Assembly (NCBI GenBank): GCA_947499095.1
Contig: CANMMR010000001.1
Span: 62,001 to 126,000, forward strand
Direction of reading: 5' to 3'
DNA length: 64,000 nucleotides
From: an uncultured Erythrobacter sp.
GTDB lineage: Bacteria; Pseudomonadota; Alphaproteobacteria; Sphingomonadales; Sphingomonadaceae
The notes beneath the pieces are model-generated. The model had not been told where the DNA came from. It worked only from the letters and a program-made list of their open reading frames with translations, and made no database searches. Positions 1-64,000 of this stretch are shown in pieces. Made by a program: the position numbers and the translations under genes. Position 1 is the first letter of the stretch; each line of letters opens with the position of its first letter.

Positions 1-1
1 C

Positions 2-1723
2 CTGCGAGTCAGGCTTACGGAAGGTCTTAAGCAGGTTGCGGCCAATGACCGCCTCTATTTCAGGGAGGTTGGCCACACCCGGTGGAAAAGATTCGATGGC
101 TGTCCTGGCTACGGTCATATCGATCTGGCTTGGCGGGAAGGTGACATAATAAGGGCAAGTCGGAACATCCTGCTGTTCCCTCAAGGTAGCTCCATCCAGA
201 GGTCAGGAACTGGAAACCAGACGCGGTATGTCTGCAGCAGTACCGCGAGCTGGACACTGGGGGTAGATAGCGACGCACCGGTTCGCTCCGTGGATGGCGG
301 TCGAGTTCTACAGGCCCGCCCGCGGGGAGAAGTGCTGCGGCAATTCCAGGCTCACGTCAATTGGCAGGATGGAAAAGACCAAGAAGCGCCAAGGTTTTTT
401 CTCGAGTTCCCTTGTGGAGCCGGCATTGCGGATTGGGAAGGTCGACTGGCTCCTCCCGGGAAGCGGCTTACCTTGGGAGACCTTCGTTCCCTGCACGCTT
501 ACGCCGAAGGAGAGATGCGGATTTTCGGTGATTTGATCGACGACGATGGCTTGGTAGTTGTCGGCACCGAGCTTGGTTGGTCTTTCGATGGCAAAATGCC
601 TCTTGCAGTGGTCGAGCCGGAACTCAGAGCGCTGCTTTCCCCTTATGGACCCAAGGCGCACGTGAAGTTGGGCATGCTTGATGGGGTCGAGCAATATTGG
701 ACAGTCCACCAATTCGAGCCCGCTGTCACGCTCGAAGGCCGCAGTCTGCAATCCCAGGCAGCAATTGTCGATGATGGCGTTGCGCTTTGTGTGCGATCTC
801 TCTCGAAGTACTCGAAGGAAATCGAGCTCAGCCGATATTCTCTCAGCGATGGCGGCTATCATCGTCCGGTGCCAGTCCCTGACGCGATACACAGCCCTTT
901 TCTTGCTTATGCGCGCGTTGGACAGGGCATTCTTACAAGGCCAGCATGGATCGAAAGTTCATCGAACCCTGGCATTCCTTGCGACGAGCTGGCAAAAGTC
1001 ATGCTGGAGAGGCCTTTAACCCCTGCTATCGACCGCTTTCTCGACGGGCTTGGGACAGACGAACGGCCACCGGTCTCTTCGCTTGATGCGCTTGTCAGAA
1101 TGATTTCCTCGCTGGATGGACTCCCTCCAAAGATCTTCAGGGTGTTGGAGCGGCTGGTTGACCATCCCCTGGTGCTTATCCGTGTGTTGGGTGCAGCAAA
1201 GCCTGACGTCCGGCCAAGCGTACTGGAACTCGAGAAGGGTCTCCCGTTTGCCTGGTGTCTATTTCCAAGAAACGTCTGGGCATCTGCGATGCAGGAAATC
1301 GCATCCGAAATGCATCACCGCCTGGTCGCGGCAGGAGTGCCTGATCCAGACCGTTACTATGGGGACATGCTTGCTGAATTTCGAGAGCTGCTTCTTCGCC
1401 TTCAACCCAGCGCGCATGACCTCGTCTTTCCTCATGACAAAGGGAATCTTACGGTAGCGGCGCAGTCGTTTCTCAACGCGAACGTCGACAGAACACGGCC
1501 GACATCAGGAAGCATGTTTCGCGAGAAGCATTCTCCGGGGTTGCCCGACAGCTTCCTTCAGTTGCCAGACCACTGTCTCGAGACACTCGACGCCCCGTGT
1601 GCTGCCGCCGCCGCCGCCAAAGGCCTCTGGACGCCCAATCGAAAGGAAATCGAGCGGATCAAGGCCGTGAAACGACGGTATCCCGAGTATTTCAGGGCGG
1701 CATTCGCTGCATCGCTGGACTAG
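2..1723 (+). CDS. Large hypothetical protein, C-terminal part (gene cut by left window edge)
   Basis: The reading frame is open from base 2 without any stop, so the GTG at 290 is probably an internal valine codon and the gene starts outside the window. At least 573 residues are visible. I do not recognise the family with confidence. The chain is soluble with no membrane segment. It ends with a basic segment (NRKEIERIKAVKRRYP) and has an alanine run near the C terminus (DAPCAAAAAAKG). Its C-terminal style vaguely resembles the STY4851/ECs_5259 proteins seen in defence islands, but that is only an impression. It lies 210 bp upstream of the Dcm-like methyltransferase and on the same strand, so it may belong to the same accessory or defence region. 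Confidence 0.7.
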   Translation: MRVRLTEGLKQVAANDRLYFREVGHTRWKRFDGCPGYGHIDLAWREGDIIRASRNILLFPQGSSIQRSGTGNQTRYVCSSTASWTLGVDSDAPVRSVDGGRVLQARPRGEVLRQFQAHVNWQDGKDQEAPRFFLEFPCGAGIADWEGRLAPPGKRLTLGDLRSLHAYAEGEMRIFGDLIDDDGLVVVGTELGWSFDGKMPLAVVEPELRALLSPYGPKAHVKLGMLDGVEQYWTVHQFEPAVTLEGRSLQSQAAIVDDGVALCVRSLSKYSKEIELSRYSLSDGGYHRPVPVPDAIHSPFLAYARVGQGILTRPAWIESSSNPGIPCDELAKVMLERPLTPAIDRFLDGLGTDERPPVSSLDALVRMISSLDGLPPKIFRVLERLVDHPLVLIRVLGAAKPDVRPSVLELEKGLPFAWCLFPRNVWASAMQEIASEMHHRLVAAGVPDPDRYYGDMLAEFRELLLRLQPSAHDLVFPHDKGNLTVAAQSFLNANVDRTRPTSGSMFREKHSPGLPDSFLQLPDHCLETLDAPCAAAAAAKGLWTPNRKEIERIKAVKRRYPEYFRAAFAASLD

Positions 1724-1933
1724 TTGCTGCCACACAAAGTTTGCAGGAATCCGCCAGCTGACGGTTGAAGCGGGCTAACTCATTCTGTCGCGATGACCAT
1801 GCTCCACATGGGTGGCGGCTTTGCAGGCCTGTGGATTCACTGAGTACAAAAGCAGAACAAATTGTTGCCATCCGGGTCTCTCCATGCCATCATGTCATTT
1901 ATTGACCCAGATCGGGTCCGGCATGGAGGACGC

Positions 1934-3184
1934 ATGGGGACGCAGGAAAACAGCTTTGCTCAGGATTTTGCCAAGGCCGGTATCGAACCGGAGGACCTCG
2001 CAGGGGAGTTCGGTCAGTCGGTCCGTCAGATCAGGCGCTACATTGCGGGAGAATGCAGCGTCCCCAAACTGGCTGCGGAAAAGATGCGCGAGCTGGCAAG
2101 GGAACGCGCTCCGAAACCAGCTGTTGCCCCCGCTTTTCGCTTCATTGATCTGTTTGCCGGCATTGGGGGAATGCGCATCGGCTTTGAAGCAATCGGCGGC
2201 AAATGTGTTTTTACCAGCGAGTGGGATCGTTTTTCCCAGAAGACCTACCTTCTCAACTTCCCCGACGGCGATGATCATGTTTTCGCCGGTGATATCCGCC
2301 CTTACGGAGAAAATCCGTCCCTGATACCTGAGCATGACGTTCTGCTGGCAGGCTTTCCCTGTCAGCCATTCTCGCTGGCAGGCGTTTCAAAAAAGAACTC
2401 ACTGGGGCGGAAGCATGGCTTCGATTGCGAGGAGCAGGGCAATCTCTTTTTCGAGATAGCCCGCATAATCCGTCACCATCAACCGGCGGCGTTTCTGCTC
2501 GAGAATGTGAAGAACCTGAAGAGCCACGACAGGGGCCGGACCTTCGAGGTCATCAAGCATACGCTTACCAGGGAGCTTGGCTATCGGATCGAGACCCGGA
2601 TCATCAGCTCCGCACCCTTTGTGCCCCAGAAGCGGCAGCGCATCTTTATTGTCGGTTTCCGGGAGGACTCTGGCTTCAGCTTCGATGATTTCGATACATT
2701 CATCCCGCCGGAAGAGGACTGGCCAACCCTCGGTTCGATCCTGCAGTCGCACAACGAGATCGACCCGAAGTACACGCTCACTCCCAAGCTATGGAGCTAC
2801 CTGCAGGCATATCGCAAAAAGCATGAGAAGGCCGGAAACGGGTTCGGGTTTACCGCACACGGCCCGGGTGATGTCGCCCGGACCCTATCTGCCCGGTACC
2901 ACAAGGACGGCTCGGAGATCCTTATCGAACAGAAAGGGACGCGACCGCGTCGCCTGACGCCGACAGAATGCGCGAGACTGATGGGATTCGAGCGTAATGG
3001 CCGCGAATGGTTGATTCCGGTCTCTGACACGCAGGCTTATCGCCAGTTCGGCAATGCAGTTGTGGTACCTGTGATTGAGGCCATAGCTCGTACCATGCAG
3101 CCGGCGATCCTGCGCGCGGTGGGCAAGGATCCCCAGGTGGATAAAGCGGAGCCGGGGGAACGCGTCGAGGTTCCGATTGCCTGA
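1934..3184 (+). CDS. Dcm-like DNA (cytosine-5) methyltransferase
   Basis: Transfers a methyl group from SAM to C5 of cytosine in a specific DNA site. About 70 N-terminal residues form an HTH-like region ([12 protein letters not shown]). The catalytic domain follows: motif [17 protein letters not shown], motif [13 protein letters not shown] with the nucleophilic Cys, motif VI ENVKN, motif VIII QKRQR, and the motif IX-X region ending [11 protein letters not shown]. The match to E. coli Dcm is very strong from memory ([29 protein letters not shown]), so CCWGG is the likely target (inference). The start at 1934 has GGAGG just upstream; a TTG at 1862 or ATG at 1892 would also be in frame but lack a ribosome site. 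It overlaps vsr by 8 bp and pairs with the convergent restriction gene at 3626-4969. Confidence 0.93.
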
Positions 3185-3656
3185 TATAGTCAGTGCAGAA
3201 ACCCGCAGCCGGATGATGTCCGGGATCAGGGGCAAGGATACGGCGCCCGAGAAACTTATCCGTTCAGGCCTTCATCGCCTTGGCTACCGTTTCCGCCTGC
3301 ACAACCGGAAGATGCCTGGCAGCCCTGACATGGTATTCCGCTCCCGCAAGGCTGTGATCGAGGTGCGCGGGTGCTTCTGGCATGGCCATGACTGCCACCT
3401 TTTCCGCTGGCCGCGGTCACGTGAGGAGTTCTGGAGAGAAAAGATCTCGGGAAACATCGCCCGCGACAGACGCAATCTCCATGCACTTCTGGGGAGGGGA
3501 TGGCGCGTAGCTGAGGTCTGGGAATGCCAGTTGAAAGGGAAAGAAAAGCAGTCGCTCGATTGTATTCTGGAGCGCCTCACTGCATTTCTCGATGGCACTC
3601 AGAGGCGACTTGTTATCGGTAACAATCAAACCGTCACCACTTCCGAGGATGCATAG
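3177..3656 (+). CDS. vsr: Very short patch repair (Vsr) endonuclease
   Basis: Nicks DNA 5' of the T in T:G mismatches left by deamination of 5-methylcytosine, so it repairs mutations caused by the partner methyltransferase. Family hallmarks are visible: the N-terminal [16 protein letters not shown], then PDMVF with the catalytic Asp, and the zinc/active-site region [11 protein letters not shown]. At 159 aa it is close to the usual 140-160. Translation appears to begin at a TTG that overlaps the end of the dcm-like gene, which implies translational coupling. The 3' end overlaps the convergent restriction gene by 31 bp. A Vsr beside a Dcm-type enzyme is the expected arrangement. Confidence 0.93.
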
Positions 3657-4969
3657 AGCTCGCGCATTGCGTCGGGCAGTTGCCTCGTGTTTATTCGCCA
3701 CTGGGGCCGAACCTTTGCCCTGCCGTCGGCATAGATCGTATGAGCAGGGTCGAAAAAGACGATTCCGGACGCGATGCCGCGAAGCAGCCTGAATACATCG
3801 GTACCGGTCCCGGTAATCCAGCCCGGACCATATGCGTATTCGTACCCGCTGCTGGCCCCGATGCGTCGTCTGACATCGATGTAGAGTGCGTTGGCATGTT
3901 TGGCATTCCAGCAGTTCGCGAGCTTGTCGAGCGACCAGCCTGCAGCGACCTCACCCGTAGCAGGATCGAATAGCTCGACCCCGATCCGGCCGGAAGCTCG
4001 GAAACTGTCGATTTCACGATTATAGCCGACGACCCTCATGCCCAGCCCTGTGGCCTGACAGATCTCGCCGGCGCGGTGGACGCCTACAAACCGGAGAGAT
4101 CCATCATTTTTCTGCCCCGGCCTGCCGTAGCGATCCATGAAAGTGCGGAAAGGGTGATCGCCAGCATATCCGTAGTCCGCCGTTGGCGTCATCAGGCTGA
4201 TCCTGCTGCCGCTGAAGGACTTGATCTCGAACCCGTGAACGTCCGGCTTCTTGTCGCCGTTCGCTGTTACGCCAAGAAGCGCCTCAAGCGTATAACCTCC
4301 ACCCTGTGTTCCGTGGAACGGCTCGACACCACCCGCTTTCAGGATACGCGACCAGTGCCATCCCTGTCGCACAATTGCCGAGATTTCCCGGTGCAGGCGC
4401 TGGGCCGGATCCTCACCCATTCCCTTGTCGATGAGAAGGACCTGCAACACTGTGCTGGAAGGCACGAAGGGGAGGTCGGGGAAATCCCCCACCAATTGGT
4501 CTTCAAGTTCGGTGAGCACCAAACCGAGGACCTGGCCATCGCCCGCCGTACCCAGGATCAGAATGCGTCTGCAGTAATTGGCCTGGCTCTGCCGCCTGAG
4601 GGCATCAGGCGGATCATTGCAGTCCTTCAGGAATCCGGACATCCGGACTTCCGGGTACTGAAAGTAGTCGATGATTTTTGTGTGCGGAGCTGGATGGCGA
4701 GTGCCGGTCCGGTCCAGCCAGGCAAAGTCCAGCTGACCCTCGATAATAGGCTGACCAGCTTTCGACCTGCTCTTGGCCGTGCTGGTGCTCCCTTCGCGGA
4801 AGGAGAGACGCGCGGGAAACAGGTTGATCAGCCCCGGCAGCTCTCGGCCGAAGTAGATTTGGTTCTTTTCGTTGTCCTGCTTCGGACTCAGCTTCTTTAC
4901 GTAGGCGGTTCGGATACCTTCGCCACCCAGTAACTTCCGAAGCTGACTGATGCTGTTTATTCCTGACAC
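3626..4969 (-). CDS. MvaI/BcnI-family type II restriction endonuclease
   Basis: A monomeric-type restriction enzyme that would cut unmethylated sites protected by the adjacent methyltransferase. The C-terminal half carries the family signature GGGYTLEALLG, then KKPDVHGFEIKSFSG, which supplies the acidic residues and the Glu-X-Lys of the catalytic centre. MvaI cuts CCWGG and BcnI cuts CCSGG, so together with the Dcm-like partner I infer CCWGG. At 447 aa it is longer than MvaI itself; about 200 extra N-terminal residues form a separate region. It is transcribed toward vsr and overlaps its 3' end by 31 bp. No broken residue is evident in the catalytic motif, so the unit looks functional. Confidence 0.85.
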   Translation of the reverse strand: MSGINSISQLRKLLGGEGIRTAYVKKLSPKQDNEKNQIYFGRELPGLINLFPARLSFREGSTSTAKSRSKAGQPIIEGQLDFAWLDRTGTRHPAPHTKIIDYFQYPEVRMSGFLKDCNDPPDALRRQSQANYCRRILILGTAGDGQVLGLVLTELEDQLVGDFPDLPFVPSSTVLQVLLIDKGMGEDPAQRLHREISAIVRQGWHWSRILKAGGVEPFHGTQGGGYTLEALLGVTANGDKKPDVHGFEIKSFSGSRISLMTPTADYGYAGDHPFRTFMDRYGRPGQKNDGSLRFVGVHRAGEICQATGLGMRVVGYNREIDSFRASGRIGVELFDPATGEVAAGWSLDKLANCWNAKHANALYIDVRRRIGASSGYEYAYGPGWITGTGTDVFRLLRGIASGIVFFDPAHTIYADGRAKVRPQWRINTRQLPDAMRELYASSEVVTV

Positions 4970-5017
4970 CGGGCGATGCTATCGCGACTTTTCTCCAGGC
5001 GAAAGGACATCGGCAGG

Positions 5018-5308
5018 ATGACACCGGAAGAAGAGCTCGAACCCGCGCTGGCTAAACTGCGATCCGAAAACGATATGCTGCCTTTTCTTGAGGAACTGAT
5101 TCCCGCGGAAACGGCGGTCTTCTGCCGTATGCCTTTTGAAATGGCAGACATCCTCGCGAGTTCTCCGGATTTTCGACCGCCGGCAAGCGGCAGTCCTCCG
5201 CTATGGTGGCAGCTGGAGGGAGAACATGGCGGGCAAGCAACAATCATCGTGGCGCGCCCATCATCCGACGGCGAATTGTGGATGCTGGCGCCGAAGCGGC
5301 AGGGCTGA
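5018..5308 (+). CDS. Small hypothetical protein
   Basis: A 96-residue soluble, acidic protein of unknown function. The reading frame could begin at an ATG at 4976, but that is only 6 bp from the divergent restriction gene start. The ATG at 5018 has AAGGA about eight bases upstream and is preferred. There is no membrane segment, signal peptide or cysteine motif; the chain is rich in Glu, Leu and Pro with a PPLWWQLEGE segment in the middle. It points in the same direction as the following unknown genes. Existence as a gene is plausible but not certain. Confidence 0.45.
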   Translation: MTPEEELEPALAKLRSENDMLPFLEELIPAETAVFCRMPFEMADILASSPDFRPPASGSPPLWWQLEGEHGGQATIIVARPSSDGELWMLAPKRQG

Positions 5309-5433
5309 ATTTATCCTCGTCGGTGCGGAATGTGCTCACTCCGACTGGCAGGCACACGGCATTTATTGGAAGGCAGTGCATGGGATAGGAGCGAATCCGA
5401 GTTTGATAACTGCCTCGATCAGATGATATCGAG

Positions 5434-6216
5434 ATGGCTGTCCAAGTGGGGGTTCTGGATAGATCGGTGACTAAGACGCTACTACTCGTCTGTTTCGGGA
5501 TTTTCATTCTGGTTGTTCTTTACGCACTTCACGGCGCGATTCTGGCAACCCTCAAGATCATATTCCGCCTGATTGTTGCCCTACTTGTTTCCCTGCTCGT
5601 CGGGATGGCCGTTTATCTCGCTTTCGGTGACGAGACATCCGGCCTTCTTATTGGCTTGGCCTGTCTGCTCATTTCAGGACCTTCTGCACTGAAGTGGCAA
5701 AGACGGACCGTGTCCTTGGCTGCGCGATGCCGTGAGGGAAGCGTCGTCGGGAGGGATTCGAGACTGGACGTAGGGGCGCCAAAATTGAAGCGCGGACCGT
5801 CTTCCGCCTGGCCACGAAAAGACAGGAACGTCGCAATGAACTGGGAGAAAATCGCCTCGACTTGTCCGGCATATCAAACGGAGCTCAACATTGCGCGTGA
5901 TCATTGCTCTCGACTGTTGCGTTATTCCCGGTCTGGGCGGAACTCGGCGCGCTTCGAGATTGAGGAACACGCTATGCTGATCCGCAAACACATTCCTGCA
6001 CTCGCCGCTGAGCTCGATGACTGTACGGCACTTTCGGACGATGCCGCTGCCACGTCGTGGCGAGACGAGTGCGCCGCGAATCTTATTGCGATCGGAGCGC
6101 GATGTGCTGAACTGATGGCGGAAGAGCGAGATCGAAGTAACGACACCCTCGCGGTGCGCACCAGCCATCTGCGTGGAAGATTGGGTTCATCACAAGGAAG
6201 CAAGGAATTGGACTAA
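5434..6216 (+). CDS. Hypothetical membrane protein with cytosolic C-terminal domain
   Basis: I do not recognise this family. The first 80 residues hold three hydrophobic stretches (about residues 13-35, 38-60 and 66-80), which predict an inner-membrane anchor. A basic, low-complexity linker follows (around residues 90-130), then a helical soluble domain containing WRDECAANLIAIGARC. An internal ATG at 5836 with AGGAA upstream could produce the soluble part alone. The protein precedes two other unknown genes that carry glycine-rich hydrophobic segments, so a joint membrane-related role is possible (inference only). Confidence 0.55.
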   Translation: MAVQVGVLDRSVTKTLLLVCFGIFILVVLYALHGAILATLKIIFRLIVALLVSLLVGMAVYLAFGDETSGLLIGLACLLISGPSALKWQRRTVSLAARCREGSVVGRDSRLDVGAPKLKRGPSSAWPRKDRNVAMNWEKIASTCPAYQTELNIARDHCSRLLRYSRSGRNSARFEIEEHAMLIRKHIPALAAELDDCTALSDDAAATSWRDECAANLIAIGARCAELMAEERDRSNDTLAVRTSHLRGRLGSSQGSKELD

Positions 6217-6275
6217 AGCATCCGTTTGGTGAATTTCGCTTGGCCTGCCAAAGATATGTAATACGCTATACGTTA

Positions 6276-7022
6276 ATGACCACACCTGCCGGACACGCCA
6301 TGGCCGCTTCGCAGCAGCCAACGCTCGATAACTCGCCGCATTCGATCGAACTCCGACGTGCGGTCTTGGAATGGCGCGACAAACACACTGTTCTGGCTAC
6401 ATTGACTTTAAACAGGCGGTGGCAGGATCTGAAGCCTGCGATAGAGACAAAACTCGAACAGGTTCCGTGGAAATCCGCGATCGCCGCGCCAACGAAGTAT
6501 ATCAAGAATGAAATTGATCCGTTGCTTGCTGCTGAACTCGCTCCGCTTGCAGCGAAACTCGTCAAGGATGCGCATGACGATCTCTCGTCAGTGATCGAGC
6601 AACAGATAGAAGTGGATCCAGCGATGGCAGACCGCTCGACGGATGAGCATCACCTCGAAACAGCAGTCGATCTTCTCGAAAGTCTGGTGCCCCTTGCCGG
6701 AGGATTGGCGATGGGAGCCGCGCTCCCAAGCATGGCAGTTGTGTCCGGCACCGCCGCTTTCGGGCTTGTTGCAACCTCCACCGTGAGCGTACCGATCCTT
6801 GCTGGCGGGCTGGCAATAGCCGGCCTTGCAGTCGCAACAGGAGCTGTGAAGGCGAACCAGCTATATGCGTTGCGTTCCAGCCGAATGAAAGCGCGGGTCG
6901 CCAGTCATGTCGAGCAGGCTTTGCTTTCTGTCGACATGAACGCAGCTCACCCCTCGGTACTCGCCAGGATCGTGGGTGCGTACGAAGATGCCGCTGCGAT
7001 TGCATTGCAGCAACGCCAGTGA
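6276..7022 (+). CDS. Hypothetical protein with glycine-rich hydrophobic hairpin
   Basis: Function unknown. Residues 1-125 are helical and charged. Residues about 135-195 form a Gly/Ala/Val-rich hydrophobic double segment (LAGGLAMGAALPSM and later ILAGGLAIAGLAVATGAV) of the kind that inserts into or oligomerises in membranes. A helical tail follows. The start is uncertain: ATG at 6276 or 6300, neither with a clear ribosome site. The stop codon overlaps the GTG start of the next gene (GTGA), which implies translational coupling and joint function with the 336-residue protein. Confidence 0.6.
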   Translation: MTTPAGHAMAASQQPTLDNSPHSIELRRAVLEWRDKHTVLATLTLNRRWQDLKPAIETKLEQVPWKSAIAAPTKYIKNEIDPLLAAELAPLAAKLVKDAHDDLSSVIEQQIEVDPAMADRSTDEHHLETAVDLLESLVPLAGGLAMGAALPSMAVVSGTAAFGLVATSTVSVPILAGGLAIAGLAVATGAVKANQLYALRSSRMKARVASHVEQALLSVDMNAAHPSVLARIVGAYEDAAAIALQQRQ

Positions 7023-8029
7023 CGGGCTCCAACGTTCTCGCGCAGGTGCCCCTGGCGCTCCGGTCGGAATACGAAGCTGGTACCGTTTACCGGGTCGGCA
7101 TGCTGCTCTTCCGCAAAGGCGAGCCTGGGATCGTGGCACATCTTGTCGAGGGAGGCGGACTGCAAAAAGCCGTTGGAATCGTTGCGCAAGCAAATCCCGT
7201 TGGCGCGTCGCTGTCCCTGGCGAGTCAGATCTACGGAAATATCCAGAACGAACGCATTCTTGAGCAGCTCGCAACGTTGCGCGACCTCCAGCTCGGCAAT
7301 CTGGCTCTGAGCGGCATGGGCATCGGGGCGACGATGATCAGCCACTCCCTGCTGATGAGGCGGCTCAATAGAATTGAGCAGACTGTCAACCTGATGGACG
7401 AAAAGCTCGATCAGCTTTCCCGCTCGATCGAAGCCTTGCGATCCGATTTTGTTCGCCGGGATTTTGTCGATCTGAAAACGGCATGTGAAGCGGCGGATGA
7501 TGCTTGGGAGGCCGGGAACAAGGAACTGGCGTGGGACAAGGCTGCATCCGAGCTCCACAAGCTGAAGAACCGGTTTCGCGATCGAGTGGTTGATCTTCTC
7601 GAGCGGGGTGCGCCCCAGTTGGTTGATCCGTTTCTCGATGCCTATGCGTTGGCTTCGACGACCCGCATCTCGTGCCGCGTGGCAGCTGGAGACATCGATC
7701 TTTCGATCCGCAATGCGAGGGATTTTGCCGAGGAAATCGCCAGCCTGCTGTTCAATGAGGGCACGCCTTCATTCCTGAATGCCGGCATGGCGGAGATCGG
7801 AATCAGACCGGGGAACCCTGAGTACGTGGTCAGCATGGAAAGACTGCGGCCCGAAGCCGAGGCTTGGTCGTCCATGCTCCGCGAGCGTGAACAGATAGCC
7901 GCCAGCCTGCCGCACACTCTGTCGAGAGTGAAGCAGTTGGAACTTAACGGAAGGGAGTGGCTCGAAGAAGCTCGAAACAACGCTGAAGAAGCAGTTCTGT
8001 TGCTTCCTGGTAAGCGGCAAAGGGAATAA
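7019..8029 (+). CDS. Hypothetical protein: hydrophobic glycine-rich segment followed by coiled coil
   Basis: Function unknown. Residues about 50-75 (GGGLQKAVGIVAQANPVG) and 95-115 (LALSGMGIGATMISHSLL) are hydrophobic and glycine-rich. They are followed directly by a coiled-coil-like heptad region (RRLNRIEQTVNLMDEKLDQL) and then a long helical domain. The layout of a membrane-active helix flanked by coiled coil recalls pore-forming or effector proteins, but I cannot assign a family. It begins with GTG overlapping the stop of the upstream gene, so the two proteins are probably made together. It ends 30 bp before the PD-(D/E)XK-like gene. Confidence 0.6.
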   Translation: MTGSNVLAQVPLALRSEYEAGTVYRVGMLLFRKGEPGIVAHLVEGGGLQKAVGIVAQANPVGASLSLASQIYGNIQNERILEQLATLRDLQLGNLALSGMGIGATMISHSLLMRRLNRIEQTVNLMDEKLDQLSRSIEALRSDFVRRDFVDLKTACEAADDAWEAGNKELAWDKAASELHKLKNRFRDRVVDLLERGAPQLVDPFLDAYALASTTRISCRVAAGDIDLSIRNARDFAEEIASLLFNEGTPSFLNAGMAEIGIRPGNPEYVVSMERLRPEAEAWSSMLREREQIAASLPHTLSRVKQLELNGREWLEEARNNAEEAVLLLPGKRQRE

Positions 8030-8059
8030 ATTCATATCCATTATACTGACCCGATCCAT

Positions 8060-8509
8060 TTGCCAGAAGTCGTCAGAGCGCTTGTAGAAGCGCAGCGGGC
8101 GCTGGCAGCAGCGTATGCCTCGACTGGACTACGCTTCACCTTGGATGGCCGTCTGGTCGGCGACATCGCCGAAGCGATTGCTGCGCATGCTTTTGATCTC
8201 GAACTTTGTTCTGTCCGCACCCCGGGCGTTGACGCTATGACACGCGAGGGCGCCACGGTGCAGGTCAAGTCGAGTGCGATCGGAAAAGGCCCTGCTTTCA
8301 CACCTGGTGAGGGCCGCGCCGACTATCTGATTTTTCTCAAGCTCGATTTTGCACTTGGTGAAGCGCGCGTCCTTTACAATGGACCAGAAGCACCTGTTCG
8401 AACAGCGCTGCCAAGAGCGTTCAATGGAACCAAACGGGTTTCCCTGACGCGAATTCTGGCACTCGACGCAGAGGTTGATCAGTCACAGCGGCTTGTCCGC
8501 ATCCGATAA
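8060..8509 (+). CDS. Small PD-(D/E)XK-like protein (DUF6998-type)
   Basis: A 149-residue protein. Its first part has GDIAEAIAAHAFDLEL, followed by TPGVDAMTREGATVQVKSS. The spaced Glu, Asp and Q-V-K pattern matches the core of PD-(D/E)XK nucleases, in which these residues hold the metal ion. I believe this corresponds to the DUF6998 group, but that name is from memory. Only a TTG start (8060) is available, with no good ribosome site. No DNA-binding domain is attached. It lies between the membrane-active pair and the NYN RNase gene in the unknown-gene run. Confidence 0.6.
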   Translation: MPEVVRALVEAQRALAAAYASTGLRFTLDGRLVGDIAEAIAAHAFDLELCSVRTPGVDAMTREGATVQVKSSAIGKGPAFTPGEGRADYLIFLKLDFALGEARVLYNGPEAPVRTALPRAFNGTKRVSLTRILALDAEVDQSQRLVRIR

Positions 8510-8632
8510 GATGAGACAGCAACGCCAAGCGCGAATCCCATTCCACGTCAGACAGTTTGTCAATTGACGAATTGGCAGCATTATCGAGCTACGACTTACG
8601 GAATTAAACTAGCTTCTCCCGAAGGGAAGAGC

Positions 8633-9481
8633 ATGGAACCTGACCAATCTATGAGCAACACCCCCGACCGGCGCATTGCATTGCTTATCGATGCAGACAA
8701 CGTATCGCATACCAAAGTCGCAGCGATAGTGGCCGAGTTATCAAAGTACGGCACTGCCAATATCCGCCGCGCCTACGGTGACTGGGCGAGTGCCGGACTT
8801 AAAGGCTGGAAAAGCAGACTTCATGACTCCGCGATCCGACCTATCCAGCAGTTCAGCTATTCAGCTGGTAAGAATTCGACAGATATTGCCCTGGTCATCG
8901 ATGCTATGGAGTTGCTTTACACCCAGGATCTGGATGCGTTCTGCATAGCCTCAAGTGATGCAGATTTCACGCCGCTGATCATGCAGCTCAAGGCCAATGG
9001 CCACGAAGTTTATGGGTTCGGTGAGCGCAAGACCCCCCAACCCTTTGTCAACGCGTGTACGACGTTCCTCTATCTCGACAGTCTTGACGATGAAGGCACT
9101 TCAGACCCGGAGGAAAAGGTCACAACGAAAATCGCGGATGCTCCAAAAACCAGAGGCAAAGCCGCCACGAAGACTATCTCGAAGCCCGAAGCCAATCCGC
9201 CGAAGCCAACGGCAAAGGTGCTTGCTCAGGATGCAGCCCTCGTCCGTGTCCTGCGCGGCGCGGTTGAGGCATCTGCTCACGACGATGGTTGGGCAGCCAT
9301 GTCGGCGGCGGGCAGTGCCGCGAAGCGGCAGGCGCCAATCGATCCCCGTAATTATGGCGTGAAGAACTTTCCGAAGCTTTTCGAGGCAACCGGTCTCTTC
9401 GAAATCTTCAAGGCCGAAAGCGGCCATAGCTATGTTGCAGACAAGCGTAATACGGACCGCTCGCCGCATCCTGATCGATAG
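8633..9481 (+). CDS. NYN-domain (LabA/DUF88-like) RNase with C-terminal OST-HTH-like domain
   Basis: Residues about 10-140 form a NYN domain of the PIN superfamily: ALLIDADN, then NSTDIALVIDAMELL, then the ASSDADFTPLI stretch, giving the conserved acidic residues expected for metal-dependent RNA cleavage. A Lys/Pro-rich linker (about 155-200) joins it to a C-terminal OST-HTH/LOTUS-like module with DGWAAMSAAGS and YGVKNFPKLFEATGLFE, thought to bind RNA. The start at 8633 has GAAGG just upstream; a TTG at 8564 would add 23 residues. Such proteins occur both as core genes and in defence islands; here the context is accessory. Confidence 0.85.
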   Translation: MEPDQSMSNTPDRRIALLIDADNVSHTKVAAIVAELSKYGTANIRRAYGDWASAGLKGWKSRLHDSAIRPIQQFSYSAGKNSTDIALVIDAMELLYTQDLDAFCIASSDADFTPLIMQLKANGHEVYGFGERKTPQPFVNACTTFLYLDSLDDEGTSDPEEKVTTKIADAPKTRGKAATKTISKPEANPPKPTAKVLAQDAALVRVLRGAVEASAHDDGWAAMSAAGSAAKRQAPIDPRNYGVKNFPKLFEATGLFEIFKAESGHSYVADKRNTDRSPHPDR

Positions 9482-9668
9482 GACTTCGGCTTTGGTTGCC
9501 AGCGTGCACACAGACAGCCAATTCGGTTCATTGTTCCCGCTTCCACCATTCAAGGCTCCAGCGAAGGCGACATTCCGCATGAGCTGACAGACTCCTTCGC
9601 GGAATGGTCAGTCATCGGCATCTTGAACTGAAGGCAAGGCCCTTCAGTAAGCCCGGGAGCTCGGGGCG

Positions 9669-11204
9669 TCAAAAACCCCTGGGGTCATCGTCATTTTCAT
9701 CGAACTCGATGTCGAAAAGCTCGTCATCGCCGCTTGTCTCGATGCTTCCGTCATCGTGCAAGGTGAACAGGACAGGGCCTGCTGGCGCAGGCGGCCGATA
9801 CATCCAGCGGCTGCGCACATAATCAAGGAGCTGTGCCAGCGCATCAACCTGGTCATCATGCCGGGAACTTGGAAATGCCAGAAGTTCGCGTCGAAATTCG
9901 TCAAGCCAGATTGCTTCACAGGGAAGCTGGAGCTGGCCGGATTCAACAATGCTGCTGATGCCAGCGGCGCGGGAATACTTGTCCTGCTCCGGATTACGCC
10001 CAATCGGCTTCGGAACTCCGGAATGGTTTCCGGCTCGCAAGGCCTGAAGCAGTTGCTGGCCTGACGCCTTGTCCTCGATGATAATGGTGCCCGCCTGGTG
10101 CAGACGCGCAAGTTCGATCGCCTTGCGCTCGAGCTCCGGAAATTCAAGCTTGCCGCGCCACACATCGATGAGGTGAATGCTCTTTTCTCGCATCACTGCA
10201 GTGATGCAGACCGAGAAGTCGTTGTACGATCCAATCTTGATCGCTGTATCCCAGGACTGAACGATCTCACCATAGGGCGCTAGAGCAGGATCGGGCTCGA
10301 AATAGGTCAGCCAGGCAGCCTTGAAGAGGTTGCCCTCGGCAGGCAGCGGCTGCTGCTGGTACTGGGCTTCGAAGGCCGGAGATCCCATCGAAGCCTTCAG
10401 CTCCATCAGAATGTCGAGCGGTTCGCGTTCAGGGTGCAGTACGTCGCCTTCCCGCCTGCGATAGACACCGCCGCGCGCCAGCATGATCGATTGCTCTTCG
10501 GTCGCGATGGCGGGCAGCGATAGATGGTCCCAGCCTCCCAGTTCCAGCAGCATCCCTGACAGATCGTGCTCGTGAAGCCGCTGCATCACGCACACAATCA
10601 CGCCTTTCTGCTTGTCGTCGAGGCGCGATGCGAGGGTCGACTTGAACCACTCGTTGACGGCGTTACGGGTCGTTTCTGAGTTTGCATCCTCAGGCTTGAT
10701 TACATCGTCGAGAATGATGATGTCGCCGCCGCGCCCGGTGAGCGATCCGCCAACCGAAGTGGCAAGCCGTCCGCCACCGCGCGTCGTTTCGAAATCATGC
10801 GAAGCGGATCGTGCGCGCGAGATGATCGTCGCCGGAAAGATCTCACGATACCAGGCTGATTCCATGACCGCCCGGCAGTCACGGGCAAACTTGCCGGAGA
10901 GTTCGTTCGAATAGCTTACGCAGACAAAGTTCAAGGTAGGGTCGCGGCCAAGCATCCACGCCACCCAGATCACCGACACCGTCTTCGACTTGCCATTGCG
11001 TGGTGGCAGATTGATCAGGGAGCGCTTCAGATCCCCGTCGCCGATGCGCTCAAGATGTTCGGCTATCGCATCGAGATGCCAGTTCCAGGCTAACATGTCG
11101 CCACCGCTGATCCACGGCCAGGCTTTGCGCAGGAAGGCAGTAAAATCGTGTCGGCACAACTGGGTAAGCAGCGCCTGCGGGTTTTCCATTGCGTGGTCAG
11201 TCAT
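9669..11204 (-). CDS. Phage terminase large subunit
   Basis: Motor-nuclease that pumps phage DNA into procapsids. The ATPase part shows Walker A LPPRNGKS and Walker B DIIILDDV. The C-terminal nuclease part has SWDTAIK, the IIEDKASG segment and HDDQVDALAQ, supplying the acidic metal ligands. At 511 aa it has normal length and no break. The start at 11204 is preceded by AGGAG; an upstream ATG at 11222 is possible. It overlaps the DUF5681 gene by 8 bp. No capsid, portal or protease gene follows within the window, so this terminase may package element DNA into another phage's particles or be a remnant. Confidence 0.92.
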   Translation of the reverse strand: MTDHAMENPQALLTQLCRHDFTAFLRKAWPWISGGDMLAWNWHLDAIAEHLERIGDGDLKRSLINLPPRNGKSKTVSVIWVAWMLGRDPTLNFVCVSYSNELSGKFARDCRAVMESAWYREIFPATIISRARSASHDFETTRGGGRLATSVGGSLTGRGGDIIILDDVIKPEDANSETTRNAVNEWFKSTLASRLDDKQKGVIVCVMQRLHEHDLSGMLLELGGWDHLSLPAIATEEQSIMLARGGVYRRREGDVLHPEREPLDILMELKASMGSPAFEAQYQQQPLPAEGNLFKAAWLTYFEPDPALAPYGEIVQSWDTAIKIGSYNDFSVCITAVMREKSIHLIDVWRGKLEFPELERKAIELARLHQAGTIIIEDKASGQQLLQALRAGNHSGVPKPIGRNPEQDKYSRAAGISSIVESGQLQLPCEAIWLDEFRRELLAFPSSRHDDQVDALAQLLDYVRSRWMYRPPAPAGPVLFTLHDDGSIETSGDDELFDIEFDENDDDPRGF

Positions 11205-11640
11205 TGCCGGTCTCCTGCGCATCAGCGGAGTTCGTGCCGTTCTCGGGCAAAGACGCGTCAGAAGGCATCGTTACCGATCGGCGGCCGAGCAGTTCATGCA
11301 GTATCTGCTGATCCTGAGCCGACAGCCGCTTGGTATCGCCGCCGCGGTCTTCTGGTCCGAACACCTGCATCACTAGATCGATCAGAGCCTTAATTGCTCT
11401 GACATCACCGGCTGCGGCGCGCGCCGTCAGCGTCTTGAGCATGAGCTGCTGCTTGGTCCCGCTAATCCGCTTGCCGTTCATCTGGATTTCCATGCGTGAG
11501 ATCAGCTCGGCATGAAGGTCAGCCTTGAGCCCGCGCGACGCTTTGGGGCGGCCGCGCGGATTACCTGACTGACCCTTCTTCCATCGGTTCTGCGCAGGCG
11601 GCTTGCCGTAGCCCACCTCATAGTCGTTTTGATCGGCCAT
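11197..11640 (-). CDS. DUF5681-domain protein (likely small terminase-like DNA-binding partner)
   Basis: 147 residues. The N terminus carries the DUF5681 hallmark NRWKKGQSGNPRGRPKAS, a basic DNA-binding-like stretch, followed by a helical region. Proteins with this domain usually sit just before a large terminase and are thought to act as its small-subunit or site-recognition partner (context-based, not shown). It is 3 bp downstream of the ParB-methyltransferase gene and overlaps the terminase start, so the three are one operon. The C terminus is Asp/Glu/Asn-rich. Confidence 0.85.
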   Translation of the reverse strand: MADQNDYEVGYGKPPAQNRWKKGQSGNPRGRPKASRGLKADLHAELISRMEIQMNGKRISGTKQQLMLKTLTARAAAGDVRAIKALIDLVMQVFGPEDRGGDTKRLSAQDQQILHELLGRRSVTMPSDASLPENGTNSADAQETGND

Positions 11641-11643
11641 GGC

Positions 11644-12951
11644 TCAGGCCTCCCCGCTCTTACGAGCTGCAGCAACGTCATCGAAGCAGCGGCCGTCGCC
11701 GGCCAGAATCGGAGTGAGGTCGGCCATGGCGGCGAGGCGCTTCACGGCCGTGTCCGCATAGCCTGGATCGAGTTCAATCCCGGCACCCCGTCGCCCGGTC
11801 CTGTGGGCAGCGATCAGTGTGGTGCCAGAGCCCAGGCAAGGATCAGCGACGAGATCACCGCGGTTTGAGCAGTCGATCAGGAAGTCCGCGACGAGCGCAG
11901 TCGGCTTGACCGTGCTGTGCGCGGCGAGATCGGCATCGCGACCTTTACGGAAGGTATTTGCGCCAGCATATTCGACTACGTTTGTTCGATATCGACCTGT
12001 CTCACCAAGCCCGAAATTGTTCGTGTGCTTTCCTTTGCCCGACTTGAACACGAAAACCAGTTCGTGCTGGCTACGATAGAAGGCACCCTGGCCGCCATTG
12101 TCCTTTTTCCAGACAATCAGCTGCTTGTGCTCAGAATATACGCCGTCCGCAGCGTCAAGCAGTTCTCGCGTGTGCCGCCAATCCATGCACTGATAGTGGA
12201 TCGAACCACTGGTGGAGAACCGAACGCAATTGCGGAAGATCGCGCGCAGAAATGCAATAAACTCCGGCTGGCTCATCTCGCCTGCACCCATCACGAACTC
12301 GCGATGCCGGTTCCGACCGTTGCCAGAAACGAACCCATCAATCTTTACGTTGTAGGGACAGTCCGCAAACACGATTGCGACGCGATCGTCGCCCAACAAT
12401 GCCTCCCAGCTTTTGGCATCGCGGGCGTCACCGCAAAAGACCCGGTGCGGGCCGATCAGCCAGAGGTCGCCAGGCCTCGATATTGGCTCGACTTCCGGAT
12501 CGGGCAGTTCGACTTCTTCGGTCCTGGCGGCAGCAGTCTCGGGAATCGCGAAATCAAGATCAGCGATGCTGAATCCGGTGATTTCGAGCTCGTAGCCATC
12601 CTCGAACAGGAAATTCAGTTCTTCGGCGAGCAGATCTTCATCCCAGCCGGAGAGATCCGAGATGCGGTTCTCGGCTACTATGAAGGCGCGCCGATCGGCA
12701 TCGGTGATGAACTGAGCGCGGATCACCGGTACTTCTGGCAGCTTCATCTTCTTCGCGGCGAGCCAACGTCCGTGACCCGCCGCGATCATGTTCGTGTCGT
12801 CGACGATGATGGGTACCAGCCAACCGAAGCGCTCGATGCTGGCGGCTATCTGCGCAATCTGCTGGTCGGTATGGGTGCGGGCGTTTCGCGGATTGGGCGA
12901 GATGGACGAAGTAGCGATCTTCTCGACCGCAGGGTGGATGCTATTTTTCAC
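11644..12951 (-). CDS. ParB-domain DNA methyltransferase (N4/N6-type) with altered catalytic motif
   Basis: Residues 1-130 are a ParB/sulfiredoxin-like domain (NPRNARTHTDQQI, ending in GHGRWLAAKKM). The rest is a class-beta amino-methyltransferase with the order motif IV then motif I (DPCLGSGTTLIAA). It would methylate adenine or cytosine amino groups. Motif IV reads ADCPYNV where the family has DPPYNV, and motif I has Cys where Phe is usual (DPFLGSG). The GTG at 12951 with GAGGAG upstream is the better start; a TTG at 12966 overlaps that site. Similar genes sit beside phage terminases and probably protect or mark phage DNA. Activity is uncertain because of the motif change. Confidence 0.85.
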   Translation of the reverse strand: MKNSIHPAVEKIATSSISPNPRNARTHTDQQIAQIAASIERFGWLVPIIVDDTNMIAAGHGRWLAAKKMKLPEVPVIRAQFITDADRRAFIVAENRISDLSGWDEDLLAEELNFLFEDGYELEITGFSIADLDFAIPETAAARTEEVELPDPEVEPISRPGDLWLIGPHRVFCGDARDAKSWEALLGDDRVAIVFADCPYNVKIDGFVSGNGRNRHREFVMGAGEMSQPEFIAFLRAIFRNCVRFSTSGSIHYQCMDWRHTRELLDAADGVYSEHKQLIVWKKDNGGQGAFYRSQHELVFVFKSGKGKHTNNFGLGETGRYRTNVVEYAGANTFRKGRDADLAAHSTVKPTALVADFLIDCSNRGDLVADPCLGSGTTLIAAHRTGRRGAGIELDPGYADTAVKRLAAMADLTPILAGDGRCFDDVAAARKSGEA

Positions 12952-13032
12952 CGGGGTGCTCCTCAAACTGAAAAAGGAGCTATCCAGTTAGAGCATCTCG
13001 GGAGGCGAGTGACTCACGAAAACGATGCCGAA

Positions 13033-13683
13033 TTAATATTTCCTGGAGACAATGTTTCGAATCGTCCCCTCTCCGGGGGGATCATAACCCAGCCGTTTGT
13101 CCATCACGTCACGGACCAACCACAGCGCGCGCTCGCTGCGACAGGGTATCTGCATTGGAACTGGCAGCCGTCCAAGTATTGGATGCTCGATAACGTCGCG
13201 ATCGGATAGCAGGTTCCTGAACTGCGGATAGAGAAAGCGGATCAGGTTATTGCGCTGAAGTTTGCGCAGTTTCTTGAAGTCCCTTTTTCCGCGCTCTGCT
13301 TCGGATAGACCCACCGGCTTGCGCAGTCGGGTGGACAAAAGCTCGATGTAGGGCCGCGGAACGTCATTGCGCCTGCAACGCTCTAACTTTCTTGCCAATG
13401 TCTCTTGTGAGGGCATTGAACGGGGACGTGCGCCGCGAACCCTGCGCAAAATGTGAGTGATCGCACGACTATCCTTCCTCCCGAGTAGCGGCGGGTCAAT
13501 TTGCCGGAAGGCATCCAGCAACATCTCATCGGTCGCGCCCGCCCCCCGCGCGCAATATCGCGCGACCATTGATGGGGTGATCAATGAATAGTGGGCATAC
13601 CGCGCGCTCATGAACCGAGGCTGCAAGATAATTCCTGTTATGCCTAGGCGTTTTCTTGCAGTCAGCTCGAAACTGATGTGCAA
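13033..13683 (-). CDS. Hypothetical basic protein of the recombinase-terminase block
   Basis: Up to 216 residues, very rich in Arg and Lys, unrecognised. The reading frame starts at a TTG (13683); an ATG at 13611 (MSARYAHYSLI) would give 192 residues, and I cannot decide between them. The middle contains ERCRRNDVPRPYIELLSTRL and a basic helix RDFKKLRKLQRNN, suggesting nucleic-acid binding. It lies between the RepB-like pair and the methyltransferase, 81 bp before the latter, on the same strand, with a perfect hairpin in the leader at 13700-13730. Confidence 0.6.
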   Translation of the reverse strand: MHISFELTARKRLGITGIILQPRFMSARYAHYSLITPSMVARYCARGAGATDEMLLDAFRQIDPPLLGRKDSRAITHILRRVRGARPRSMPSQETLARKLERCRRNDVPRPYIELLSTRLRKPVGLSEAERGKRDFKKLRKLQRNNLIRFLYPQFRNLLSDRDVIEHPILGRLPVPMQIPCRSERALWLVRDVMDKRLGYDPPGEGTIRNIVSRKY

Positions 13684-13699
13684 TCGGTGAGGCGGCGAG

Positions 13700-13730
13700 G
13701 CGCGCCAGCCGGCCTTCTCGGCTGGCGCGC
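13700..13730. repeat. Perfect 12-bp inverted repeat (hairpin)
   Basis: GCGCGCCAGCCG at 13700-13711 pairs exactly with CGGCTGGCGCGC at 13719-13730 across a 7-base loop. It lies between the RepB-like gene and the hypothetical gene, immediately upstream of the latter. No T run follows on either strand, so it is not a classical terminator. It could be a protein-binding site (for the neighbouring ParB proteins, for instance), an attenuator or a processing site. Confidence 0.7.
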
Positions 13731-13863
13731 ATCACCTGACGAGGGCCTTCCGGTCCCCGGGTGGGCTTCATGCGGGTTCGCCGCCATTCCCACCGCCGCG
13801 CTCGATCCGCCTCACAGTGCGGCGTCTCCTGCGGTCCCCGCGCTTATCGGGTCCGGGTCCCCA

Positions 13864-14754
13864 TCATGCCGCCTTCCGCAAGTCGGCTATTTTCTGGAAT
13901 TCGCTCAAGAGCTCTGGATGATGCTTGGCCAGGTGACGAACTACCCGTGCATTTTCGAGCAAATTTGCGAGGTATGCCGAGGCTAGCACCAGATCGAGAT
14001 GGTCCACTCCATAGCTGTGCTCGATGGCTTTGAATTCCCGGTCAAGCCGGACAGACTCTTCTGTCATGAGATCGGCCTGCTCTGCGGTAAGGCCTGGAAT
14101 AGCAGCGGTCTTTCCTTCAACCAGCTGATCAGCAGGCGTCGCCGCCACGATCGATTTCGCATAGCTTATTGAATACTGGTTCATTGCGACCATCATTTCA
14201 GCGGCCGCAATCTGGCGCATGGGCTTCAGCTTACGCAGCTGGACAAAGGTATTCATCGGTACGTGCTTGTCACGCAACAGTTCTGCGACTTCGTCGCAAA
14301 TCCCGACAAGGAGGTTCCGCTTCTTGCGGATGCTCGCAATGTTAACGTTGAGCGTGCGGGCCAACCGCTCTTCCGGCACGCCCTGCTTCACGGCTTTCAT
14401 GATCATCCGATGCTCCTGGATGATCGCAATGCGGCTTACGCGCTTGTTGTAGGTGAAGGCCTCGTCTTCGGTCGCCACAAGGCACACGACCTCAGCCTCA
14501 CCCTGAGCGATCAGGATATCCAGCCGTAGATGACCGTCAAGCAGTCGAAAGCGTCCAGGAGACGTGGGGTCACGGGCTACTACTGGAGGTTCAATAATTC
14601 CGACTTCGCGAATTGAAGACTTTATCTGGCGATACTTGATCGACTTGCGCACTTCAGGACGAGTTTTGCGCAAAGGCACTATATCAGCGATGGCAATGCG
14701 AAGCGTTGTATCTTCGAATGCCTGGGCCAGATCGCGTTCTGTTCGCCGGTTCAC
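13864..14754 (-). CDS. ParB/RepB-type partition-like protein, second copy
   Basis: 296 residues. The N-terminal ParB-like domain has the sulfiredoxin-type signature FRLLDGHLRLDILIAQG, followed by a helix-turn-helix region (VPEERLARTLNVNIASIRKK) and a RepB-like C-terminal helical domain. Such proteins normally bind centromere-like DNA for plasmid partition, but no ParA or RepA is present here. It starts with GTG overlapping the stop of the first copy by 4 bp. The pair always reads downstream of the recombinase, so a role as accessory or directionality factors for recombination is an attractive inference. Confidence 0.85.
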   Translation of the reverse strand: MNRRTERDLAQAFEDTTLRIAIADIVPLRKTRPEVRKSIKYRQIKSSIREVGIIEPPVVARDPTSPGRFRLLDGHLRLDILIAQGEAEVVCLVATEDEAFTYNKRVSRIAIIQEHRMIMKAVKQGVPEERLARTLNVNIASIRKKRNLLVGICDEVAELLRDKHVPMNTFVQLRKLKPMRQIAAAEMMVAMNQYSISYAKSIVAATPADQLVEGKTAAIPGLTAEQADLMTEESVRLDREFKAIEHSYGVDHLDLVLASAYLANLLENARVVRHLAKHHPELLSEFQKIADLRKAA

Positions 14755-15644
14755 AAGGCGGGCTCCGGAAGCGGTGTCAATCGCTCGGCAAGATTCTGTG
14801 GCAGCGTCGCCAGTTCTTCGTCTTCAAGCAGGGCGAGGAAGACCTCATCTTCGGATAACCGGCGCAGCGCCTCGACTATAAACAGCAATCGATCGCGCGT
14901 GGTTTGAGCACGGCGGATAAGCGATCGCTTGCGCGCGGCATCTTCCTGATATGCTTTGACCAAAGCATCGGCGGAAACCGCGGCGCGTTTGCGACCATCG
15001 CCGTCGGTGAGGCCCTTGCCGCGTCGGCGTCGGGCTTCAACGACCTTGCGGGCGATCAGGAGTTTGCGGCCCTTCAGTAGTCCACGTTCGTACGCGCTCG
15101 ACAGGGCCGCCTGAACATCGTGATCCTCTGCTTCCGCAATCTCGACAGCCACGCTCAGCGGGACATGCCCGCTTTCGACCGACCGCAGCAGGCGTTGCTC
15201 GCCTTTTTCGAGCAGGCGCGAAACCCCATGCACATATTCGTATGTGAGACCCGTCTTTCTCGCGATCTCGGCCTGCGAGTAACCGCGCTCCCCCATTCCG
15301 CGAATATCCTGAAGCAGATCAAGCGCCCGATGCTGCCTGCGCGCGCAGTTCTCGACCAGACTTGCAACAAGGCAATCTTCCTGATCTGCGCTGACCACGA
15401 GAGCGGGAACTTCGACTTGGCCGAGTGCCATATAGGCTTCGAGCCGTCCCTGGCCGCAGACCAGGTCATAATAAGGGCCGCCGGCCTCCGCGCGCCGCGT
15501 CACGGTGATCGGCTTCTTCAAACCAACCTTGGCGATGTTTTCAACAATCTCCTTGAAATTACGCTGATTGCGCACGCGCGGATTGAGAATCTTGACCCGG
15601 CCGACCGGGATCATTTCGACGCGTTGGGCTGGTAGCGCCGACAT
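14751..15644 (-). CDS. ParB/RepB-type partition-like protein, first copy
   Basis: 297 residues. The ParB-like domain shows YYDLVCGQGRLEAYMALGQ and a second motif VENCARRQHRALD; an HTH follows (YSQAEIARKTGLTYEYVHG), then a basic linker and a helical tail. It differs clearly from the second copy in the linker and tail, so the two are old paralogs rather than a recent duplication. The ATG at 15644 overlaps the recombinase stop in TGATG (a GTG at 15647 is the alternative). No partition ATPase is nearby, which argues against ordinary plasmid segregation. Confidence 0.85.
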   Translation of the reverse strand: MSALPAQRVEMIPVGRVKILNPRVRNQRNFKEIVENIAKVGLKKPITVTRRAEAGGPYYDLVCGQGRLEAYMALGQVEVPALVVSADQEDCLVASLVENCARRQHRALDLLQDIRGMGERGYSQAEIARKTGLTYEYVHGVSRLLEKGEQRLLRSVESGHVPLSVAVEIAEAEDHDVQAALSSAYERGLLKGRKLLIARKVVEARRRRGKGLTDGDGRKRAAVSADALVKAYQEDAARKRSLIRRAQTTRDRLLFIVEALRRLSEDEVFLALLEDEELATLPQNLAERLTPLPEPAL

Positions 15645-17218
15645 CACGCGGCCTTCCGAAACTGCGCGCGAGCGGCCATCTGATAGAATGTGTCCAGGGA
15701 TTCGAAGCGGTAGGCGTCGAAGGACAGGCCATTGAATTCGGCAAGCCGGAAGACTGCATCTCGCATATCGAGCAGCGGAAGTAGGTAATAGTCCAGCGCT
15801 TCCTCATTGCCGCTATCCATACGTATGGCGATGGTGATGTTGGGCTTCAGCCTAGTATCAAGTCGGAGCTTCCAGCGCAGCGAGCCAGCGGATGTCCGGA
15901 AACAGCGAACGATGACGAGTGAGGCGGTGAATTCGCGATTTACCGTGAGGAGGTCGGTAACAGAGTCTCGCACCACTGAGCCACCAACACGCTGGATGCC
16001 AGCTACAACCATCTCCATGATCCCAGGATACATCGCCCGCAATTTGCGATTGGTTTCCAGGTACCGATAGTCGTGATCGGGGGTGAATCCGACCAGGGTA
16101 TAGGCTCGCAGCAAGCTTCCAAAACGCGTGCGGAACGAACTGCTCGACGGGCAGTCGTCCGTCTCATCGATAATTAAACCGGAAAGACACCCATTGCGCG
16201 CGAGGATCTGTGACAGCGCCTGCAGCATCTCTTCATCACTCAAACGCGCGCTTCGCTGCCGAATGATTGTTTGAGCCGCCTCAAACAGCCCTGCGTCAAC
16301 AATTCCGGCGAATGCACCGTCGGCCCTGATCCACTCCTCAGGGTCATTGCGCACATGGCTGCCTTTGAGCTTACAGGAGGTGCGCGCCCACACATTGTTG
16401 CCGATGTATTTTTCATTGATCAGCAATTGATGAACCGAGCCGCGCGTCCATGGCCGGCCGCGATCTGTCGTGACACCTCGCTCATTGAGGCCCCCTGCGA
16501 TTTCCCTTTCGCTGCGTCCGCCTTCAACGAAAAGTCGGTAGACTTCACGGACGATCTCCACCTCATCTGTCGGGCCCGGAACGAGGATCACGCGATCTGT
16601 GGTTATGCTTTTGTGCTCGCCTTGATCGAGCAGCCCCTTTTCACGCCCCTCTTGGTCAACCAGCATACGGCGCAGGCCAAATCCAGCAGGGCCGCCCTGT
16701 CGGTAGCCTAGCCGGATGAGGTTGGCTTGGCCGGCAAACACCTTGACCGATAGTTCGCGGCTGTACTCGCCGGCCATCGCCCTTTTGACGGTCTTTATGA
16801 TCGAGGAACCGATGCTGCCGTCGTTCTCGAATTGCTCAGCACAATAGTGGACCTGGACGCCCGCTCGCCGGCAGCGTAGCTCATAGGACGCGGCTTCATC
16901 GGGATCCTGGAAGCGTCCCCATCGGCTGACATCATAAACAAGCAATGCCTCGAAGTCCGCGTCGCCTGCCTCCACATCTGCCAACAGCTTCTGAAGGCCG
17001 AGGCGCCCGCCAATATCGAGGCCACTCTTCCCCTCGTCGGCATACGTACGAACAATCTCGTAGCCGCGTTGCTCGGCATACTTTTGGATCGCTGACGCCT
17101 GGTTGTCAGTTGAATACTTCTGGTGCTCGGTCGACATGCGGACATACTCAGCGGCCCGCAACTTGGGCTGATCGACCGGTGGCGCCGGTCCTTGTGTATC
17201 CAGCCATTTTATTACCAT
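15644..17218 (-). CDS. Large serine recombinase (site-specific integrase/resolvase family)
   Basis: Catalyses DNA strand exchange through a serine-DNA bond. The resolvase domain begins about residue 21 with AAEYVRMSTEHQKYS, where Ser29 is the likely nucleophile, and continues with DEGKSGLDIGGR and YDVSRWGRF. The recombinase domain follows (GGPAGFGLRR, then SEREIAGGLNERGV and the INEKYIGNNVW stretch). After about residue 330 the usual zinc-ribbon is not obvious; instead there is a 190-residue tail containing RFGSLLRAYTLVGF. GAGG precedes the start. It heads a three-gene overlapping operon with two RepB-like genes and probably mobilises the island. Confidence 0.9.
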   Translation of the reverse strand: MVIKWLDTQGPAPPVDQPKLRAAEYVRMSTEHQKYSTDNQASAIQKYAEQRGYEIVRTYADEGKSGLDIGGRLGLQKLLADVEAGDADFEALLVYDVSRWGRFQDPDEAASYELRCRRAGVQVHYCAEQFENDGSIGSSIIKTVKRAMAGEYSRELSVKVFAGQANLIRLGYRQGGPAGFGLRRMLVDQEGREKGLLDQGEHKSITTDRVILVPGPTDEVEIVREVYRLFVEGGRSEREIAGGLNERGVTTDRGRPWTRGSVHQLLINEKYIGNNVWARTSCKLKGSHVRNDPEEWIRADGAFAGIVDAGLFEAAQTIIRQRSARLSDEEMLQALSQILARNGCLSGLIIDETDDCPSSSSFRTRFGSLLRAYTLVGFTPDHDYRYLETNRKLRAMYPGIMEMVVAGIQRVGGSVVRDSVTDLLTVNREFTASLVIVRCFRTSAGSLRWKLRLDTRLKPNITIAIRMDSGNEEALDYYLLPLLDMRDAVFRLAEFNGLSFDAYRFESLDTFYQMAARAQFRKAA

Positions 17219-17277
17219 TGCTGCCTCACCGGGCGCCAGTTGCGTTGATCATGCTTTACAACAGGAAAGGCCGAAGC

Positions 17278-17664
17278 ATGGTTCGTAAAACCGTAACTGA
17301 ACTTCGGGATTCACGATTTGTCTTGCTGGATTCAGACTTCGCACGGCAAATTGGCGACGCCCTTCGTCAAGATCTCGGCGCGACTCGACAGTCGTCCAAA
17401 ACGATCATGCGCTGGACGGGCGTGAGTGATACCACCGCACGTTCTTGGCTCTGCGGACGGGTTAGTCCGAGCGGAGCTCATCTTGTGGCGCTGGCAGCGA
17501 ATTCGCCATCAGTCATGACTTTGTTCCTGGCCTTGTCAGGACACGGTGATCTTCAGGTAGGACTTGATCTGGACAGGGTCGAGAAGGGTTTGGAGCAGGC
17601 GCTAATCAAGCTCCGCGCGGCATTGCAGGACGCCGGTAATCTGGGGGAAGGGCCTCTGCACTAA
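17278..17664 (+). CDS. Small regulator-like protein divergent from the recombinase
   Basis: 128 residues, unrecognised. The central part (TRQSSKTIMRWTGVSDTTAR then SWLCGRVSPSGAHLV) resembles a helix-turn-helix reading head of the kind found in short transcriptional regulators, and the tail is helical. The start at 17278 has AGGAAAGG upstream; an ATG at 17251 is also in frame. Only 59 bp separate it from the divergent recombinase gene, so it may regulate that promoter. The repeat cluster at 17728-17859 follows. Confidence 0.65.
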   Translation: MVRKTVTELRDSRFVLLDSDFARQIGDALRQDLGATRQSSKTIMRWTGVSDTTARSWLCGRVSPSGAHLVALAANSPSVMTLFLALSGHGDLQVGLDLDRVEKGLEQALIKLRAALQDAGNLGEGPLH

Positions 17665-17727
17665 TGCGATCACGCGCTAACTCATGATCCGTGTGTTACG
17701 TCGAATTAATTCGGTGATTGAGCGTGA

Positions 17728-17859
17728 AAATTCCCTGTTTCATAGCTTAGGGAATTTCGACCTATTTGTCGCAGATTTTCGAGGGTTTCAGCCTCTGCTG
17801 ATCGAGAGATTGGACCGAAATCTATCGATTTCCCTGTAGATACCCTGCTTTTCAGGGAA
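17728..17859. repeat. Cluster of TTCCCT/AGGGAA inverted repeats; probable right end of the mobile element
   Basis: AAATTCCCT at 17728-17736 pairs with AGGGAATTT at 17749-17757 (9 bp, 12-base loop). TTCCCT at 17830-17835 pairs with AGGGAA at 17854-17859, and inside it CCCTG (17843-17847) pairs with CAGGG (17853-17857). The cluster lies in the only non-coding stretch between the accessory block and the core patatin gene. I infer it is a recombinase, RepB or regulator binding region at or near the attachment site. The other end of the element is outside the window. Confidence 0.6.
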
Positions 17860-17934
17860 TCCGCACAAGAGACTGGTTCGCTCCGGACTGCGTCGCGCAC
17901 CAACAGTCTTTGTCCGGATATCCGATCCATACTT

Positions 17935-19272
17935 TCAGAGCGTGCTGAGCGCCCACCAGGGGCCGTCTTCGCGATCCGCCTTGAACCGGCCGAGGTCCCG
18001 CAGCCGCGCCATGAAGGCGGGCTTGAACATCTCGTCGTCCCTGAAGTTCTCGCCGACAGTGCCCGGAAAGGTATCGTACATATCGGCTGTGGTCAGCAGG
18101 ATCTCGCCATAGGGATTGCCGAGACGCAGCGCCGCGATCGCGCCGATCTCGCTTTCGTTGACGAGCAGGTCGTAGCCGCGCTGGCCATTCTTGAGCGGGC
18201 CGGACTTGTGGTTGAGCTCGGGGGCACGCTTGCGCACCGTCGGCCCGTTGCGGACGACGTAGACCTTGGGCGCCGTCTTGCGATATTCCTCGGCAAAGCT
18301 TTCCTGCGAGGTGACGGAAGCCTTGGTCACTCCATGGGTCGCCATCTCCTTGCGCACCTGCCGATCAACGATCGCCATGGTCCGGTCGAAGAAGACCGAC
18401 CGCCGCACACCGCCATCGTAAAGCGACACTGCCTCGCCGTCCGATCCGGCCACCCTCAGCTGCTGGTGGAAAACCGGCATGGCCGACGATGCCATGGTGG
18501 CCGCCGCCAGCGCCTCCGCCGCTTTCTCCAGGCTCGGCGCCTTGTTCACCAGTTCGCGCAAATCGGCGTAGCGGAAGCTGCCGTCGTCGGCTTCGACGAA
18601 GCCCGCGTAGCCTGCGATGCTGGAGTTCCCGATCGCTTCAACCAGCCTGCAATCGCCATCGGGGCAGAGCGCCTCAATGATCCGCTTGCGCAGCGGCGCG
18701 GTGCCTGCAGCGGAACCGAAGAACGGCACCCAAGCGAGGCCCGTATGGCGCACGACCTCGCTCTCCTTCTCGGGCGAATAGCCCCAGACCAGTCGGTCGA
18801 GCGCATGGCGACGCATATCGGGGCTCTGCTTCGGATCGAGAGCCACCATCAGCATCAGCGCCTGCAGCGAGCCGGTCGAAATGCCCGTGATGACGCCGAT
18901 CCCTTCCAGCCCCAGTTCCTTCGGGCCGCTCCGTTCGCTCAACCGGTCGAACAGCCCTGCGCCGAACGCGCCCCATTGGCCGCCGCCCGACAGCAACAGC
19001 ACGTTGCACTCGGGCGCCTCGGCTTCGACATGGCATTCCACTGCTTCCTTGATGGAGCAGCTCATCGGATCGTCGAACTTGCATTCCAGGGTGGCAGTCG
19101 CGTCGCGCTGGACGTCACGAATGATGGGGCCGGGATCGCCGTCCATCACATGGGTATAGAAACCGTCGATCTCGAAAGTCAGCGCTCCGCGCCGCACGAT
19201 CTTGAACGCAATCGCAAGAATTACCGCAATGCCCAGCAGCACAGCGCCAATGCAGATAAGAATATCGATCAC
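17935..19272 (-). CDS. Patatin-like phospholipase family protein
   Basis: A membrane-anchored acyl hydrolase of the Ser-Asp dyad type. One N-terminal hydrophobic helix (about residues 3-22, ICIGAVLLGIAVILAIAFKI) precedes the patatin domain. Visible motifs are the glycine-rich oxyanion loop LLLSGGGQWGAFGAG, the nucleophile elbow GISTGS, and DGG for the catalytic Asp. About 445 aa from a GTG at 19272; a GTG at 19287 is an alternative. The substrate is unknown. It is the first core gene right of the mobile element and is intact, so integration did not break it. It lies 59 bp downstream of the PEPC-like gene on the same strand. Confidence 0.85.
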   Translation of the reverse strand: MIDILICIGAVLLGIAVILAIAFKIVRRGALTFEIDGFYTHVMDGDPGPIIRDVQRDATATLECKFDDPMSCSIKEAVECHVEAEAPECNVLLLSGGGQWGAFGAGLFDRLSERSGPKELGLEGIGVITGISTGSLQALMLMVALDPKQSPDMRRHALDRLVWGYSPEKESEVVRHTGLAWVPFFGSAAGTAPLRKRIIEALCPDGDCRLVEAIGNSSIAGYAGFVEADDGSFRYADLRELVNKAPSLEKAAEALAAATMASSAMPVFHQQLRVAGSDGEAVSLYDGGVRRSVFFDRTMAIVDRQVRKEMATHGVTKASVTSQESFAEEYRKTAPKVYVVRNGPTVRKRAPELNHKSGPLKNGQRGYDLLVNESEIGAIAALRLGNPYGEILLTTADMYDTFPGTVGENFRDDEMFKPAFMARLRDLGRFKADREDGPWWALSTL

Positions 19273-19331
19273 GATCCGGTCCCCCACCCGATGGATTTCG
19301 GGCAGGATAAGCCAAATCGCAGGCGAATCAA

Positions 19332-22112
19332 TCAGCCGTGCGCGCCGAACTCGTTGGCGATGCAGGTCGAAATACGCAGGGACAGCGCATAGGCATCGTC
19401 GATCGGGTCGATATAACGTTCGCGAATATCGGCGTAGCCTTCCCCCTGCCCGCGCGGATATTCGCCGGCCTCTTCCATCGAGAAATCGTCCTTGCGCGGG
19501 AAGCTGACCGGATAGGCCCGGCGCAATTGCGCCAGCGCATCGTCGATGCGGAGCGAGAAGACCATTTCCAGCACGTCTGTCCGGCTGATGTCGTTCGCCC
19601 GGCTGAAAGCCGGGACCGAGACCGCCTTCAGGAACATGTGCTGGAGCAGCGCGAGGCGCACCGCCTGAAGCACGCCGATGATCCGGCGCACATTCTCGCG
19701 GTCCGGGTGCGGCTCTTCGTTGGGCACGAGCGCGAACAGGCGGTGGAGCTTGAGCGCATCGACGCGCAGGCGCGAGGCGAGGCGACGGAACACACCGTTG
19801 CGATCGTCCGAAATGAGGTATTCCGCCAGCGCCTCGCAGGCTTCGCCAAGGTGATCCTCGGTCCCGCGATAGGGCCGGCTCGCCCAATAGGCGGAATTGA
19901 ACAGCTCGCCATAGGCAGCCACGGTCTTGATGCTGGCGAGCGAATTGGAGGCCCGGACCAGCCTCATGATCTGCCGCCCGCGCGCGCTTTCGTTGAGCAA
20001 CGTGGCGATATCCTCGATATTTCCTTCCGCCGCACTGCCGATCCCGGCGATGATATTTACCGGATAGCCGAGTTGCTGGAGGATCGAATTGTGCGGGATT
20101 GCGCGGATCTGCCGCAGGCTCATCTCGCGATCGGCGGAGAGGTCCGACTGGCGGCGCGATACACGGCTGCCGGTTGTGTTCAACAGGCCGAGGCCGAAGG
20201 CAGTCACCGCGCGGCTGTAGGTCCGGCTTTCCAGATGGTCACGCTGATGCTCCTTGATCGCGCGATAGAAATCGAGGCTGAGATCGGTGCGCCGATAGAA
20301 GGGATCGGTCGGCACTTCCGCATCGGTATGCGCTGGCGTGTGCTCGACGATCTTGGTCAGCGTCGCGAGGGCCAGCTCGGGCGTTGCGAAGAAGAGGTAA
20401 CCGTCGCCGCCCTGGAAGCTTGCCTCCGGCTCCAGCCGGATTCCGGCGCGCGCAAAGCGGCGCTGCGACCAGGACGACAGCGGCCATTCGATACGATCTT
20501 CGAAGCTCGAGGGGTGCGCGCCGCGGCCCATCCCTTCGCCGTGGGTGTCGAAAATGAGCGCGGCGACATCGGTCAGCCCGTTATTCTCCATCGCCTGCGC
20601 CAGGCGGCCTTGCAGGCGCTCGATCGCGAGGCTGGCCGGGATCTGCCCCACGAAGCGCCCGGCATCGGAGAAGCCGGTCTGGATTGCGATCCGCCCGCGG
20701 CGCTTGGCGTATGTGTGATACTCTTCCTCGGCCAGCAGCGCGTCGAGGAAACGGCCGCCGTGTTCCAGCGCGGTCTCGGTCTCGAACAGCGGCGAGACGT
20801 CGACCTTGTCCTCGATCCCGAACAGCTTCGCAAAATAGAGCGCGGCGAGCACCGTCGCGGGCTGTTCGCATTCGGCCACCAGCATGCGGATCGGCGCATC
20901 GGCGTCGATGTGCTTGAGGATCTGCGTCATCACGAGGAATTGCCGCACGGCAGTCGAGCTTTCGACCGCGAGGCTGGCAAAATTGGCGCTGGCAGGTTCC
21001 ACATTGGCGATCAGTTCGCGCAAAGCGGCAAGCGCTCCGCGACTGCCGAGGTCGATGTCCGCCGCGTCGCCCAGCCGCGTGCGGATCGCATTGTGCAGCT
21101 GCTTGGCGTTCACGCGGAAGTGGATCCACCCCATGCCGAGGCCGTCGGCGCGCATCGCCGCAGTGAGCGTCCGCAGGGCGATGGCTTTCTCCGAAGTGGA
21201 AGAGGCCGCCTCGCCTTCGAGCTGCGCGATGGTCTGGCGCAGGGATAGCAATTTATCTTCGCCGTCCTCGGTCAGCCGGTTGGCAGCTGCCGACAGATCG
21301 CCCGCGTCCGAAAGGTCTCCGGCGAATTCGTCGGCGCTTGCCCGAGTGCGGGTGGCTGCTGCCCGCAGCGTACCGAGCAATTCATGGTCGTCGTCGATCG
21401 CTTCGAGCTGCGCAGCATAGCGCTCCAGCCGCTGCGCCTTTTCGGCAAGGCGGAAGGCGATCGAGGTGTACCACTTGATATCGGTGCGCCCGTCCATGTC
21501 GTAGCCGACCCAGGTGGCGAACCGGAACGGCAGAGGGGTGAAATCAAACCAGCGGCTCGGCCATTTTGCATGCGCGGTATCCAGCGCTTCGCTCACGATG
21601 CGGTCGCGCGCATCCTGCGCGTTGGCGATGGCGGACATCGCCCGCTCGTGTTCGTAACGCAGCGTGATCTCGGGCCGCTTGCCGCTCTTGCCGGGCGCAA
21701 TCCCGCCGCCGTGCGAGGCCGCCTGCGCGACCGCAACGGACTGGTCGGGCGTGAGCAGGAAGGTCGGATGCGCGGTGAACACCGCATGCATGTGCGGGTG
21801 CTCCCAAAAATTGCGGAATGCATCGAATTCGCCATCGGGCGACGTCTGGCGATCGAGCCGTTGCTCTGCGTTCTGCGGCACGACAAGACAACGCAGCCGC
21901 TCCGCCCGCGCATCGAGCGATTTGGCTTCCAGTTCCTCGATCAGTCGGGAGAAGTCCGCAATGCCGATCTCGTCCCGCTCAAGCCGCCGCGACAGGTCGA
22001 GCGACAGCTGGAACACGGGATTGAACAGCGGAGTCAGCGCCGTCTGCCGATGAAGCTCCTGCAATCTCTCACTTAGGCCAGCAAGCGTGATGGCAAGCGT
22101 CTGGTCGGGCAT
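19332..22112 (-). CDS. Phosphoenolpyruvate carboxylase-like protein, divergent at catalytic motifs
   Basis: 926 residues, the usual length for PEPC, which carboxylates PEP to oxaloacetate to refill the TCA cycle. TAHPT with the catalytic His is present, as is RAIPHNSILQQLGY matching the RAIPW region. However, the Lys loop GYSDSAKDAG reads GFSDAGRFVG, and FHGRGGS-GRGG reads FDTHGEGMGRGA, losing the second His and one Arg. The protein does not end with the usual NTG. It may be a sphingomonad PEPC variant or a changed enzyme. The start at 22112 has GGAGG upstream; the longer frame to 22238 is not needed. Confidence 0.75.
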   Translation of the reverse strand: MPDQTLAITLAGLSERLQELHRQTALTPLFNPVFQLSLDLSRRLERDEIGIADFSRLIEELEAKSLDARAERLRCLVVPQNAEQRLDRQTSPDGEFDAFRNFWEHPHMHAVFTAHPTFLLTPDQSVAVAQAASHGGGIAPGKSGKRPEITLRYEHERAMSAIANAQDARDRIVSEALDTAHAKWPSRWFDFTPLPFRFATWVGYDMDGRTDIKWYTSIAFRLAEKAQRLERYAAQLEAIDDDHELLGTLRAAATRTRASADEFAGDLSDAGDLSAAANRLTEDGEDKLLSLRQTIAQLEGEAASSTSEKAIALRTLTAAMRADGLGMGWIHFRVNAKQLHNAIRTRLGDAADIDLGSRGALAALRELIANVEPASANFASLAVESSTAVRQFLVMTQILKHIDADAPIRMLVAECEQPATVLAALYFAKLFGIEDKVDVSPLFETETALEHGGRFLDALLAEEEYHTYAKRRGRIAIQTGFSDAGRFVGQIPASLAIERLQGRLAQAMENNGLTDVAALIFDTHGEGMGRGAHPSSFEDRIEWPLSSWSQRRFARAGIRLEPEASFQGGDGYLFFATPELALATLTKIVEHTPAHTDAEVPTDPFYRRTDLSLDFYRAIKEHQRDHLESRTYSRAVTAFGLGLLNTTGSRVSRRQSDLSADREMSLRQIRAIPHNSILQQLGYPVNIIAGIGSAAEGNIEDIATLLNESARGRQIMRLVRASNSLASIKTVAAYGELFNSAYWASRPYRGTEDHLGEACEALAEYLISDDRNGVFRRLASRLRVDALKLHRLFALVPNEEPHPDRENVRRIIGVLQAVRLALLQHMFLKAVSVPAFSRANDISRTDVLEMVFSLRIDDALAQLRRAYPVSFPRKDDFSMEEAGEYPRGQGEGYADIRERYIDPIDDAYALSLRISTCIANEFGAHG

Positions 22113-22305
22113 TCGGGTGTCCTCCGGCATGAAATCGCGATCCGTTCGGCGGGAATGCGCCGCGCAAGTCAAGGCGAGCGCGCCCCCGTTGTCCATGAAT
22201 ACGCATGCGGCGCGCACTGGTTGCAGGAAGGTCCGCAAGGGGCTGGACAGCGCGGGTGCGAAGCTTCACCGATGCGTGAATGATGCAGCAAGCGGGACGA
22301 CGAGC

Positions 22306-23178
22306 ATGAGCGACTGGACCATCGGAATCATCGGAGGCTCCGGCCTCTATGCGATGGATGCGCTGGAGGATGCGCAGTGGATTTCGGTCAAGTCGCCCTG
22401 GGGTGAGCCGTCGGACGAGATCCTGTGCGGGACGATCGGCCATGTCCGCGTGCGCTTCCTGCCCCGGCACGGGCGTGGGCACCGCATCGCGCCATCGAGT
22501 ATCAACGCGCGCGCCAATATCGATGCGCTCAAGCGGGCGGGCTCTACCGACATTCTCGCGATCAGCGCGGTAGGCTCGCTGTCCGAAGAACTGCCGCCCG
22601 GCCGCTTCGTGACCGTCGACCAGTTTATCGACAACACGAAGGGCCGCCCATCGAGCTTCTACGGCGATGGCTTCGTCACCCATGTCAGCATGGCCGAACC
22701 GGTGTGCCCGCGCCTGTCGAAGCACGCACTCAAGGCGGTCGAGAAAGCGGGCGGCGGGTGCAGCGAGGGTGCGACTTATCTGGCAATGGAAGGCCCGCAG
22801 TTCTCGAGCCGCGCGGAAAGCAAGCTCTACCGTCACTGGGGCGCCGAGGTGATCGGCATGACCGGCATGCCCGAAGCCAAACTCGCGCGGGAGGCGGAGT
22901 TGCCTTACGCGCTGCTTGCCATGGTGACGGATTACGACAGCTGGCGCGATGACGCGGAAAGCGTCGATGTCGCAGAGATCGTCAAGCAGATGAACGCCAA
23001 TGCCGCCATCGCGCGCAAGGCAGTCGAGATCTTCTGCAAAGGTCTGCCGAAGAAGCGCAATCCCTCGCCGATCGACCAGGCGCTCGCCGACGCGGTGATT
23101 ACCGCGCCGGGCAAACACGACAAGGCGCTGGTCGCCAAGCTGGACGCAGTGGCAGGCCGGCTGCTGGGCAAGGGATGA
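22306..23178 (+). CDS. mtnP: S-methyl-5'-thioadenosine phosphorylase
   Basis: Phosphorolysis of methylthioadenosine, the by-product of polyamine synthesis, to adenine and methylthioribose-1-phosphate, feeding methionine salvage. Motifs are the phosphate-binding IGIIGGSGLY at the N terminus, RHGRGHRI, then YLAMEGPQFSSRAES, and VTDYDSWRDD with the purine-site Asp residues. 290 aa, the standard length. The ATG at 22306 gives the family N terminus (MSDWTIGIIGG). The stop overlaps the glpD start by 4 bp. Confidence 0.93.
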   Translation: MSDWTIGIIGGSGLYAMDALEDAQWISVKSPWGEPSDEILCGTIGHVRVRFLPRHGRGHRIAPSSINARANIDALKRAGSTDILAISAVGSLSEELPPGRFVTVDQFIDNTKGRPSSFYGDGFVTHVSMAEPVCPRLSKHALKAVEKAGGGCSEGATYLAMEGPQFSSRAESKLYRHWGAEVIGMTGMPEAKLAREAELPYALLAMVTDYDSWRDDAESVDVAEIVKQMNANAAIARKAVEIFCKGLPKKRNPSPIDQALADAVITAPGKHDKALVAKLDAVAGRLLGKG

Positions 23179-24683
23179 GCCAAGCTTACGACCTACTGGT
23201 CGTGGGCGGCGGCATTAATGGCGCAGGCATTGCGCGCGATGCGGCGGGTCGCGGCATGCGCGTGCTGCTGGTGGAGAAGGACGACCTTGCTTCCCACACC
23301 TCTTCCGCCAGCACCAAACTGGTACACGGCGGCCTGCGATACCTCGAAATGTACGAATTCCGGCTGGTGGCGGAATCCCTGCGCGAGCGGGAAGTGCTGC
23401 TGCGGGCCGCGCCGCACATCATCTGGCCGCTTCGCTTCGTCATGCCGCACGAGCCGAGCATGCGCCCGCGATGGATGCTGCGTGTCGGCCTTTTCCTCTA
23501 CGATCATATCGGCGGGCGGATGAGTTTGCCGGGGAGCAAGACGGTGGACCTGACCGTGCCGCCGCACCGCGGCGTGCTGCAGGATCGCCTGACAAAGGGC
23601 TTCGAGTATTCCGATTGCTGGGTGGAGGATTCTCGTCTCGTCGTGCTCGCCGCGATGGATGCCGAGGCACGCGGCGCGACTGTGATGGCCCGCACCGAAT
23701 GCACCGCGCTCGAGCGGTTGGCGAACGGCTGGCGGGCGACATTGCAAGCGCAGGGAGGCGACCGCGAGATAGAAGCGCGAGCCGTCGTGAATGCGGCGGG
23801 ACCTTTCGTGGACCGGCTCGCGAAGGCCGCGCTGGGTAGTGGTACGCCCTCGCATCTGCGGCTGGTCAAGGGCAGCCACATCATCCTCTCGCGGTGCTTC
23901 CCGGGCGAGCATGCCTATATCTTCCAGCAGCCAGATGGCCGGATCGTTTTCGCCATTCCCTACGAGCGGGATTTCACCCTGATGGGCACGACCGACCTGC
24001 TCTACGAAGGCGATCTCGACGAGGTCCGCATCGCGGATGAGGAAATCGATTATCTCTGCGAAGCCGCCTCGCGCTATTTCGTCAGCCAGGTGACGCGCGA
24101 GGAGATTGTCTCCACCTATTCCGGCGTGCGTCCGCTTTACGAGGACAATGCGGCCAGCAACAGCACGGTCACGCGCGATTACGTGTTCGAGCTGGAGGCC
24201 GACGGCGGGGCGCCGATCCTGTCGGTCTACGGCGGCAAGATCACCACCTTCCGCAAGCTGGCCGAACATGCGCTGGAGAAGCTGGGCGAAGCGATGACCG
24301 TCCCCGGCGAACCGTGGACCGCGACTGCATCGTTGCCCGGCGGCGAGTTCGAGGACGGGGATTTCGCCCGCTTCCTCTGGCAATCGAGCGAGCATTACCC
24401 GTTCGTGCCGCCGGAGATGCTGCTGCGACTGGCCCGCGCCTATGGGACGCGGCTAGCGCAAATCCTGCAAGGTGCCGAAAGCCTCGACGATCTTGGGCAA
24501 TGCCTCGGCGGAAATCTCTACGAGGCGGAGCTGCGCTACCTCGTTCGCCACGAATATGCGCGCACCGCCGAAGACGTGCTCTGGCGGCGCAGCAAGCTGG
24601 GGCTGCACCTTCCCGCCGATGCGCAGGCACGAGTGGGCGAGTGGATGGCCGTCAACGCTACGGAAACCGCCGACTTCGCTTGA
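23175..24683 (+). CDS. glpD: Glycerol-3-phosphate dehydrogenase (FAD, aerobic)
   Basis: Oxidises sn-glycerol-3-phosphate to dihydroxyacetone phosphate and passes electrons to the quinone pool at the inner membrane. The FAD-binding Rossmann motif is at the N terminus (LLVVGGGINGAGIARDAAG), followed by the family signature STKLVHGGLRYLE. Later, VYGGKITTFRKLAEHALEKL and the C-terminal DAO domain are complete. 502 aa is standard. No glpF or glpK lies nearby, and coupling to mtnP by an ATGA overlap is unusual. Confidence 0.93.
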   Translation: MSQAYDLLVVGGGINGAGIARDAAGRGMRVLLVEKDDLASHTSSASTKLVHGGLRYLEMYEFRLVAESLREREVLLRAAPHIIWPLRFVMPHEPSMRPRWMLRVGLFLYDHIGGRMSLPGSKTVDLTVPPHRGVLQDRLTKGFEYSDCWVEDSRLVVLAAMDAEARGATVMARTECTALERLANGWRATLQAQGGDREIEARAVVNAAGPFVDRLAKAALGSGTPSHLRLVKGSHIILSRCFPGEHAYIFQQPDGRIVFAIPYERDFTLMGTTDLLYEGDLDEVRIADEEIDYLCEAASRYFVSQVTREEIVSTYSGVRPLYEDNAASNSTVTRDYVFELEADGGAPILSVYGGKITTFRKLAEHALEKLGEAMTVPGEPWTATASLPGGEFEDGDFARFLWQSSEHYPFVPPEMLLRLARAYGTRLAQILQGAESLDDLGQCLGGNLYEAELRYLVRHEYARTAEDVLWRRSKLGLHLPADAQARVGEWMAVNATETADFA

Positions 24684-24738
24684 AAGCAAGAGGTTGCGGG
24701 TCCAAGTGGGGCGCTTCCTCTGACCATAAGCGAGTCGA

Positions 24739-27700
24739 ATGGCCCTGAAAGATCCAGCCCCCAAGCCTATTTCCCGCAACGATGTGCGCGTCGCCTATCG
24801 CGCCGAAGAGAATGCCTGCGTTGCGCAGCGTCTCGCCGAAGCTTCGCGGGCATCGAAACTGCATGACGAGGCTGCGGGCATAGCGATCCGGCTGATCGAG
24901 GATGCGCGCAAGCGCAAGGCTTCGGGCATCGACGCTTTCCTTCATCAATACGGTCTGGCGACCGAAGAAGGCGTGGCGCTGATGTGCCTTGCCGAAGCGC
25001 TGCTGCGCGTACCCGATGCGGCGACCGCCGATGCGCTGATCCGCGATAAAATCGGCGATATCGACTGGGCGGAGCATATGGGCGAAAGCTCCTCCACCTT
25101 CGTCAACGCCGCCACTTTCTCGCTGATGCTGACGGGCGAAGTGCTGGAACGCCCGGAAGAGGCGCAGAAGGGCATGCGCCGCACGCTCAAGGGTGCGGTC
25201 AACCGCTTGGGCGAACCCGTCATCCGCAAGGCGACGCTGCAGGCCATGCGCATCCTCGGCGGCCAGTTCGTCTATGGCCGGACGATCCAGGAATCGCTGA
25301 AGCGCGCCGCGCCAGAGCGGGCGCGCGGCCTCACGCATAGTTTCGACATGCTGGGCGAAGCGGCAATGACCTATGCCGATGCCGAGCGGTATCGAGTCAA
25401 TTACCAGAAGGCCATCGAGCGGCTGGCGCGCGAGTCCACCGGCAATCTCGCGACATCGCCCGGCATCTCGGTCAAGTTGTCGGCGCTGCATCCGAAATAC
25501 ACCTTCATGCATGCCAACCTCGCCATCGCCGACCTCCTGCCGATCGTGCGCGACCTGGCGGAAATGGCGCGCGATGCGAATATCCATTTCACCATCGATG
25601 CCGAGGAAGCCGACCGGCTCGAGATGTCCATGGACATCATCGAAGCACTGGCACGCGACGACAGCCTGTTCACCCGCGCCGACGGAACGCGCTGGGAAGG
25701 CTTCGGCATGGCTATCCAGGCCTACCAGAAGCGCGGCGTGCCGCTGTGCGAATGGGTCGCGCGGCTTGCCCGCAAGCACGATCGCAGGTTCTTCGTGCGC
25801 CTCGTCAAAGGGGCTTATTGGGACACGGAAATCAAGCTTGCCCATGTCGGCGGATTAAGCGATTTCCCCGTCTTCACCCGCAAGATCGCGACCGACGTCA
25901 GCTTCCTTGCCTGTGCGGACAAATTGCTAGCGGCAAACGACGCGATCTATCCCGCCTTCGCCACGCACAATGCGTACACCATCGGCTCGATCAAGGCGAT
26001 GGGAGAAGGCAAGACCTTCGAATTCCAGCGCCTGCACGGCATGGGCGAGGACGTCTATGGCGCGCTGGCGCAGATGGAGGGCAACCGGCGGACCAATGTG
26101 CGCATCTATGCGCCCACCGGCACGCATAAGGACCTGCTCGCATACCTCGTGCGCCGCCTGCTGGAAAACGGCGCGAACAGCAGCTTCGTCAATCGCATGG
26201 CCGATGCGGACGTTCCGGCGGCAGAGCTGGCTACCGATCCGGTCGCCGAGCTGGCCATGCTGGAGCCCTATCGCAATCCGACCATTCCGCTGCCCGAAGA
26301 CATCTTCCCCGACCGGAAGAATTCGGCGGGCATCGATCTGTCGGACCCGCTGGTACTGGAACCCCTGCTCGGCCGTCTGGCCGAGCTCGACCGCAAGCAC
26401 TGGCGCGCGGAACCGACCTTCTGCTCGGGTGCCGAGGGCGAAGTTGCTCCGATCAACAAGCCGCACGATCTTTCCGCCGAAGTCGGCACGCGCCGCGATG
26501 CGCTCGATTTCGAAGTCGAGGAAGCGATCACGCGCGCCGAGGATATCCAGCCGGGCTGGAACGCGCTCGGCGGCGAAAGGCGTGCACTGTTGCTGGAAGC
26601 CGCAGCCGACCTGTTCGAGGAGCATACCGACGAGTTCCTCTCGCTGTGCCAGCGCGAGGCGGGCAAGACCCTGATCGATGCCGTGCTGGAGCTGCGCGAG
26701 GCGGTGGATTTCCTGCGCTTCTACGCGAACGAGGCGCGCCGCCAGTTCAGCGGGCCCATGCCGCTGCCCGGCCCGACGGGTGAGGAAAACCGCCTGACTC
26801 TGAACGGCCGCGGTGTCTTCGCCTGCATCAGCCCGTGGAACTTCCCGCTGGCGATCTTCATCGGCACCCCCGCCGCCGCACTGGCTGCGGGCAATACGGT
26901 GGTGGCCAAGCCCGCCGAGCAGACCCCGCTGATCGCAGCGCTTGCGGTGCGGCTGTGTCACGAAGCCGGCATTCCCGAGGAAGCATTTCAGTTATTGCCG
27001 GGCGCAGGGGAAGTCGGCGAACTTATCACGTCGGACCCGCGCATCGCGGGCGTCGCCTTCACCGGTTCGACCCAGACGGCACAGGCGATCAATCGCAGCC
27101 TCGCCGCGCGCGACGGACCGATCGCCACGCTGATCGCCGAGACCGGCGGGCAGAACGCGATGATCGTCGATTCCACCGCGCTGCCCGAACAGGTGACGCG
27201 CGATGTCGTCGCCAGCGCGTTCCAGAGCGCGGGCCAGCGCTGCTCGGCCCTGCGCGTCCTCCATATTCAGGAGGACGTGTACGACGAGATGCTGACCATG
27301 ATCCGCGGCGCATTCGAGGCGCTGCATATCGGCAATCCCGAACACCTCGCCACCGACATCGGCCCGGTCATCGATCCGGACGCGAAGAGCTCGCTCGAAC
27401 GCCATGTCGCTCGCCGCAAAAAGGGCAGCAGCAACGTCTGGCGGCGCCGCCTGCATCGCGGGGCAGCCGCCGGATGCTTCGTCGCGCCGACGATCATCGA
27501 GCTCGACTCGATCCTCGATCTGAAGCGCGAAAACTTCGGCCCGATCCTCCATGTGGTGCGCTACAAGGCGAGCGATCTCGGCCGCGTAGTGGAAGACATC
27601 AACGCGACCGGATATGGCCTGACGCTCGGCCTTCACAGCCGCAACGACGACACGCGCGCCTTCGTGGAAAGCCGCGCGAAGGTCGGCAATTTCTACGTCA

Positions 27701-27873
27701 ACCGCAACCAGATCGGCGCGGTAGTCGAAAGCCAGCCCTTCGGCGGCGAAGGCCTCTCCGGCACCGGGCCCAAGGCCGGCGGCCCGCACTATGTCGCCCG
27801 CTTCGCGACCGAGCGCGTGGTCTGTATCGACACGACCGCGGCCGGCGGAAACGCGACGCTGCTGGCGAGCTAG
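24739..27873 (+). CDS. putA: Bifunctional proline dehydrogenase / glutamate-semialdehyde dehydrogenase
   Basis: Oxidises proline to glutamate in two steps. Residues about 130-470 form the proline dehydrogenase barrel ([36 protein letters not shown]). Residues about 530-1030 form the aldehyde dehydrogenase, with [10 protein letters not shown], the catalytic Glu in [10 protein letters not shown] and the catalytic Cys in GQRCSALR. There is no N-terminal ribbon-helix-helix domain, so unlike E. coli PutA it should not be a self-repressor. 1044 aa fits the short (type A) PutA form. It stands alone, 55 bp after glpD. Confidence 0.94.
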
Positions 27874-27932
27874 ACGCGGATAAAATTCCCGGGCCGCTTG
27901 CCGTGAGGGCGCGGCTCGGGAATCGTCGCGGC

Positions 27933-28487
27933 ATGGCGATTCTTTCCGACAAGTGGATCCGCGACAAGGCGACGAGCGCGGGCATGATCGAGCCCTTCGT
28001 AGAGGCCCAGCGGCGTGAGGGGTGCATTTCCTACGGACTGTCGAGCTTCGGCTACGACGCGCGGGTCGCCCCCGAGTTCAAGATCTTCACAAATGTCGAC
28101 AGCGCGGTGGTCGATCCCAAGGATTTCGCCAGCAACAGCTTCGTCGACCGCGACACCGACGTCTGCGTGATCCCGCCCAACAGCTTCGCCCTTGCCCGCA
28201 CGGTCGAGTATTTCCGCATCCCGGAGGATGTGCTGGTCATCTGCCTCGGCAAGAGTACCTATGCGCGCTGCGGCATCATCGTGAACGTCACCCCGCTCGA
28301 ACCGGGCTGGGAAGGCCATGTGACGCTGGAGTTTTCCAACACCACACCGCTGCCCGCGAAAATCTACGCCAACGAGGGCGCGTGCCAGTTCCTGTTCCTG
28401 CAGGGGAACGAGCGGCCCGAGGTGACCTATTCCGACCGGGCCGGCAAATACATGGGCCAGCGCGGAGTTACCCTACCGCGGCTTTGA
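27933..28487 (+). CDS. dcd: dCTP deaminase
   Basis: Deaminates dCTP to dUTP, a source of dTMP. 184 residues starting at ATG 27933 ([13 protein letters not shown]). Family motifs are [17 protein letters not shown], then [19 protein letters not shown], and [10 protein letters not shown] with the catalytic region, then [20 protein letters not shown]. Complete, with no anomalies. It lies 60 bp after putA in the same direction. Confidence 0.95.
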
Positions 28488-28531
28488 CTCTCCCGCGCGC
28501 CAAGCGCATGCAGCGCGCAAAGGAGAGAAAC

Positions 28532-29707
28532 ATGGCCGACAGGGAATTCGACATCGTGGTCTATGGCGCGACTGGTTACACCGGGCGCCTCGTCGCCGAG
28601 CACTTCGTCCGCGAGTATGGCAACCGCGACGATGGCCCGAAATGGGCGATGGCGGGCCGTAGCGAAGACAAGCTGACGGCGGTGCGCGACGAGATCGGTG
28701 CACCCTCCATCACGCCGATGATCGTTGCCGATGCGTCCGATCCGGCCAGCCTCGAGGCGATGGGCAACCGCACCAGGGTCTTGCTGACGACCGTCGGCCC
28801 CTACCAGCTCTATGGCGACGAACTCGTCGCAGCCTGCGTCAAAACCGGCACCGACTATGCCGATCTGTGCGGCGAGCCGGTGTGGATGCGCCAGAAGATC
28901 GACGAGCACATGGAGGCCGCCAAGGCCAGCGGCGCGCGCATTTGCTTTTCGTCCGGCTTCGACTCCATCCCCTTCGATCTCGGCGTGCTGATGGCCCAGA
29001 AGGAAGCCGAGAAGCGCTTCGGTTCGGCGGCTCCGCGGGTGAAAGGGCGCGTGCGCGGGATGGCCGGCAGCGCTTCGGGCGGGACCGTCGCCAGCCTCAC
29101 CGAGACGATGAAGGCGGTGGCGAAGAACCCCAAGCTCGTCCCGATTCTCACCAGCAGTTTCGGCCTGACGCCGGGATTCGAGGGACCGGACCAACCCAAC
29201 GGGATGATCCCGCGCTACGAACAGAGCCTGGGCAAATGGGCCGCGCCCTTCGTGATGGCGCCGATCAATACGAAGAACGTCCACCGCACCAACTTCCTGC
29301 TCGGCCACCCCTGGGGCACCGATTTCCGCTACGACGAGATGGTGCTGACCAGCCCCGGCGACGCGGGCAAGGCGGCGGCCAAGGCAGCTGCGGACATGAT
29401 GAAAAACCCCTTCGGCGCCAAGCCGCCCAAGCCCGGCGAAGGCCCGACCCCCGAAGAGCGCGAGAACGGGTTCTACGACGTGCTGTTCGTGGCCGAGATG
29501 CCGGACGGGCAGAGCCTCCAATACGGCGTAAAAGGCAAATACGATCCCGGCTACGGCTCGACCAGCCGCATGCTGGCCGAAACCGGCATGGCGCTGCTCA
29601 AAACCAACGGCGAAGGCGGTGTCGGCACCCCGGGCTATTTCCTCGGCGAGAAGCTGGTCGAGCGGCTGCGCGACCATGCCGAACTCACCTTCGCGGTCGA
29701 GGACTGA
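28532..29707 (+). CDS. Saccharopine dehydrogenase-like / trans-acting enoyl reductase family protein
   Basis: 391 residues. An N-terminal NAD(P)-binding Rossmann fold is shown by IVVYGATGYTGRLVAEHF, and the continuing TTVGPYQLYGDELVAACV and DYADLCGEP segments are typical of the saccharopine-dehydrogenase-like oxidoreductases that include mycobacterial trans-acting enoyl reductases. The substrate is not known; lipid reduction is a family-level guess. AGGAG sits upstream of the ATG at 28532. It points toward the TonB receptor and ends 6 bp from that gene's stop. Confidence 0.85.
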   Translation: MADREFDIVVYGATGYTGRLVAEHFVREYGNRDDGPKWAMAGRSEDKLTAVRDEIGAPSITPMIVADASDPASLEAMGNRTRVLLTTVGPYQLYGDELVAACVKTGTDYADLCGEPVWMRQKIDEHMEAAKASGARICFSSGFDSIPFDLGVLMAQKEAEKRFGSAAPRVKGRVRGMAGSASGGTVASLTETMKAVAKNPKLVPILTSSFGLTPGFEGPDQPNGMIPRYEQSLGKWAAPFVMAPINTKNVHRTNFLLGHPWGTDFRYDEMVLTSPGDAGKAAAKAAADMMKNPFGAKPPKPGEGPTPEERENGFYDVLFVAEMPDGQSLQYGVKGKYDPGYGSTSRMLAETGMALLKTNGEGGVGTPGYFLGEKLVERLRDHAELTFAVED

Positions 29708-29713
29708 CCTCGC

Positions 29714-31909
29714 CTAGAAGCTGAGCCGCACGCTTGCGGTGATGTTGCGGCCCGCCAGCGGCACGAAATCCTTCGTAAAGCTGGTGTGGCGCCGCCCGGT
29801 GACGTCGAAAATGTTGTCTGCCTGCAGCATCAGCGAGACCGCCGGGTTCGCCCGCAGCGGACGCCACGCGATCGAGGCGTTGACGAAGGTATAGCCGTCG
29901 GTCGGGGTCTCGAAAGCCGCAACGTCGTCCTGACCGTCATACCATTCGACTTCGGCGCGCAGGTCGATGGCCTCGCTCGACGCTTCCAGCGCGCCCGACA
30001 GGCCGAGCGGCGGAATGCGCGGGACATTGCTGCCATCGTCCAGCTTGGCGCGGACATATTCCGCAGTCAGCTCGGTGCCGAAGCTCCAGTCGCCATCGTC
30101 GAAGAAGGTATAGTCCAGTTCGGCCTCGACGCCGGTGTAGGTCGCATCCTGCTGGAGATATTCGAACACCGGCAGATCGTCTTCCTCGAAGCCGGTTTCG
30201 GACAGGTAGATGTAGTTGTCGAACCAGCTCCGGTACGCTGCCACGCTGAATTCGGCGCGGCCCAGCCGGCCACGCGCATAGATTTCGCCGCCCCATGCCC
30301 GTTCGGTGACGAGGTCGGGGTCGCCGATTTCGAATGCCTGCGTGGCAATATGCGGACCGTTGGAGAAGAGTTCTTCCGCACTCGGGGCGCGGGCCACGCG
30401 CGAGACGTTAACGCCCGCGCGGAAGGCTTCTGGCCCGTCGTACGCGAGACCGACCGCACCCGAGAGCGTATCGAAACCGCGTTCTATGCCGAGCGGGACC
30501 GAGTCCACAGACGTCGTCTCGAACCGCGCCGAACCTTCCAGCTGCAGCGGGCCATTGCCATATTCCTGCAGCGCGAACAGCGCGTATTGCTCGGTCCGGT
30601 TGGGCGCGACATAGGCCTCCGCGCCCTCGGCATCGAAATCGCGGGCGTAATATTGCGCCCCCATCGATCCGCGCCAGCGGCCTTGTGTGTTCTGGACGAT
30701 CTCCAGCCGCGCTTCGACCCCGCCGACGTCGAACACCGTGCCGACCTCGTCGCCTTCGAACTCGGTATGCGTGTAATCGGAATAGCCGACGCGCAGCTTC
30801 ATCCGCTCGAAAAAACCGTCTCCCAGGGCGAGATCGGCCAGCAAGTCGGCGCGGTACTGGCGCAGGCCGATGCTGACGCGTTCTTCGCCCTCTTCCTCGC
30901 CTTCCTCTTCTTCGCCGCCCTCTTCCTCGCCGCCCTCTTCCTCGCCGTGATGATGGCCGGCGCCGGGGCGGCCGGGAATGCCATAGGCTGTGTCGTAAAT
31001 GCCGAAGGATGCGCCCAGCGTGCTTTCGCCATCGATGAAGGCGAGGCCGACGTTCGCAGACCAGGTCTCGCTTGCGGTGTTGGGCACGAACCCGCGCTGA
31101 TCGGCGGCTTTACGCAGCTCGTCCGCCTCTTCGAATTCGCCTTCCGCCTCTTCCTCGGCTGCTTCCTCGAGCAATTCGGCGCGGAGGGCAGGTGCGATCG
31201 AGAAACCCGGGATTTCCAGATCGCCGGTCTCGCGCCAGCTGCCGCCGAAATGGGCGACCAGCCCGGTCTGCCCGAAGGGCACATCGACCGATGCACCTGC
31301 TTCGCGCAAGTCGGTCGCCGTGTCCGCGCGGACAAGCGCATCGACATGGACCGGCTCGTCGGGAATGCGGCGCGGGATGCGCTTGTCGATCACATTGACT
31401 GCGCCGCCGATCGCCTGGCTGCCGAACAGCAGGACGGCCGGGCCCCGCAGCACTTCGATGCTCTCGGCGTTGAGCGGGTCGATCGAAACCGCATGGTCGT
31501 CGGAGGTATTGGACACGTCGATCGCGCCGACCCCGTCGACCAGCACCTTCACGCGCTCTCCGGAGAACCCGCGCAGGACCGGGCGGGAGGCACCGGGCGA
31601 GAAGCCGGTCGCGGACACGCCCGGAAGATGGGCGAGAACCTCTCCCAGCTGGCCGTCCAGATTACGCTGGAGCTCCACGTCCTCGACCACGCTCGTCCCG
31701 GCGAGGAGGTCGAACTGCCGCAGCCCCTGCGCGCTTACGATAATGACGTTCTGCGTATCACGGCGACGGTCATGCACGTCGTCGGTTCGATCCGGATCGG
31801 CCGCTTCGGTCTCGGGGGGCTGCTGAGTCGTCTGGGCGACAGCGGGGGTAGTCCCGACGAATGCAACGGACGACAGGAGGAGAGCGATGCGGTGATGATG
31901 ATACAACAT
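29714..31909 (-). CDS. TonB-dependent outer-membrane receptor, probable zinc (ZnuD-like)
   Basis: 731 residues. Signal peptide (MLYHHHRIALLLSSVAF ... AVAQ), then a plug domain with RPVLRGFSGERVKVLVDGV and IEVLRGPAVLLFGSQAIGG, then a 22-strand-type barrel ending in the C-terminal aromatic strand (ITASVRLSF). An extracellular loop near residues 320-345 is very rich in His and Glu (GHHHGEEEGGEEEGG and onward), the pattern used by zinc receptors such as Neisseria ZnuD to catch the metal. Zinc is therefore the likely cargo (inference). The start at 31909 is the first ATG giving a signal peptide. Monocistronic. Confidence 0.85.
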   Translation of the reverse strand: MLYHHHRIALLLSSVAFVGTTPAVAQTTQQPPETEAADPDRTDDVHDRRRDTQNVIIVSAQGLRQFDLLAGTSVVEDVELQRNLDGQLGEVLAHLPGVSATGFSPGASRPVLRGFSGERVKVLVDGVGAIDVSNTSDDHAVSIDPLNAESIEVLRGPAVLLFGSQAIGGAVNVIDKRIPRRIPDEPVHVDALVRADTATDLREAGASVDVPFGQTGLVAHFGGSWRETGDLEIPGFSIAPALRAELLEEAAEEEAEGEFEEADELRKAADQRGFVPNTASETWSANVGLAFIDGESTLGASFGIYDTAYGIPGRPGAGHHHGEEEGGEEEGGEEEEGEEEGEERVSIGLRQYRADLLADLALGDGFFERMKLRVGYSDYTHTEFEGDEVGTVFDVGGVEARLEIVQNTQGRWRGSMGAQYYARDFDAEGAEAYVAPNRTEQYALFALQEYGNGPLQLEGSARFETTSVDSVPLGIERGFDTLSGAVGLAYDGPEAFRAGVNVSRVARAPSAEELFSNGPHIATQAFEIGDPDLVTERAWGGEIYARGRLGRAEFSVAAYRSWFDNYIYLSETGFEEDDLPVFEYLQQDATYTGVEAELDYTFFDDGDWSFGTELTAEYVRAKLDDGSNVPRIPPLGLSGALEASSEAIDLRAEVEWYDGQDDVAAFETPTDGYTFVNASIAWRPLRANPAVSLMLQADNIFDVTGRRHTSFTKDFVPLAGRNITASVRLSF
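30881..30957. repeat. Low-complexity 15-bp imperfect tandem repeat inside the receptor gene
   Basis: The unit CGCCCTCTTCCTCGC is repeated with variants and encodes the Glu/Gly run of the receptor loop. The tract can change length in multiples of three without a frameshift, so loop length may vary between strains. Confidence 0.7.
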
Positions 31910-32031
31910 AACCGACCCAATAGCGCCTGCATTTCGCGTTGCAACCCGAAACTGGCAGGTTTGGACGAATGCCCGCCAACACACGACGAACCGCATCGGC
32001 CGTCGCATCGAACTGTGTCGCTGGAGGAAAA

Positions 32032-32106
32032 TGGAGCGGGCGAGGCGATTCGAACGCCCGACCCCAACCTTGGCAAGGTTGTGCTCTACCCCTGAGCTAC
32101 GCCCGC
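32032..32106 (-). tRNA. tRNA-Gly (anticodon GCC)
   Basis: Minus-strand cloverleaf: acceptor 5' GCGGGCG at 32106-32100 pairs with CGCCCGC near the 3' end; D-arm has TAGCTCAGGGGTAGAGCA. The anticodon stem-loop AACCTTGCCAAGGTT displays GCC; T-arm has GGGCGTTCGAATCGCC. The discriminator is U and CCA is encoded (plus-strand TGG at 32032-32034). No integrated element is seen at this tRNA. Confidence 0.95.
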
Positions 32107-32301
32107 TCACTGACGCTCGCCGAACCGCATGGCCCGGTGGGGAGGCGGCCAACTAGCAGCGGGTCATGAGTCCCGCAAGCCCAAAAAACGCAGAATTTGC
32201 GACAGGCTTGTCGCTTGGCCCCTGCTCCTTCACATTGCCGCACGAATGCCCACATGGGGCGCACTCCGGATAACGCAAACAGGTGGTATAACGTGGCAAG
32301 C

Positions 32302-33216
32302 ATGGGTCTGAGCATCGACGAACAGAAGGCGGTCGACCGCTTCAAGCAGGACATCGTCGAACCCTCGATGTCGAAGCTGATCATTCTCGATTTCTTCGCC
32401 GAATGGTGTGGCCCGTGCAAGGCGCTTACCCCCCTGCTCGAGAAGGTGGCGGCCGAATATGCCGACAAGGGTGTCGAGTTACGCAAGATCGATGTCGACA
32501 AGGAACAGTTCATCGCCGCGCAATTCCAGGTCCAGTCGATCCCGACCGTCTATGCGATGTTCCAGGGGCAGCCGGTCGCCGATTTGACCAATGCGCGCAC
32601 CGAATCGCAGTTGAAGCAAACGCTCGACCAGATCCTCGCGCAGATTCCCGCGCAGGGCGGCGATGCCGATGGCGGCCAGCCGCAGCAGCAGGATGTCACG
32701 CAATTCGTCGAAATGGCCGAGCAGGTACTCGCGGATGGCGATGCCGAGCGCGCAGCGGGCATCTTCGGGCAGGTCGTGCAGATGGCGCCGGACAATGCGG
32801 CGGCGCGTGCCGGGCTCGTCCGCGCACTCGTGCAGGCCGGACAGGTGGAGACCGCACAGGCTGCGCTGCAGGCCGCCGAGACCAATCCGGCCGTAGCCTC
32901 CGACCCGCAGATCGAGCAGGCGAAAAGCGCGCTCGAGCTAGCCGGCAACAAGGTCGACGATGGCGAACTCGCAGAACTGAAAGCCAAGGCCGAAGGCGGC
33001 GACATGCAGGCGCGCTACGACTATGCCGAGGCCGCCTTCGCCGCCGGTGATCGCGACGCCGCGGCCGACGAACTGCTCGGGATGTTCGAAGCCGATCGCG
33101 AATGGAACGAGGGCGCGGCGAAGGCCAAGCTGCTGCAGATCTTCGAAGCGGTCGGGCTGGAAGACCCGTGGGTGGTCGCCACGCGCAGGCGGCTGTCGAA
33201 GCTGCTGTTCGGATGA
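32302..33216 (+). CDS. Thioredoxin-domain co-chaperone, YbbN/CnoX-like with TPR tail
   Basis: 304 residues. Residues 1-115 are a thioredoxin fold with the intact redox site AEWCGPCK and the cis-Pro loop SIPTVYAM. After a Gln/Gly-rich linker the C-terminal half is TPR-like helical (DGDAERAAGIFGQVVQMAPD). This layout matches YbbN (CnoX), which protects clients from oxidation and hands them to GroEL. Unlike E. coli CnoX (SXXC), both Cys are present, so reductase activity is likely, as in Caulobacter. The ATG at 32302 follows a GTG in frame at 32293. It overlaps the next gene in ATGA. Confidence 0.88.
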   Translation: MGLSIDEQKAVDRFKQDIVEPSMSKLIILDFFAEWCGPCKALTPLLEKVAAEYADKGVELRKIDVDKEQFIAAQFQVQSIPTVYAMFQGQPVADLTNARTESQLKQTLDQILAQIPAQGGDADGGQPQQQDVTQFVEMAEQVLADGDAERAAGIFGQVVQMAPDNAAARAGLVRALVQAGQVETAQAALQAAETNPAVASDPQIEQAKSALELAGNKVDDGELAELKAKAEGGDMQARYDYAEAAFAAGDRDAAADELLGMFEADREWNEGAAKAKLLQIFEAVGLEDPWVVATRRRLSKLLFG

Positions 33217-33830
33217 CGATGACGAAGCGGCTATCCATCTTCCCCCTGCCCGGCGCGATCCTGTTTCCGGGCTTGCAGCTTCCCCTGCATATCTTCGAGC
33301 CGCGCTATCGCGATCTGGTCGGCAGCGCGCTGGCCAAAGACCGGCTGATCGGCATGATCCAGCCGCAACGCTCCGCCGATCGCGCACCGCTCTACGACAT
33401 CGGGTGCGTCGGGCGGATCGCCGATGTCGAGGCGCTCGAGGACGGCCGCTACAACATCGTTCTCGACGGCGAAGCGCGCTTCCGCGTGCTCAAGGAGCTG
33501 GAGGTCACCACCTCCTTCCGCCAGGTCGAGGCGGAACTCCTCGACGATCCGGAGAACGAATTCCTCTCCAGCGTGGAGCGCGGCAGCTTCGAGTTCGAGG
33601 CCCGCCGGTTCGCCGATTTGCAGGGCTATTCGGTCGACTGGGATTCAGTCCAGCGGCTCGACGACGAGACGCTGATAAACGGCGTCGCGCAGATCATACC
33701 CTTCGATGCGGCCAGCAAGCAGGCGCTGCTCGAGGCCCCGAACCTGTCGCAGCGGTGCGAGCTGATGATCCAGCTGATGCAGTTCTTCGCCCTGCGCGAC
33801 GACGGCGACGAAATCGTGACATTGCAATAA
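33213..33830 (+). CDS. Lon N-terminal (substrate-binding) domain protein
   Basis: 205 residues of the PF02190-type domain without the ATPase or protease parts. Characteristic segments are FPLPGAILFPGLQLPLHIFE near the start and YRDLVGSAL, then GCVGRIADVE and a helical C-terminal subdomain. Exact function is unknown; linked to protein quality control by its domain and by its ATGA coupling to the YbbN-like gene. Confidence 0.9.
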   Translation: MTMTKRLSIFPLPGAILFPGLQLPLHIFEPRYRDLVGSALAKDRLIGMIQPQRSADRAPLYDIGCVGRIADVEALEDGRYNIVLDGEARFRVLKELEVTTSFRQVEAELLDDPENEFLSSVERGSFEFEARRFADLQGYSVDWDSVQRLDDETLINGVAQIIPFDAASKQALLEAPNLSQRCELMIQLMQFFALRDDGDEIVTLQ

Positions 33831-33935
33831 TTGCCAACCGGCATCCGCCGGTCGGTCCTCGCTAGACGTGCAGCAAGCTGCACCCGCTGCGGGCGCGCGG
33901 TCGCGCTTGCCTCGCCTGCTGGCTCGGGGCCTTAT

Positions 33936-34559
33936 TTAGAGGCCAAAACTCCCGCGCAGTCCGTCGATCACGTATTGCGCGGCGAGGGCCGCCAGGAGCA
34001 CGCCTAGCACACGGGTAACGGCGGCTTCGACCTTGTCGCCGAACAGGCGCATCAGCGGTCCGGCGGCGATCAGGGCGAGCATGGTTATGACGAGGACTGC
34101 GCCGAGCGCGCCGAGCACGGTCAGCGTGCCTTCCAGCCCCTGCGCCTCGTTCATCAGCAGCATGATCGCTGCGATTGCGCCGGGCCCGGCAAGCATCGGA
34201 ATGGCCATCGGGAAGACCGAGACATCCTCGACCTCGGGCGTCGCCGCGACTTTTTGTGCGCGGTCCTCGCGCCGCTGGGTGCGTTTCTCGAACACCATCT
34301 CGAAGGCGATCCAGAACAGCATCAGCCCGCCCGCGATGCGGAAGCTGTCGAGCTCGATATGCAACGCGCCGAGCAATTGTTCGCCGAACAGGGCGAAGAC
34401 CAGCAGGATGACCGCCGCGATGACGCAGGCGCGGATCGCCATGTTGCGCCGCTGCGCGGCAGTCGCGCCCTTGGTCAGCCCGGCATAGATCGGCGCACAG
34501 CCCGGCGGGTCGATGACTACGAACAGCGTGATGAAGGCGGAGAGGAACAGAGCGGTCAT
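33936..34559 (-). CDS. MarC family integral membrane protein
   Basis: 207 residues with six predicted membrane segments, including the start FLSAFITLFVVIDPPGCAPI, which contains the family's V(I)DP(P) motif, and PMLAGPGAIAAIMLLMN in the second half. Despite its name the family is not a proven antibiotic exporter; transport function is unknown. Last gene of the yggT-folD-lipoprotein-marC operon; its ATG overlaps the lipoprotein stop by 4 bp. Confidence 0.9.
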   Translation of the reverse strand: MTALFLSAFITLFVVIDPPGCAPIYAGLTKGATAAQRRNMAIRACVIAAVILLVFALFGEQLLGALHIELDSFRIAGGLMLFWIAFEMVFEKRTQRREDRAQKVAATPEVEDVSVFPMAIPMLAGPGAIAAIMLLMNEAQGLEGTLTVLGALGAVLVITMLALIAAGPLMRLFGDKVEAAVTRVLGVLLAALAAQYVIDGLRGSFGL

Positions 34560-35296
34560 TGGATGGCGGCTGCTCGCAAATCGGCGGGCCAATTCTCGTC
34601 CACCACCAGCGACCATTGGCCTTCGGTGAAGGCATATAGGCGGAAGATGCGGGCTGAGCCGGAATAGCCACTTCGCCACGAGAGCGTCCCGTCCGGCGAG
34701 TTCGTCACTGCCAAACTCCCGGCCAAGGGTGGCGCTGCACTCGTCGGCGCGGTGCAATCGCTCACATTGCCGTCGATGGATTCCAGCCCCTCGACCACGA
34801 TGGCATTCGGGTCGGACACGGCGGAGCTCGCTTCACGGGGCGGCTGGGGATCGTCGAGCGCCGCTGCATTGTGGAGCCACTCGTAGTCCCCGTCGCGCGT
34901 TCGCTGCCATGAGGTCAGATAGCTGCCGACATCGCCAGCTGCATTTTGAAAGCGGCCCTGGCTGACCGCAAAGTCACCATCGCAACTCATCCAGACCAAA
35001 CCGGGCGACCAGGCGGCGACCCTTTCGCTGTCGTCGAGGCCGGGCACATACTCGGCTGCCAAGCGCTCGCCGGATGCCGAAAGCACCTTCGCGCCCGATG
35101 CGGCAAATTCCAGCGAAGCAGAGAACCGCCCCTCGTCTTGCACAGCCCGCAGCATCTCGCTTTCGCGCGCGACTATCCGGCTCGGCTGTGCAGCCCCCGG
35201 AGCCGAACGCATAAGCCGCTGGTACTGGTCGTCCGAATAGGAGCGACTGGTGCACCCCGCCAGCACCAGTGCGATGGCGAGCACGGCCAGTCTCAT
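34556..35296 (-). CDS. Predicted lipoprotein of unknown function
   Basis: 246 residues. A lipoprotein signal is visible: short positive start, hydrophobic stretch and lipobox LAGC, with the acylated Cys at about residue 15. The mature part has two tryptophan-containing repeats ([19 protein letters not shown] and [12 protein letters not shown] near the end), but no family is recognised. It overlaps both folD and marC by 4 bp. Confidence 0.8.
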
Positions 35297-36192
35297 ATCG
35301 TGCCCTCGGGCAGGTCAAGCCCCTCATTGCGAAACGCCGCGACCACCGTGTTGCGGAGCAAAACGGCAATCGTCATGGGTCCGACCCCGCCCGGCACCGG
35401 AGTGATCGCCCCTGCGACGCCCTGCGCGCCGGCATAATCGACATCGCCGACCAGCCGACCTTTCTCCGCGCCTTCGGCAGGGGGCAGGCGGTTGATGCCG
35501 ACATCGATAACGGTCGCGCCATCCTTGAGCCATTCGGCCTTGACCATCTCCGCGCGCCCGACCGCAGCGACCACGATGTCCGCGCGCTTGACCACCCCCG
35601 GCAGGTCCTTTGTGCGGCTATGGGCGATCGTCACCGTCGCATTCGCGTCGAGCAGCAGCTGCGCCATCGGCTTGCCGACGATGTTCGAGCGACCGATGAC
35701 GACCGCTTCCAGTCCCGACAGATCGCCGAGCCGGTCGGTCAACAGCATCATGCAGCCGAGCGGAGTGCAGGGTACGAACCCGCTCTGGCCGACCGCCAAC
35801 CGGCCCGCATTGGTCACGTGAAAGCCGTCGACGTCTTTGTCCGGGCTGATCGCGGCGATCACCGCCTGCTCGTCGAGATGGTCCGGCAGCGGGAGCTGCA
35901 CGAGGATGCCGTCCACCGCCGGATCGGCGTTAAGCTGCTCGACCAGCGCCAGCAGGTCGGCCTCGCTCGTGTCGGCAGGCAAGCGATGCTCGAAGCTCTC
36001 CATGCCAGCGGCCACGGTCGCCTTGTGCTTGGAGCGGACATAGACCTGACTGGCCGGATCCTCGCCCACCAGCACCACGGCGAGGCCGGCCTTGCGCCCG
36101 CTTGCGGCCTCGAACTTTGCCGCCTGCTCGCCCACACGCTCGCGCAGCTTGGCAGCGAAGGCCTTCCCGTCGATGACCTGCGCTTCGCTCAC
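35293..36192 (-). CDS. folD: Methylenetetrahydrofolate dehydrogenase/cyclohydrolase
   Basis: Bifunctional enzyme that interconverts methylene-, methenyl- and formyl-THF for purine and formyl-Met synthesis. 299 aa. Signatures are [19 protein letters not shown] with the catalytic Lys, then [11 protein letters not shown] and [11 protein letters not shown], the NADP site [18 protein letters not shown], and the C-terminal [19 protein letters not shown]. Complete. Translationally coupled to yggT and the lipoprotein gene. Confidence 0.95.
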
Positions 36193-36482
36193 GCCATGCC
36201 CCGGATGATGCCGTCGAGGACGATCAGCACCACATTGACCAGCAGGATCAGCACCAGCGGCGAGAAGTCGATTGTCCCGGTGTTCGGCATGAAGCGCCGG
36301 ATCGGCCGGAAGATGGGATCGAGCAGCCGGTTGATGGCGTCGTAGAAGCTCATGAGGAATTCGTTACGCCCGACCACGTTGAAGGCGAACAGCAGGCCGA
36401 TGATGAACTGGATGATGACCAGCATGATCAGCGCGCTCGCGAGCATGGAGATGATGTTGTAGATGGTGAGCAGAGCCTGCAT
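36189..36482 (-). CDS. YggT family membrane protein
   Basis: 97 residues, two hydrophobic segments separated by the conserved loop [15 protein letters not shown], which defines the YggT family. Role is uncertain (osmotic or membrane stress, or cell division in other bacteria). GAAGGG precedes the ATG. First gene of the operon that continues through folD. Confidence 0.9.
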
Positions 36483-36562
36483 CGAACCCTTCTTCCCTTG
36501 TGGCGGCCAATGGCCGGTGTCCTACACGCCTGACGCACCCTGCGCCAAGCCTTGAATGGCGT

Positions 36563-37468
36563 CTATCCCGCGCTGACCAGAGTACCTGCACCGCGCGCGG
36601 TGAAGAATTCGAGCAGCATGGCATGTGGCACCCGCCCGTCGAGCACGACAGCCGCCTCGCAGCCTGCCTCCACCGCATTGACGCAGGTTTCGAGCTTCGG
36701 GATCATCCCGCCGCTGATCGTGCCGTCGTCGCGCAGACGGGCGATGCCGGCGGGCGTCAGGTCGGTCAAAAGATTGCCCTGCTTGTCGAGCACGCCGGTC
36801 ACGTCGGTCAGCAGCAGCAGGCGCGCCGCGCCGAGGGCCGCCGCCAGCGCGCCAGCCATCGTATCGGCGTTGATGTTGTAGGTGTGCCCGTCCTCGCCCA
36901 CGCCGATCGGCGCGACGACCGGGATCATGCCCGCCGCCGTCGCGGTTTCCAGCACAGTCTTATCGACCTTCGCCGGTTCGCCGACGAAGCCGAGGTCGAG
37001 CGCCTTCTCGATATTGCTGCCTGGATCCTTGACCGTCCGCGCCAGCTTCCTGGCGGTAACGAGCCCGCCATCCTTGCCGCTTATGCCGATAGCCCTGCCT
37101 CCGGCGCGCGCGATGGAGCCGACGATCGCCTTGTTGATCGCGCCCGACAACACCATCTCGGCGACGTCCGCCGTCTGCTTGTCGGTCACGCGCAGCCCGT
37201 CGACGAAGGTCGTCTCGACGCCGAGCTTTTCCAGCATCGCGCCGATCTGTGGGCCGCCGCCGTGGACGACCACCGGGTTGATCCCGACGGCCTTCAGCAG
37301 CACGACGTCCTCGGCGAACTCGCGCGCGGCGCGCTCGTCGCCCATGGCGTTGCCGCCGTATTTCACCACGAAGCTGCACCCCGCATAGCGCTGGAAATAG
37401 GGCAGCGCCTCGATCAGCGTTTCCGCTTTCGCGTGGATGTCGCGGACTGCCGCAGTGTCACCGGCCAT
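36563..37468 (-). CDS. argB: Acetylglutamate kinase
   Basis: Phosphorylates N-acetylglutamate in arginine synthesis. 301 aa. Motifs are [12 protein letters not shown] near the N terminus with the phosphate-binding Lys, [10 protein letters not shown], then [11 protein letters not shown], and [17 protein letters not shown], with [11 protein letters not shown] at the end. Complete. It stands 80 bp upstream of yggT and probably shares its transcript. Confidence 0.95.
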
Positions 37469-37545
37469 GATGGGGAGCCTCCTGAATGCAGCCGTGCCCT
37501 AGCGGGGCGCGGCTACAGGGGGAAGCCCGTTTGCGTGGGCTCGCG

Positions 37546-37839
37546 TTACTCGATGGCAGGCGCTTCTGCAGCGGGTTCGTCGCCCTCGGCCACGATGACC
37601 TCGTCACCCAGCATCGGATCTTCGCCTTCCATCGTCACGCCCGAGACATCCGCATCTTCCCGAATGGGCTGGTTCAGCCGTTCTTCCTGCGTCGTTATCG
37701 CCGCGTCGGGGATCGTCTCGACCGTCTCGTCGCCATCTGGATTCAGAAACATGATGACCGACGCAACGGCCAGCAGCACGATGATGCCCACCCACATCCA
37801 GCGGGTGTGCGGCTTGGTATCGGGAACGGGATCGGTCAT
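37546..37839 (-). CDS. Small single-pass membrane protein
   Basis: 97 residues. One transmembrane helix (about residues 15-32, MWVGIIVLLAVASVIMFL) and a long acidic C-terminal tail rich in Glu, Asp and Ala, predicted periplasmic and disordered. No family recognised. It lies 77 bp upstream of argB on the same strand and is divergent from the membrane protein at 37909. Confidence 0.65.
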   Translation of the reverse strand: MTDPVPDTKPHTRWMWVGIIVLLAVASVIMFLNPDGDETVETIPDAAITTQEERLNQPIREDADVSGVTMEGEDPMLGDEVIVAEGDEPAAEAPAIE

Positions 37840-37908
37840 TCTCGTTCCGGGGCCAGCCTTGCAATGGCCGAAGGGGGCGGTAGTCTGTCCGAACAGGGAG
37901 GGCGATCG

Positions 37909-38334
37909 ATGGACGAAGGAAAGACCCAGCAAGACCGCGGTAGCGTCAAGTTCGGCGACGGCGTGCCGGCCAGCCAGCGCGAGCGGAGACCGGCTGACGG
38001 CAATGGCTTCGATGCCAATCGCCCGACCATTGTCAGCCTGCTCTATCTCGCCAGCTTCCTCACCGGCATCACCGGTCTTGTCGGCATCGTGCTTGCGCAT
38101 GTGTGGAAGGGCGAATCGCACGAACTGTGGATGACGAGCCACTACACCTACCTGATCCGCACCTTCTGGTTCAGCTTCGTTGCCAGCCTGGTGGCAGCCT
38201 TGCTCAGTATTGTGCTGATCGGCTTTATGCTGTTTCCCCTGATCGCCATCTGGTTCGGCGTGCGCAGCGTCATGAGCTTGCTGAAAGCCCAGCGGCGCGA
38301 GCCGATGCCGGATCCCGACACGCTGCTGTTCTAG
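37909..38334 (+). CDS. Small membrane protein, DUF4870/Tic20-like
   Basis: 141 residues. A polar N terminus is followed by three hydrophobic segments (IVSLLYLASFLTGITGLVGI, FWFSFVASLVAALLSIVLIG, FPLIAIWFGVRSVMSLL). The arrangement resembles DUF4870 proteins of unknown role. The ATG at 37909 is preceded by GGGAGGG; an ATG at 37864 is in frame but lacks a site. Confidence 0.7.
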   Translation: MDEGKTQQDRGSVKFGDGVPASQRERRPADGNGFDANRPTIVSLLYLASFLTGITGLVGIVLAHVWKGESHELWMTSHYTYLIRTFWFSFVASLVAALLSIVLIGFMLFPLIAIWFGVRSVMSLLKAQRREPMPDPDTLLF

Positions 38335-38404
38335 GCACGCGCAGCGCCGCATAACGTAGTCTTCCGGATAGAGGCAGCGCAGCGATCCGCGGCACAGCCG
38401 CGCG

Positions 38405-38854
38405 ATGCTTCGCCCTGTCCTGCCGCTCGCCCTTACTTGCCTCGCCCTCCCCGCCCCGGCACAACCGGCGGCTGATCCAGCCGATACGATCACGGCGCAG
38501 TTCCCGCTTTGCACCTCCGCGCCGCGAGTGACCTGCGTGGTCGATGGCGACACGATCTGGCTCGGCGGGACCAAGATCCGCATTGCCGATATCGACACGC
38601 CCGAAGTCTCCCGCCCCCGCTGCCTGCGCGAGGCCAGGCTCGGCGTGCTTGCCACGCAGCGGATGCAGGCGCTGCTCAATCGCGGCGGCTTCCCGCTTGT
38701 AGCCGCACCGAGCGGGCGCGACGAGGATCGCTTCGGCCGCAAGCTGCGCATCGTGACCCGCGACGGGGAGAGCCTCGGTGCCGTGGTGATGCGCGATGGG
38801 CTCGCCAGGCCTTGGGGTAGAAAGCGGCGCGGCTGGTGCGGTGAACCTGTGTAG
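38405..38854 (+). CDS. Secreted thermonuclease (SNase)-like protein
   Basis: 149 residues. Signal peptide (LPLALTCLALPAPAQPA), then an OB-fold nuclease domain: VVDGDTIWLGGTKIRIADID, TPE, DRFGRKLR. The catalytic positions can be compared with staphylococcal nuclease: the Arg of IRIADIDTPE, the Glu of TPE, and the Arg of FGRKLR are present. Likely periplasmic. A second, membrane-anchored relative lies 1.4 kb downstream. Confidence 0.8.
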   Translation: MLRPVLPLALTCLALPAPAQPAADPADTITAQFPLCTSAPRVTCVVDGDTIWLGGTKIRIADIDTPEVSRPRCLREARLGVLATQRMQALLNRGGFPLVAAPSGRDEDRFGRKLRIVTRDGESLGAVVMRDGLARPWGRKRRGWCGEPV

Positions 38855-39062
38855 GACAGATGTCGGACTTGCCGAGGGGCAGCACCGCGACTTGGACCGC
38901 ATGGACCACTGTCATGGCGCAAAAACCTTTTTACTCGCGGGGCCATTGGCAGATCGACTGTCGGCAGGGTCCCGGAAAGCTCTCATGGGCGCATCCAAGC
39001 ATTTTCCGCCGGAGTAGGAAAATGCGGGCCGGGCGGCTCGCACTCTGCTAGCTACTCTTGCC

Positions 39063-39722
39063 ATGAAAAACCTTGCACCCCTCGCCGCCCTGCTCCTCGC
39101 CGCCTGCGCCACCACCGGCCTGCGCGAAACGACGCAGGACCGGTTCTGGCAGGCGCTGACCAGCCATTGCGGCAACGCCTATGAAGGCGGCCTCGCCAGC
39201 GAAGATGCGCGCGATGCCGACTGGGCGGGCAAGCGCATGATCGCGCACTGGGCCGAATGCAGCGAGGACCGGGTGGCGATCGCCTTCCATGTCGAAACCG
39301 ATATGGAGACGGCAGTCGAACAGCCTGTCTGGAACCGCAGCCGCACGTGGATCGTGACGCGCGAGACGATCGCCAACGCCGCGCAGACCACGACCACGCG
39401 CCTGACGCTCAAACACGATCACCGCCACGAGGATGGCGAGCCCGATGCCGTAACCTTCTACGGCGGGACGACCGAACTCGGCAGCGGCACTGCGCGCGGG
39501 CAGGACTTCTCGGTCGATGCGGAAAGCATCGCGCTGTTCCGGCGCGAAGGGCTGAATGCGTCCCTCACCAATGTATGGAGGATCGAAGTCGACCCGGCAG
39601 GCGATCCCGACGCGCGCTTCGCCTACCAGCTGACGCGCGCGAACGACCCCACCCGCCTGTTCCGCGTGGAGATCGACGCGAGCACGCCGGTCACTCCGGC
39701 GCCGCCTGCCTGGGGGTGGTAG
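39063..39722 (+). CDS. Predicted lipoprotein of unknown function
   Basis: 219 residues with lipoprotein signal MKNLAPLAALLLAAC (lipobox LAAC, acylated Cys15). The mature part is a soluble domain with a His/Asp-rich turn (LKHDHRHEDGEPD) and no recognised family. Similar short lipoproteins are common in this group. It converges on the DUF1294 gene, ending 11 bp from it. Confidence 0.75.
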   Translation: MKNLAPLAALLLAACATTGLRETTQDRFWQALTSHCGNAYEGGLASEDARDADWAGKRMIAHWAECSEDRVAIAFHVETDMETAVEQPVWNRSRTWIVTRETIANAAQTTTTRLTLKHDHRHEDGEPDAVTFYGGTTELGSGTARGQDFSVDAESIALFRREGLNASLTNVWRIEVDPAGDPDARFAYQLTRANDPTRLFRVEIDASTPVTPAPPAWGW

Positions 39723-39733
39723 GCCACGATCGC

Positions 39734-40189
39734 TTAGTGATGCGGCTCGCAGGCGACCCCGTCGCCGTCGCCGTCCATGTCGCTGCGATAGCCCGGTTCG
39801 CCATAGCGTAGCGGCGCCTTGCCCGCCGCGCGAACCTGGTCGCAGCCGGGATAGTAGGCGCTGGCCATGACCGCTTCGCGCTGGGCCTGCTGTTCGGGCG
39901 TGAGCGGCTCCGGGGCACTACTTACGACGTACCACCCCAATCCCAGCAACGCGCAGCTTGCGAAGGCGGCACCATAGAGGCTCTCGGTGAAAGCCTTCTT
40001 GCGCGTCTTGTGGCGAAACGGCGCGCGCCCGGCCAGCGCACCGGGCAGGCCGCCGAAGAATACGAAGGACACGAGGGTGGATTCGCGCACCCGCCAGCCG
40101 CCGCTTTCCGCCTGTGCCTTGTCCCACCCGAAAGCGGCAAAGGCGATGAAGTTGATCGCGATCAGGTAATAGACGGCATATTCGAGCAT
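39734..40189 (-). CDS. DUF1294 membrane protein fused to an Excalibur calcium-binding domain
   Basis: 151 residues. Residues 1-85 are a DUF1294-type domain (WDKAQAESGGWRVRESTL, then FFGGLPGALAG and RHKTRKKAF), with two to three hydrophobic segments. Residues 105-151 are an Excalibur domain (YYPGCDQVRAAGK, then DMDGDGDGVACE with the DxDxDGxxCE calcium loop). The fusion suggests an envelope protein facing the periplasm. Convergent with the preceding lipoprotein gene. Confidence 0.85.
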   Translation of the reverse strand: MLEYAVYYLIAINFIAFAAFGWDKAQAESGGWRVRESTLVSFVFFGGLPGALAGRAPFRHKTRKKAFTESLYGAAFASCALLGLGWYVVSSAPEPLTPEQQAQREAVMASAYYPGCDQVRAAGKAPLRYGEPGYRSDMDGDGDGVACEPHH

Positions 40190-40250
40190 TGCGGCAGGAT
40201 TAACGCCGAGTGGTTAGCAAAGCATGCCACCTTCGCTATCGCTTTGCGCG

Positions 40251-40835
40251 ATGGGTAAGCTTCTCCGCCTCGATCCAAAACGTCGCAAATCGCGCAAGGC
40301 CCGCAAGGTCCGGCCTGCGAAGTTCGGGCGTCGGCGGTCGGGGTGGATGGAGGCGTGGGTGGCGGTGCGGCCGTTCGTGCTGCTGATCGTGCTGGCGACG
40401 CTGTCCTACATATTCGCCCTGCCCGGGGTGGTCCCCGCGCCCGGTTTCCTGTCGAACGAGCCGCAGGTGATCGAGGGGCGCTTCACCCGCTGCGGGCGGG
40501 GTCGTGGCTATTACTGCGTGATCGATGGCGACACGTTCAAGATGGGGCAGACCGGCGTGCGCGTGGTCGGCATCGACACGGCGGAGCGGGATGCCGAGTG
40601 CCCGGCGGAGGCGGCGCAGGCCGAGGCCTCGACCCGCGCGCTGCAAGGCTGGCTCAACCGCGGCCCCTTCGAAATGACCGCCCGGCTGGACGATCCCACC
40701 GACCGCTACGGCCGGGCCCTGCGCACCCTCACCCGCATCCGCCCCGACGGCAGCGAGGACCGGCTGGCGGACTTCATGCGCACCGAAGGGGGCGCACGGG
40801 GCTATTGGGGCGGATGGAGAGGGGGGTGGTGTTAA
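40251..40835 (+). CDS. Membrane-anchored thermonuclease (SNase)-like protein
   Basis: 194 residues. A very basic N terminus (about 30 residues) and one transmembrane helix (VLLIVLATLSYIFALPGVV) precede an OB-fold nuclease domain with YCVIDGDTFKMGQTGVRVVG, IDTAERD, and DDPTDRYGRALR. Compared with staphylococcal nuclease, the Arg, Glu and second Arg positions are filled. Its stop codon overlaps the stop of the convergent NgoMIV-like gene by 3 bp, so the restriction-modification pair is inserted flush against it. Confidence 0.8.
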   Translation: MGKLLRLDPKRRKSRKARKVRPAKFGRRRSGWMEAWVAVRPFVLLIVLATLSYIFALPGVVPAPGFLSNEPQVIEGRFTRCGRGRGYYCVIDGDTFKMGQTGVRVVGIDTAERDAECPAEAAQAEASTRALQGWLNRGPFEMTARLDDPTDRYGRALRTLTRIRPDGSEDRLADFMRTEGGARGYWGGWRGGWC

Positions 40836-41680
40836 ATGACGAGATCAAGTGGAAGATCGGCAATGTCTCGAAGCCTTTTCCCAGCGATCATTGTTTTTAG
40901 TTGCTCTATCCGATCATCACCGCCGATTTCGGTCAAGGCATCGACTAATTCGGGGAGCGCAAAATGATAAACACAATCGAGATCTCCAGTCCCAAGTGCG
41001 AGAGAAGCAATCCGACTTGGCATCGGCTCTGCAGTCACGACCGAAATATGAGGCAGCCGCCCTTTACGATTGCGAACCAAATTGAGCCCCTCGGATCTTG
41101 CATTCTGAGCTCGGTCGCTCCGAAGGGTCCACGTGCAGCTTATCGAAGCATGGAGGATTGGCTGATCTTGGTTTGCAAGTCGAATGGTCGTTAGGCGTGC
41201 AACATCCTCATCAACCAACTTACCGGCCACATTGATCGCTTCATCCGTTTCGGGACGCCTACCGATTACAAGGTCAGGCTTGATGAGATAATCTGCACCG
41301 AGAGCTGTCGCCATCTCGGGGTATTTCGAGGCAAGCGCCTCTAGATCATCCAGATGAGAGTATTGGTCGAAGGATGCTATTAAGCCTCCCTTCTGAATGA
41401 AAAAGTCTCCTGGCCTAAGATGACCTGTTTTTTCGAAACATGCCCTTACAAAGTTGACGCAAGTTTCCTCAAAATTTGATCCTGCTGTTTGCCCGGGCAA
41501 TTTCAAGGCGGTCCGCGAGACGCCCAGTCTCTCCAGAACCGCTGAAGCTATCTTCCGACTGAGAACGCTTCCTTTATCTGCATTGCTAGGGACTCCATTG
41601 GCGTCCACTGTCAAAATTCCGTCAAGAAGACTAGAATGAAATTCTCGACGGGCCTCTGCGAAGAAAGCCAATTGCGTCAT
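40832..41680 (-). CDS. NgoMIV-family type II restriction endonuclease with substituted catalytic Lys (probably inactive)
   Basis: 282 residues (NgoMIV is about 286). Family signatures are GQTAGSNFEETCVNFV, HLRPGDFFI, KPDLVIGRRP, HASISC, RSDRAQNARSEGLN, RKGRLPHI and the GTGDLDCVYHFALPEL stretch. NgoMIV cuts GCCGGC using the PD-X46-K-X13-E pattern. Here PD and E are in place with exact spacing, but the Lys of SCK is Thr (codon ACG, 41132-41134). The enzyme is predicted not to cut, though it may still bind. Its start overlaps the methyltransferase stop by 4 bp. A longer frame to 41815 is not needed; the ATG at 41680 gives the family N terminus. Confidence 0.9.
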   Translation of the reverse strand: MTQLAFFAEARREFHSSLLDGILTVDANGVPSNADKGSVLSRKIASAVLERLGVSRTALKLPGQTAGSNFEETCVNFVRACFEKTGHLRPGDFFIQKGGLIASFDQYSHLDDLEALASKYPEMATALGADYLIKPDLVIGRRPETDEAINVAGKLVDEDVARLTTIRLANQDQPILHASISCTWTLRSDRAQNARSEGLNLVRNRKGRLPHISVVTAEPMPSRIASLALGTGDLDCVYHFALPELVDALTEIGGDDRIEQLKTMIAGKRLRDIADLPLDLVI

Positions 41681-42630
41681 GCTGCCGCCAAAGAGAAGGC
41701 ACGGTTCGCGCGTAACGCAACAGCCAAATTTCTGGCAACTGCACGAGCCACCGGCGGCGGAAAAGCGTTGCCGATTTGCCGGTATCTGGTCGTCTTCGTG
41801 CCGTAGAATTCCCAACTATCAGGAAACCCTTGCAGCCTTGCGGTCATTCTCAAGGTCAATCTCGGCACACCGACGAAGTCACGCTCTGGGGCGTCATTGG
41901 CCAGACTTTTGCCTTCGACGCCAAGTGTTGCCCATGCTTTCCTCGCACGAGTGGGACCAAGGTCGGGTCCGCCATGCTTCTTGGATCCACCCACCAAAGT
42001 CGGGGCAATTTCGTCGGCCCCTGCCACCCACCGTTCAAGACCGCGCCAGCCGTTCGCGCCCATCAAATCCTGCAAACATTGACCGACCGTTGGGGGGTTG
42101 TGTGGCTCGACATCGGGCCAATCAAACGCCTCAATCAGTTCCTTTCGAATGGCCACGATCACGACGCGCGGACGGAGCTGCGGCACACCAAAATCCGATG
42201 CATTGAGCAGTCTCCAATCGACGTAATAGCCCATCTTCGAAAGCTGCAATTTCAGATGCGCGCGGTAGTCGTCGAACACAGCGGTCAAGAACCCACGGAC
42301 GTTTTCTATCATCACGGCCTTTGGCCGAATTTCATCAATCAGCCGGAGCGCGGCAGGAAACAAGTTACGCTCATCCCGCTCGCCAAGTTGCTTACCAGCT
42401 ACGGAAAAAGGAGGACACGGCAAGCCTGCAGTCAACAGCTCGACGCCGCGAAACGGTCGCCCATCGAACTCAGCCATATCTGTCGCACGCACGTCCCATG
42501 CTGGTCGATTGAGCCGCAACGTCTTGGCGAAATCTGGCTCAATTTCGACAAGCGCCGCGTGACGGAAACCAGCTTGCTCTAGCCCGAGCGCCTGCCCACC
42601 TGCACCGGCGCAAAATTCTATAGACTGCAT
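41677..42630 (-). CDS. DNA (cytosine-5) methyltransferase, NgoMIV/NaeI-type (GCCGGC)
   Basis: 317 residues. All main C5-methyltransferase motifs are present: I EFCAGAGGQALGLEQAGF, IV AGLPCPPFSVAG with the nucleophilic Cys, VI MIENVRG, VIII GVPQLRPRVVIVAI, and IX-X with RLQGFPDSWEF and RYRQIGNAFPPPVA. The recognition region (GSKKHGGPDLGPTRARKAW) recalls GCCGGC enzymes. The gene heads a two-gene operon with the NgoMIV-like protein and probably remains active, so GCCGGC sites should be methylated. It lies 76 bp downstream of the nrdB stop. Confidence 0.9.
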   Translation of the reverse strand: MQSIEFCAGAGGQALGLEQAGFRHAALVEIEPDFAKTLRLNRPAWDVRATDMAEFDGRPFRGVELLTAGLPCPPFSVAGKQLGERDERNLFPAALRLIDEIRPKAVMIENVRGFLTAVFDDYRAHLKLQLSKMGYYVDWRLLNASDFGVPQLRPRVVIVAIRKELIEAFDWPDVEPHNPPTVGQCLQDLMGANGWRGLERWVAGADEIAPTLVGGSKKHGGPDLGPTRARKAWATLGVEGKSLANDAPERDFVGVPRLTLRMTARLQGFPDSWEFYGTKTTRYRQIGNAFPPPVARAVARNLAVALRANRAFSLAAA

Positions 42631-42706
42631 GCGATACTCCTCTTGTCCGTATCGCTATGTTCTCTTTACGTTCTCGTCAAGCGAATGCCTCCACTTCGGA
42701 GCTAAC

Positions 42707-43771
42707 TCACTCCGCCGCCACGCTCCCAGCGGCCTCCTCGCCGAACAGGCCCGGGCCGTCTTCGCCGGCGGCCTCTTCCTCGTTCGCGGCCTTGGCCTTG
42801 TTGCGCTTGTCGAAGCTGGACCACACGGTGTTCCAGTCGCCCTTGGTCGCGCCCTTGGAATATTCGGTCGCGCGCTGTTCGAAGAAGTTGGCGTGCTCCA
42901 CGCCGTTGAGCAGCGGGGCGAGCCAGGGCAGCGGGTGGTCGTCCACCATGTAGATCGGCTGGAGGCCGAGCTGGCCCAGCCGCCAGTCCGCGATGTAGCG
43001 GATGTACTTCTTGATTTCCTTTGGCGTCATCCCGCTGACCGGGCCCATTTCGAAGGCGAGGTCGATGAAGTTGTCTTCCAGCCGCACCGACTTCTGGCAG
43101 ATGTCGATGATGTCTTCCTTCACCACCTTGGTGTAGCAATCGCGCTCGCGCACGAATTCGTGGAACAGGCGGATGATGCCTTCGCAATGCAGGCTCTCGT
43201 CGCGGACCGACCAGCTGACGATCTGGCCCATGCCCTTCATCTTGTTGAAGCGCGGGAAGTTCATCAGCATGGCGAAGCTGGCGAACAGCTGCATGCCTTC
43301 GGTAAAGCCGCCGAAGGCCGCCAGCGTGCGGGCGATATCCTCGTCCGTGTCGACGCCGAAGACCTGCAAATAATCGTGCTTGTCCTTCATTTCCTCATAT
43401 TCGAGGAAGGCGGAATATTCGCTTTCGGGCATGCCGATCGTGTCGAGCAGATGGCTGTAGGCCGCGATGTGCACCGTCTCCATGTTTGAGAAAGCGGTGA
43501 GCATCATCTTCACCTCGGTCGGCTTGAACACGCGGCCATACTTGTCGTGGTAGCAATCCTGCACTTCGACATCGGCCTGGGTGAAGAAGCGGAAGATCTG
43601 CGTGAGCAGGTTGCGCTCGTGCTCGGTGATCTTCTGCGCCCAGTCGCGGCAATCCTCGCCCAGGGGCACTTCCTCGGGCATCCAGTGGATCTGTTGCTGG
43701 CGTTTCCAGAAGTCGTAGGCCCACGGATATTCGAAGGGCTTGTAGGTCTTTCTGGCTTCGAGCAACGACAT
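42707..43771 (-). CDS. nrdB: Ribonucleoside-diphosphate reductase subunit beta
   Basis: Diiron/tyrosyl-radical subunit of class Ia ribonucleotide reductase. 354 aa. Iron ligands are visible in the helices EHERNLLTQIFRFFTQADVEV and MAYSHLLDTIGMPE-type contexts (NMETVHIAAYSHL), and in DESLHCEGIIRLFHEFVRER. The N terminus MSLLEARKTYKPFEYPWAYD is typical of this group. The partner nrdA lies 2.4 kb to the right on the same strand, with unrelated plus-strand genes between. Confidence 0.95.
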   Translation of the reverse strand: MSLLEARKTYKPFEYPWAYDFWKRQQQIHWMPEEVPLGEDCRDWAQKITEHERNLLTQIFRFFTQADVEVQDCYHDKYGRVFKPTEVKMMLTAFSNMETVHIAAYSHLLDTIGMPESEYSAFLEYEEMKDKHDYLQVFGVDTDEDIARTLAAFGGFTEGMQLFASFAMLMNFPRFNKMKGMGQIVSWSVRDESLHCEGIIRLFHEFVRERDCYTKVVKEDIIDICQKSVRLEDNFIDLAFEMGPVSGMTPKEIKKYIRYIADWRLGQLGLQPIYMVDDHPLPWLAPLLNGVEHANFFEQRATEYSKGATKGDWNTVWSSFDKRNKAKAANEEEAAGEDGPGLFGEEAAGSVAAE

Positions 43772-43980
43772 CTTGTGATCTCCGGGTTCCGCGTGGACGA
43801 CTCATATAGGGAATCACAGGCCGGATTCGAAGGCAAGAGGGGATGATTCGGCGGGGATAAGATGGGAGCGTGCGGGGATAAGTCCTGAGCCATGGCGAAT
43901 GCGACGAACCGCGCAAGCGTGCGACGAATGGCGGAACGCCGCGGGGACCGCGCCCGTTGGGTCGGTGAAGGAGATATCCC

Positions 43981-44283
43981 ATGGGTGAATACGCCCCCGA
44001 CGACCAACGCACCGTCCACAACAATGCCGATGGCGAATGGCAGGATAAGGAAGCCAAGGAAGCTGCGCGCAAGAACCAGGCGCCGACGAACGACGGCAAG
44101 ACCCAGATGGGCTATGGCAATGCGCGCAACGAAAACGGCACGAGCGAGCAGGCCGAGGCCGAAGGCGATCTCGCGAATTCCCTGAACTCCGACGTCTACG
44201 ACGCGGCGCAGCCGGGTGAGACCTCGAACAACGAAGCAGAGCGCGCCCGCGCCGATGCGAACCGGCCACTGAACGGCAGCTAA
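43981..44283 (+). CDS. Small hydrophilic, probably disordered protein
   Basis: 100 residues with no hydrophobic core, rich in Ala, Glu, Asn, Asp and Gly (KEAARKNQAPTNDGKTQMG). A strong AAGGAG precedes the ATG at 43981, which supports translation. The composition resembles stress-related hydrophilins, but no family is recognised. It is followed by the DUF2171 gene on the same strand. Confidence 0.6.
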   Translation: MGEYAPDDQRTVHNNADGEWQDKEAKEAARKNQAPTNDGKTQMGYGNARNENGTSEQAEAEGDLANSLNSDVYDAAQPGETSNNEAERARADANRPLNGS

Positions 44284-44501
44284 GCGTAACCAATTTCGGG
44301 AAGTGCGGGCATGGCTCGGTTTCCCCTTTTGCGGGACGTGTTCCGCACCCCCGGCGCTCCGCCTCCACAAGAGGTGGGGCGCTACTTTTTGCCTGCTCGA
44401 CACCTTGATCAATGAGCCGTGCCGCAGCGCCGACGAGCCGAGGAACGGGGCGTGCAGCCATCCGTTAGTCAGGCATAACCCATTCGAAACAAAGGAATAC
44501 C

Positions 44502-44744
44502 ATGTTTGAGAAGCTACGTATCAAGGAACATATGGAAGTCGCCAATTCGGAAGGCCAGCATGTCGGCACCGTCGACGATGTTCAGGATGACAAGATCAAG
44601 CTGACCAAATCCGACAGCGCAGACAGCATGCACCACTTTCTCATGCTCGACGACGTCGAGAAGATCGATGACAACCGCATCTATCTGAAGGAAAATGCAC
44701 GCATCCCCGAAGGTCTCGGCAACAAGGCCACCATGAGCGCCTGA
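44502..44744 (+). CDS. DUF2171 domain protein
   Basis: 80 residues with the PRC-barrel-like DUF2171 pattern: IKEHMEVANSEGQHVGTVDD then DKIKLTKSDSADSMHHFL. Function unknown; members are often stress-induced in alphaproteobacteria. AAAGGA lies upstream of the ATG. A strong terminator follows at 44783. Confidence 0.85.
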   Translation: MFEKLRIKEHMEVANSEGQHVGTVDDVQDDKIKLTKSDSADSMHHFLMLDDVEKIDDNRIYLKENARIPEGLGNKATMSA

Positions 44745-44782
44745 TCCAAAACCTTACCGCGATCCTTCGTAGATCGCCAAAG

Positions 44783-44814
44783 CCCCGCCAATCCTCTGGG
44801 TCGGCGGGGTTTTC
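44783..44814 (+). terminator. Rho-independent terminator after the DUF2171 gene
   Basis: CCCCGCC (44783-44789) pairs with GGCGGGG (44803-44809) across a 13-base loop, followed by TTTTCT. Confidence 0.85.
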
Positions 44815-44879
44815 TATTGTGCTGAATGCGCCGTTAAGAAGTTCATTACCAGCTTTCGGAGCACCGAATTAATACGGTG

Positions 44880-46112
<1,233 letters not shown>

Positions 46113-46148
46113 CGGAGTTTCTGGTCTAACGGGCCGTTCATACGACAA

Positions 46149-46176
46149 GGGCCCGGCAATCGAAACCGCCGGGCCC
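46149..46176. terminator. Probable bidirectional terminator between diguanylate cyclase gene and nrdA
   Basis: GGGCCCGGC (46149-46157) pairs with GCCGGGCCC (46168-46176) with a 10-base loop, between two convergent genes. The following T run is weak on both strands (TTGTCGT for nrdA). Confidence 0.6.
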
Positions 46177-46211
46177 CATCATCGATCTTGCAGCCAGTTG
46201 GCTGGACGCGC

Positions 46212-48230
46212 CTATTGGCAGGCGAGGCATTCCTCGTAATCGGTCTGCTCGCCGCCGGCGGCCAGTTCGTACTTCGCGGCGTCGGCGGTGTTGTCCGCTT
46301 CCACGCCGCCGGCGAAACCGGCGCGCTGCACGCTTTTGGAGCGCAGGTAGTAGAGCGACTTGATGCCCTTCTCCCATGCCTGGAAGTGCAGCATCATCAG
46401 GTCCCACTTGTCGACATCGGCGGGGATGAACAGGTTCAGGGACTGGGCCTGGTCGATATAGGGCGCGCGGTCGGCGGCGAATTCGAGCAGCCAGCGCTGG
46501 TCGATCTCGAAGCTGGTCTTGAACGCGGCCTTTTCCTCGGCACTGAGGAAGTCGAGGTGCTGGACGCTGCCGCCCCGCTCGAGGATCGAATTCCACACCG
46601 CAGTCGAATTCTTCGACTTCTTGTCGAGGATCTTTTCCAGATACGGGTTCTTCACCACGAAGCTGCCGGACAGCGTCTTATGGGTATAGATGTTCGCCGG
46701 GATAGGCTCGATACAGGCGCTGGTGCCGCCGCAGATGATGCTGATCGACGCGGTCGGCGCGATCGCCATCTTGCAGCTGAAGCGCTCCATCGCGCCCATT
46801 TCTTCCGCATCTGGGCAGGCGCCGCGTTCCTGCGCGAGCACCAGCGATGCCTCTTCCGCCTTGCCGCTGATGTGCTTGAACATCTTGAGGTTCCAGACCT
46901 TCGCCATCGGGCTTTCGAAGCCGATGCCCTTGGCCTGAAGGAAGGAATGGAAGCCCATGACGCCCATGCCGACGCTCCGTTCGCGCATCGCCGAATATTT
47001 CGCGCGGGCCATCTCGTCCGGCGCGCGGTCGATATAGTCCTGCAGGACATTGTCGAGGAAGCGCATGACATCCTCGATGAAGGTCTTATCCTCGTTCCAT
47101 TCGTCCCACTTCTCTAGGTTGAGCGAGGAGAGGCAGCACACCGCCGTGCGGTCGTTGCCGAGGTGGTCGATGCCGGTCGGCAGGGTGATTTCCGCGCACA
47201 GGTTCGAGGTCGAGACCTTGAGGCCCAATTCGCGGTGATGCTTGGGCATCATCCGGTTCACCGTGTCGGAGAAGACGATATAGGGCTCGCCCGTGGCCAG
47301 CCGGGTTTCGACCAGCTTCTGGAACAGGCTGCGCGCATCCACTGTCTTGCGGACCGATCCGTCGCGCGGGGAGACGAGGTCGAATTCCTCGCCATTGCGC
47401 ACGGCTTCCATGAATGCATCGGTGACCAGCACGCCGTGGTGCAGGTTCAGCGCCTTGCGGTTGAAGTCGCCCGAGGGCTTGCGGATTTCGAGGAATTCCT
47501 CGATCTCGGGGTGCGAAACGTCGATATAGCAGGCAGCCGAACCGCGGCGCAGCGAGCCCTGGCTGATCGCCAGCGTCAGGCTGTCCATCACGCGCACGAA
47601 GGGGATGATGCCGCTGGTCTTGCCGTTGAGACCGACCGGCTCCCCGATCCCGCGGACATTGCCCCAATAGGTGCCGATGCCGCCGCCCTTGGAGGCGAGC
47701 CAGACGTTCTCGTTCCAGGTGTTGACGATGCCGTCGAGGCTGTCGGACACCGAATTGAGGTAGCAGGAAATCGGCAGGCCGCGCGTGGTGCCACCGTTCG
47801 ACAGCACCGGGGTTGCCGGCATGAACCACAACCGGCTGATATAGTCGTAGAGGCGCTGCGCGTGCTCGGCATCGTCCGCGAAATAGTCGGCGACGCGGGC
47901 GAACAGGTCCTGGTATTTCTCGCCAGGCAGCAAATAGCGGTCGGTCAGCGTTTCCTTGCCGAATTCGGTCAGCAGCTCGTCGCGGCTCTCGTCGATCTGC
48001 ACGTCGAAGCGGCGATCGAGGACCTTCTTCGAATCTTCCTTCTGCGTGGCGGCCTTCATCGCGCCGGCGAGCGCTTCGCCCGCAGCTTCGCTGACCAGCG
48101 CATCGCTGCCCGTATCGCCCTTGTCCATGCTCACTGCCTTCCCGGCTTCGGCCGTGGTCGCATCGTCGGTGGAGTCGCGCACATCCAGGTCCATCTCCAT
48201 CGCAATATCGTCCCCGCTCTTGAAATCCAT
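46212..48230 (-). CDS. nrdA: Ribonucleoside-diphosphate reductase subunit alpha
   Basis: Catalytic subunit that reduces ribonucleotides. 672 aa. The finger-loop and cysteines are present (SCYLNSVSDSL, STSNLCAEITLP, CCLSSLNLE), and the C terminus keeps the thioredoxin-reachable pair EECLACQ. Before the catalytic core is a 75-residue acidic extension (AMEMDLDVRDSTDDATTAEA) in place of an ATP-cone, so dATP feedback through a cone is not expected. 2.4 kb upstream of nrdB on the same strand. Confidence 0.95.
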   Translation of the reverse strand: MDFKSGDDIAMEMDLDVRDSTDDATTAEAGKAVSMDKGDTGSDALVSEAAGEALAGAMKAATQKEDSKKVLDRRFDVQIDESRDELLTEFGKETLTDRYLLPGEKYQDLFARVADYFADDAEHAQRLYDYISRLWFMPATPVLSNGGTTRGLPISCYLNSVSDSLDGIVNTWNENVWLASKGGGIGTYWGNVRGIGEPVGLNGKTSGIIPFVRVMDSLTLAISQGSLRRGSAACYIDVSHPEIEEFLEIRKPSGDFNRKALNLHHGVLVTDAFMEAVRNGEEFDLVSPRDGSVRKTVDARSLFQKLVETRLATGEPYIVFSDTVNRMMPKHHRELGLKVSTSNLCAEITLPTGIDHLGNDRTAVCCLSSLNLEKWDEWNEDKTFIEDVMRFLDNVLQDYIDRAPDEMARAKYSAMRERSVGMGVMGFHSFLQAKGIGFESPMAKVWNLKMFKHISGKAEEASLVLAQERGACPDAEEMGAMERFSCKMAIAPTASISIICGGTSACIEPIPANIYTHKTLSGSFVVKNPYLEKILDKKSKNSTAVWNSILERGGSVQHLDFLSAEEKAAFKTSFEIDQRWLLEFAADRAPYIDQAQSLNLFIPADVDKWDLMMLHFQAWEKGIKSLYYLRSKSVQRAGFAGGVEADNTADAAKYELAAGGEQTDYEECLACQ

Positions 48231-48702
48231 CGTGGTCAGCCCCGCCGTTTGGGCCCGGTTGCTCGTCGTCGCATGTCCGGGCGCGTGTTCCGCTTGTGTT
48301 CGAGTCGGCGAGCCAGAGACACGCCTACCAATTTTCGCCGGTCGCAGGGCGGAAACTTATCCCTTTTTTACCCACAGACCGGCGCGGACGCGGCGCACAT
48401 CCCATATGGGGATGGACGCCCTCGATGCTAGGTCTTGTGGGTACCCCCGGTAGCCCGACTACTAGATACTGAATCAGGCGGGACTCGCACGCAAGAGGGT
48501 GGATGAAGATTTAATGGCGCGGACGCGGCTCGAGGCCGGGTGTCCTACCTTGCTGCAACGCCGCGACGCGTGGAGAAAGCTGGACTGGCGCGGCCTGCAA
48601 GCCGGAAAATGAATCTGCGAAAAAAATTTTGCGGGCAAAAAGGATGTATCGCCCTTGCGATTCATTCGAATCCGAGCGCGCAATTTTTGAATCGAAACTG
48701 CG
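48231..48702. promoter_or_regulatory. nrdA upstream region without genes
   Basis: 472 bp with no credible reading frame. It contains a near-palindrome around ATCCCATATGGGGAT (48398-48412), GGGTACCC (48439-48446) and TTTTACCCACAG close to a DnaA-box shape. The nrdA promoter should lie here, but I cannot fix its -35/-10 or prove NrdR boxes. The hydrolase gene ends at 48703. Confidence 0.4.
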
Positions 48703-49593
48703 TCAGCCAGCGCTGCTCCGGGCATGGGCCGCGATGGCCTCGGCCACCTCGTCCACCAGCTCGAGCGGCAGGTCATGACCCCAGCCGGGAATGGTCTTGA
48801 GCTTCGCGCCGGGAATGGCCGCCGCGGTATCGCGTCCGCCCTCGACCGGGACCAGCGGATCGTCCTCGCCATGCATGACGAGGGTGGGGACCGAAACGCC
48901 TTTGAGCATTTCGCGGCGATCGCCATCGGCGACGATCGCCGAGAGGTGGCGGGTCGGCCCTTCGGGATAGGTGCTGCGCTGCACGCTTGCCCGTGCGCGG
49001 TCGCGCAGGCGATCCTCGTCGGACGGGTATCCGGGAGAGCCGATCGTGCGGGCGAGCATCACCCCGTGATCGACCAGCGCCTCTTCCTCCATGCTCTTGG
49101 GCCGCGTCACCAGCACCTTCAGCGCTTCGGGCCTGGCGGCGGGCAGCTTGGGATTGCCGGTGGTCGAGAAGATCGACGTTAGCGACTTGCAGCGCTGCGA
49201 ATAGCGTGCGGCGACATGCTGCGCGATCATCCCGCCCATGCTCGCGCCCACTATATGCGCGCGGTCGATCTCCAGCGCATCGAGCAGGCCGACCCCGTCG
49301 TCCGCCATGTCGGCCAGCGTATAAGGCACTTTGGGTGTGAAGCCGAACTTGGTCAGCAGCGTCATCTTGAGGATGCCCGGAGCCTTCACCCCATCGAACT
49401 TGTGGCTCAGCCCGACATCGCGATTGTCGTAGCGGATCACGCGGAAACCATGCCCGGCCAGCGCGTCGACCAGCTCGTCGGGCCACAGGGTTAGCTGCGC
49501 GCCGAAACCCATGATCAGCAGCATCGGATCGGCTGCGGGATCGCCGTGCTCTTCGTAATGGATTTCGATTCCGTTCGCCTGTGCCTTGGGCAT
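48703..49593 (-). CDS. Alpha/beta hydrolase
   Basis: 296 residues of the alpha/beta hydrolase fold. Catalytic Ser in GASMGGMIAQH, Asp in HGEDDPLVP, His in GWGHDLP. The N-terminal strand LLIMGFGAQLTLW provides the oxyanion region. Substrate unknown (esterase or haloperoxidase-like group). No signal peptide. Confidence 0.88.
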   Translation of the reverse strand: MPKAQANGIEIHYEEHGDPAADPMLLIMGFGAQLTLWPDELVDALAGHGFRVIRYDNRDVGLSHKFDGVKAPGILKMTLLTKFGFTPKVPYTLADMADDGVGLLDALEIDRAHIVGASMGGMIAQHVAARYSQRCKSLTSIFSTTGNPKLPAARPEALKVLVTRPKSMEEEALVDHGVMLARTIGSPGYPSDEDRLRDRARASVQRSTYPEGPTRHLSAIVADGDRREMLKGVSVPTLVMHGEDDPLVPVEGGRDTAAAIPGAKLKTIPGWGHDLPLELVDEVAEAIAAHARSSAG

Positions 49594-49787
49594 ACCTCGT
49601 TCCCCTGAATTTGTGTACTTTCCGGCCCCGTTTCAGCCGAAACGTCCCGCCAAGTCCAATGGGAATGTCGCGCTCACCCCTTGCTCGGCTGCGAACTCGC
49701 GCGCGCCCATGTCGCACTTATACAAGCCTTTGCCGGACGATTGCGTCACACCGCCAAGGTGAGCCTCGATCCAGGACCTTACGATCA

Positions 49788-50117
49788 ATGGACCGCAGGA
49801 AAGACAACCGGAGCCCTCCGCGCGAGACCGTTCGTGCAACCATCGCCGGCGTCGACACCCTTTGCACGATGCGCAACCTCTCGCAGTCAGGCTGCATGAT
49901 CGAGGGTGGCGCCTTGCCCGGCGACATCGGCGCGCCGGTGACCATCGAATTGATGCCCGACCTTGCCGTCTCCGGCGAAGTGGCATGGCAACTGGGCCAA
50001 AGCATGGGGATTTTCTTCTTCCAGCCCATTCCGCTGTCTACAGTCCGCAGCTTCGCGCTCGACGACTGGCCGCTGCGTGCGGCCTGGAACATGCCGGGCC
50101 CGTCGACTTCGCAATAG
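49788..50117 (+). CDS. PilZ domain protein
   Basis: 109 residues. The start MDRRKDNRSPPRETVRATIAG supplies the RxxxR-like c-di-GMP loop and NLSQSGCMIEG supplies the (D/N)xSxxG motif. It would bind c-di-GMP, perhaps that made by the diguanylate cyclase at 44880. The ATG at 49788 fits the domain start; the longer frame is not needed. Confidence 0.85.
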   Translation: MDRRKDNRSPPRETVRATIAGVDTLCTMRNLSQSGCMIEGGALPGDIGAPVTIELMPDLAVSGEVAWQLGQSMGIFFFQPIPLSTVRSFALDDWPLRAAWNMPGPSTSQ

Positions 50118-50226
50118 CACTTCCCCCAATCGAACTAGGACGGAGCGACTAGGCCCGCTGGCATATTTTCGCCGGCTCCTGTCTCGCTAGCCTCGCCCCA
50201 AGGAATTGACATCGGGGAGAATCGCC

Positions 50227-50691
50227 ATGGCCGAAGAGAAGCAGCTGGATTGCCCCAGCGCTCCGCACCAGCATCCCGAGGCGCGATTGCTGGGCGTCGT
50301 GCTCGAAGAAGTGGGCGCGCCGCGCGTTTCCTATGTCGAGAAAGGTGTCGAGCTGCCGCAGGATTTCGATGCCGAGGAGCTCGGCGTCGATCCCGGCCAT
50401 GCACTCCGCTTCGCCGCTCCCTGCGCCAACAAGGGCTGCGGGCAATGGAAAGAGGGCGGCTGCGGCCTGGGACGCGAAATCATCAAGCGCCTGCAGCCGG
50501 TCGTCGATGTCGCACCTGCCTGCACTCTGCGCGCGACCTGCCGCTGGTTTGCCGAGAACGGCACCGAGAGCTGCCTGCGCTGCCCCCAGATCGTGACCCG
50601 CCGCAAGAAGAGCGACGCAGTCTCGCCGCATGTTCACGCAACACCCTCGCCTGTCGGCCCCCCGGACCGCAGGGAACGGGTCATCGCTTGA
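50227..50691 (+). CDS. Cysteine-rich hypothetical protein upstream of double-glycine peptides
   Basis: 154 residues, ATG at 50227 with GGGGAGA upstream. Cys residues lie at 9, 66, 71, 79, 99, 105, 116 and 119; the last seven form an ordered set (CANKGCGQWKEGGC, CTLRATCRWF, ESCLRCPQIVT). This looks like a metal or Fe-S binding module. I do not know its function. The next gene starts 25 bp later and encodes a small peptide with a GG leader, so this protein could be involved in its modification, redox protection or export (inference). Confidence 0.7.
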   Translation: MAEEKQLDCPSAPHQHPEARLLGVVLEEVGAPRVSYVEKGVELPQDFDAEELGVDPGHALRFAAPCANKGCGQWKEGGCGLGREIIKRLQPVVDVAPACTLRATCRWFAENGTESCLRCPQIVTRRKKSDAVSPHVHATPSPVGPPDRRERVIA

Positions 50692-50716
50692 TCCGGGTCG
50701 TAGAAAGGAAACTATC

Positions 50717-50986
50717 ATGACGAAGAAGGCAGGGCGCCTCGACAGCGCCGATCTGACAGCAGCTCTCGACCAGGCCGGCGATCTCGCAAAGGCGCGCATC
50801 GTCCAGCTGGATGCCGCGACGCTGGACGCCGTCGCAGGTGGCGTCGAACCTATTTCCAGCCCCACCGGCGGCTCCATCTTTCCAGGCATGGGCGACATCG
50901 GCGACGTCGTTACCGACGGTATGGCACCGACCAATCCCGATCCTTGGCTCGACTTCCTCAACGGCGGCGATTCGTCGGAGTTCTAA
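50717..50986 (+). CDS. Small peptide with double-glycine leader (putative RiPP/secreted-peptide precursor), copy 1
   Basis: 89 residues, with AAGGAA upstream of the ATG. A charged helical leader ends in ARIVQLDAATLDAVAGG, the LxxVAGG type of double-glycine site cut by ABC-transporter peptidases. The 47-residue remainder is acidic and rich in Gly, Pro and Asp, with TDGMAPTNPDPWLDFLNGG. It shares leader and tail motifs with the peptide at 51173. No transporter or modifying enzyme other than the Cys-rich protein is found nearby. Confidence 0.7.
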   Translation: MTKKAGRLDSADLTAALDQAGDLAKARIVQLDAATLDAVAGGVEPISSPTGGSIFPGMGDIGDVVTDGMAPTNPDPWLDFLNGGDSSEF

Positions 50987-51172
50987 CGAGCCCGTGAGCC
51001 TATGGGGATCGCGGCCTCCCTTGGCTGCGGTCCCCACCTTTTGCGCGGCTCCCTTTTCGGCGAGGCGAAAGGGGCGGTCGCACGCGCATTACGGCATACG
51101 CCCACGCCGCGGGTCCGGACGGCTGGTGCAGCCTCTATCCATCTCCGGATCAGCAATGGAGGGAGAACCATC

Positions 51173-51403
51173 ATGAAAAGCAAGGCAGCACGGCTCGGCC
51201 AGGCACAGCTCGCTTCGGTTATTGCCAATGCCGCGGACGCGGCCAAGGCGCGGATCGAGCAGCTCGATCCGGCTTCGCTCGATGACGTCGCGGGCGGCAT
51301 CGATCCGCTTGGCGTCAGCGGCGACGACTGGACGACAGACGGCGCGATCATGCCGTATCCCGATCCCATCGAGGATCTGCTCGGCTCGCGCGGTTCGCTC
51401 TAG
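51173..51403 (+). CDS. Small peptide with double-glycine leader, copy 2
   Basis: 76 residues, GGAGGGAGA upstream of the ATG. Leader ends ARIEQLDPASLDDVAGG; the remainder of 34 residues contains TDGAIMPYPDPIEDLLGS, matching copy 1 (TDG-x-P-x-PDP-x-D-x-L). Paralog of the 50717 gene, separated by 186 bp. Cys-free, so any modification would not be lanthionine. Confidence 0.7.
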   Translation: MKSKAARLGQAQLASVIANAADAAKARIEQLDPASLDDVAGGIDPLGVSGDDWTTDGAIMPYPDPIEDLLGSRGSL

Positions 51404-51422
51404 AACCAAGCCCGGGCATATG

Positions 51423-51461
51423 CCATGGTCGCACCCCATTAAGGGCGCGGCCATGGATTTT
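51423..51461 (+). terminator. Hairpin with short T tract after the peptide genes
   Basis: CCATGG at 51423-51428 and 51451-51456 form the base of an imperfect stem (CGC and CCC paired with GCG and GGG), followed by ATTTTA. It lies between the peptide genes and the convergent gene at 51482. Confidence 0.5.
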
Positions 51462-51481
51462 AGTATAGGTCCGGACTGCGA

Positions 51482-51970
51482 TCAGCCACCGAGCATGATG
51501 ACATCGGCGCCATTACCGGCGGCAAGGCGCGCTCTTTCGAGATCGGCCAATTCGGCCTTGAGCGCGGTGCCTTCGTTCGGATCACGAGCGAAGACGAGGT
51601 TGGCCTGATAGGTCGCGTCCGACGCACCGGTTACCGGAGCCCGGTCGAACCCGCGCAGATTGCGCACGGCCATCTTCGCCACGCGGGCAGCGCGCCGCGA
51701 CCCGGAATGATGGAGGGTCTGAAGGTTTGTCGGCTTGCCCGCTTCATCGAGCGTGAAACGGATCTGCACGATGGCGCTCAAAGCCTGATTGCGGTATCCG
51801 TCAGATCGGATCAGCTGGCGGTCGAGCTGGGCGTTCATGTCCGCTTTCCATTCGGTCATGGCGGCGGGCGAGGTCACGACGATGCCGTCGTCCTGCCCGG
51901 CAGTAACCGGGGTTGCGAGCATGGCAGCCGAAGCGGCCGCGGCGAAAGTCAGGTGCACAAAAGTCTTCAT
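51482..51970 (-). CDS. Exported protein with TonB C-terminal-like domain
   Basis: 162 residues. Signal peptide (MKTFVHLTFAAAASAAMLATPVTAG), then a TonB_C-like segment (LSAIVQIRFTLDEAGKPTN, SRRAARVAKMAVRNLRGF). Without a membrane anchor or proline-rich arm it cannot be a regular TonB; such exported single domains are common in sphingomonads and have no assigned role. Convergent with the peptide genes. Confidence 0.7.
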   Translation of the reverse strand: MKTFVHLTFAAAASAAMLATPVTAGQDDGIVVTSPAAMTEWKADMNAQLDRQLIRSDGYRNQALSAIVQIRFTLDEAGKPTNLQTLHHSGSRRAARVAKMAVRNLRGFDRAPVTGASDATYQANLVFARDPNEGTALKAELADLERARLAAGNGADVIMLGG

Positions 51971-52198
51971 CGGATCATCCTCCTTGGGGGGAACCAGGAT
52001 GACCGGCCATGTGGGACCAGAAGCCGAGCACAGTCCCGTAACGCTCGTGCATGGGCTTTGATGGTCGATCGGGGCAGCCGCCCAATGCGACTGCCTCGGT
52101 TAGACAGACAGCATTTCGGTCGAAGGAATGCCACCGAGCATCGTCAAAGCGTAAACTACGATCTTTCAGCTACACGCGTAGTCGACGAGCTGCGATTG

Positions 52199-53794
52199 TC
52201 AGGGCACAAGCACCGTATCGCGGGCGACGGACGACGTTTCGGGGTAGTCGAGGATGAAATGCAGGCCGCGGCTCTCATGTCGCCGCAGCGCGCTGTTCAC
52301 GATCAGGGCTGCACATTCGAGCAGGTTGCGCAGTTCGATCAAATCGGTCGTCACGCGGAAGCTGCCGTAATAATCCTCGACCTCCTGGCGCAGCATCTCG
52401 ATCCGGTTGGCTGCACGCTCGAGCCGCTTGGTCGTGCGCACGATGCCGACGTAGTTCCACATGAAACGGCGGATTTCGGTCCAGTTCTGCTTGATGACCA
52501 CTTCCTCGTCGGAATCGGTCACGCGGCTTTCGTCCCACGGCAGGATTTCCGGCGGATCGTCGAGCTTGTCCCAGCATGCGAGGATATCCTTCGCCGCCGC
52601 CTCGCCGAACACGAAGCATTCGAGCAAGCTGTTGGACGCGAGCCGGTTGGCACCGTGCAGCCCGCTCTCGGTGCATTCGCCCGCCGCCCACAGGCCCGGC
52701 AGGTCGGTCTTCGCATCGAGGCCGATCTTCACCCCGCCGCAGGTGTAGTGCTGCGCCGGCACCACCGGGATCGGCCCAGTGGTCATGTCGATGCCGAGGC
52801 CGAGCAGCTTCTCGTGGATCGTCGGAAAATGCTCCTTCACGAACTCGGGCGGCTGGTGACTGATGTCGAGGTGGACATAGTCGAGGCCGTGGCGCTTGAT
52901 CTGGTCGTCGTTGGCGCGCGCGACGATGTCGCGGGGGGCCAACTCCATGCGCTCGGCATCGTATTTTTCCATGTAGCGCTCGCCCGTTTCCGGATTGAGC
53001 AGGCGCCCGCCCTCGCCTCGCACCGCCTCGGTAATAAGGAAGTTCTTGACCTCGAGATTGTAGAGGCAGGTCGGGTGGAACTGCATCATCTCCATGTTGG
53101 AAACGCGCGCGCCCGCCCGCCAGGCCATGGCGATGCCGTCGCCCGTCGCCCCGCGCGGCGCCGTGCTGAACAGGTAGACGCGGCCCGCCCCGCCAGCCGC
53201 CAGCACGGTGGCCCGCGCGACATGGGCTACGACTTCGCCGCTTTCCTCGTCCAGCGCATAGGCACCCCAGACGCGGCCCGACCCCGAATAGTCCACCTGA
53301 TTGCGCCCGGTTATCAGGTCGATGCAACTCTGCCCCGGCAACAGGCGGATGTTCGGGTTCTCCTCCGCCGCTTTCAGCAAGGCGGCCTGCACCGCCCAGC
53401 CGGTGGCGTCGTCGACATGGACGATCCGGCGGTGCGAATGCCCGCCCTCGCGGGTGAGGTGGAGATCGCCGCCCTCGTCCATCGCCTCGCGGTTGAAGGG
53501 CACGCCCAGCTCGCACAGCCGGTCGATGGCTGCCGGCGCGCGTTCGATGACGAATTCGACCGTTTCGAGATCGTTCAGCCCCGCGCCCGCGACCATGGTA
53601 TCGCGAATGTGATCCTCGAACGTGTCGCCCGCATCGAGCACCGCCGCGATCCCGCCCTGCGCCCAGGCGGTCGACCCGCTTTCGAGTGTGCCCTTGGCGA
53701 GGACCAACACTTTCTTGTGCTCCGCCAGCGCCAGTGCAGCCGTCAGGCCTGCGGCTCCCGATCCGATGATGAGGACGTCGTGGGGTTCTGTCAT
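52199..53794 (-). CDS. nadB: L-aspartate oxidase
   Basis: Oxidises L-aspartate to iminoaspartate, first step of NAD synthesis. 531 aa from ATG 53794. FAD site DVLIIGSGAAGLTAALALAE; substrate region AQGGIAAVLDAGD; active-site motif HTRE... seen as DLHLTREGGHSHRRIVHV; then QHYTCGGVKIGLDAKTDLPG and GLHGANRLASNSLLECFVFG. Complete. nadA and nadC are not in the window. The frame extends upstream to 53932, but the family start is MTEPHDVLIIG. Confidence 0.93.
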   Translation of the reverse strand: MTEPHDVLIIGSGAAGLTAALALAEHKKVLVLAKGTLESGSTAWAQGGIAAVLDAGDTFEDHIRDTMVAGAGLNDLETVEFVIERAPAAIDRLCELGVPFNREAMDEGGDLHLTREGGHSHRRIVHVDDATGWAVQAALLKAAEENPNIRLLPGQSCIDLITGRNQVDYSGSGRVWGAYALDEESGEVVAHVARATVLAAGGAGRVYLFSTAPRGATGDGIAMAWRAGARVSNMEMMQFHPTCLYNLEVKNFLITEAVRGEGGRLLNPETGERYMEKYDAERMELAPRDIVARANDDQIKRHGLDYVHLDISHQPPEFVKEHFPTIHEKLLGLGIDMTTGPIPVVPAQHYTCGGVKIGLDAKTDLPGLWAAGECTESGLHGANRLASNSLLECFVFGEAAAKDILACWDKLDDPPEILPWDESRVTDSDEEVVIKQNWTEIRRFMWNYVGIVRTTKRLERAANRIEMLRQEVEDYYGSFRVTTDLIELRNLLECAALIVNSALRRHESRGLHFILDYPETSSVARDTVLVP

Positions 53795-53934
53795 GCGCGC
53801 GTCATGCCCAAGGCTTCGCCACGCGGCAAGCGAGGAACGCCTCGGCGCAGGAGGGCTGAACTGGGCAGGCGCTATGGTTAAGGCGCGACTCGACAGGGGA
53901 AAGACATAAAAGTGGACTGGAGGGTCACGCACAT

Positions 53935-54123
53935 ATGAAACTGGGTCAAATCGCTTGCGCGTTCGGAAAGCACTCTGTCGATCGCGAGGGCATCAAGCGC
54001 GCCGGAGGCCAGCAGTTCGGCCGCTGCCGCTGCTGCAAGACGCCGATGGAAGAAGTCGAACCGCATCACTGGGCCGCCATGCGCGTCAAGGATGCAGGTC
54101 TGGGTCGCCAGGCGATCTACTAA
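53935..54123 (+). CDS. Small Cys-containing (zinc-ribbon-like) protein
   Basis: 62 residues with GGAGGG upstream. Short, basic, with a CRCCK turn and a first Cys at residue 8 (IACAFGKHSVDREGIKRAGG). The arrangement suggests a small zinc-binding protein. Family not recognised. Divergent from nadB. Confidence 0.55.
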   Translation: MKLGQIACAFGKHSVDREGIKRAGGQQFGRCRCCKTPMEEVEPHHWAAMRVKDAGLGRQAIY

Positions 54124-54141
54124 GCCAACATTCGCAGTTAA

Positions 54142-55080
54142 TCAGCCGGAGCCGGTCAGCTGGACGAACACGTCCTCCAGATCGGCTTCGCGCGTCGTCA
54201 CATCTTCGATCGCATAGCCGTGCGACTGCACGATCGATAACACCTGCCCCGCGCTCGCCTTGTCGCGATCGTAGGTGATTTCCAGCTTGCGCGGCTGGAC
54301 GACTTCGGCGCGCACGAAGGCCTCCTCCATGATCGGTCCGCCGAGGTCCTTGTCGACCGTTACGGCGACCACCTTCTCGCGCGCCATCCCGACCAGTTCG
54401 CGGGTCGGCTTCTCGGCGATCAGCTCGCCATGGTTGATGATCGCGATCCGGTCGCAGAGTTGCTCGGCTTCCTCGAGGTAGTGGGTGGTCAGCACCACCG
54501 TGACGCCTTCGGCATTCAGCTCGTTGACCAGCTCCCACAACTGACGGCGGAGTTCCACGTCGACACCCGCGGTCGGCTCATCGAGCACGAGGATGGGCGG
54601 CGAATGGACCATCGCCTTGGCGATCAGCAGGCGGCGCTTCATCCCGCCCGACAGCGTGCGCGCATAGGCGTCGCGCTTGTCCCACAGGTGCACGGCCCTC
54701 AGCAGCTCTTCGCTACGGCGTTCGCTTTTCGGAATGCCGTAGAAACCGCCCTGGTTCTCCAGCACTTCGAAGGGCGTAAAGAAGGGATCGAAGACGATTT
54801 CCTGCGGGACTATCCCGATGCTGCGCTTCGCATTGCGCGGGTTTTCGCCGATGTCGAAACCCCAGATTTCCGCGCTGCCTTCGGTCTTGGTGACGAGGCC
54901 TGCAAGGATATTGATGAGCGTCGACTTGCCCGCCCCGTTCGGCCCCAGAAGTCCGAAGATCCCACCTTGCGGCACATCGAAACTGACGCCCTTCAGGGCC
55001 AGCTTCGGCGGCTCGCCCGGACCCGGCGAGGCATATTCCTTGACGAGATTGTCGATGCGGATTGCGGGCGGTGTGCTCAT
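54142..55080 (-). CDS. ABC transporter ATP-binding protein
   Basis: 312 residues. Walker A LLGPNGAGKSTLINILAGL, signature LSGGMKRRLLIAKAM, Walker B ILVLDEPTAGVD, then a C-terminal extension (about 90 residues) typical of CcmA/drug- or Nod-type export ATPases. The membrane partner is not adjacent. The start at 55080 has AGGTGA upstream; an ATG at 55089 is in frame. Confidence 0.9.
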   Translation of the reverse strand: MSTPPAIRIDNLVKEYASPGPGEPPKLALKGVSFDVPQGGIFGLLGPNGAGKSTLINILAGLVTKTEGSAEIWGFDIGENPRNAKRSIGIVPQEIVFDPFFTPFEVLENQGGFYGIPKSERRSEELLRAVHLWDKRDAYARTLSGGMKRRLLIAKAMVHSPPILVLDEPTAGVDVELRRQLWELVNELNAEGVTVVLTTHYLEEAEQLCDRIAIINHGELIAEKPTRELVGMAREKVVAVTVDKDLGGPIMEEAFVRAEVVQPRKLEITYDRDKASAGQVLSIVQSHGYAIEDVTTREADLEDVFVQLTGSG

Positions 55081-55134
55081 GCGGGTCACCTAGGCCCTTG
55101 AGCGGTCCGGTCAAACCCATTATCGGCCTAGCCC

Positions 55135-55395
55135 ATGAGCCTGCCTCCTCCCGAAGTGTCCAAGGTCACCACGCGCCGCGTGTGGTGCGACGGTGCAACC
55201 GATATTCGCAGCGGCGAGCGGTACAAGCCGATCGCGCTCGGCCATCCGAAGGTGTGGCTGGAGATCGACGAGCACGGCTATGTCGATTGCGGCTATTGCG
55301 ACCGGCGCTTCGTCCTCGAAGGCGGCCCGGCCGACGGGGTGGACCAATCGACGCTGATGGACATTTCCGAGGGTGCCGATCCGGGGCATCGCTGA
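55135..55395 (+). CDS. Zinc-finger (zf-CHCC) protein
   Basis: 86 residues with VWCDGATDIRSGERYKPIAL then HGYVDCGYCDRRFVL, the zf-CHCC pattern related to the NDUFS6 subunit of complex I. Probable role is a complex I-related accessory or small zinc protein. Divergent from the ABC gene. Confidence 0.88.
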   Translation: MSLPPPEVSKVTTRRVWCDGATDIRSGERYKPIALGHPKVWLEIDEHGYVDCGYCDRRFVLEGGPADGVDQSTLMDISEGADPGHR

Positions 55396-55447
55396 AGCCA
55401 CCGCGAGGCCCCTCGCGCAAACGAGTGCGAATGCCTACATGGGGTGA

Positions 55448-56869
55448 ATGACCGACTCCAACGATCCGCACGCCCTGCTCTACAACCAGATCGATCCGCA
55501 GGATGCACAGGCCCTGACCGCGCGCCTGCTGCAACCTTGCGACGATGGCGAACTCTATCTGCAGTTCATGGCGTCGGAAACCTTCGCTTTCGACGACGGC
55601 AGGTTGAAAACGGCGGATTATTCGCGCGATTCGGGCTTCGGCCTGCGCGGTGTCTCGGGCGAGACGACCGGCTTTGCGCACGCCAACGAAATCAGCGCGG
55701 CAGCGATCTCGCGCGCGGGCGAGACGCTGCAATTGCTCGACGCCACGAAAGCACCGCACGCCGCCCCGCCCGAGCGCACCAATCGCCATCTCTACACCGA
55801 TGCCAGCCCGCTCGACCTCGTGCCGTTCGCGGAAAAGGTCGCGCTGCTGGAGAAGATCGACTCGGTCGCCCGCGCCAAGGACCCGCGCGTGGCGCAGGTC
55901 AGCGTCGGTATGTCGGCGAGCTGGAGCGCGATCGACATCATCCGCGCCGACGGCTTTACCGCGCGCGACATCCGTCCGCTGGTGCGCCTCAACGTATCGG
56001 TCGTCGCCGAACAGAACGGACGGCGCGAGACCGGCAATTTCGGCTTCGGCGGCCGCTACCTCTACGACCGGCTGTTCGATGAAGGCCAGTGGATGCGCGC
56101 GGTGGACGAGGCGGTGCGGCAGGCGCTGGTCAATCTCGACAGCGTCGAAGCCCCGGCTGGCGAGACCACCGTCCTGCTCGGCCCCGGCTGGCCCGGCATA
56201 CTGCTGCACGAGGCCGTGGGCCACGGGCTGGAGGGCGATTTCAACCGCAAGGGCACCAGCGCCTTTTCCGGGCGCATCGGCGAGCGCGTCGCCGCACCGG
56301 GCGTCACCGTGATCGACGACGGCAGCATCGCGGAGCGGCGCGGCTCGCTCTCCATCGACGACGAAGGCACGCCGACACGCGAGACCGTGCTGATCGAGGA
56401 CGGCATTCTCAAGGGTTACATGCAGGACCGCCTCAACGCGCGACTGATGGGCGTCGAGCCGACCGGCAACGGCCGCCGCGAAAGCTACCAGCACGCCCCC
56501 ATGCCGCGCATGACCAACACTTTCATGCAGAGCGGTGAGGACGATCCCGCCGAGTTGCTGAGCCGCGTCGACGACGGGATCTACGCCACCAGCTTCGGCG
56601 GCGGGCAAGTCGACATCGTCTCCGGCAAATTCGTCTTCGCCTGCACCGAGGCCTACAAGGTCGAGAAAGGCAAGATCGTCGCCCCGATCAAGGGCGCGAC
56701 GCTGATTGGCGACGGGCCGAGCGTGCTGACCCGCGTGACAGGCATCGGCGACGACATGACACTGGACGAAGGCATCGGCATGTGCGGCAAGGGCGGCCAG
56801 GGCGTGCCCGCAGGCGTGGGCCAGCCGACGCTGCTGATCGACGGCCTCACCGTGGGCGGAACGGCATAG
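55448..56869 (+). CDS. tldD: Metalloprotease TldD
   Basis: 473 residues. Zn-binding motif in LLHEAVGHGLEGDF (HExxxH), and GVPAGVGQPTLLIDGLTVGG near the end. TldD works with TldE (PmbA) as a heterodimer that degrades unfolded peptides and cuts leader peptides such as microcin B17's. tldE is not in the window. Since TldD can process leader peptides, the nearby double-glycine peptides at 50717 and 51173 are worth noting (co-location only). Confidence 0.93.
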   Translation: MTDSNDPHALLYNQIDPQDAQALTARLLQPCDDGELYLQFMASETFAFDDGRLKTADYSRDSGFGLRGVSGETTGFAHANEISAAAISRAGETLQLLDATKAPHAAPPERTNRHLYTDASPLDLVPFAEKVALLEKIDSVARAKDPRVAQVSVGMSASWSAIDIIRADGFTARDIRPLVRLNVSVVAEQNGRRETGNFGFGGRYLYDRLFDEGQWMRAVDEAVRQALVNLDSVEAPAGETTVLLGPGWPGILLHEAVGHGLEGDFNRKGTSAFSGRIGERVAAPGVTVIDDGSIAERRGSLSIDDEGTPTRETVLIEDGILKGYMQDRLNARLMGVEPTGNGRRESYQHAPMPRMTNTFMQSGEDDPAELLSRVDDGIYATSFGGGQVDIVSGKFVFACTEAYKVEKGKIVAPIKGATLIGDGPSVLTRVTGIGDDMTLDEGIGMCGKGGQGVPAGVGQPTLLIDGLTVGGTA

Positions 56870-56946
56870 GCTCCGCACATTGGCCAGAACTCATCGCCCG
56901 TTCAGGCGTTGACCGGTATATATCGCGCCTCTGAAGGAGACTCGCC

Positions 56947-57366
56947 GTGTTGAAACCCATCCTAGCAGTCACTGCCGCCGTCACCATGCTGGCCGCGCCC
57001 GCATCCGCGCAGGATTATTCCGACCGCGAACTGACCAGGGGCGAAGCAAAGCTTGCCAAGATGCTTGATGGCCGCGTCGCCGGTGAGCCGGAGCGCTGCA
57101 TCCGCACCATCGGCAGCCGCAATCTCACGCAAATCGACGACACCGCGCTGGTCTACAAGCAGGGCCGCACGATCTGGGTGAACTACACCCGCACGCCGGA
57201 ATCGATCGATTCGGACGACATCATGGTCATCCGGAAGTTCGACGGCTCCAGCCTTTGCCGGACCGACCAGATCACCACTGTGGAACGCTTCGGCGGTTTC
57301 CTGTCGGGCATCATCTTCCTCGACGAGTTCATCCCCTACCGCCTGCCGGAAGGCGCCGAGGGCTGA
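56947..57366 (+). CDS. Exported hypothetical protein
   Basis: 139 residues. Signal peptide (MLKPILAVTAAVTMLAAPASA), GTG start with AAGGAG upstream. The mature part has two Cys (ERCIRTI, SLCRTDQ), which could form a disulfide. No recognised family; similar short exported proteins are frequent in sphingomonads. Confidence 0.7.
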   Translation: MLKPILAVTAAVTMLAAPASAQDYSDRELTRGEAKLAKMLDGRVAGEPERCIRTIGSRNLTQIDDTALVYKQGRTIWVNYTRTPESIDSDDIMVIRKFDGSSLCRTDQITTVERFGGFLSGIIFLDEFIPYRLPEGAEG

Positions 57367-57379
57367 GGCAGCCCGGCCC

Positions 57380-57931
57380 ATGACCGCACCGGCGCAGCCG
57401 TGGGCGCGCGACATATTGCATGTGTGGTTCCACACGCTCGGCAGCGAGGACTGGTTCGCGCCGAGCAAGGCCATCGACGAAATGCTCGGAAACCGCTTCG
57501 GCGAGGAGCTGGAGCGGCAGGCGACGCGGGCACCGGGTGAGTTTCTCGACGATCCACAAACAGCGCTCGCGGCGATTATTTTGTTCGACCAGATTCCGCG
57601 CAACATCCATCGCGATACGGCGCAGGCCTTTGCGCATGACCCGCAAGCCCGGGCGATAACCCATGGAGTGATCAAGCGTGGCTGGCTTGGAGATTATACC
57701 GAGGACGAGCGCCAGTTCACGCTCATGCCGCTGATGCACAGCGAGCAACTCCGCGATCAGGACTTGTCGGTCGAACTATTCGCCCGCCACGCCCCAAGTT
57801 CGCTTGAGTTCGCCCGATCGCATCGCGAGATGATCGCGCGCTTCGGTCGCTTCCCGCACCGCAACGAGATACTCGGCCGCGAAAGCAGCGAGGCCGAGAA
57901 AGAAGCGATCGCTGACGGCTTCAGCTGGTAG
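57380..57931 (+). CDS. DUF924 family protein
   Basis: 183 residues. The DUF924 pattern is clear: ILHVWF..., FLDDPQTALAAIILFDQIPR, NIHRDTAQAFAHDPQA, and FARSHREMIARFGRFPHRN. All-helical TPR-like fold of unknown role. Starts 13 bp after the preceding gene, and its 3' end overlaps nth by 11 bp (convergent). Confidence 0.9.
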   Translation: MTAPAQPWARDILHVWFHTLGSEDWFAPSKAIDEMLGNRFGEELERQATRAPGEFLDDPQTALAAIILFDQIPRNIHRDTAQAFAHDPQARAITHGVIKRGWLGDYTEDERQFTLMPLMHSEQLRDQDLSVELFARHAPSSLEFARSHREMIARFGRFPHRNEILGRESSEAEKEAIADGFSW

Positions 57932-58577
57932 CCGCATAGTAGAGGCACAGGTCCGAGACCGGGCAGCTCCCGCATTTCGGCGCGCGGGCGGTGCACACGC
58001 GCTTGCCGAACTGGATCAGCCAGAAATGCCCGTCATGCAGCGCCCATCCGGGTGAGCGTTCTTCCAGCTGCGCGGCTGTCTTGTCCGCCGTCTTCGCATC
58101 GGTGAGGCCGATGCGGTTGCCCACGCGGTGCACATGGGTGTCGACCGCGATCACGTCCTTCCCGAAGGTGAAACTGAGCACGATGTCGGCACATTTTCGG
58201 CCGATGCCGGGCAGCGCCATAAGTCCCTCGCGCGTATCGGGCACGCGGCCGTCATGCTGCTCCAGTAATGCGCTGCAGAATGCCCGGATGTTGCGCGCTT
58301 TCATGTTGTAGAGGCCGCAGGGCCGGATCGCCTCGGCGACGTCGCCCTCGTCCATCGCGAGCATCTCTTCCGGCGTTCGCGCCAACGCAAACAATTGCCG
58401 CGCCGCCTTCGCTGTATTGCGATCGAGCGATTGGGCGGACAGCATGCAGGACACGCAGGAGCGGAAGGCATCGGGCTGGCCCTTGGGGCCTTTCGCGCCG
58501 GGCGTGCGGCCGGGCATGGCCTCGTGCAGCCGCTCGTAGACCGTCTCGACATCGGACAGATCGAGCAATTTGCTCAT
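57921..58577 (-). CDS. nth: Endonuclease III (DNA glycosylase/AP lyase)
   Basis: 218 residues. HhH-GPD motif with catalytic Lys (LPGIGRKCADIVLSF) and Asp (VDTHVHRVGNRIGL); the [4Fe-4S] cluster is at the C terminus (CTARAPKCGSCPVSDLC, C-x6-C-x2-C-x5-C). Removes oxidised pyrimidines. Start overlaps the stop of the NRAMP-like gene by 4 bp. Confidence 0.93.
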   Translation of the reverse strand: MSKLLDLSDVETVYERLHEAMPGRTPGAKGPKGQPDAFRSCVSCMLSAQSLDRNTAKAARQLFALARTPEEMLAMDEGDVAEAIRPCGLYNMKARNIRAFCSALLEQHDGRVPDTREGLMALPGIGRKCADIVLSFTFGKDVIAVDTHVHRVGNRIGLTDAKTADKTAAQLEERSPGWALHDGHFWLIQFGKRVCTARAPKCGSCPVSDLCLYYAATS

Positions 58578-59878
58578 GTCACAGGTTTCGTGGGATGAAG
58601 GGCAATCGCGCCGAAGCCGAGCAGCAGGCCGATCGCCCCCGTCACCGGCAGCAGGATCGCCGGGTCAGGCAATTCTGTCCCACTCACTGACGCAAACACG
58701 CGGGCAAGCGCCACCAGCCCGAGCATGCAGGCGATGCCCACCACGAACACGCCCACTGCATTGGCGAGCGGGCCATTCGCTGCGCCGCGCTGCAAGGTCG
58801 GATCGTTCATCGTAGCCAGCAGGAACAGCGCGACCAGGGGCAGCAGCGCACCATTGAAGGCCTGCGCCGCGAGGATGGCTGGTCCGGGCCTCACATCGGC
58901 CAGCCCGAAGCCCGCACCGATCACGATCACCGCAGCCCAGACGCTGCGGAAGCGCCGACCCTTCGCCGCCCAGCGCGGATCGTCGATATTCCCGAACAAC
59001 CCGCGCGCGGTCAGCGCGGCGGCCAGCGGAGCCGTGACCGCAGAGGATAATCCGGCGGCGAGCAGGCCCAGCGCAAGCCCGGTGCGCGCCCATTCGCCCA
59101 GCTGCCCGGCCAGCGTATCGGCCAGCGTTTCGAAAGAGAATTCGCCATCGAGCGCGGTGCCGACCACGAGGATTGCCGCCGTAATCAATGCGCCCAGCCC
59201 GACGGCGATGATGAGGCCGAGCCGCATCTGCCCCACCGTCTGCCCCCGCGCCAGCGCCGAGCCGAGAAAGAGATTGTAAGGCACGACGGTCGTCCCGACG
59301 AGGGCGAGGATGGTGAACAGCGCAGCCTCTTCGCCGAGGAGCGAGACATCGGGCACGATCCCGCTCGCCACAGAAGACACGCTCGGCGCAAGGCTCGCGG
59401 CGACCAGCAGGAAACCTGCCCCCATCAGCGCCACGAACACCGCCATCGCCTGCGCGATCCGTTGCGGCGAGCCGAGCAGGAGCAGCGCGACCGCCGCAAC
59501 CGCGAGCGCCAGCGTCAGCACGCCGCGGGGCAAGTCGATGGCGAGCATCGCGCCGGCAACCCCGCCGAGGATATTTCCCGCCTCATAGGCCGCGCAACCG
59601 AGCAGCACCGCGCCCGCCACCAATGCCAGCACGAGAAAGCGGGCAGCGCCATGCGAATAACGGCGACGCAGCACTGCAGCGAGATCGCCCCCGGTCGCGA
59701 TCGTCAGCCGTCCAGCGAATTCCTGCAACGTGAAGGTCGCGATGCCCGAAAAGACGATGGCCCACAGCACTGCCATGCCGGGCCCGACACCCGCACTCGC
59801 CGCTGCTGTGACCGTACCCGGCCCGATGAAGGCCGCAGCGATGGCGGACCACAGGAGGATCGATCCGAGCCTTGTCAT
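58574..59878 (-). CDS. NRAMP-related divalent metal transporter, atypical metal site
   Basis: 434 residues with about 11 membrane helices and the NRAMP general plan. In the first helix the usual DPGN is replaced by GPGT (FIGPGTVTAAASAGVG), and the sixth helix has VVPYNLFLG rather than MPHN. So the metal ligands differ and substrate or coupling may be changed (Nramp-related transporters are known to move other ions). ATG at 59878. Downstream nth overlaps by 4 bp; the EndoIII-like gene is 45 bp upstream. Confidence 0.8.
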   Translation of the reverse strand: MTRLGSILLWSAIAAAFIGPGTVTAAASAGVGPGMAVLWAIVFSGIATFTLQEFAGRLTIATGGDLAAVLRRRYSHGAARFLVLALVAGAVLLGCAAYEAGNILGGVAGAMLAIDLPRGVLTLALAVAAVALLLLGSPQRIAQAMAVFVALMGAGFLLVAASLAPSVSSVASGIVPDVSLLGEEAALFTILALVGTTVVPYNLFLGSALARGQTVGQMRLGLIIAVGLGALITAAILVVGTALDGEFSFETLADTLAGQLGEWARTGLALGLLAAGLSSAVTAPLAAALTARGLFGNIDDPRWAAKGRRFRSVWAAVIVIGAGFGLADVRPGPAILAAQAFNGALLPLVALFLLATMNDPTLQRGAANGPLANAVGVFVVGIACMLGLVALARVFASVSGTELPDPAILLPVTGAIGLLLGFGAIALHPTKPVT

Positions 59879-59923
59879 GGCCGCCGCTTGTGCGCGTGGG
59901 TACGGCCTGCGCAATGGCCGCGC

Positions 59924-60634
59924 TCACGCGCCCGTCCGCTGCCGTCCGGTCTCGCACAACGCCTGCGCGGGACAAGTCGCACAATCGGGAGATGACGGGC
60001 GGCACCAGGTCTGACCAAGCTTTTTCATCAGCAGGTGATGCTCGTCGTACTCGGCTGCCGACCATTCTTCCGGCATGACCGGCATGATCGCAGCAAAGGC
60101 GCGGTCGGTGCTCGCCTTGGGCGGGACCAGCCCCATGCGTTGCAGGATGCGGGTGTGATGGCTGTCGAGGACGATCGCGCGCCGGTCCAGCCTGCTGGCA
60201 TTCATCACGCCCGCAGCAATTTTTCGCCCAATACCGGGAAGCTGTTCCAGCCAGTGCATCGCGGCATCGGTTTGCATACCGGCGAGGTGAGCGAGGTCCA
60301 CGGCGCCGCTCCGCTCGATCAGCGCCGTGAGGCTGGCCTTGAGCCGCTCGGCAGCGATGTTGGGATACGTCTGCGTGGCGAGTTCCGCCTGAAGTTCTGC
60401 CAGCGGCGCAGCAGCCACGGCTTCCCAGCTACCCCATCGTTTGAGCATCCGGTCGGTAGCTTCGTTGGACACCTCCGACTTCGTCCGCGCGCCAATCACG
60501 CCTTGAACCAGCACCCACTCCGGCGCACGCCATTCTGCCGCCGTCCGCTCGATCCGGCCGAACCGCTGGACCAGCAGCGCCTGCAGGCGGCGCAGCGTGT
60601 CAGTGCGTGGATCGGGGCCGAGGGGAAGTTGCAT
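59924..60634 (-). CDS. Endonuclease III-like HhH-GPD glycosylase
   Basis: 236 residues, a second HhH-GPD enzyme with catalytic Lys (LPGIGRKIAAGVM) and Asp (VLDSHHTRIL), and an [4Fe-4S] motif (WCRPSSPDCATCPAQALC). Different enough from nth to be a distinct specificity group. Located 28 bp downstream of the deacetylase-like gene and 45 bp upstream of the NRAMP-like gene, same strand. Confidence 0.88.
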   Translation of the reverse strand: MQLPLGPDPRTDTLRRLQALLVQRFGRIERTAAEWRAPEWVLVQGVIGARTKSEVSNEATDRMLKRWGSWEAVAAAPLAELQAELATQTYPNIAAERLKASLTALIERSGAVDLAHLAGMQTDAAMHWLEQLPGIGRKIAAGVMNASRLDRRAIVLDSHHTRILQRMGLVPPKASTDRAFAAIMPVMPEEWSAAEYDEHHLLMKKLGQTWCRPSSPDCATCPAQALCETGRQRTGA

Positions 60635-60662
60635 CGCGTCCTCGGTCGCGGTCGCCGATGGT

Positions 60663-61424
60663 TCAGAGATCTCTCACGGAAATGAACTCGTCCGAGATTT
60701 CCGTCATCGTCTTGATCTCGTAGCCCTTGTCGAACACGTGCTCGATGATCGCCTGGACGACGTTGCGAATGCCGTGGCCCGAATAGGACAGCTCGCTTAT
60801 GTCGTCCGCGTCGAGGTTGTTCCACTTCTCGCGCGACACCGAATCTTTGATCTGGCGCGTATATTCGAAGCGCGGCGTATTGAACGCCATGTGCGCGGCG
60901 TGGAAGTTTATGACCTTCAGGCCCGGACTGTCCCAGCGCTCTTTCAGGACTTCCATGTTGAGGTCCGGATCGAGGAGCAAATAGCCGCCGTCCTCGAAGA
61001 AGATCGGCAGGCTGACCATCCCGCTGCGGTGATGCAGCGCGGTGAGGTTCGTCTCGCAACGGGTGCAGTGGTTGGAGAAGAACTTGAAGCCCCGCTTCGC
61101 ATACTCGTCCATGATGTCGTTGACTTCGAAATAGCGGTGCGTGCGGAAGCCGTCGGCATCCGGCACCAGCTTTTCGCAATAGTCCATGACCTCATCGAAG
61201 CTGTCGCCATGCGAACTGTTCGGCAGGAAGTTCGGATGGATCAGCTGGCGCGCCTTGCCGGCCGCGGCCAGCCCGCTGACGAACTCGCTGGGATTGGTGT
61301 TGAAATAGGTCAGACCCAGGCGATCCCCGCCCAGCGCCTCGTGGCTGTATTGCAGCACCGCTTCCGATGCCCAATCGACATCGGAGGAGAAGCTGAATAC
61401 CGGCTTTTCGGACCAGGAGTACAT
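60663..61424 (-). CDS. Polysaccharide deacetylase-like protein (WbmS family)
   Basis: 253 residues. FSSDVDWASE contains the Asp-Asp-type metal site of this carbohydrate esterase group, with HPNFLPNSSHG and FRTHRYFEVNDI further on and HAAHMAFNTPR near the C terminus. WbmS was named in Bordetella O-antigen loci; the likely role is deacetylation of a surface-sugar precursor (inference). ATG overlaps the GNAT stop (TGATG), so the two are made together. Confidence 0.75.
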   Translation of the reverse strand: MYSWSEKPVFSFSSDVDWASEAVLQYSHEALGGDRLGLTYFNTNPSEFVSGLAAAGKARQLIHPNFLPNSSHGDSFDEVMDYCEKLVPDADGFRTHRYFEVNDIMDEYAKRGFKFFSNHCTRCETNLTALHHRSGMVSLPIFFEDGGYLLLDPDLNMEVLKERWDSPGLKVINFHAAHMAFNTPRFEYTRQIKDSVSREKWNNLDADDISELSYSGHGIRNVVQAIIEHVFDKGYEIKTMTEISDEFISVRDL

Positions 61425-61927
61425 CAGACCTCCACCTGCGTAAGATCGTGCGACATGTAGTAGTGCGGCTCGCCCTCGTACTCCATGTCGTCGTCGATGG
61501 TGTAGCCGGCCTTTTGCATCGCGCGGATGCTGCCGATGTTGCTCTGCAGAACGCGGGCGAAAATGACGTCGGCAAAGCCGGTTTTCTTGACGTGCTTGCT
61601 GCCCGCCACGAAGGCGCGGGAAGCGACGCCCCGGCCGTGCCACGCCTCGGTTATGTTGGTGCTGACCTTGGCCTTGTCGTCTTCCAGATTGTAGCGCAGC
61701 TGGCCGATAGGCTCGCCGTCCGCCTCGATGATCAGGAACTGGCAGGTGGGATCGGAAATGGTCTTCTTGAACCAGGGCTCATGCTCTTCGAAAGCGAGCG
61801 GGCGCTTGGTCTTCATGTTGCGGATGGTGGCCGGCTCGTTGCGCCACGACAGCACGGTGTGCACGTCGTCGTATGTCGCCGGGCGCAGACCCAACTCGTA
61901 ATCGTATTTACCCTTGTCCGTCGCCAT
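61424..61927 (-). CDS. GNAT-family N-acetyltransferase
   Basis: 167 residues with a GNAT fold: GEPIGQLRYNLE, AWHGRGVASRAFVAGSKHV (the acetyl-CoA loop R-x-x-G-x-G/A variant) and QSNIGSIRAMQKAGYTID. The style is like sugar-amine acetyltransferases (PseH type). Paired with the deacetylase-like gene, it may act on surface-glycan amines. 99 bp downstream of guaA. Confidence 0.85.
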   Translation of the reverse strand: MATDKGKYDYELGLRPATYDDVHTVLSWRNEPATIRNMKTKRPLAFEEHEPWFKKTISDPTCQFLIIEADGEPIGQLRYNLEDDKAKVSTNITEAWHGRGVASRAFVAGSKHVKKTGFADVIFARVLQSNIGSIRAMQKAGYTIDDDMEYEGEPHYYMSHDLTQVEV

Positions 61928-62026
61928 TCTGGAAATTCCATTGTTCGAGTGAAGGATCGCCGAGGTCGCGTCCGGCGGTTCTATTTCGAAAATCGGACTG
62001 CTGCCCGCACTGGCTACCCGTCCGCG

Positions 62027-63601
62027 CTATTCCCACTCGATCGTGCCGGGCGGTTTGCTGGTGTAGTCGTACACGACGCGGTTGATGCCCTGTACTTCGT
62101 TGACGATGCGCGTTGCAACCCCGGTGAGGAAGCTCGCGTCGAAGGGGTAGACATCGGCGGTCATGCCGTCGGTGCTCGTCACCGCGCGCAGGCCGCAGAC
62201 GCTGTCGTAGGTGCGGTGATCGCCCATCACGCCGACCGTCTTGACCGGCAGCAGCACAGCGAAGGCCTGCCAGATCGCATCGTAGAGCCCCGCCTTGCGG
62301 ATCTCGTCGAGATAGATCGCATCGGCCTTGCGCAGGATATCGCAGCGCTCCTTCGTAACCTCGCCCGGAATGCGGATCGCGAGGCCCGGTCCGGGGAAGG
62401 GATGGCGGCCGACGAACATGTCGGGCAGGCCCAGCTCGCGGCCCAGTTCGCGGACCTCGTCCTTGAACAGTTCGCGCAGCGGCTCGACCAGCTGCATGTT
62501 CATGCGTTCGGGCAAGCCGCCGACATTGTGGTGGCTCTTGATCGTGACGCTCGGCCCGCCGGTGAAGCTGACGCTTTCGATGACGTCGGGATAGAGCGTG
62601 CCCTGCGCGAGGAAGTCCGCGCCGCCGACCTTCTTCGCCTCGGCCTCGAACACGTCGATGAACGTCTTGCCGATGAACTTGCGCTTCGCCTCGGGGTCGG
62701 TCGTCCCGGACAGACCTTCCATGAACATGTCCTCGGCATCGACCACCACCAGCGGGATGTTGTAATGGTCGCGGAACATGGTTTCGACCTGCTCACGCTC
62801 GTTGAGGCGGAGCAGGCCGTGATCGACGAAGACGCAGGTCAGCTGCTCGCCGATCGCTTCGTGGATGAGGATCGCTGCAACGGAGCTGTCGACGCCGCCC
62901 GAAAGGCCGCAGATGACCTTGCCGTCACCCACCTGCTCGCGGATTTCACGGACCTTGGTTTCGCGATAGGCGGCCATCGTCCAGTCGCCGGCAAGGCCGC
63001 AGACATGGCGCACGAAATTGGCGATTAGCTTGCCGCCATCGGGCGTGTGGACGACTTCCGGGTGGAACTGCGTGCCATAGAACTTGCGCTTCTCGTCCGC
63101 GATCACCGCGAAGGGCGCGCCGTCGGAAATCGCCACGATTTCGAAACCGGGCGCAAATTTGGTGACCTTGTCGCCGTGGCTCATCCACACCTGGTGGCGC
63201 TCGCCTTCTTTCCAGAGGCCGTCGAACAGCGCGCACTGCTTGGTGACGGTCAGGAAGGCGCGGCCGAATTCCCCCCCTTCGCCCGTCTCGTGCCCGGGCC
63301 GCACCTCGCCACCGAGCTGGTGGCTCATCACCTGCTGGCCGTAACATATGCCGAGGATCGGGATGCCCGCCTCGAACAACAACTCCGGTGCGCGCGGGCT
63401 GCCTTCGTCGGGCACACCGGCGGGCGAGCCCGACAGGATGATGCCCTTCGGCTTGAGCCGGTGGAACGCCTCTTCCGCCTGGGTGAAAGGCGCGATTTCG
63501 GAATAGACCCCCGCCTCGCGCACGCGGCGTGCAATCAGCTGGGTAACCTGGCTACCGAAGTCGACGATAAGGATGGAATCGGGAAGGTGCGCGTCGTCCA
63601 T
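62027..63601 (-). CDS. guaA: GMP synthase (glutamine-hydrolysing)
   Basis: Converts XMP to GMP. 524 residues. Class I glutamine amidotransferase domain first ([18 protein letters not shown], nucleophile Cys in [23 protein letters not shown]), then the ATP-pyrophosphatase ([12 protein letters not shown]) and the C-terminal dimer domain (KPPGTIEWE). Complete. A non-coding stretch follows upstream. Confidence 0.96.
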
Positions 63602-64000
63602 GTGCGGCGGTTAGAGGCGACGTTTCGGCAAGTCCAGTGAGGCGGGCGTTCGCACTTGCGGAAAACGCAATGCCCATCGCCGTTTTCTCACTTTCGTTCG
63701 CGAGACTGAAATATTATTACAGTCTTGTATTCGGAAGAGGCGGTCCTCCTAGACGCCGATCCGGAGCAGGAACAGCCGGGCCCGCGCTCCCCTATGCGCC
63801 CGCCCCGACTGGCCTTCCTTGCCGATACGGCCTGGCGAACTCCGCCCGCCGCTACGGCAAGGCGATATGGCAGCGAGTAGAGACGCGGCCGCCGACACAA
63901 CCTCTCCCCTCCCCTCCCCCGTGTCCGCGCCGCGTCTCGAAGCGCCTCTTGCGCAAAGTGCAGCCACCCTTGCCCACTTCGCAATTGCAGCATGCTGCGT
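63602..64000. other. Non-coding stretch upstream of guaA
   Basis: 399 bp without a convincing gene; the frames here lack a ribosome site and protein-like composition. An AT-rich patch TGAAATATTATTACAG (63708-63723) is the only visible promoter-like tract, possibly for guaA or for a gene outside the window. Confidence 0.5.

What the first reader, a model, noticed from the sequence alone, without database searches (positions are those of the whole stretch)
40832..41680. NgoMIV-type restriction enzyme with its catalytic lysine changed to threonine
The family pattern PD-X46-K-X13-E aligns without gaps: Asp in KPDLV, then 47 positions later the SCK triplet reads SCT, then Glu 14 positions after that. 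All other signature blocks are intact and the methyltransferase partner looks complete. A single A-to-C change (AAG to ACG) would explain it. So this pair may be a methylation-only or bind-only remnant held in place by the methyltransferase.
Basis: partly seen in the sequence, partly recalled or inferred. Interest (0 to 1): 0.8.

Follow-up and report, generated by a model that had tools for sequence, protein, structure and literature searches.

The report
Restriction enzyme lacking its catalytic lysine
A bacterium carries a DNA-cutting defence enzyme that looks intact except for one catalytic amino acid that the relatives examined keep, so it probably no longer cuts DNA while its partner enzyme still marks DNA; this is a clear but fairly ordinary case of a defence system that has lost its weapon.

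Summary
Window 40832-41680 (minus) encodes a 282-aa NgoMIV-type endonuclease (PF09015, E 3e-107; 1fiu, E 4.7e-88) whose residue 183, equivalent to NgoMIV Lys187, is Thr. Lysine stands there in 74 of 74 distinct relatives with a residue at that position (78 examined; 4 gapped or truncated). Of 63 columns conserved at 95% or more, 62 are kept, 183 being the exception. The overlapping methyltransferase keeps 130 of 130 conserved columns. In two relatives of the CCGG family, mutating this lysine to Ala nearly stops cleavage while DNA is still bound (PfoI; SgrAI). Most likely the pair is now methylation-only, by a recent loss. Residual activity or a sequencing error is not excluded. Sister species keep the same methyltransferase but pair it with another NgoMIV-type enzyme or with the NaeI family, so GCCGGC-cutting competitors probably circulate in the genus. 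A protective role for methylation alone is plausible but untested. 'Held in place by the methyltransferase' was not tested.

The parts
40832..41680 (-). NgoMIV-type restriction endonuclease gene (282 aa), Thr at the catalytic lysine position
   Evidence: PF09015 E 3e-107; 1fiu_A E 4.7e-88; AlphaFold model mean pLDDT 87.6, Foldseek to 1fiu TM 0.95, rmsd 1.5
41132..41134 (-). codon 183, ACG (Thr), where 74 of 74 comparable relatives have Lys
41111..41122 (-). codons 187-190, RSDR recognition motif (NgoMIV 191-194), intact
   Evidence: role of the motif from a PMC6326814 passage
41273..41275 (-). codon 136, catalytic Asp (NgoMIV D140), intact
41090..41092 (-). codon 197, Glu (NgoMIV E201), intact
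41468..41470 (-). codon 71, Glu (NgoMIV E70), intact
41677..42630 (-). C5-cytosine methyltransferase gene (317 aa), partner; its stop overlaps the endonuclease start (ATGA)
   Evidence: PF00145 E 1.3e-68; 130 of 130 conserved columns kept, overlap seen
42707..43771 (-). flanking gene: ribonucleotide reductase small chain (nrdB), the shared edge of the swap site
   Evidence: PF00268 E 1.3e-76; 97-98% identical DNA in G379, G797, G800 and G142, which have other inserts beside it
40224..40835 (+). flanking gene on the other side; no Pfam match at E 0.001
   Evidence: 92-94% identical protein in G379, G800 and G142 at the far side of other inserts

Best explanation
This is a type II restriction-modification pair, probably of GCCGGC specificity, in which the endonuclease has recently lost its catalytic lysine. 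Shown here: Thr at the lysine position, the other signature residues kept, methyltransferase intact in sequence. Inferred: the protein still folds, probably still binds unmethylated GCCGGC as same-lysine mutants of relatives bind their sites, but does not cut at a useful rate. The methyltransferase would go on methylating GCCGGC, so the cell behaves as if it had a solitary methyltransferase. Such methylation would protect the cell from GCCGGC-cutting systems (NgoMIV and NaeI types) that sister species carry with the same methyltransferase. That protective role is a hypothesis, not shown.
For: Lys in 74 of 74 comparable distinct relatives, Thr only here; 62 of 63 conserved columns kept, the one exception being residue 183. 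No unique Lys or His elsewhere that might replace it: of 8 residues unique to the window protein against 71 relatives only Arg257 is basic. The model superposes on NgoMIV 1fiu. The methyltransferase keeps 130 of 130 conserved columns in 59 relatives. PfoI K187A: nearly no cleavage, binding like wild type; SgrAI K242A: bound DNA with Mg, no evidence of cleavage; BbvCI lysine mutants abolish cleavage; Lys187 of NgoMIV described as coordinating the metals. The same methyltransferase paired with NaeI-family enzymes in three genus members (one of them matched to NaeI 1ev7) supports the GCCGGC target. No NaeI-family gene was matched in the window's own genome (none of its control genomes rang, though the same Pfam model did match the genus members).
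Against: No cleavage, binding or methylation measurement exists. Some active PD-(D/E)XK enzymes have E, Q or N at this position and Vsr has an unorthodox site, so loss of Lys is not proof of inactivity. The SgrAI K242A protein was less soluble and was used with a second change to improve that, so the loss may also affect folding. The base was not checked in reads. GCCGGC counts in the window say nothing clear: 44 seen against 66.9 expected; CCGCGG, GGCGCC and CGGCCG are as low or lower, while GCGCGC, GGCCGG and GAGCTC are near expectation.
Confidence: 0.72

Rival explanations
1. The enzyme still cuts, slowly or with altered metal use, because Thr or a water can stand in for the lysine, as E, Q or N does in some other families.
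For: Lys is replaced by E in BamHI, Q in BglII and NotI, N in MspI (PMC4081073 passage); the window protein keeps the 62 other conserved columns.
Against: Among the relatives examined Lys is invariant (74 of 74) and Ala at this site in PfoI and SgrAI gives nearly no cleavage or none seen. No Thr homolog group was found. Ala mutants are not Thr mutants.
Confidence: 0.13
2. A sequencing, assembly or culture artefact: the natural strain has Lys and an active pair.
For: A single base in one draft assembly of 25 contigs; the only deviation among 63 conserved columns.
Against: Consensus errors at a given base are rare (general knowledge); the assembly is given as 100% complete with 0.86% contamination and the contig is 607,586 bases. 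No reads or second strain could be examined here.
Confidence: 0.1
3. A selected bind-only protein: the dead tetramer holds pairs of unmethylated GCCGGC sites and acts as a roadblock to incoming DNA or as a regulator.
For: Recognition motif and predicted fold intact; same-lysine mutants still bind DNA.
Against: Intactness is equally expected from a recent loss: zero changes in about 140 nonsynonymous sites of conserved codons allows up to about 0.02 neutral changes per site since the loss. No sister strain with the same state was found to show persistence.
Confidence: 0.05

Closest known systems
NgoMIV restriction endonuclease (PF09015; PDB 1fiu, 4abt)
   Same: Full-length homology (52% identity in the Foldseek alignment), same predicted fold, E70, D140, S185, E201 and RSDR equivalents kept
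   Different: Thr in place of Lys187
Solitary GCCGGC-type methyltransferases, e.g. Caulobacter ScmA (YGCCGGCR; PMC12907096, passages)
   Same: Predicted outcome: methylation of a GCCGGC-containing site in an alphaproteobacterium-like genome without a working cognate endonuclease, with a Vsr gene also present. That the window's class is Alphaproteobacteria is my inference, not from a call
   Different: Here the endonuclease gene is still present and full length; whether the two methyltransferases are orthologs was not tested
NaeI-type R-M pairs (PF09126) in the same genus
   Same: Methyltransferase 77-85% identical, in two of three cases beside nrdB
   Different: Endonuclease of another family, with a VDVK motif present
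Engineered lysine mutants PfoI K187A and SgrAI K242A
   Same: Same catalytic lysine removed in a CCGG-family enzyme
   Different: Made in the laboratory, Ala rather than Thr, other target sites; the SgrAI protein carried a second change for solubility

Membership tests
NgoMIV family (PF09015) | Profile match over the curated cut-off | tested here: met
   358.4 bits against 23.2, residues 14-282
NgoMIV family (PF09015) | Active-site residues other than the lysine: E70, D140, S185, E201 | tested here: met
   E71, D136, S181, E197 present and unvaried in the relatives that have a residue there; E70 and the lysine are named in the PfoI paper, the roles of S185 and E201 are recalled
NgoMIV family (PF09015) | Catalytic lysine K187 | tested here: not met
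   Thr183; Lys in 74 of 74 comparable relatives. So: a relative by descent, not shown to be an active NgoMIV enzyme
NgoMIV family (PF09015) | RSDR motif that reads the inner CCGG | tested here: met
   Residues 187-190 RSDR; role from a PMC6326814 passage
NgoMIV family (PF09015) | Tetramer that cuts two G/CCGGC sites | not testable with these tools
   Needs purified protein
Type II restriction-modification system | Adjacent cognate methyltransferase | tested here: met
   PF00145 gene with ATGA overlap, 130 of 130 conserved columns kept
Type II restriction-modification system | Active restriction of unmethylated DNA | not testable with these tools
   Predicted lost from the lysine change
Solitary (orphan) methyltransferase | No endonuclease gene next to the methyltransferase | tested here: not met
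   Full-length endonuclease gene present; it may work like one but is not one by definition

The most novel reading that the evidence does not exclude
The loss is selected rather than accidental: at a swap site where the same methyltransferase is repeatedly re-armed with NgoMIV- or NaeI-type endonucleases, this lineage has disarmed the endonuclease and keeps methylation alone, as a standing protection against GCCGGC-cutting systems of its sister species, with the dead endonuclease perhaps kept as a GCCGGC-binding roadblock.
Probability: 0.1. Interest if true: 0.6.

Novelty: new variant of a known kind. Interest (0 to 1): 0.36.

Why it matters
If true, it catches a restriction-modification pair just after disarmament, by one change in the active site and before any visible decay, which shows one way in which solitary methyltransferases can arise. 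The sister species with the same methyltransferase and two different families of GCCGGC endonuclease give a natural set for testing whether methylation alone protects against invading systems of the same specificity.

Tried and rejected
Compensating lysine elsewhere: the 8 residues unique to the window protein (75, 123, 137, 168, 173, 183, 257, 260) include no Lys or His; only Arg257 is basic. Rejected as a likely rescue, though distances in the model could not be measured.

Relaxed selection: no excess of unusual residues. The window deviates at 1 column conserved at 97% or more; of the 72 sequences compared, window included, 56 deviate at none and 16 at 1 to 7. The R tree flags no long branch; the window's is 0.44 against a median of 0.33. 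So long decay is rejected. dN/dS was not attempted because the nearest relatives found are about 65-67% identical.

GCCGGC avoidance as a trace of past restriction: not informative in this window.

A second copy: one PF09015 match in the genome, this one; no PF09126 match (no control rang); two PF00145 matches, this one and one at window 2135-3100.

Literature: ten searches, for NgoMIV with K187, Lys187 or D140, inactive endonucleases with active methyltransferases, NaeI/NgoMIV isoschizomers or swaps, solitary or anti-addiction methyltransferases, Vsr Thr63 and SgrAI K242A. In these listings I saw no report of a natural Thr at this position or of one methyltransferase paired with both NgoMIV and NaeI. 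I saw titles and starts of abstracts there, and passages of eight papers (those of PMC12707154 are general remarks on orphan methyltransferases). The library lacks most subscription journals and REBASE was not searched, so this is weak evidence.

Full report
What is there. The window holds, on the minus strand, a methyltransferase gene (41677-42630, 317 aa) followed by an endonuclease gene (40832-41680, 282 aa), joined by an ATGA overlap. The endonuclease matches Pfam PF09015 over nearly its whole length (E 3e-107), and among solved structures its sequence matches NgoMIV (1fiu, E 4.7e-88); the only other listed hit, at E 0.2, I take as chance. An AlphaFold model from 32 aligned sequences (mean pLDDT 87.6, pTM 0.88) superposes on 1fiu with TM 0.95 and rmsd 1.5; the next matches are other CCGG-family enzymes with much lower scores. 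Alignment with NgoMIV puts E71, D136, S181, T183 and E197 on E70, D140, S185, K187 and E201 (residue numbers counted from the printed alignment).

Is it more than chance. I collected relatives in three ways: peptide-pattern scans of genome and viral contigs (60 and 4 loci); PF09015 searches of genome samples (6 of 396 in the order, 3 of 385 in the class, 4 of 398 in the phylum and 4 of 397 in the family had a match, each count including the window's own genome, and the samples overlap); and tblastn of plasmids (16 records) and phages (1 record), of which I fetched 7 of the 16 plasmid records and the phage record. In all, 87 loci matched, 79 distinct sequences, 78 of them not the window's. At column 183, 74 have Lys and 4 have no residue (L051 gapped, L059, L060 and L061 truncated); none has Thr. 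The patterns lay outside the SCK stretch. Rows are not independent, since many are close gut Bacillota; but the same Lys holds in Magnetospirillum, Streptomyces, Chlorobi, Spirochaetes and Myxococcales rows. Of 63 columns conserved at 95% or more in the 74 relatives with over 200 residues, the window keeps 62, the exception being 183 (an earlier pass with 70 relatives gave 64 of 65).

What the change should do. In PfoI, a member of the same CCGG family, K187A shows nearly no cleavage while DNA binding stays like wild type (PMC6344858, passages). In SgrAI, K242A bound its site with Mg and showed no evidence of cleavage; that protein was less soluble and carried a second change for solubility (PMC11367474, passages). 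In BbvCI, lysine mutants abolish cleavage (PMC6326814, passages). Lys187 of NgoMIV is described as coordinating the metals (PMC5758106, passage). Against this, some active enzymes of the superfamily have E, Q or N there (PMC4081073, passage; PMC1189080, passages), and Vsr has an unorthodox site; that Vsr has a threonine near this place is recalled, not from a call. No new Lys or His in the window protein offers itself as a replacement. I therefore put inactivity well above residual activity, without calling it shown.

How old is it. If the protein had been free of constraint since the loss, changes should appear at the 62 other conserved codons; none has. With about 140 nonsynonymous sites there, zero changes gives a 95% upper bound of about 0.02 neutral changes per site. 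The branch of the window in the R tree is 0.44 against a median of 0.33 and is not flagged as long. So the loss is recent, or the protein is still under selection for something other than cutting; the data do not separate these. The gene itself looks foreign: GC3 is 0.456, against 0.588 for the methyltransferase and 0.81-0.88 for the three neighbouring genes measured.

The methyltransferase. It belongs to the C5-cytosine family (PF00145) and keeps 130 of 130 columns conserved at 95% or more in 59 distinct relatives; pieces under 50% identity and sequences of 240 residues or fewer were dropped before this count. PADLOC's best label for it is DruM2, which I take as model overlap; I did not look for Druantia partners. 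The target GCCGGC is inferred from the endonuclease family and from the partners below, not measured.

The surroundings. In the window the pair sits between nrdB (PF00268) and a gene without a Pfam match. Of 60 genus genomes searched by DNA, five including the window's own show this methyltransferase (a DNA search would miss distant ones): in four it lies beside nrdB (own, G191, G785, G134), and in G795 it lies on a separate 8.1-kb contig. Their endonucleases differ. G191 has an NgoMIV-type enzyme with Lys, 45% identical. G785, G134 and G795 have enzymes of the NaeI family (PF09126; G134's matches NaeI 1ev7 with E 1.7e-35). That NaeI cuts GCCGGC is recalled; PMC4081073 places NaeI and NgoMIV in different evolutionary branches of the superfamily (passage). 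The trees agree with swapping: in the methyltransferase tree (25 of 34 named loci gave a row) the window groups with G191 (93/87), then with G785 (94/87) and G134 (100/97); in the endonuclease tree (30 of 34) the window groups with G682, G193, G020 and a Sulfitobacter plasmid (100/98), and G191 lies elsewhere, though its exact place there is weakly supported (86/18). Two rows of the methyltransferase tree, L066 and L068, are long and probably not orthologous; they do not fall in the window's group.

I opened ten of the 60 genomes with longer stretches, nine of them at nrdB. The four nearest by nrdB among them (about 99% identical protein) have other inserts beside it: MT-A70 methylase with a BglII-type enzyme (G379, G797), an Abi_2 protein (G800) and an FRG-domain protein (G142). 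The gene on the window's far side is also on the far side in these four and in G779 and G786, but it was not seen in the stretches of G191 and G785, and G134 has only a 46% match farther off. So nrdB is the shared edge; the other edge is shared by only part of the genus. The other genus loci were checked only for the four window proteins.

Mechanism proposed. The pair is disarmed: methylation continues, cutting does not. A bacterium in that state has a precedent in Caulobacter, whose solitary methyltransferase ScmA methylates YGCCGGCR; wild type outcompetes the mutant in a way that depends on a Vsr-like protein, and the authors report no other obvious role under standard conditions (PMC12907096, passages). 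The window genome also has one Vsr gene, in another cassette at window 3177-3656. Since sister species carry probable GCCGGC-cutting systems with this methyltransferase, methylation alone could protect against them; this is inference. A selected bind-only role of the dead endonuclease is possible but has no evidence beyond intactness.

Verdict. Point loss of an endonuclease in an R-M pair is not a new kind of event, so I score moderate interest; the partner swapping around a shared methyltransferase is the more useful part.

Noticed in passing
window 40832-42630, beside nrdB (42707-43771); loci L103-L111: The place beside nrdB is a swap site for small defence-like inserts in the genus: NgoMIV pair, NaeI pair, MT-A70 with BglII-type enzyme, Abi_2, FRG domain, SocA/Panacea-like.
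   Followed up: partly
L107, L108, L112 (G785, G134, G795): The same methyltransferase (77-85% identical) is paired with NaeI-family endonucleases; G795 adds a Vsr gene.
   Followed up: partly
window 1862-4969: A second C5-methyltransferase, a Vsr gene and an MvaI/BcnI-type endonuclease (PF15515 E 3.9e-24; R.MvaI only E 0.0061) form another likely R-M cassette.
   Followed up: partly
L118, L119 (plasmids pNOR-2000, pMG16): NgoMIV-type endonuclease genes with the lysine but with no methyltransferase among the annotated genes shown beside them; the plasmid gene tables are incomplete.
   Followed up: no
window 40832-41680: GC3 of the endonuclease gene is 0.456, far below neighbours (0.81-0.88) and below its methyltransferase (0.588); endonuclease genes in G191 and G785 are likewise below their methyltransferases, in G134 about equal.
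   Followed up: partly
L052 6001-6866: The relative in an Akkermansia metagenome-assembled genome matches in two pieces, so that copy appears frame-broken.
   Followed up: no
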